DNA of 22,262 nt from IMG/VR virus record IMGVR_UViG_3300045135_000370, positions 1 to 22,262 of that record. One strand, given 5' to 3'. The stretch is from a virus. The notes under the pieces are model-generated. The model was not told the origin of the DNA, made no database searches, and saw only the letters and a program-made list of their open reading frames with translations. A program made the position numbers and the translations under genes. Of the stretch, positions 1 through 22,262 are shown in pieces (positions within the stretch are counted from its first letter, which is position 1; each line of letters begins with the position of its first letter).

Positions 1-509
1 TTGCCCCTAACGCTAACAGTAGTATTATCTGTGGTTGTACAGCATCTATTGAGCCTCTTAAATCTAACGCTTTCACCCATAGAACTCGTGCTGGGTCACA
101 CTTGATTAAGAACAAGTACCTAGAACGTAGACTAGAATCGTTAGGTATAAACAATGAAGCTACATGGAAGTCAATCATTAACAACGCAGGGTCAATACAG
201 CACTTAGACATTCCTGAAGAAGACAAGGAAGTGTTTAAAACAGCTTTTGAGATTGACCAAGCACACGTTATTGACCACGCTGCAGAGCGTCAGCCTTACA
301 TCTGCCAAGGACAGAGTGTAAACTTGTTCTTCCCAGCAGGCAGTCCACGATCCTACGTCAATGGCGTACATCTAAGGGCTTGGAAGTCTGGATTAAAAGG
401 TCTATACTACTTCCGTACTAACGCAGCTGTACAGGCTGATAAGGTCGGTCTAGCTGTAGAACGTAATGCACTACAAGACGCAGAGGAGTGTTTAAGCTGT
501 CATGGCTAA
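1..509 (+). CDS. nrdA: Ribonucleotide reductase class I alpha subunit, C-terminal part (partial at left edge)
   Basis: The frame is open from base 3 with no start inside the window, so this is the C-terminal ~168 residues of a longer protein; the apparent TTG start at 102 is internal. The visible start, APNANSSIICGCTASIEP, is the active-site strand and phosphate-binding region typical of class I large subunits, followed by the SNAFTHRTRAGSHLIKNKYLE stretch. Near the end, GLYYFRT contains the tyrosine dyad of the radical-transfer pathway, and the protein ends CLSCHG, matching the redox-active C-terminal cysteine pair that re-reduces the active site. It reduces ribonucleotides to deoxyribonucleotides together with NrdB, encoded at 1771. 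The stop overlaps the thyX start by 8 nt, implying translational coupling. Identification is firm; the subclass (Ia or other) is not determined. Confidence 0.93.
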   Translation, partial: APNANSSIICGCTASIEPLKSNAFTHRTRAGSHLIKNKYLERRLESLGINNEATWKSIINNAGSIQHLDIPEEDKEVFKTAFEIDQAHVIDHAAERQPYICQGQSVNLFFPAGSPRSYVNGVHLRAWKSGLKGLYYFRTNAAVQADKVGLAVERNALQDAEECLSCHG

Positions 510-1209
510 TATGAAAGTAGAACTGATTGAATCAGCAGGGGGCGACCTTAGTGTCGTCAACTCTGCACGAGTTTCTTTTAATAAAGAAAGCAGTACTCTG
601 GATACCAAAGATGAGAAGTTAATAAACTACCTTGCGAAACATCGTCATGATACTCCGTTCCGACATAACTTTATTCAGCTTCGTTGCTCTGTGCCTCTAT
701 TCCTTGCCCGTCAGCTAATGAAGCATCAAGCAGGTCTAACGTGGAACGAAGAGTCTAAGCGATACGTAGATGATCTACCTGCTATCTTCTATCCTGATGA
801 GTGGCGTGAGCGCCCTGAGAAGAGTATTAAGCAAGGCTCAGGTAAACGACACAAGTACACTCCACGGTGGTCTAGGTTCTATGAAGCGCATATGCAGGAA
901 TCATTAGATATGTACCGTGACATGATTCGTGATGGTATTGCGCCAGAGATGGCACGAATGGTGTTGCCACAGAGCATGATGGTCAACTTCATCTGGAGCG
1001 GCAACTTGCTTGCCTTCTATCATGTGTGGAATCTTCGTAGCGGTGCAGAGGCGCAAGAGGAAGCTCAGTTGTTTGCAGAGTTGCTACGGGAAGCTATTGA
1101 ACCTGCTTTTCCTAAGTCATGGCAAGCGTTGGAGATGAGGGACGGCATTTGTCCTGAGTGTCAGGTAGCAGGTGGACAGCATAAGCTGGACTGTGGGAGA
1201 GGGCGATGA
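502..1209 (+). CDS. thyX: Flavin-dependent thymidylate synthase ThyX
   Basis: 235 aa, the usual size for ThyX, which makes dTMP from dUMP using FAD and methylene-tetrahydrofolate. The signature region, residues 70-90, reads RQLMKHQAGLTWNEESKRYVD. It keeps R70-Q71, H75, N82-E83, S85 and R87-Y88, but the classical RHR-X7-S motif is KHQ-X8-S here: K74 and Q76 replace two arginines and the loop is one residue longer. The C-terminal ~20 residues carry C-X2-C-X6-H-X3-C, which looks like a small zinc-binding tail. I chose the ATG at 502 because GAGGAG lies 13 nt upstream; the next ATG at 511 is further from it. It overlaps nrdA and is followed by an ATGA-coupled small gene, placing it in a dNTP-supply operon with RNR. 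Confidence 0.9.
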   Translation: MANMKVELIESAGGDLSVVNSARVSFNKESSTLDTKDEKLINYLAKHRHDTPFRHNFIQLRCSVPLFLARQLMKHQAGLTWNEESKRYVDDLPAIFYPDEWRERPEKSIKQGSGKRHKYTPRWSRFYEAHMQESLDMYRDMIRDGIAPEMARMVLPQSMMVNFIWSGNLLAFYHVWNLRSGAEAQEEAQLFAELLREAIEPAFPKSWQALEMRDGICPECQVAGGQHKLDCGRGR

Positions 1210-1370
1210 AACCTGATCCAATACCTGAAGAGTACATGGCGGTACTTGAGCTACCTAAAGTAGGCAAGCACGTAGCAGATATCCGCAAGGAAGGGGAGAT
1301 TCTGTGGCTTATCCGTGAGCTTATGGATGCTCAAGACCGACTAACCAAAGAGGACTTTGACAATGAGTAG
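1206..1370 (+). CDS. Small hypothetical protein (54 aa)
   Basis: ATG at 1206 overlaps the thyX stop as ATGA, and the frame runs 54 codons to TAG at 1368-1370. The protein begins MKPDPIPEEYMAVLEL and is acidic and helix-friendly, with a KEGEILWLIRELMDAQ segment and no membrane segment. The flanking overlaps (thyX upstream, the 49-aa gene downstream by 8 nt) support real, coupled translation. No family recognised and no function proposed. Confidence 0.6.
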   Translation: MKPDPIPEEYMAVLELPKVGKHVADIRKEGEILWLIRELMDAQDRLTKEDFDNE

Positions 1371-1512
1371 GCTATACTGGAACCTAAGACGATCCATGCC
1401 GAACAATAAGTACGTAAAAGTCTACATATACACTAAGCAGAAAGATGCTGACCTGTACCCTAGCAATCGTTGGGGATACGGGTACTGGAGGAATAAATGG
1501 AAGTATCAGTAG
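1363..1512 (+). CDS. Small Tyr/Trp-rich hypothetical protein (49 aa)
   Basis: ATG at 1363 overlaps the previous gene by 8 nt; the frame ends at TAG 1510-1512 and overlaps the next gene by 16 nt. The protein is basic and very rich in aromatic residues (five Trp and several Tyr in 49 residues), ending GYGYWRNKWKYQ, with no membrane segment. Such compact basic aromatic proteins are common among phage early and middle genes. The overlapping layout is the main support; function unknown. Confidence 0.5.
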   Translation: MSRLYWNLRRSMPNNKYVKVYIYTKQKDADLYPSNRWGYGYWRNKWKYQ

Positions 1513-1673
1513 AAATGATGAAACGTCACAGCATAGCTCAGAAGGCTGCTGGTGACATTATGAGGTGCTTAGAAGGCTTAACAGTCGTTGAAGCACTAGG
1601 AGTATTGAAGTTGGTAGAGTCTGGGATGTTGCGATACGCTGATGTACCAGAACAAGAGGAGTCTATGCACTAA
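1497..1673 (+). CDS. Small hypothetical protein (58 aa)
   Basis: ATG at 1497 is preceded at 5-6 nt by GGAGG (1487-1491), the best ribosome binding site in this stretch. The 58-aa product starts MEVSVEMMKRHSIAQKAAGD and continues with an amphipathic helix (RCLEGLTVVEALGVLKLVESG), ending in an acidic tail. It looks soluble and alpha-helical. Its TAA overlaps the start of the next gene by one base (TAATG). Family not recognised. Confidence 0.6.
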   Translation: MEVSVEMMKRHSIAQKAAGDIMRCLEGLTVVEALGVLKLVESGMLRYADVPEQEESMH

Positions 1674-1771
1674 TGGAAGCTAAGATAGACAAACTACAAA
1701 AACAAGTGTTCCTATTATCTATTGCACAGGTTATACTGATCTTAGCCATAGCTACGGAGAAACTACTATAA
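1673..1771 (+). CDS. Single-pass membrane micropeptide (32 aa)
   Basis: ATG at 1673 overlaps the preceding stop by one base, and the TAA at 1769-1771 overlaps the nrdB start by one base. The 32-aa product has a short charged N-terminus (MEAKIDKLQKQ) and then a hydrophobic helix, residues ~12-28 (VFLLSIAQVILILAIAT), long enough to span a membrane. The precise head-to-tail overlaps on both sides argue for real translation, possibly also coupling translation into nrdB. No homologue recognised. Confidence 0.5.
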   Translation: MEAKIDKLQKQVFLLSIAQVILILAIATEKLL

Positions 1772-2745
1772 TGTCACTACTAGAACCTAACACGGCCTAC
1801 AAACCGTTTAAATATCCTTGGGCAGTGAACTACGCTATTGACCACGAACGTATCCATTGGGGCGAATGGGAAGCTAAGCTGCAAGATGATGTAACACAAT
1901 GGAAAGGTAACAAGCTCTCAGAGTCTGAGAAGAATCACATTACTCAGATCCTACGCCTCTTTACACAGACAGACGTAGCAGTAGGTACTAACTACATTGA
2001 GAACTATCTGCCTAAGTTTAAGAATAACGAGATACGAGCTATGCTTAGTAGCTTTGTTAATCGTGAGTTTGTACACCAACGTAGCTATGCGCTGCTTAAC
2101 GATACTCTAGGACTGCCTGAAGATGAGTTTAGTGCCTTCACAGGCATCAAAGCTATGGCAGACAAACTAGAGTTTATGGGTGAGATGGACGTACACAGCC
2201 ACAGCGGATTAGCCTTGGCAGTCGCACGTTCAGTCTTGAATGAAGGTATGAGCCTATTCAGTGCCTTTGCAATGCTGCTTAACTACCAGCGCTTTGGCAA
2301 AATGAAAGGAATGTGTGAGATAGTAGAATGGAGTATCCGAGATGAATCTATGCACTGTGAAGGGATGGCTAAGCTCTTTAGAGCGTTCTGTGAAGAACAT
2401 CCTCGTATTGTTACTGACGAGTTTAAAGCTAGTATCTACCAAATGTTCCGTGATGCTATCAAACTTGAAGACAAAGTTATTGACATTGCATTTGGCATGG
2501 GAGATGTGGAAGGCCTCACAGCTAAGGAAGTTAAGCAATACATCCGATACATCGCAGACAGACGACTCATACAGCTTGGACTCAAAGCCAACTGGAACGT
2601 CAAAGAAAACCCGTTAGAGTGGCTTGACTGGATCATCAATGGAGATTCATTTAAGAACTTCTTTGAAGGCACTGTAACAGACTACAGTTCAGATAACATG
2701 ACAGGAGAATGGTGGAATGACGGAACAGAAGAGCAAGCAGCTTAG
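1771..2745 (+). CDS. nrdB: Ribonucleotide reductase class I beta subunit
   Basis: 324 aa ferritin-like subunit that houses the metal centre and radical used by NrdA. The metal-ligand pattern is complete: D68 (TQTDVAVG), E99 and H102 with the candidate radical tyrosine Y106 (REFVHQRSY), E158 (LNEGMSLF), and E192 and H195 (RDESMH). The C-terminal tail (SSDNMTGEWW onward) is the flexible segment that docks on the alpha subunit. GGAG at 1755-1758 serves the ATG at 1771. It is split from nrdA by thyX and four micro-genes, a common phage arrangement. Function is firm; whether the cofactor is di-iron or dimanganese cannot be told from sequence. Confidence 0.95.
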   Translation: MSLLEPNTAYKPFKYPWAVNYAIDHERIHWGEWEAKLQDDVTQWKGNKLSESEKNHITQILRLFTQTDVAVGTNYIENYLPKFKNNEIRAMLSSFVNREFVHQRSYALLNDTLGLPEDEFSAFTGIKAMADKLEFMGEMDVHSHSGLALAVARSVLNEGMSLFSAFAMLLNYQRFGKMKGMCEIVEWSIRDESMHCEGMAKLFRAFCEEHPRIVTDEFKASIYQMFRDAIKLEDKVIDIAFGMGDVEGLTAKEVKQYIRYIADRRLIQLGLKANWNVKENPLEWLDWIINGDSFKNFFEGTVTDYSSDNMTGEWWNDGTEEQAA

Positions 2746-2923
2746 GACTGCGTTGTTTAGGAATGGCTTTGGGTTTGGTATTGAGATAACACCTCACCTG
2801 CCATTATGGACATGGTATGAAGGAGAAGACCCTGAAGTGGATGATGCAAGTATCGGAGTCTTTGATGGCTTTGTAATTGACTTGCCATTCTTGAAGATAT
2901 TTGTAGGCACGTTGTACTATTAG
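2717..2923 (+). CDS. Hypothetical protein (68 aa), last gene of the + strand operon
   Basis: The start overlaps the nrdB 3' end by 29 nt and the ORF ends 13 nt before the terminator stem. The protein has a basic N-terminus (MTEQKSKQLRTALFRNG), then NGFGFGIEITPHLPLWTWYEGEDP, then a hydrophobic C-terminus (FDGFVIDLPFLKIFVGTLYY). The latter is more like a beta-structured core than a clear membrane helix. Weak GGAG upstream at 2703-2706. Small proteins of this look occur in phage nucleotide-metabolism regions, but I cannot assign a role. Confidence 0.6.
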   Translation: MTEQKSKQLRTALFRNGFGFGIEITPHLPLWTWYEGEDPEVDDASIGVFDGFVIDLPFLKIFVGTLYY

Positions 2924-2936
2924 GTAGGCAACTTTT

Positions 2937-2978
2937 AGCCCCTGTAGAGTGTAATAGCTCTGCAGGGGCTTTTTTTTT
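2937..2978 (+). terminator. Strong intrinsic terminator between convergent gene blocks
   Basis: A 13-bp stem (AGCCCCTGTAGAG / CTCTGCAGGGGCT, one T.G wobble) closes an 8-nt loop and is followed by nine T residues on the + strand. It ends the metabolic operon. On the - strand the hairpin is followed by only AAAAGTT, so it should work mainly in the + direction. Its T-run overlaps the stop codon of the converging - strand gene. Confidence 0.9.
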
Positions 2979-4980
2979 ATTTAGTCACTATGATATATAG
3001 AGGTTTATCTTCAGGCTCTCCAAAGAGACCTACTGAAGTAACATCACCTGCAACAGTACCAACAGCAGCTCCTTTCTGAGTAGACTGTTCAGCCCTCTTA
3101 GCAAGCTCCCTACGTGCTGTAGCGATCTGTTCAGCAATAGCTTTACGCTTAGCTGGATCAGTCTCTAGAAGCATCTTAGCCTGTAAGCTACGTGACTCAG
3201 CATTAGTGAAGGTACGCTTAGCTAGGTTAGCAGCAAAGGTACGAGCACGGCTTAGAACATTAGAGTTCACTGAAGCCAGTGTAGGGTCAAACATAAGTGA
3301 TACAGCATCGTCTAGAAGAGTATCAGCCTGTGAGATGTCCTGCAGCTTATCAGCAGTATTAGAACCACCTTTAACTAGCTGCTTAGTACGTACCTGCTTA
3401 GCTTCATTAGCTATTGTCTTCTTAAAGACAGTCCAAGCAGCTTCGTTAGGCATGAGAGCTTTTAGCTTAGCAGTCATCTCAGGAGTACCTACAAGGTTCA
3501 CTAGGGTATCACGACTGTAGCCTGTGTTGTTGATAGTCCCATAGATATTCTGTAGAACACCAGCAACGTATGCCTTAGCTTCTTGAGGATTGTACTGACT
3601 TAGCTGGTACTTAATCTGATCTGCAGAGGTCTTCTTAGCAAATGCAGAACGTCCTAGCTCTAAAGCCTCTTCCATCTTAGCAGGCTCTGCAAAGTTATTA
3701 CGAACTTTAGCATAAGCATTATCTGTAAGACTGTCTAGAGAGTCTACAAAGTCATTCTTGATAGCGTTAAATGCACGTTCACGGCTCGCTGCAGTAGATT
3801 CCTGAGAAGCCATTGCCTTACGCACATCAACATCTAGATACTTCTTCATAGTATCAAGAATCTGCATAGGCATTGGAGTATCATCAGCAATGTCAGCAGC
3901 TTTAGGTAGAGACTTCAGAGCAGCCTGCTTAACAGGATCTTTAGAAGATTCCTTAATAGCATAGCCTAGAGCCTCGTCCCAATGATCTGATAGCACTTTC
4001 TCATTACGGATCATAGAGCCAAGTGAAGGAGCTTTGATGTCTACAAAGTCTGTGTACAGTTTAGTGTACGCTAGGCCTGCAGCATCCTTCATGTCTGCTA
4101 AGTCACCTGATAGGGCTTTAACAAGCTGAGGATCGCTATCAAAGGCTTCATTGATAAGTGTTGTTACACGCTTATACTGATCCTTCCAACGAGCATCTAG
4201 AGTCTCATCAATAAGCTGAGATGCTTTGCTATCTAGACCTCGGATGCCTCGTAAGTAACGAGCTGCTTCATCTCCAGTATCTGCTAAGGACATTCCAGCC
4301 TGCTGTTGGAACTGAGGAGCTGTGAACGCATCCATAGTCTCAGTACCCATACGCTTAGCTAGAGTCTCTGTAGCAGCCTGCTGTGTAGGCATACCGCTAG
4401 AGGCTTTAATACTAGCACCAGCACGAGCTAGAGGGCTAACTAGAGCACCTACACCAGCAGAAACTCCTCCAGATAGTAGAGCGTTCTCTACAGACCCTTC
4501 CAGACCCTCGCCAGTACCAAAACCGTACAAAGCTCCTTGTGCTCCTGCAGTCGCAGCAGCTCGCATAGCTGTAGCCATCTTAGTAGCGCCTGTTACGCCT
4601 TTAGCAACACCAGCACCGGGAATAAGCATAGTAGGCAAACTACCTACCACTTCAAAGGCTGCAGAGATTACAGGGTTCTCCTGCTGATACAGCTTCATCT
4701 TATTACGCTGCTGAGTTACGTATTCATCATAACTACCGCCAGTAAGCGCTGCCCCAATTCCTCCAATCTCTTCAGAGAAACCAAAGGTTAAACCCTGAAG
4801 CATTGAAGTACCGGCTCCAGCTATGTCAACCTCACCAGTCTCTTTGTAGGTCTTAAATGCCTGTGACAATGCTTGTACGTCATAGCCTGTTGACTTTACG
4901 TAGCTGCCAACGGCTGCATTGTCTGCACCGTCAGCCTGCATTGTATTGATAGTTTCTAAGACCTTTTTAACGTCTTCCAT
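2977..4980 (-). CDS. Internal virion (DNA ejection) protein, large
   Basis: 667 aa, last gene of the - strand structural block, 2 nt after the 475-aa gene, so it is co-translated. Residues ~55-185 are rich in Gly/Ala with hydrophobic runs (FGFSEEIGGIGAAL, VVGSLPTMLIPGAGVA, GGVSAGVGALVSPL), the look of a membrane-active segment. The rest is mostly charged alpha-helix and includes KRTFTNAESRSLQAKMLLETD near the C-terminus. Position after nozzle and smaller internal proteins matches T7 gp14-gp16, whose products leave the capsid and form a trans-envelope channel for DNA. No lytic transglycosylase or peptidase motif is visible. The role is inferred from order and composition. Confidence 0.7.
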   Translation of the reverse strand: MEDVKKVLETINTMQADGADNAAVGSYVKSTGYDVQALSQAFKTYKETGEVDIAGAGTSMLQGLTFGFSEEIGGIGAALTGGSYDEYVTQQRNKMKLYQQENPVISAAFEVVGSLPTMLIPGAGVAKGVTGATKMATAMRAAATAGAQGALYGFGTGEGLEGSVENALLSGGVSAGVGALVSPLARAGASIKASSGMPTQQAATETLAKRMGTETMDAFTAPQFQQQAGMSLADTGDEAARYLRGIRGLDSKASQLIDETLDARWKDQYKRVTTLINEAFDSDPQLVKALSGDLADMKDAAGLAYTKLYTDFVDIKAPSLGSMIRNEKVLSDHWDEALGYAIKESSKDPVKQAALKSLPKAADIADDTPMPMQILDTMKKYLDVDVRKAMASQESTAASRERAFNAIKNDFVDSLDSLTDNAYAKVRNNFAEPAKMEEALELGRSAFAKKTSADQIKYQLSQYNPQEAKAYVAGVLQNIYGTINNTGYSRDTLVNLVGTPEMTAKLKALMPNEAAWTVFKKTIANEAKQVRTKQLVKGGSNTADKLQDISQADTLLDDAVSLMFDPTLASVNSNVLSRARTFAANLAKRTFTNAESRSLQAKMLLETDPAKRKAIAEQIATARRELAKRAEQSTQKGAAVGTVAGDVTSVGLFGEPEDKPLYIIVTK

Positions 4981-4982
4981 GC

Positions 4983-6410
4983 TTAGTACCTTTTAAATTG
5001 TGTCTCACCAAACATAGCACCTACATCCTCATCAGGTACGTTATCGCTAGCGCCTGCTGTAGTAGCTATAGTAGCCAAAGTAGGAGCTACAAGAGCTTCA
5101 CCTACAATGTACTTGCCATCATACCCACGGTTTGTGTAAGCGTCAAGTTCGGTAGCGTGGAAGGTGTTGTAAGAGTTAGCAGCAACTTCAGCAGCGACAC
5201 GCATAGCGTTAGCAAGCTCCTGTCGTTGTGCATCTGTTAGACGCTGACCGCTTTTATAGCCTTCAAACGTACTCTTGAATGAGTCTAGAATACCGCCAAC
5301 TGTAGCCGCTGTCTGGAACTCGCCTTCACGAACAACAGAACCCGGATCAAGCGCTTTCATAAAGGTAATGATGCCTGCAATGTCTGCAGCACCTTCACCA
5401 GTCTCTAAGAACTTCATGCCCTGACGAGCTTTATCAACTACTTCACGTTGTGTCATAGCTACAGCGTCTTTACGGAAGCCTTTACGGAGGTCTTCTTCAA
5501 TGCCTCGGATGTCTGTCTTATTCTTTAGGACAGCTTCACGTTCATTCTCAAGCTGCGTAGCTCGGTCATTTAATCCAGACTCTTTAGCAGCACGAATAAG
5601 TGACTGGTAGCGGGTATTGATGTCCTGTACAGACATATTAGCCACTGCAGTCTTCTCAGCAGTACTGCCACCAAGCACCCTAGCTTCTATTTTATTGAAA
5701 CTTGATAACTTAGCTGCAGCAACTTCTTTTGCCTGTGCTTCTCTAACTAGGGCTATGCCGTCTTTAGGGTCTAAGGTAGTAACTAGGTTTTTCATACCTT
5801 CAGATAGATAAGTAGGAGATACTTCACCCATCACTGCCTGTAGAGCCTGTTGTTGAGATGCTTTGTCAGTATTCGCCTGCTCAATCTGAGCTAGCTGAGC
5901 ATTAACTAAACGACTCTTATCAGAAGCTGCCTGAATCTCACGCTGTTCTGTACGTGCCTCTTTAGCTCTTGTTAGATTACGCTGTTGTAGTTGTTCTAAG
6001 CGTTGCTCCATAGCCATCGCAGCTCTAGTATTGCCTGCTGCTTTGAACTTATCAATAGCCTGCTTAACACTGTAGATGTTACTCTGATCTGTCCCAGCCA
6101 TTGTCTGCTGCTGTTGCATAGCTTGCAGCTCTTCAGGGCTGTACTGACCACGACTGATTGCTTGTGTCAGTTCTGGAGAAGCTCCTAGAGCACTAGATAG
6201 GCTTCCTAGACCTCCCATCAAACCACGTACAGACTTGTTCATCTGTTCAGGCAATGCAGCAACAGTAGTCTTACCCCAATCAGCAAATGGAGTAGCTCCA
6301 GCACCGATCATTGCAGCGTTCTGAAGACCTTTCTCACGTAGCTTAAGTAACTGCTCTTTTCGTACATCTTCAGGAGTCTTTAACAACCCTTCTAATAGAT
6401 TAACTGCCAT
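4983..6410 (-). CDS. Internal virion protein, coiled-coil rich
   Basis: 475 aa with an excellent ribosome binding site (AGGAGGTAAC just before the ATG). Residues ~115-190 are highly charged and Gln-rich (MEQRLEQLQQRNLTRAKEAR, AQIEQANTDKASQQQALQ), typical of a long coiled coil, and most of the protein is predicted helical by eye. A Gly/Ala patch at ~33-76 may be membrane- or partner-binding. It lies between two other presumed internal proteins, in the position of T7 gp15. Likely part of the ejected core complex; this is inferred from context since I recognise no named domain. Confidence 0.65.
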   Translation of the reverse strand: MAVNLLEGLLKTPEDVRKEQLLKLREKGLQNAAMIGAGATPFADWGKTTVAALPEQMNKSVRGLMGGLGSLSSALGASPELTQAISRGQYSPEELQAMQQQQTMAGTDQSNIYSVKQAIDKFKAAGNTRAAMAMEQRLEQLQQRNLTRAKEARTEQREIQAASDKSRLVNAQLAQIEQANTDKASQQQALQAVMGEVSPTYLSEGMKNLVTTLDPKDGIALVREAQAKEVAAAKLSSFNKIEARVLGGSTAEKTAVANMSVQDINTRYQSLIRAAKESGLNDRATQLENEREAVLKNKTDIRGIEEDLRKGFRKDAVAMTQREVVDKARQGMKFLETGEGAADIAGIITFMKALDPGSVVREGEFQTAATVGGILDSFKSTFEGYKSGQRLTDAQRQELANAMRVAAEVAANSYNTFHATELDAYTNRGYDGKYIVGEALVAPTLATIATTAGASDNVPDEDVGAMFGETQFKRY

Positions 6411-6419
6411 GTTACCTCC

Positions 6420-7403
6420 TTACAATCCTATTTTATTTAGGATAGCTGTTACAGGACTGTCTGCTGTACCACTGCCTGTGAACAAGCCACCAAGAGCATC
6501 TGCAAGTGCGCTAACACGAGCTGACTCAAGGTTGCTAATAGCTTTCTGAGCCTCTGCTTGGCCTTGAAGACCTGCAATGCCAGATTTGTACAATGCTTCA
6601 GATTCTGCAATGTTTCCAGACTGCTGGATGTTAGCGAACTGAGCTGCTGGAGACAGAGCTGCTAGAGCTTGCTGTTCAGGAACATAAGCTGCACCTAGAG
6701 CACCAGTGATGTTCTGTAGGTTAGCTGCTTGTTGCTGGTACGGAGACATAGCTGCCTGTGATCCTAGACCGAACAAAGCAGACGCATTAGCGGTCTGTTG
6801 TGCTGCTAGTTGAGGTGCTAAAGTCTGTGCTTGCATCCAGTTATTCATGCCCTGCTCTGCAAAGGCTTTCTCCATTGCTAGCTGTTCAGGAGTACCTCCA
6901 TACATAGCAGTACCTACACCAAGGCGGCCTTGTCCTGCTAAGCGATTCTCCATCTCTAGACGCTGTCGCTCCTGCTGTGCAGCCTGTGCAGCTTGCATCT
7001 GAGAATAAATGTCAGCAGCAGAGGCTGTAGGCTGTCCTAGGTAGCCTTGAGCACCTGCCATAGCCTGCTGTGATAGTTGCTGGTAAGCAGTAGGATCAAT
7101 GCCAGCACCTGCTGCTGCCTGAGCCTGTCCTAGAAGTCCAGCCTGAATAGCCTGCTGAGGTCCTCCTAGTGTTACATCATAACCACCACCTTCAGTGACG
7201 TTCATTGTAGATGAGGGAGTACGTACAGAGAAGGGTGTAAACTGCACAGGCGCTGAAGCTGTTTGTCCGAGCTGCTGAGCCCCTGTAGTGTACTGAGCTG
7301 CAGCGTTCTGCAGATCTGTCATGGTCTGTCCAGCAGCTTCATAAGGAAGATATGCTGCTGCAGCCTGTCCACCTACATTAAGTAGGTCTGCAATTACGCC
7401 CAT
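6420..7403 (-). CDS. Internal virion protein, Ala/Gln-rich (gp14-like)
   Basis: 327 aa, extremely rich in Ala, Gln and Gly with low charge. It starts MGVIADLLNVGGQAAAAYLP and has long helical stretches such as AAQAAQQERQRLEMENRLAG. The start overlaps the stop of the 77-aa gene (TAATG). Size, composition and location between the nozzle gene and the larger internal proteins fit the smallest ejection protein of T7-like phages (gp14, outer-membrane channel). No catalytic motif. Composition bias makes similarity searching unreliable, so the assignment rests mainly on order. Confidence 0.6.
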   Translation of the reverse strand: MGVIADLLNVGGQAAAAYLPYEAAGQTMTDLQNAAAQYTTGAQQLGQTASAPVQFTPFSVRTPSSTMNVTEGGGYDVTLGGPQQAIQAGLLGQAQAAAGAGIDPTAYQQLSQQAMAGAQGYLGQPTASAADIYSQMQAAQAAQQERQRLEMENRLAGQGRLGVGTAMYGGTPEQLAMEKAFAEQGMNNWMQAQTLAPQLAAQQTANASALFGLGSQAAMSPYQQQAANLQNITGALGAAYVPEQQALAALSPAAQFANIQQSGNIAESEALYKSGIAGLQGQAEAQKAISNLESARVSALADALGGLFTGSGTADSPVTAILNKIGL

Positions 7404-7636
7404 TAGAACGTACCTCCATCAACTGTTCCAATTGTAGCAGTACCAGACACTGTTAGTGTTGGGATAGTTACCGTGCCTGTGAAGGTCGGTGAAGCTGTAT
7501 CGGCCTTTGTAGCCACTGCTGTTTGAATGTTAGTGTACTCTGTATCAATCTCAGAGCCTTTAATGATCTTTGCTGGGTTACCAGATGCAAGGCTATCCTT
7601 GACTGCAAAGTTTGTTGTCTTTGAATAATTACTCAT
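7403..7636 (-). CDS. Small fibre-like virion protein (77 aa)
   Basis: ATG overlaps the nozzle stop as ATGA. The N-terminal half (NYSKTTNFAVKDSLASGNPA, then KGSEIDTEYTNIQTAVATKA) is a pattern seen at the head of many phage fibre proteins. The C-terminal half (SPTFTGTVTIPTLTVSGTAT) is a beta-strand Thr/Gly repeat typical of trimeric fibre shafts. It resembles the N-terminal module of a fibre without its receptor domain, so it may be a small tail appendage or a truncated fibre. Function inferred only. Confidence 0.6.
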   Translation of the reverse strand: MSNYSKTTNFAVKDSLASGNPAKIIKGSEIDTEYTNIQTAVATKADTASPTFTGTVTIPTLTVSGTATIGTVDGGTF

Positions 7637-9132
7637 ATAGTACGTCCTACTATTGCCTGTGCTGTTAAGCGCTGTACAGAAACTGGAGCGCCATTAATGG
7701 TTGCCTCTACACCAAGCTGGATAACTTGTCCACCGCCTGATGCGTTTACTGTAGGTCTGTTTACCAACACACCAGCGTTGAACTCACCTTCATTGTATTC
7801 TGCTATGTTATATTCTGCTATGATCTGTGTGCTAAGAGTGAATTTCTTTTTCTTGTATGAATAACTGTAATCATAGCCCCAGTTAAGTATAACATCTGTG
7901 TCTGAACCTCCAATCACTGTGATCTTTAGATTCTTCAACATCTTTAAGTTACTAGGAGCGCCAAAGTCTATGTAGTTAGTAAAATAAGACATCTGGTAAG
8001 GTGCTCCATTATCAGAGTACCCGTCATATATAGAAATGCCTAATGTCTTACCAAATAGAAGTTCTCCATCACGAGTTCTACACATAGCTTTAGGGTTTAT
8101 GATGTTCCAAGAAGTAGTACGGAAACTGCCATCCTGTAGAGGTGTCCTAGTATCAAAACAATATGTGAGTTCTGATGTTGGCAGGTACAGGAGATAGAAA
8201 GCGTCCTCTGGACTGTACACTGACACAATATGTCCTGTCTCTGCTAATACGTACTGAGATAGCTGTGAGCGTATATTCTTAGATACATCACTCATAGGTA
8301 TTGACTTCTCTTGCACTGTACGAGCTAGGCTACGAACGCCTGTGTCGCTTAGGAAGAGCAAATCAGAACCAGTACCTTGAACAGAGTCACGAGCAATACA
8401 CCCGATACCTACAATAGTGTCCGCTAGAGACATTGTTGCAGGGTCTTCAGCACCTTGATATACTAAGATCTGTCGTTTACCAAAGATCAGTAGAACACCG
8501 TTATGAGACGCTAAAGCCACGATAGTATCACTACCGTCAGGCCAGACCTTTGATACGTCTATATATCCTGAAGAGCCTGTGTCCCACTTCATACCTGTCA
8601 ATAGATCTGACCAGTAAATAGTAGTGGCATTGGCTGATGTATTAGCAACCCATAGCCTACCAAAGGCTGATAGAGCTACGTTACCTTCTGGAACAGTACC
8701 TGAGTAATCTGCATGGTCTTCAATAGCCACTGCAGTTGTACCGTCATACACAACAGGCTTAGCACCTTTACGGAATAAGTAGTGTTTGTTGTTAAGAGTC
8801 GCAGAGCTATATAGCCCATCAGTGACTGTGTAGCTCGCTGGTGTAATGTCTGTAAGAGTTGTAGTGCCTGAATAGATGTTAGTAGTAGAGGCGCTAATGA
8901 CCTCTGTAGATCCATCAGGCTTAACAAACTCACTGATGAATACAATGTCATCAGCATTAGTGTCTGTTATATACTGCCAACCCTTACGAGCACCGATACG
9001 ACCGAATTGGTCAATAACACAGTTGGTAGCGTCTAGTGCGTACTGCTCAGGCAGTGACGTAGGAGAGTCCTCTGTGTTAAGTCCAAAGAATCCCGGAGCT
9101 TGTATAGCAATGCTTTGTAAAGGTTTAGCCAT
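7633..9132 (-). CDS. Tail nozzle / tail tubular protein B-like
   Basis: 499 aa, directly after the adaptor gene. It starts AIQAPGFFGLNTEDSPTSLP and DATNCVIDQFGRIGARKGW, the N-terminal pattern of podophage tail nozzle or stabilisation proteins (T7 gp12 / P22 gp10 functional class), and continues with repeated beta-strand blocks (GRLWVANTS, GVLLIFGKRQILVYQG, DAFYLLYLPTSELTYCFD) suggesting a propeller-like fold. It is shorter than T7 gp12 and closer in size to P22 gp10. The product should form the distal tail tube that docks on the adaptor and carries the fibres. The family assignment is good; precise homology is inferred. Confidence 0.75.
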   Translation of the reverse strand: MAKPLQSIAIQAPGFFGLNTEDSPTSLPEQYALDATNCVIDQFGRIGARKGWQYITDTNADDIVFISEFVKPDGSTEVISASTTNIYSGTTTLTDITPASYTVTDGLYSSATLNNKHYLFRKGAKPVVYDGTTAVAIEDHADYSGTVPEGNVALSAFGRLWVANTSANATTIYWSDLLTGMKWDTGSSGYIDVSKVWPDGSDTIVALASHNGVLLIFGKRQILVYQGAEDPATMSLADTIVGIGCIARDSVQGTGSDLLFLSDTGVRSLARTVQEKSIPMSDVSKNIRSQLSQYVLAETGHIVSVYSPEDAFYLLYLPTSELTYCFDTRTPLQDGSFRTTSWNIINPKAMCRTRDGELLFGKTLGISIYDGYSDNGAPYQMSYFTNYIDFGAPSNLKMLKNLKITVIGGSDTDVILNWGYDYSYSYKKKKFTLSTQIIAEYNIAEYNEGEFNAGVLVNRPTVNASGGGQVIQLGVEATINGAPVSVQRLTAQAIVGRTI

Positions 9133-9135
9133 AGT

Positions 9136-9783
9136 TTACACCGTAGTCCAAATTAGTTCTTCAGGGTGCTGATTAGCATCCAGAGCAATTGCAGTATTAA
9201 GATCGTTCTTAGCAAACAGAGCCTGCTCAGCGCCTGATTGACCGCCTGTCTCACCACGTTCAATAAGAGCATAGCTGTATGCCCATTGAATGATTGGTGT
9301 AACTGGTACTGATACAGTGTCTGAGTCATTTACTAAGCTCTCAGGACGTTTAACTCCATAGACTGTGATGTTCGTTGAAGTACTAGGTGTCTGATAGAAA
9401 GTAATCTGCAGATCGTTATTAGCATCAGTGCCTGTTAAGGCGTAGTAGGCTATAGTGCCATTAGCGGACTCTGTAGCCATGTTTAGCTTGTTGATCTGAG
9501 CAAGTGACTGCTGATAGATCTCTCTGTTAGTTGTTTCATCAAGCACGTATAGAACTTTAGAGCGTTGTCCAAAGTCTGTTAGGCTGTAAGTGCCTGTACC
9601 GGCTGATGTAGTGATAGGAAAGGAAGTGCGTAGTGCACTCCAATCCCAAGAGTCTTCTACTAAGCGCTTAGCGTCATTAACAAATGCACCAATTAGCTTT
9701 GAGTAGTTAGACTCTGCAACAGTAGCTACTTCATCCTCACGGAGTCGTACCATAACTGCATTGACGAGTTCTAAGTATGTCAT
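9136..9783 (-). CDS. Tail adaptor / tail tubular protein A-like
   Basis: 215 aa, close to T7 gp11 (196 aa). The N-terminus (MTYLELVNAVMVRLREDEV) followed by a helix with KLIGAFVNDAKRLVEDSWDW is the helical adaptor signature of gp11/gp4-type head-tail connector proteins. It continues with a beta-rich middle (QITFYQTPSTSTNITVYGVK) and a final helical return (IIQWAYSYALIERGE). It bridges portal and nozzle. The AAGAAGG ribosome binding site lies within the end of the upstream 941-aa gene, and it is immediately followed by the nozzle gene, as in T7. Confidence 0.8.
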   Translation of the reverse strand: MTYLELVNAVMVRLREDEVATVAESNYSKLIGAFVNDAKRLVEDSWDWSALRTSFPITTSAGTGTYSLTDFGQRSKVLYVLDETTNREIYQQSLAQINKLNMATESANGTIAYYALTGTDANNDLQITFYQTPSTSTNITVYGVKRPESLVNDSDTVSVPVTPIIQWAYSYALIERGETGGQSGAEQALFAKNDLNTAIALDANQHPEELIWTTV

Positions 9784-9786
9784 TTA

Positions 9787-12612
9787 TTAAGCCTTCTTAA
9801 AGGTTCTTGCAAGTATCTCACGAGATAGAAGTCTGTTATATAGTGGGTTCTGTATTAGCGATGGGCCGTACTCAGGCAATGCAAAGTCAGACCCTTGATA
9901 TACACCGCCTGCTGAAGATGCTAGAGCAAGGTCAGGAAGACTTATCTCAGGCAAGTCAGGTCCTTCAGGTAAGCTAATGTCAGGCCCTTCAGGTAAGCTA
10001 ATGTCAGGCCCTTCAGGCAGATCAAATTCAATAGGAGTAAAATCAATAGGTTCTATTATAGGCGCTTCAGGCAAATTAACGTCTGGAAGATCTACGTCAA
10101 TCTCTGGAAGATCTACATCAATCTCTGGAAGATCTACGTCAATCTCTGGAAGATCTACATCAACCTCAGGAAGATCTACATCAATCTCTGGAAGATCTGG
10201 CATATCCGGTAATGTAATATCAGGGAATTTAATATTCCAATCTTCTACCGAAATGTCAGGGAATGTTAATTCAACGTCAGGCCATGTTACTCCATCAAAA
10301 AACCCTTCAGGCAAGTCTGGGAAGTCTGGAAGGTCTGGGAAGTCAATATTTAAACCTGATAGATCGCCAAATGAAATTCCTAGTTTTCCAAAATCAACGT
10401 CAAAATCAAAGCCTTCTGGGAAAATATCAGATGCACCTCCTAACTCAACATTAATGTCTGGGAGCGATCCACCATTTTCAATGAATGATTTAGTAGCAGC
10501 TATGGCAGCTTCTTCAAGGCTGCCTGTCTGATCGTATACCTTAGCACCTTCAACGGCAGCGACCTCTATAGGAGTATCAAAACCTGCTTCAATGCCGTAA
10601 GTCTCCATTAGCACGTCTACTTCATTTTCACCAGAGGCGATACGAATAGCAGCCTCTGTAGCTACAGTGTAGTCTTCAGTTATAGCTGCTGCTGCGTCTC
10701 CTGCAAAAGTAGTAGCAATTGCTGCAACAGCGTTTTCACCGTTGTTTATCTTAGTAGCAACTTCTAAGGCTTTAACGACCTCTGAAGCGGCTTCCACGCC
10801 TGTAGCCATTGAAGTAGCCATATCAAACGGGTTGATGCTGAAATTAAAGTAATCGGTAGAATTAAACTTAGTAGCATTATCTGGATCTGCAATACTTACG
10901 GCAGCCATAGCAGAGGCTGTGTTATCATTAGATCCGCTAGTAACAGCTTCATCAGCATTTGCTTTATTCTGTTCTACGTTGGCTGAAATATCCTCTGCTT
11001 TAACTAAGCCACCTTGACCTTCACCTAACCAGCCTTCATTGAATACATATTTAGTACCATCAGCGTCTATGTAGATAGACGTATCTATAGGTTTATATGT
11101 ATCTAAAAGAGTGCCTGTAATCAATCCACCAGCAAGCGCTGCCATTGGTACGCCTGTTAATCCAAAGATAACGCTACTAGCAATATTAGAGCCTACAGTA
11201 GAGATTAGCTTGTTGGCTAAGTACTGTACGGCTTCATTAGTAAGTGTCTCTGGGTTTACACCAGCATTAACAGCAACTCTACCATCTGGAGTAAGCATTA
11301 CAGACCTGTCGCCAGTTAGGAAGTTACCAATCCTATCCACTATGCTTTCAGGATCACCCTCTGCTTGCGCTATAGCTGTTACAAAGTCATCTAAGAAGTC
11401 TGTCTCGGCTCTTGTGCCAGTACCGTAAGCATCAGTCTGCTCAAACAATGTGTTTATAGGCAGATCTTCTAGTTTTATCTCAGGCCCTAGATCAAGCGCC
11501 ATTCCTGTAGTAGGATCTGTAAACTCACGATCGTAAGGAGTATCTACATAGACTTTGTTGTCTGCTGATACTGAGATATTAGGCATTGTTACAGCAGAAG
11601 CAACAGCACCGTCCTCTTCAGCGGCCTTCAGAGCATCTACTTGCTCAATGGTTACTGTGTTTTCATCTGTAGTGTCACCAAAAGCGTCTGTTACAAGACC
11701 TACTAACTTACCGGGAATGTCCGTCCAAGCTGTGTTATCGCTTGATATTCCGTTTGTATCAGTGCCTACAAGTGAATCACCTTCTTTTTCAGCAACTGTA
11801 GAAAAATCAGTTGTTATGTTACCTGCAGCGTCTTGAATAATCGTAGGAGCTGCGGCATCTGAAGCAGCGTTAAGAGCTTCATCAGCGGCTATAGCGTCTT
11901 CAAGATCAGTAGTTGCGGTATCAAATGAAGCATCAGCCGCATTAAACTCTGCTTCAGAAACAGTGTCAGAAACGCCTGATAGTAAACCATTTGTGTCAGT
12001 AGTTGTTGTGCCTGCAGCGGCATCAGCAGCATCAGCAGCGAGCATACCAGCTACAGGGTCAGGCTCTATAGACCCTTCAGTCTGATTAGCTGTTATAACA
12101 CTATCTACGTTGTCAATCTCTGCTTGAGTGGCTTTGTTGTAATCGTCTAAAAAGTCTACCGAATTGATAGCACCAGTAGCTAAGTCTTCAGTGGCTTTCG
12201 CTGCTTGATTAGCTGCGTACTCTGGAGAATCGTAAGCATATCCTTCAAACTTACTTTTAACATCCTCTGCAGACAATCCAGCGCTTAAAAGGTTCTGTGC
12301 CTCTGCTGTATAGTAAGCAAGACCGCCTGCATCAGAACCACGACCAAGAACATCTTGATATATGCTTTCTATGGCTGCTTGGATCTCATCAGTAGTATAA
12401 CCACCATAAGTAGGCGTAACAACTGTATTAGCAGAATTTACCCAATCAGAGTCATTAATAGACTCAACAAGGGCTGTCGTGTCTTCCCAGTCAACATCGG
12501 CCCAAGTATTATCCAAGAACGATGTATCAATACCACCAGAGCTACTAGAAGAAGTATTAGACCCTAAAGAGCCTCCAGAGACTGAACCATCAGAACCTAT
12601 TGATATTGGCAT
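9787..12612 (-). CDS. Large virion-associated protein with DUF4214-like domain and DLPEIDV repeats
   Basis: 941 aa, acidic. Parts in order: a Ser/Gly-rich N-terminus; a DUF4214-like helical module at ~78-135 (IYQDVLGRGSDAGGLAYYT); a long Asp/Ala/Thr-rich region; a hydrophobic Gly/Ala segment at ~474-500 (SVIFGLTGVPMAALAGGLIT) that could cross or touch a membrane; Ala-rich helices; and from ~740 a low-complexity region of Phe-Pro-Asp and Leu-Pro motifs ending in five tandem EIDVDLP-type heptapeptides and two GPDISLPE repeats. The last ~50 residues are ordinary sequence with a basic end (SREILARTFKKA). It lies just before the adaptor gene. Structural protein by context; function unknown, with tail or host-surface contact plausible. 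Confidence 0.75.
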   Translation of the reverse strand: MPISIGSDGSVSGGSLGSNTSSSSSGGIDTSFLDNTWADVDWEDTTALVESINDSDWVNSANTVVTPTYGGYTTDEIQAAIESIYQDVLGRGSDAGGLAYYTAEAQNLLSAGLSAEDVKSKFEGYAYDSPEYAANQAAKATEDLATGAINSVDFLDDYNKATQAEIDNVDSVITANQTEGSIEPDPVAGMLAADAADAAAGTTTTDTNGLLSGVSDTVSEAEFNAADASFDTATTDLEDAIAADEALNAASDAAAPTIIQDAAGNITTDFSTVAEKEGDSLVGTDTNGISSDNTAWTDIPGKLVGLVTDAFGDTTDENTVTIEQVDALKAAEEDGAVASAVTMPNISVSADNKVYVDTPYDREFTDPTTGMALDLGPEIKLEDLPINTLFEQTDAYGTGTRAETDFLDDFVTAIAQAEGDPESIVDRIGNFLTGDRSVMLTPDGRVAVNAGVNPETLTNEAVQYLANKLISTVGSNIASSVIFGLTGVPMAALAGGLITGTLLDTYKPIDTSIYIDADGTKYVFNEGWLGEGQGGLVKAEDISANVEQNKANADEAVTSGSNDNTASAMAAVSIADPDNATKFNSTDYFNFSINPFDMATSMATGVEAASEVVKALEVATKINNGENAVAAIATTFAGDAAAAITEDYTVATEAAIRIASGENEVDVLMETYGIEAGFDTPIEVAAVEGAKVYDQTGSLEEAAIAATKSFIENGGSLPDINVELGGASDIFPEGFDFDVDFGKLGISFGDLSGLNIDFPDLPDFPDLPEGFFDGVTWPDVELTFPDISVEDWNIKFPDITLPDMPDLPEIDVDLPEVDVDLPEIDVDLPEIDVDLPEIDVDLPDVNLPEAPIIEPIDFTPIEFDLPEGPDISLPEGPDISLPEGPDLPEISLPDLALASSAGGVYQGSDFALPEYGPSLIQNPLYNRLLSREILARTFKKA
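9962..10009 (-). repeat. Two 24-bp tandem repeats encoding GPDISLPE
   Basis: Two perfect copies of a 24-bp unit, followed by the start of a third, lie inside the 941-aa gene and encode the octapeptide GPDISLPE twice. The identity at codon level points to recent slippage or duplication. Confidence 0.85.
10086..10190 (-). repeat. Five tandem 21-bp repeats encoding (E/V)IDVDLP heptapeptides
   Basis: Five head-to-tail copies of a 21-bp unit (gaagatctacgtcaatctct plus g on the + strand) differ at only one to three positions each. Each copy contains AGATCT and encodes one seven-residue Leu-Pro/Asp repeat. The high DNA identity indicates recent expansion. Confidence 0.92.
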
Positions 12613-12614
12613 AG

Positions 12615-12953
12615 TTAGCCCCCTCTGTTAATATCGTTATGTTCTATGACAGAGACCATCATAGTCATTCCAGCTCCATCTAAGGCTTCAATGTAGTCAC
12701 CTTCCTTCATCATTATAAATTCATTCTCTGCTCCACCTATCTTAAAGAAAGCATTGGCAGACAAAGAGTAGTTATTAAACATGACTAGAGTTTGACCACT
12801 CTCAGCATTATAATAACGAACACTAAATGAAGAAGTAGAACCAGAAGTATTAGTTACATACAAAAGTACCCATTCGGCCTTCTTACCCTGAGGTACTGTA
12901 TATATTGTCTGATAACTAGTAGTAAGAGGAAGACCAAAGGACTTTTTAATCAT
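12615..12953 (-). CDS. Small beta-rich virion protein (112 aa)
   Basis: 112 aa starting MIKKSFGLPLTTSYQTIYTV, with alternating hydrophobic strands (AEWVLLYVTNTSGSTSSFSV, FIMMKEGDYIEALDGAGMTM) and a VSVIEHND end. This is typical of small head- or tail-decorating beta-sandwich proteins found near podophage tail genes. It is the first gene after an internal promoter, with a short leader and only a weak GAGA ribosome binding site. Its stop (TAG) is 2 nt from the start of the 941-aa gene, so the two are co-translated. Family not named. Confidence 0.6.
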   Translation of the reverse strand: MIKKSFGLPLTTSYQTIYTVPQGKKAEWVLLYVTNTSGSTSSFSVRYYNAESGQTLVMFNNYSLSANAFFKIGGAENEFIMMKEGDYIEALDGAGMTMMVSVIEHNDINRGG

Positions 12954-12974
12954 TTCATTGTCTCTATATAATAT

Positions 12975-13003
12975 ATTATAGCATATTTTTTAGTAAAAGT
13001 AAA
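12975..13003 (-). promoter_or_regulatory. Sigma70-type promoter with extended -10
   Basis: On the - strand, TTTACT (4/6 to TTGACA) at 13003-12998, a 17-bp spacer, and a perfect TATAAT at 12980-12975 preceded by TGC, giving a TGN extended -10. It lies in a short AT-rich non-coding gap and would start transcription just upstream of the 112-aa gene at 12953. A weak 5-bp hairpin (AGTCT/AGACT) just upstream might partly terminate incoming transcripts. Confidence 0.7.
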
Positions 13004-13007
13004 GAGT

Positions 13008-13058
13008 CTATTTAGACTTCTTAGACCCTTTACCTTTCTTTTTTGTTCCACAAGCCAT
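13008..13058 (-). CDS. Micro-ORF, 16-aa basic peptide
   Basis: ATG at 13058 follows the holin-like gene's stop by 1 nt, with GGAAAAAATAAT as a purine-rich lead-in. It encodes MACGTKKKGKGSKKSK, then TAG. The peptide is almost entirely Lys/Gly/Ser with one Cys. I recall similar tiny Lys-rich peptides starting MA(C/K)G in this position in T7-like marine phages, but cannot verify it here. Too short for statistics; supported by placement in an otherwise empty gap. Confidence 0.4.
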   Translation of the reverse strand: MACGTKKKGKGSKKSK

Positions 13059-13059
13059 A

Positions 13060-13404
13060 TTATTTTTTCCAGTTAGCTAAACCTTTGAGTCCAAATGAAG
13101 CTGCTATGGCAGCCGCTAGGAAGCCTTTGTAATACTCAGGCATAGTATCTAGCACTTGGAATCCTGTTTGAATATAAGGGACTAGGTCAGGAATGAAAGC
13201 AGCAATCATTGGGATACTTAGGACTATTGTAAACCATTCGTCCTTCCAAGATGATTGACTGCCTTCAGCCATGATCTTTTCCCAGTTCTCTTCAGACTGT
13301 AGCATCTTTAGCTTCACATCTTGCTTTGCCTTAGCTTCATCAGCCTTGCCAGAGATCCATGTGGAGGCTATAGAGCCTATTGCTGAGATGATTGGGATAA
13401 TCAT
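13060..13404 (-). CDS. Holin-like three-TM protein
   Basis: 114 aa with a strong GGAG ribosome binding site (AAGGAGACACT before the ATG). Three hydrophobic segments: ~2-17 (IIPIISAIGSIASTWI), ~57-74 (WFTIVLSIPMIAAFIPDL) and ~92-108 (KGFLAAAIAASFGLKGL). They are separated by a charged helix with KAKQDVKLKMLQSEENWEKI and the SSWKDEWFT motif. This architecture matches the GTA_holin_3TM family (a 3-TM holin superfamily), which forms inner-membrane holes at lysis. No endolysin is visible in the window, so the partner must lie elsewhere. Confidence 0.65.
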   Translation of the reverse strand: MIIPIISAIGSIASTWISGKADEAKAKQDVKLKMLQSEENWEKIMAEGSQSSWKDEWFTIVLSIPMIAAFIPDLVPYIQTGFQVLDTMPEYYKGFLAAAIAASFGLKGLANWKK

Positions 13405-13413
13405 AGTGTCTCC

Positions 13414-13611
13414 TTACTTTTGAGCTGCATCGGCTCTTAAGCGCCACTCAAGCTCTTTAATGGACAGTTTCATCTCATTGATGTCAGCTTGGTTAGCATA
13501 CTTGTACATGACAGTTTCCATCTGAAGCTGTATGTCATTAAGTGTCTTGAAGTTCCATGCAATTAATGCAAAGATCAAACCAAGCACACCTTGGATGATT
13601 TTCTGTTCCAT
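13414..13611 (-). CDS. Small membrane protein of the lysis-type cluster (65 aa)
   Basis: The start overlaps the previous stop (TAATG). N-terminal hydrophobic helix at ~5-20 (IIQGVLGLIFALIAWN), then an amphipathic helix with heptad-like spacing (INEMKLSIKELEWRLRADAA). One membrane span plus a coiled-coil tail is compatible with a holin partner, an antiholin or a spanin-like component, but no lipobox or specific motif settles it. Co-translated with the neighbouring membrane genes. Confidence 0.55.
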   Translation of the reverse strand: MEQKIIQGVLGLIFALIAWNFKTLNDIQLQMETVMYKYANQADINEMKLSIKELEWRLRADAAQK

Positions 13612-13865
13612 TATTTGTCAGCCTTCCGATCTATCTTCTCTTCTATGTGGTCTAGCTTCTCAAAGAGCCTGAGCATAATGTTGTTAAACTCATCCTTCTT
13701 TACGTATTCACCGGCAACCAAGACTTCTATCTTACCCACCTTGTCAGCTAGATTGGTGTCAGCCTGCTGTAGTTTCAACAAGCTGTCCCAAATGATTCTC
13801 ATGAACCATCCACCAAGAAGCATGACAAACCCCATAGCAATGTTGTATAACTCTTGATAGTCCAT
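13611..13865 (-). CDS. Small membrane protein with coiled-coil tail (84 aa)
   Basis: 84 aa with an AAGGAACCAC ribosome binding site. A single hydrophobic helix at ~7-25 (YNIAMGFVMLLGGWFMRIIW) is followed by a charged coiled coil containing VAGEYVKKDEF and RLFEKLDHIEEKIDRK. This pattern (one TM then VxGxYVxxxEF and a KLDxIExKID coil) recurs in small phage membrane proteins beside holins. First of three membrane genes in a row; probably part of the lysis module. Exact role not assignable. Confidence 0.6.
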   Translation of the reverse strand: MDYQELYNIAMGFVMLLGGWFMRIIWDSLLKLQQADTNLADKVGKIEVLVAGEYVKKDEFNNIMLRLFEKLDHIEEKIDRKADK

Positions 13866-13874
13866 TGTGGTTCC

Positions 13875-15215
13875 TTAAGGTATTATTTCAAAAAACTCTT
13901 CTGTAAGAGATGCGCTTGCGTCAACAAGATTTGATGCAGCGTCTGTTAAAGTAACAGTACTATCTGGGGGCATACTAAAACTGGTATTGAGCGTGAGTCC
14001 TAAGTTTGGTTGATCTATGGTTAAAGTAATATTTTGGTACACCAGTGACCCATACGTTCCTGTACCAGTACCATCATTTGGGAGTCTAGCAACTACCCTA
14101 TCGTAGCCTCCTGCACCGTCAGAAGTACCATACATGCCAATTGCTAAATTATCGTTAGCATCTACAGCAATTCCGTATCCAATATCATTGTCAATACCGC
14201 CAATAGTATTACTCCACTGAACCGTACCTGAGCTATTATATTTTACAATAAGAGCCTCATTACTACCTTCACCATAAGAAGATGTATAAGAGATTGTATA
14301 AATATTGTCGGATGAATCTGTTGCTACATTCATACCGTATGAACCAGCTGAGCCGCCTATTAATCTATCAAACACTATAGTTCCGTCACTACTATTAACT
14401 TTTAATACAAAAGTATTAGTAGCGGTTGTATATGTTCTACCAGTAATAATAATTTTATCAGAAGAATCAACAGCTAGACCATATCCATAATCTATGGACA
14501 CACCGCCATATAACCTTTTCCACAATTCTGTTCCAGAGCTATCGTATTTAATTAATAAAATATCGGCATTACCTGCACCGCCAGATACATTTGAATACCC
14601 ACACGCATAAATGTTACCTGTAGAATCTATTACACACTTATAACCTGTGTCGTCTACGTTAGACCCCAATCTGTTTTGCCATTGCAAAGTGCCAGAGCTA
14701 TTGTATTTAGCCAAAAATAAATACTTACTTGCTTGAGCTGTAGAATAGTAATCTCCAAACATATATACGTTATCTGACGAATCAACAGCAACGCCTCTGC
14801 CATAATCACTACTTGTAGATCCTAAAGTGCGCTGCCACTGAAGAACTCCATCGGAGTTGTACTTCACAATCAAAGCATCATAGTTGCCACTACCTGATGA
14901 TGAAGTATATCCAACTATGTATATATTATCGGATGAATCAACAGCTACATTCCATCCAACCTCAGCATTAGCCCCTCCTAATATCTTGCTCCATAAAAGC
15001 TCTCCATCTGGGCTATGCTTTGTTACAAGAATATCATTACTACCTTGTCCAGTGCTTTGTGTAACGCCAACAGCAATAATATTTAATCCTGAATCTGTAG
15101 TAACATTGTAACCTGCATCAAGAGCTGCTCCACCGTATAAATGTATCCAATAACTGCCAATATCGCCAGCATTGCCGCTAGCAGACTGCATCATTAGCTT
15201 ACTGATATTACTCAT
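13875..15215 (-). CDS. Seven-bladed beta-propeller (SBBP-like) tail fibre protein
   Basis: 446 aa. Residues ~27-395 contain seven repeats of about 53 residues, each with a GYxxAVDSSDNIYIxGYT strand pair, a variable loop such as SSSGSGNYD, then ALIVKYNSSGTxQWxxxxG. This is the SBBP / NHL-type propeller repeat, and seven copies make a closed propeller. A ~50-residue C-terminal segment (NITLTIDQPNLGLTLNTSFS onward) is different. No signal peptide. It lies in the fibre cassette, 3 nt after the 146-aa fibre-tip gene, so a host-surface or glycan-binding virion role is likely. Enzymatic activity is not indicated by any visible motif. Confidence 0.75.
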   Translation of the reverse strand: MSNISKLMMQSASGNAGDIGSYWIHLYGGAALDAGYNVTTDSGLNIIAVGVTQSTGQGSNDILVTKHSPDGELLWSKILGGANAEVGWNVAVDSSDNIYIVGYTSSSGSGNYDALIVKYNSDGVLQWQRTLGSTSSDYGRGVAVDSSDNVYMFGDYYSTAQASKYLFLAKYNSSGTLQWQNRLGSNVDDTGYKCVIDSTGNIYACGYSNVSGGAGNADILLIKYDSSGTELWKRLYGGVSIDYGYGLAVDSSDKIIITGRTYTTATNTFVLKVNSSDGTIVFDRLIGGSAGSYGMNVATDSSDNIYTISYTSSYGEGSNEALIVKYNSSGTVQWSNTIGGIDNDIGYGIAVDANDNLAIGMYGTSDGAGGYDRVVARLPNDGTGTGTYGSLVYQNITLTIDQPNLGLTLNTSFSMPPDSTVTLTDAASNLVDASASLTEEFFEIIP

Positions 15216-15218
15216 AGC

Positions 15219-15659
15219 TTAACCCAACGCTTGACCAGCAACAAACCCATACCATGTAGTGCCACCGTCATGTGTGATGAATACAAACACATCAACACCA
15301 TTAGCATCTGCTGTTAGTGTCGGTGCTGTAGCAGCAGCCCAGTCAACAGACGTAGGCCACGTCACAGTGTAACCACTACCGCCACTATCCTGTGTAACCT
15401 TCAAGCTAAAGCCATATGCTGTACCAGAAGCCGGAGGGTTAGAGAATGTAAACGTAGTGTTACCCGACAATGTAATGCTGAATACGTTAGCAGCTTCACA
15501 ATCTACAATAGGTGTAGTACCTGATAGTGTCGCATGATTTTCATTGTATGACGTAGCTACTAACTCACCACTAACACTCTGATTAGCAGTGAATGTATTA
15601 GCTACATTAGTTTCAGCTACGGTAGCTAACAAGTCAGCCAGTTGTCTTGCTTTACTCAT
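15219..15659 (-). CDS. Small tail fibre tip protein (146 aa)
   Basis: 146 aa with an AAGGAGTAGCAC ribosome binding site. The N-terminus (MSKARQLADLLATVAETNVA) is a typical short attachment helix of phage fibre proteins. The remainder is a beta-rich module with NVFSITLSGNTTFTF, YTVTWPTSVDWAAATAPTLT, DVFVFITHDGGTTWYGFVAG. The same module, with TFTEVLVDG, YTVTWPTMTW, APTLNGTSDVVVL and YGAYVGYG, ends the 591-aa fibre at 18718, so the two proteins share a homologous terminal domain. Likely a second, short fibre or a tip subunit. Confidence 0.7.
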   Translation of the reverse strand: MSKARQLADLLATVAETNVANTFTANQSVSGELVATSYNENHATLSGTTPIVDCEAANVFSITLSGNTTFTFSNPPASGTAYGFSLKVTQDSGGSGYTVTWPTSVDWAAATAPTLTADANGVDVFVFITHDGGTTWYGFVAGQALG

Positions 15660-15669
15660 GTGCTACTCC

Positions 15670-16170
15670 TTAAGGTTTTACAGGCCAGTCAGCTTCTTCT
15701 AGGTTAGGAAAGTTAGCGTGTGTTGTAATATCACGTAGAGCCTGACGGTATGCTGTCATCTCAGCAGACATGGTTACATCTGTAAGTGCCATCCAGTCTG
15801 TCTCAGCAAGTAACCCATCACGCTTAGTGCGTACAGCCTTCTCAGCCTCTGCCGTCTTCTTAGCTAAGTAGGCTTCTTCCTGTTCAGCCTTCGTTACAAC
15901 TGTACCGTCCTCTGACGTGTACTCGCTGAACATGTCCTTGACAACCCACGAAGTGACCCAATTGCCTTTACTGTCCTGCTCATAGCCAGACTTAACAGCA
16001 GTCTGCAACTCAGTCGTTTCAAGTTTAGGTGTATCAAATACTACGTATACATCAAACCCCGCAAGCACCTCATCAGAGATGCGTTTAGGGAATGAAGTGT
16101 TAGGGTTATCTTTACGGAGCTGCCCGATTGAGTATGTCTCAGGTACTCCGTTTGTTAGTTTAATGTGCAT
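15670..16170 (-). CDS. Tail fibre assembly protein-like (XkdW/TAC type)
   Basis: 166 aa. I place the start at the ATG 16170 because AAGGAG (16185-16180) lies 9 nt upstream; an in-frame TTG at 16191 would overlap that site. The N-terminus (MHIKLTNGVPETYSIGQL) is followed by FDVYVVFDTPKLETTE, a charged helix (EEAYLAKKTAEAEKAVRTKR), and the hallmark C-terminal block LLAETDWMALTDVTMSAEMT / YRQALRDIT, ending FPNLEEADWPVKP. That block is shared by phage tail-fibre assembly and XkdW-type proteins. It probably chaperones folding of the adjacent fibres, being encoded among them. Confidence 0.75.
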   Translation of the reverse strand: MHIKLTNGVPETYSIGQLRKDNPNTSFPKRISDEVLAGFDVYVVFDTPKLETTELQTAVKSGYEQDSKGNWVTSWVVKDMFSEYTSEDGTVVTKAEQEEAYLAKKTAEAEKAVRTKRDGLLAETDWMALTDVTMSAEMTAYRQALRDITTHANFPNLEEADWPVKP

Positions 16171-16194
16171 AGTTGTATTCTCCTTATGCAATTG

Positions 16195-16719
16195 CTAGGG
16201 TCTTGAAAACCCAAACTTATTGTTGGCTGCTCGCCATTCAATTGTAGACTTACTTATTCCAAGTGCTTCAGCCGCAAGTTTGGCTGTTGCGTAAAACCCT
16301 TCTGGCGTAATAACACCTTTTGCCTTGTAGTGTTTAGCTCCACCTGTAGCTTCTGAAATTTTAGCCTTCACTTCTGGTCTGTGCATTACATTGTTTTCGC
16401 CTTTGGCATAGTCATGTGGTTTACCTTTGGCTGCTTCAGACTTTTTGCGTTTAGTCTCTTCGCTGTCAGGTTTGCCCACATTACCATCGCTTACGTTCTG
16501 CTTGCCTTTACCTATAAACACATTTTCCACAGAGTAAGGGCCAGTATCTCCGACCCTACACATACAGTATTTATCTGCGCCTCTGCCTCTTTGTGGCCAC
16601 TTACCAGACTTATCCCACATCTCAGTCCACTGCTCAAAGGTCATACAAAAATCTATACCTCTTCTTTTTGCATTGCTCTTATGAGCAGTAAACTTCTTTC
16701 TTGCATCTTTAATATCCAT
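16195..16719 (-). CDS. Free-standing homing endonuclease with NUMOD-like repeats
   Basis: 174 aa with an AGGAG ribosome binding site 7 nt from the ATG. The N-terminal part (HKSNAKRRGIDFCMTFEQW, then a stretch with GRGADKYCMCR and GPYSVENVFIG) matches a putative DNA-cutting domain common to phage homing endonucleases. Residues ~85-132 carry NUMOD3-like repeats (SEETKRKKSEAAKGK and HRPEVKAKISEATGG). The C-terminus (GFYATAKLAAEALGISKSTI) is a NUMOD1-like helix-turn-helix that binds target DNA. It is a selfish gene between a tail fibre and its assembly protein; the flanking genes appear intact. The catalytic class (HNH versus other) is uncertain, as no complete HNH triad is obvious. Confidence 0.75.
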   Translation of the reverse strand: MDIKDARKKFTAHKSNAKRRGIDFCMTFEQWTEMWDKSGKWPQRGRGADKYCMCRVGDTGPYSVENVFIGKGKQNVSDGNVGKPDSEETKRKKSEAAKGKPHDYAKGENNVMHRPEVKAKISEATGGAKHYKAKGVITPEGFYATAKLAAEALGISKSTIEWRAANNKFGFSRP

Positions 16720-16755
16720 TAGCGACTCCTATTTAAGTTATCGCTAGATAGTATA

Positions 16756-18714
16756 TCATGAAATGGCAAGGAACACATATGTTGCGCCAGATACGTTATC
16801 ATTAAACCCACTCTGGTTTACAATAAAGCCACTACTATCAGGATCAATTGTATCATGACCATTGTTTTCTGAGTAAGTCTGATTTAAGTACAGCGTCAGA
16901 TCATTGCCCGCTACAATGCCACGTGCAGTATCCCATATGTGCCAATCACCTGTACTGTCTGTACGCTTAATCAATACAAACCTAGCACCACTGGTAAAGC
17001 CACAATCAATGTTTTGGGTAGACCCATTACCAGTATAACTACCCACCTTGCTTATGCCATCTTGTGAGGCGAAGAGGTAGGCTATGTAGTCACCACCAGA
17101 TGCGTTTACACCGCCATACGTACCAACTGTAAAGACACTCTCTGTAGGAGACGTATCGTTCCAGAAAGTAGAATTAGAGTACGCAGGGCCACTTGTATTT
17201 ACCATGAGGTAGTCAGTGTTACCTATATCTTGATTGTACACAGCCCAGTTATATGCAGTATCCCTACGCTTAACAATGACAAGCTCAGGAGCAACCGTCA
17301 GGTTGTGACTTACGTTTTGACCTGCTGTACCATCACCCGTATAACACACAACATCAAAGAAGCCGGTGGAGCGTTTGAATGACCAAAGTGCTTGAGGGTA
17401 ACTTCCAAGTGTGTGTGAGAATCCATCTTGGACGAAGCCATTAAAGCCTATTGAACCTGAACCTCCTGCTTCAGCACCTGTGCTTTGAGTTTGAAGGTAC
17501 TGCTGAGTTCCTGTTGTAGAAGTAGACATACCACGCATACGATCAACAACATAGGTGGCACCACCGCCAGTATATTGACCAAGTTGTAAATCCACAGGAA
17601 ACCCTGTTGTAACAAACTGATTAGATGATGTTTCGTTTACATCAAACACCTCACTACCAGTCTCAGCAGGTTTGTGTGGTCTGCGGATGGCTATGTAGAT
17701 GTACTCGCCTGACGATGTAATCCAGTCAGAACTGCCAGCATCTATAACAAATCCAGTTGCTGTTGGATGCCCAATAGAAAAAGAAGATGACTCAGCAAAA
17801 TATTTACCCGGCTCTAATAAAGCGTCATTTTCAGAATTGACAAAACCACGCATTATGTCCCACATACCAAAAGCGTAGCTAGAGCCACCGTCCCTGCGTT
17901 TAATCATCAACCATTGAGGTTCAAAACCTAAATTAATTTCTGATCCACTACTTAATCCCTGATATACACCACACTTAATTATATCTTGATCTGCATCTGC
18001 ACCAAAAGTACCAGTCCCGTCATGGTGTGCAAATATGTACGCAACATATTCAACCCCATTACTGTTTACTCTGTAGTTTGTGCCTAATGTTATCTCTGTG
18101 TCGGTAGGCGCAGTTGAGTTCCAAATAGTTGTTTCCGACTGCTCATCTGCAGCAGTGCCAAAATCGTACATATAATTTGTGGCTGTGTTTGATAAGCCTC
18201 TATGCCAGATTGTCCATGGTCCTGAGTCACTTGTAGCTTTAACCCATATTGCACCGACAGTTCCGCCTAAGTTGTGAGATATTGTTCTTCCCGCTACGCC
18301 ATTACCAGTCCACGTGACAATATCAAAGAAATTCTCGGCCTTTCTAAAAGTGTAAGAGGTGTATTCACGCCCACTGTAATTTCCACCGTTATACGTGCCC
18401 AGATTAAAACCGTCAGTTAATGGAGTTATATAGCTTGATACTGTATCAGATCCTCCTGACTCATTTGTGTAACTAATATCAGAATAGTTGTTTCTTTCTG
18501 AGTCAGACAAACGATGGCCATTAAAAGCACTTGAACCATTAAGACGATCTTTAGTCCAAACCATACCGCCATTGCTTTCTAAATCAACACCGTTATTAAT
18601 ATCTAAACTAGACCCTGTACCTGTATACAAATACGTGCTGAATACATCATCAACATATATAGCTTCACCGCCAGCATTGCCAGCAGCAACTTTTAAGTTC
18701 TTACCTAATGCCAT
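16756..18714 (-). CDS. Tail fibre protein with internal tandem duplication (DUF7483-like)
   Basis: 652 aa, GGAGCGTAAGTC before the ATG. The protein is two copies of a ~300-residue unit. Unit 1 (~20-345) and unit 2 (~360-652) share, in the same order, a variable head, FFDIVTWTGNGVAGRTISHN versus FFDVVCYTGDGTAGQNVSHN, then VEYVAYIFAHHDG versus GDYIAYLFASQDG, then IIKCGVYQG..MIKRRDGGSS versus ISKVGSYTG..LIKRTDSTGD, and a final IYIAI versus VFLAI strand. The repeated beta modules resemble phage receptor-binding or concanavalin-like fibre domains. It follows the 591-aa fibre by 3 nt. Probably the main variable host-recognition protein. Confidence 0.75.
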   Translation of the reverse strand: MALGKNLKVAAGNAGGEAIYVDDVFSTYLYTGTGSSLDINNGVDLESNGGMVWTKDRLNGSSAFNGHRLSDSERNNYSDISYTNESGGSDTVSSYITPLTDGFNLGTYNGGNYSGREYTSYTFRKAENFFDIVTWTGNGVAGRTISHNLGGTVGAIWVKATSDSGPWTIWHRGLSNTATNYMYDFGTAADEQSETTIWNSTAPTDTEITLGTNYRVNSNGVEYVAYIFAHHDGTGTFGADADQDIIKCGVYQGLSSGSEINLGFEPQWLMIKRRDGGSSYAFGMWDIMRGFVNSENDALLEPGKYFAESSSFSIGHPTATGFVIDAGSSDWITSSGEYIYIAIRRPHKPAETGSEVFDVNETSSNQFVTTGFPVDLQLGQYTGGGATYVVDRMRGMSTSTTGTQQYLQTQSTGAEAGGSGSIGFNGFVQDGFSHTLGSYPQALWSFKRSTGFFDVVCYTGDGTAGQNVSHNLTVAPELVIVKRRDTAYNWAVYNQDIGNTDYLMVNTSGPAYSNSTFWNDTSPTESVFTVGTYGGVNASGGDYIAYLFASQDGISKVGSYTGNGSTQNIDCGFTSGARFVLIKRTDSTGDWHIWDTARGIVAGNDLTLYLNQTYSENNGHDTIDPDSSGFIVNQSGFNDNVSGATYVFLAIS

Positions 18715-18717
18715 GAC

Positions 18718-20493
18718 TTACGCTCCGTATCCGACATAAGCTCCGTACACTGTAGAGTTCTCCTGCCACAGTACGACAACATCAGATGTGCCATTAAGCG
18801 TAGGAGCTACGTTACCGCCTGAAGTAACCCATGTCATAGTAGGCCACGTTACTGTGTAGGTAGCACCACCTTCAATACGCAAGACAACAGACTGACCATC
18901 CACTAATACTTCTGTAAACGTAGTGTTAGCAGACAGTGTAGTGTACTGAATAGAACCGTTAGCAGGGTTGATTACTGTACCTGTTAGGTTGTAAGCAGTC
19001 TCAGTGAACTCAGCAACAGTTAGCTGTGCAGTCATAGCCTGATCTACGTCAGTAACCATTGTGTTAGCATCGTATGCCTGTACAGTTGTGCCAATGTCAC
19101 TCTGGGCTACATAAGTAGCAGCAGCATTAGTAATAGTTTCAAACTTAGCATCAGCGGCAGCTTGTGTGTACGTATCAGCTACAGAGAAAGCACCGTAGGC
19201 TACGATGTCTACAGAGTCTCCAGCAGTAGCACCAGTAGTCAATACAACAGATGTACCATTAGTAGCTGTGAAGTCTGTGGTGTTGACTAGTTTAATACCA
19301 TTTAGGTATACATCAACAAAACCTACATCGTAATTAGCTGCAAAGGTTGTCTGAGATTCTGTAGCAGTGTATGTATTACGTTCAGCAGTGCCATTGACTG
19401 CAGAGCCTGCTAGAGCCCATGAAGCACCATCATAAACCTTCATTAGGTTATTAGCGGTGTCCCACCATAGCATACCTTCAACAGGCGACGATGGCTCAGT
19501 AGCAGCAATCTTGTAGTTATTGCCAAAGTAGTTAATATCTACAATATTAGTTGCTGTAGTATTCACAGCAGCGATGTTAGTAGACACAGTATCAATGGCG
19601 GTGTAATGAGGACTCACAAGGGCCTCTTTAGCCACTACAGTGGTCTCTGAAGCTGCTGCATTAGTCTCACTAGTCGCTGCATTAGTAGCGCTTGTAGCTG
19701 CCGCTGTTGCGCTTGTAGCAGCCGCTGTAGCAGAGTTAGCTGACGATGTAGCACTAGAGGCTGCATTGGTCGCTGAAGTCGCTGCAGCAGTCGCTGAAGT
19801 AGATGCTGATGATGCCTGAGTAGTCGCTGTAGATGCTGAAGTAGATGCTGAAGATGCAGAGCTTGCCGCAGCAATCTCAGATGCCAAAGCAGCCGCTGCA
19901 GACGTAGCTGCATCCGTAGCAGAGCCTAAGATGCTATCTACGTAGCCCTTACGAGTCAATGTGTCTGCTGTAGCTGGAGTAGCTGTGCTTGTGATGCTAT
20001 TAGCACCCATGACAATGTTGCCAGTCATTGTACCACCAGCTAGGTCTAGCTTGGTAGCAAGAGCAGTTGTTACTGTAGTGGCAAAGTTAGCATCGTCATT
20101 AAGGGCTGCTGCAAGTTCATTAAGGGTATCTAGAGCACCCGGAGCTGAATCAATAACAGCAGCTACCTGAGCGTCTACGTAGCCCTTAGAGGCTGCATCT
20201 GTAGAGTTTGAAGGAGTGGCTACAGTCAATGTACCAGCAACGCTAAAGTTGCCTGTGACTGCGCCTGATGAAAGGGTAGTAGCACCTGTAACCCCAAAGG
20301 TTCCACCTACTGTTGCATTGCCTACAACGGCCTGTGTAGTTGGGTAAGTGCCTAGCTCAACAATAGTACCACCGTTGTTGGTGAATACACGCTTGTCGGC
20401 TGTGTTTATCGCTAGCTCGCCTGTTGTGATGTCAGAAGTCGTTGGAGTAGTACCAGCAACAGTAGAGCGTTTAATTAGAATCTGTGTAGACAT
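18718..20493 (-). CDS. Tail fibre protein with heptad stalk
   Basis: 591 aa. The N-terminus (MSTQILIKRSTVAGTTPTTS, ITTGELAINTADKRVFTNNG) is the common phage-fibre attachment module. Then come two blocks ending KGYVD (~103-107 and ~182-186), typical of trimeric beta-shafts, an Ala/Ser/Thr heptad stalk at ~192-286 (phage-tail-repeat type), a YFGNNYKIAATEPSSPVEGM linker at ~315, a GxLWWDTANNLMKVYDGASW module, an NGIKLVNTTDF strand module, and a C-terminal tip module shared with the 146-aa protein. First gene after the post-capsid terminator and 148 nt spacer; its ribosome binding site is weak. Confidence 0.85.
   Translation of the reverse strand: MSTQILIKRSTVAGTTPTTSDITTGELAINTADKRVFTNNGGTIVELGTYPTTQAVVGNATVGGTFGVTGATTLSSGAVTGNFSVAGTLTVATPSNSTDAASKGYVDAQVAAVIDSAPGALDTLNELAAALNDDANFATTVTTALATKLDLAGGTMTGNIVMGANSITSTATPATADTLTRKGYVDSILGSATDAATSAAAALASEIAAASSASSASTSASTATTQASSASTSATAAATSATNAASSATSSANSATAAATSATAAATSATNAATSETNAAASETTVVAKEALVSPHYTAIDTVSTNIAAVNTTATNIVDINYFGNNYKIAATEPSSPVEGMLWWDTANNLMKVYDGASWALAGSAVNGTAERNTYTATESQTTFAANYDVGFVDVYLNGIKLVNTTDFTATNGTSVVLTTGATAGDSVDIVAYGAFSVADTYTQAAADAKFETITNAAATYVAQSDIGTTVQAYDANTMVTDVDQAMTAQLTVAEFTETAYNLTGTVINPANGSIQYTTLSANTTFTEVLVDGQSVVLRIEGGATYTVTWPTMTWVTSGGNVAPTLNGTSDVVVLWQENSTVYGAYVGYGA
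19636..19920 (-). repeat. Degenerate 21-bp repeats encoding an Ala/Ser/Thr heptad stalk
   Basis: This part of the 591-aa fibre encodes successive seven-residue units such as AATSATN, AASSATS, AATSATA and AATSETN, with 21-bp DNA periodicity (gctgcwgcwgtwgcdsttgt-like). It is consistent with a trimeric coiled-coil shaft of slippage-adjustable length. Confidence 0.8.
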
Positions 20494-20585
20494 TCTTCAT
20501 GTACCTGTATTGGGAGGAAGCAATGTTAATAGGAAGTGTTGTTTGCTTCTTTATTGGCACTGTAGGTTCAATACAAATAAAGAAG

Positions 20586-20635
20586 CCCTCTAGGGGTCTT
20601 CATAGCCACACCGCTAACTATGAAGTCCTAGAGGG
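20586..20635 (-). terminator. Long hairpin terminator after the capsid gene
   Basis: A stem of 9 bp (CCCTCTAGG / CCTAGAGGG) and 8 bp (CTTCATAG / CTATGAAG) is separated by a small internal loop and capped by a 12-nt loop. On the - strand it is followed by CTTCTTTATTTG. It begins 6 nt after the MCP stop, in the position of T7 T-phi after gene 10. The U-tract is imperfect, so termination is probably partial, leaving readthrough into the fibre genes and more MCP transcript. The remaining ~90 nt up to 20493 show no clear promoter. Confidence 0.75.
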
Positions 20636-20641
20636 GTTTGA

Positions 20642-21505
20642 TTACGCCTGTACTGCTAGTACGAAACCAGTTTCTGGACGTAGAGTTTTAACACCGTAGA
20701 TAGTGTCTGAAGTGAACAGGTCAGCTAGGTATTCCTGTTTGTACTGAGTCTGTGAACGTACACCAAGCTGCTCAGCTAGAACGAATGTGTCTTTGTGCAT
20801 GAATAGAGCACCACGAACACCAGTTTCTAGAGTTGGGCAGTTGTTAGATACGTAAACATCAATACCGTATAGGTTACCGATTAGACCAGTGTTAACGCCT
20901 TTACCTTCAACAAAGTCACGGCTGTTGTAACGGTCAATGCCTAGGATGTCACGACGAGCTGATGGCGGGATAACTAGAACACGGTTGTCCATTGGAGTAT
21001 CAGCGTCATCCATTAGCTTGATAAGGCTACGGAAAGCTAGATCAGAGAACGCACCGATGTCAGCAGAACCGTCAGCATCGTATGCTTCTAGAGCACCAGT
21101 AGATGTGTTGATCTGGTAAGAGTTGCTGTGAACCCAAGAAGAACCGTCACCGTCGCCTAGAGATTTACCTAGAGCAAAGATGTCGTTGTCTACCTGAGTT
21201 GATAGAGCGTAACCAGCGTCATCAGTGTAGAAGCGGCGCATAGAGTCTAGAGCCTGAACGCCTACGATGTCCTCAATCATGCGTGAGTATTCGTAGTGTT
21301 TGTCAATAGTTACAACTACTTCTGATTCAGTATCAGCCTGAATAGTTACTGCAGTGTTAGCTGCTTTAACTGAAGCTGTGCCACGAGTTGGTTTAGGGAT
21401 ATGTAGAGCATCGCCTTTTTTACCAACCATAGACATTTTGTTTACTAGGTTAGCAAGTACAAGGTTTTTCTTGTAAGATGCTACAATTTCATCTGACCAC
21501 AATTC
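20642..21505 (-). CDS. Major capsid protein, exon 2
   Basis: 287 codons to TAA at 20642-20644, encoding most of the HK97-fold coat protein. It begins ELWSDEIVASYKKNLVLANL, continues with VGKKGDALHIPKPTRG, KHYEYSRMIEDIVGVQALDS and RVLVIPPSARRDILGIDRYN, and ends with a stretch containing GVKTLRPETGFVLAVQA. These are the conserved blocks of marine podophage coat proteins, which normally have an N-terminal arm ending FIPE(L/I)WSDE. An in-frame TTG at 21508 gives a seemingly complete ORF, but it has no ribosome binding site and would lack the arm. The true N-terminus is exon 1 at 22165, and the intron joins to codon GAA at 21505. The spliced product is 311 aa. Confidence 0.92.
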   Translation of the reverse strand, partial: ELWSDEIVASYKKNLVLANLVNKMSMVGKKGDALHIPKPTRGTASVKAANTAVTIQADTESEVVVTIDKHYEYSRMIEDIVGVQALDSMRRFYTDDAGYALSTQVDNDIFALGKSLGDGDGSSWVHSNSYQINTSTGALEAYDADGSADIGAFSDLAFRSLIKLMDDADTPMDNRVLVIPPSARRDILGIDRYNSRDFVEGKGVNTGLIGNLYGIDVYVSNNCPTLETGVRGALFMHKDTFVLAEQLGVRSQTQYKQEYLADLFTSDTIYGVKTLRPETGFVLAVQA

Positions 21506-22093
21506 CAAAGAGCATTACAGCTCTTCCGACTATCGCATCACAAAATAGCTAATATAGCCTCTTGTGCCTGTTCACTTAGTCTGTGCGGGTCACGCTTCAT
21601 TAGCTTCATCTCATTCTTAACGGCTGTTACAGCTTCTGCTGTCAGTTTCCGTCCTTTCAAGTTAGACTCAAGCCACAGTGCAAACCGTGCTTGTTCCTTC
21701 TTGACAATGAGGTGATTCACAATATTACGTAGAAACGTACAAGCCCTATTATAGCCTGATGCGTTCCAAGTAATTGAATCCTGCCATTTTGGATTATTGG
21801 TTGTACGATACTCTCTAGAGCCTGCGAAATTATTACAGATATTATCCATAAGTGCTTCCGCAACAACAGTCATTGTAATACGTACACGTGGTTGAATATA
21901 GTACTGCTCTTCTCGTTTGTTTACTACGATGTCAATACAGCCTTCACCGTCAATTAATCCAGCTAAATACTTCCAACTTAATTTCTTCATACTACCCTCT
22001 GTAGTTGAACTGAATGTTAGTCCGTCGTGTTCCCTCTGGTTACTTACGTTCCCAGTTATTCAGAACAGGTTTTACATCCCCAAATTATAGGCT
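21506..22093 (-). ncRNA. Group I self-splicing intron in the major capsid gene
   Basis: 588 nt between in-phase exons. The 5' exon end AUCCCU pairs with GGGGAU (22081-22076) inside the intron: a six-pair P1 with the required U.G at the splice site. GACUA (22022-22018) can pair with UAGUC (21532-21528) as P7. AAGAGC/GCUCUU (21525-21520 with 21513-21508) forms a P9-like hairpin just before the 3' end. The last intron base is G (21506), the expected omega-G. CUGG/CCAG segments between P1 and P7 could belong to P4-P5. A LAGLIDADG ORF fills the middle. Unspliced mRNA reaches a stop two codons into the intron. The exact subgroup and full fold need computation. Confidence 0.9.
21538..21990 (-). CDS. 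LAGLIDADG homing endonuclease encoded in the intron
   Basis: 150 aa with a single LAGLIDADG motif at residues 9-17 (LAGLIDGEG), followed by the typical CIDI strand. D14 and E16 supply acidic residues around the metal site. One motif implies a homodimer of I-CreI type, cutting a palindrome-like site at the intronless MCP junction. Further family features are the NNPKWQDSITWNASGYNRA strand pair and the C-terminal helices (FLRNIVNHLIVKKEQARFAL). AGAGGG lies 4 nt before the ATG. The stop lies only 32 nt from the 3' splice site, so the end of the gene overlaps core elements of the ribozyme. It may also act as a maturase, which sequence alone cannot show. Confidence 0.92.
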   Translation of the reverse strand: MKKLSWKYLAGLIDGEGCIDIVVNKREEQYYIQPRVRITMTVVAEALMDNICNNFAGSREYRTTNNPKWQDSITWNASGYNRACTFLRNIVNHLIVKKEQARFALWLESNLKGRKLTAEAVTAVKNEMKLMKRDPHRLSEQAQEAILAIL

Positions 22094-22165
22094 AGGGATA
22101 AATGTGTCAGCGTTTGTTTTGTTTACGATAGACGTACTACCGCCTGGGTATGCTACTTTAGCCAT
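22094..22165 (-). CDS. Major capsid protein, exon 1 (N-terminal arm)
   Basis: 24 codons from ATG 22165: MAKVAYPGGSTSIVNKTNAD, then TFIP, ending on CCT with a complete codon. Joined to exon 2 this gives NADTFIP-ELWSDEIV, the usual coat-protein N-terminus. AGGA lies 10 nt upstream of the ATG. Without splicing the frame stops after SL at TAA. This exon is too short to be called by most gene finders, so the MCP start is easily misannotated. Confidence 0.88.
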
Positions 22166-22189
22166 TATAGTTTAGTCCTAATTAAAAAG

Positions 22190-22262
22190 TTATTTAACAC
22201 GACCTTCTGCATATGCGGCTCTAATTTCTGGCATTAGGGCTTCATAGCGGTCTGGGTCTTTA
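22190..22262 (-). CDS. Scaffold-like (capsid assembly) protein, C-terminus (partial at right edge)
   Basis: The 23 codons before TAA at 22190-22192 encode KDPDRYEALMPEIRAAYAEG followed by RVK. This charged helical end, immediately upstream of the MCP start (24-nt spacer), fits the capsid assembly or scaffold protein of T7-like phages (gp9 position), whose C-terminal helix binds coat. The rest lies outside the window, so the identity is inferred from position and the short visible sequence. Confidence 0.6.
   Translation of the reverse strand, partial: KDPDRYEALMPEIRAAYAEGRVK

Follow-up and report, generated by a model that had tools for sequence, protein, structure and literature searches.

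The major capsid protein (MCP) gene of this virus is interrupted by a 588-nt insertion that is, with a probability of about 96%, a mobile group I intron with a LAGLIDADG nuclease encoded in its L6 loop; its splicing and the cleavage activity of its nuclease are predicted from the sequence. We analyzed the whole 22,262-nucleotide stretch of DNA (here called the window) together with homologous contigs. The comparison established the boundaries of the insertion, its empty sites, its covarying secondary structure, the family of its nuclease and its mobility.

The MCP gene is interrupted at a precise site

The MCP gene lies on the minus strand, and the positions of its exons, of the insertion and of the ribozyme parts are given in Table 1. 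The reading frame that starts at 22165 encodes MAKVAYPGGSTSIVNKTNADTFIP followed by SL and a stop codon, three codons past the junction, and the product of exon 2 matches the PHROGs major head protein family with a value of 3.4e-51. Joining 22094 to 21505 puts the two exons in frame and restores an MCP of 311 aa. A previous sequence-only reading had proposed exactly these exon and insertion boundaries, and they held.

The closest comparison is provided by a relative with an 89%-identical MCP (L001), whose MCP ORF is intact and likewise 311 aa long. We examined the junction in the 80 closest MCP relatives in IMG/VR. The contig reached far enough in 78 of them, and all 78 were uninterrupted, with FIP or FVP running straight into E-[LI]-W-S-D-E. 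Because every relative that covers the junction is contiguous and the L001 ORF is intact, the empty site is precisely defined. With these empty alleles and insertions at the same position in dozens of contigs, the presence of an insertion in the MCP gene is far beyond chance.

Table 1 Features of the interrupted MCP gene (window coordinates)
Feature	Positions	Strand	Remarks
MCP exon 1	22094..22165	-	24 codons, MAKVAYPGGSTSIVNKTNADTFIP, ending FIP
Exon-1 side of P1	22099-22094	-	last six nt of exon 1, ATCCCT
Group I intron	21506..22093	-	588 nt, terminal G at 21506
In-frame UAA stop	22085..22087	-	third codon after exon 1, within P1 loop
P10 strand UAAUUU	22082..22087	-	pairs with first six nt of exon 2, GAAUUG, 21505-21500
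Internal guide sequence (IGS) GGGGAU	22076..22081	-	P1 with exon 1 AUCCCU, U.G at splice site
P3 5' strand CCUGUUC	22063..22069	-	
P4 (CUGG/CCAG) around P5 (AC-GUAA-GU)	22036..22055	-	GNRA-type loop in P5; J4/5 A-rich
P6 5' strand GGG (22034-22032) and P6a 5' strand CACG (22029-22026)	22026..22034	-	
Hairpin ACUAC-AGAGG-GUAGU preceding the HEG	21991..22005	-	Shine-Dalgarno-like AGAGG in loop, just 5' of HEG start codon
Intron ORF (HEG)	21538..21990	-	150-aa single-motif LAGLIDADG homing endonuclease (LAGLIDGEG), in L6
P6a 3' strand CGUG (21594-21591) and P6 3' strand CCC (21589-21587)	21587..21594	-	within HEG codons
P7 5' strand GACUA (R element CACAGACUAAG)	21577..21581	-	within HEG codons R-L-S
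P3 3' strand GAACAGG	21567..21573	-	within HEG codons E-Q-A
P8 hairpin CACAAGA/UUUUGUG	21539..21566	-	3' strand overlaps HEG stop UGA 21540-21538
P7 3' strand UAGUC (S element)	21528..21532	-	
P9 hairpin GAAGAGC/GCUCUUU	21507..21526	-	
MCP exon 2	20642..21505	-	ELWSDEIV..., 287 codons plus stop; phrog_267 major head protein

Covariation supports a group I ribozyme core

We aligned 22 homologous cores, the ORF being excised for the alignment only. The bases of P1, P3, P4, P6/P6a, P7, P8, P9 and the hairpin preceding the ORF paired in 96.7% of the cells of this alignment. Two-sided changes were found in 124 cells, against 34 in shuffles, and none of 500 shuffles reached 124. Covariation partly reflects the relatedness of the sequences, but sliding the helix partners in the same 22 cores, a control that retains this relatedness, lowered pairing to 38-47%. 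When the structure was withheld, RNAalifold recovered P1, P3, P4, P5, P6/P6a and P9.

The strongest single item for group I identity is P3, all seven pairs of which are Watson-Crick in 22/22 homologues despite nine different sequences. The P7 pairs change together, from GACUA/UAGUC to GACUG/CAGUC, and P8, P9 and the stem of the hairpin preceding the ORF covary as well. The core follows the canonical order P3, P4, P6, P7, P8, with the P3/P7 pseudoknot. In support of the group I reading of the insertion put forward earlier, P1, P3 to P5, P6/P6a and P7 to P10 were all recognized, with strong covariation among homologues. The R and S elements (CACAGACUAAG and GAUAGUCGG) presumably resemble those of the Tetrahymena intron, a likeness that carries no subgroup assignment.

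The splice sites are tied to the exons in the same way. P1 forms six of six pairs in the window and in 22/22 homologues. This six-pair helix, whose U.G lies at the 5' splice site, had been claimed from the sequence, as had the G that ends the intron, and both are there. Six exon 1/guide pairings change in concert: ATCCCT/GGGGAT, ATTCCT/GGGAAT, GTCCCT/GGGGAC, ACGCCT/GGGCGT, ATACCT/GGGTAT and TTTGGT/GCCAAA. The script that collected them took perfect pairings only, and the upstream sequences of the loci found by profile could be read directly. P10 fits its own exon 2 better than shuffled partners (11/20000), as exemplified by GAAUUG with UAAUUU and GAAAUU with AAUUUU, and a terminal G was present at every 3' junction located.

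These data bear on a different reading of the locus, in which the MCP gene is truly split, the 26-aa peptide (MAKV...FIPSL) stands alone, the coat protein starts at TTG 21508 and a free-standing nuclease lies between them. The stop codon three codons past the junction and the in-frame position of that TTG would fit such an arrangement. However, intact relatives require no internal TTG start, and this TTG is created solely by the last bases of the intron abutting exon 2. Covariation moreover links the P10 strand to exon 2 and the guide to exon 1, and selection has preserved the whole ribozyme core, including the part that the nuclease codons cover. A split gene is thus very unlikely, and the group I intron remains our reading of the insertion.

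It might also be that the intron family is functional and the copy in the window dead, belonging to a defective phage or a mis-assembled contig, as the window comes from a metagenome and is a linear fragment of 22 kb. Against this, all helices of the window copy are intact (P3, 7/7; P7, 5/5; P8, 7/7; P10, 6/6 contiguous pairs counting G.U, or seven with the next position), its nuclease frame is open and its exons are in frame. We accordingly give a dead copy very little credence and treat the window intron as an intact member of its family.

The Rfam group I models, suggested as a check of the sequence-only reading, gave no match in the window at the gathering threshold or at E<=10, and none in 11 homologues at the gathering threshold. 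This does not refute the group I assignment, since a covariance model is a detection tool and not a defining feature of these introns. The miss is likely explained by the short peripheral helices and by the ORF of about 440 nt between the P6a strands, in L6. A hand-drawn core that placed P7 at a chance GACTA (22021-22017), took CUGAA/UUCAG for P3 and put the ORF in P8 was discarded; both elements are absent from the homologue L081. The homologue alignment places the R element and the 3' strand of P3 within the 3' end of the HEG.

The intron ORF is a LAGLIDADG nuclease whose codons overlap the ribozyme core

Although the insertion itself had been correctly described, the sequence-only reading overlooked the 150-aa LAGLIDADG ORF that takes up most of it, and also that the ribozyme core has its 3' portion within this ORF. 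The ORF matches Pfam LAGLIDADG_1 (PF00961) above the curated cut-off (E=1.4e-9). A profile built from 18 homologues matches the structures of I-CvuI (2.4e-9), I-MsoI and I-CreI, and residues D14, G15 and E16 are invariant in those 18 sequences. With its single LAGLIDADG motif, the nuclease presumably acts as a homodimer. It shares its single-motif sequence family with I-CreI, I-CvuI and I-MsoI; the known I-CreI-type enzymes, however, come from algal chloroplast rRNA introns, whereas the predicted target of the window nuclease is the capsid gene of a phage, and its C terminus is under the constraint of the ribozyme. The PHROGs families matched by the nuclease, phrog_5046 and phrog_12980, are labelled 'HNH endonuclease', a label contradicted by the Pfam and PDB results. 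One scan of genome contigs gave nothing closer than remote LAGLIDADG proteins of bacteria and archaea, and a search for copies of the core devoid of the ORF found none.

LAGLIDADG nucleases also occur in inteins, and the PF00961 match might therefore suggest that the insertion is an intein, or else a translational bypass element. Both are extremely improbable: in each of the 42 distinct introns a stop in frame with exon 1 follows directly on it, ahead of the guide, the intron ORF has its own start in a different frame, and what is conserved is an RNA structure rather than splicing blocks.

The final ~20 codons of the HEG (KRDPHRLSEQAQ...) hold the 3' strands of P6a and P6, the 5' strand of P7, the 3' strand of P3 and P8, within which the stop codon lies. 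Where homologues have the same residue, codon identity is 78% at HEG codons 131-143 versus 43-62% elsewhere; synonymous choice is restricted where the codons overlap the core. Conversely, the amino acid varies wherever P3 or P6a covary, giving SEQA, SEKA, SEEA, SESA or SERA. The covarying strands of these two helices thus force amino acid changes in the nuclease. The overlap illustrates cleanly how the same nucleotides can both encode a protein and build a catalytic RNA. Endonuclease ORFs that overlap an intron core are a known arrangement, and phage introns less commonly carry nucleases of the LAGLIDADG type (PMC3984707).

The intron is optional and has moved recently

A search with the intron ORF found one relative of 58% identity, in L081; it too sits within an MCP gene, and the codon boundary is identical. 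Patterns derived from the window and L081 junctions then identified 8, 23 and 57 IMG/VR contigs in successive rounds, and the nuclease profile added about 18 more. Homologous elements were found on more than 70 IMG/VR contigs, with both junctions located in 46 loci. Exon 1 varies widely in sequence among them yet ends in [FYI]-[IVLT]-P, and the element thus occupies a single site across varied capsid genes. This insertion point corresponds to the codons for a near-invariant coat motif.

Some introns are 100% identical while exon 2 of the MCP differs by 11%, and others are 98.8% identical while it differs by 15%. Recent mobility follows from identical introns residing in phages with 89%-identical coat genes. 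Exon 1 of the interrupted genes ends in ATCCCT at every junction seen in the loci found without using that sequence, but in only 8/68 empty alleles; this fixation in intron-bearing genes is what guide pairing or co-conversion predicts. Optional presence, as seen from the empty alleles, and divergence decoupled from that of the host gene together point to a mobile intron.

Proposed mechanism

Group I introns splice by a standard two-step route. P1 would form in the pre-mRNA between the guide GGGGAU and the AUCCCU that closes exon 1. Guanosine would attack at the U.G pair, and P10 would align exon 2. Attack at the terminal G would then join ...FIP to ELWSDE..., yielding the normal 311-aa coat protein. 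Both this chemistry and its operation in vivo are predicted, as are the activity of the nuclease and the control of its translation. Ribosomes coming from exon 1 would halt at the in-frame UAA, before they unfold the ribozyme core, and the hairpin directly 5' of the ORF, with its Shine-Dalgarno-like loop (AGAGG/GGAGG), may modulate nuclease translation. The last ~20 codons of the nuclease would be both translated and folded into the P6a, P6, P7, P3 and P8 strands.

The nuclease is predicted to cut capsid genes that lack the intron, in phages sharing the infection, at the conserved FIP-E-[LI]-W-S-D-E codons; cutting the empty MCP allele would let the intron copy across, and the pattern of mobility lends this indirect support. 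We put forward tentatively, and at somewhat less than even odds, a broader proposal, in which an undescribed and widespread lineage of homing introns has specialized on MCP genes, rivals without the intron have their coat gene destroyed by its nuclease, and the Shine-Dalgarno hairpin shields ribozyme folding from nuclease synthesis. If this were true, the intron would serve as a competition weapon in mixed infections as well as being a parasite.

Relation to known phage introns

The td, nrdB and nrdD genes of phage T4 contain self-splicing introns in which expression of the homing nuclease (I-TevI) must not disturb splicing. Those introns carry GIY-YIG or HNH nucleases and reside in genes of nucleotide metabolism, whereas the window intron carries a LAGLIDADG nuclease and resides in a structural gene.

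The novelty that the sequence-only reading implied for a coat gene intron was overstated, as precedents exist. The Cluster J mycobacteriophage LittleE (2013) has a probable group I intron in its MCP gene, with splicing in vivo demonstrated by RT-PCR and protein N-terminal sequencing (PMC3706429). It resembles the window intron in the U before the intron, the G at its end and a LAGLIDADG-type nuclease related to I-CreI. By contrast, LittleE is a siphovirus with an HK97-like MCP and a high-GC host, its insertion is 819 bp long at an unrelated position, and its nuclease lies on the strand opposite to the MCP gene rather than on the MCP strand as in the window; the two are likened by description only. 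The LittleE paper also cites a coat gene intron in Tuc2009 (PMC3706429). In crAss-like phages of the Delta and Zeta groups, MCP genes harbor group I introns with endonuclease domains (PMC7886860). These belong to another phage order and host phylum and were predicted from protein domains, and the likeness is again one of description only.

A nuclease of ~29% identity is encoded in the head gene cluster of cyanophage PP (AGY46503; record 38042-38467). There it is free-standing, between terminase and portal, and the annotated MCP is one CDS. The intron lineage had no match by blastn against 50,697 phage records, nor was it found in the open literature searched. It is thus apparently an undescribed lineage of an already known kind, the phage coat gene introns, and one that has repeatedly colonized the gene that many environmental phages express most strongly. 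Since standard Rfam models miss the lineage, gene callers will truncate or mis-start coat proteins that are used as phage markers.

Variants of the intron and related nucleases

In L170 and L171, read upstream of the HEG match, the intron lies 10 nt further downstream, after ..TTTGGT, and the guide, GCCAAA, is re-matched to the new exon; the intron has switched its site without leaving the conserved capsid motif. Longer introns, of about 720-770 nt in the copies that show both ends, occur in L113 (around 1485-1625), L115, L185, L187 and L190. In these the nuclease region continues into a stretch within P8 that resembles a Cys4 zinc ribbon (CLDCGTTEKPHEAKGYCSVCYKRF in L113). Diverged copies in L085, L123, L134, L194 and L196, described here without a located exon 2, have GACUG/CAGUC as P7 and extra 3' helices. 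In L085, L123 and L134, GCGA loops cap P9 and the ORF continues across the S element.

The same nuclease family is also found free-standing in L195 (3001-3450), directly before an uninterrupted MCP. The window itself contains a second homing-endonuclease-like ORF on the minus strand (16195-16719; NUMOD3, phrog_314), which is apparently free-standing between structural genes.
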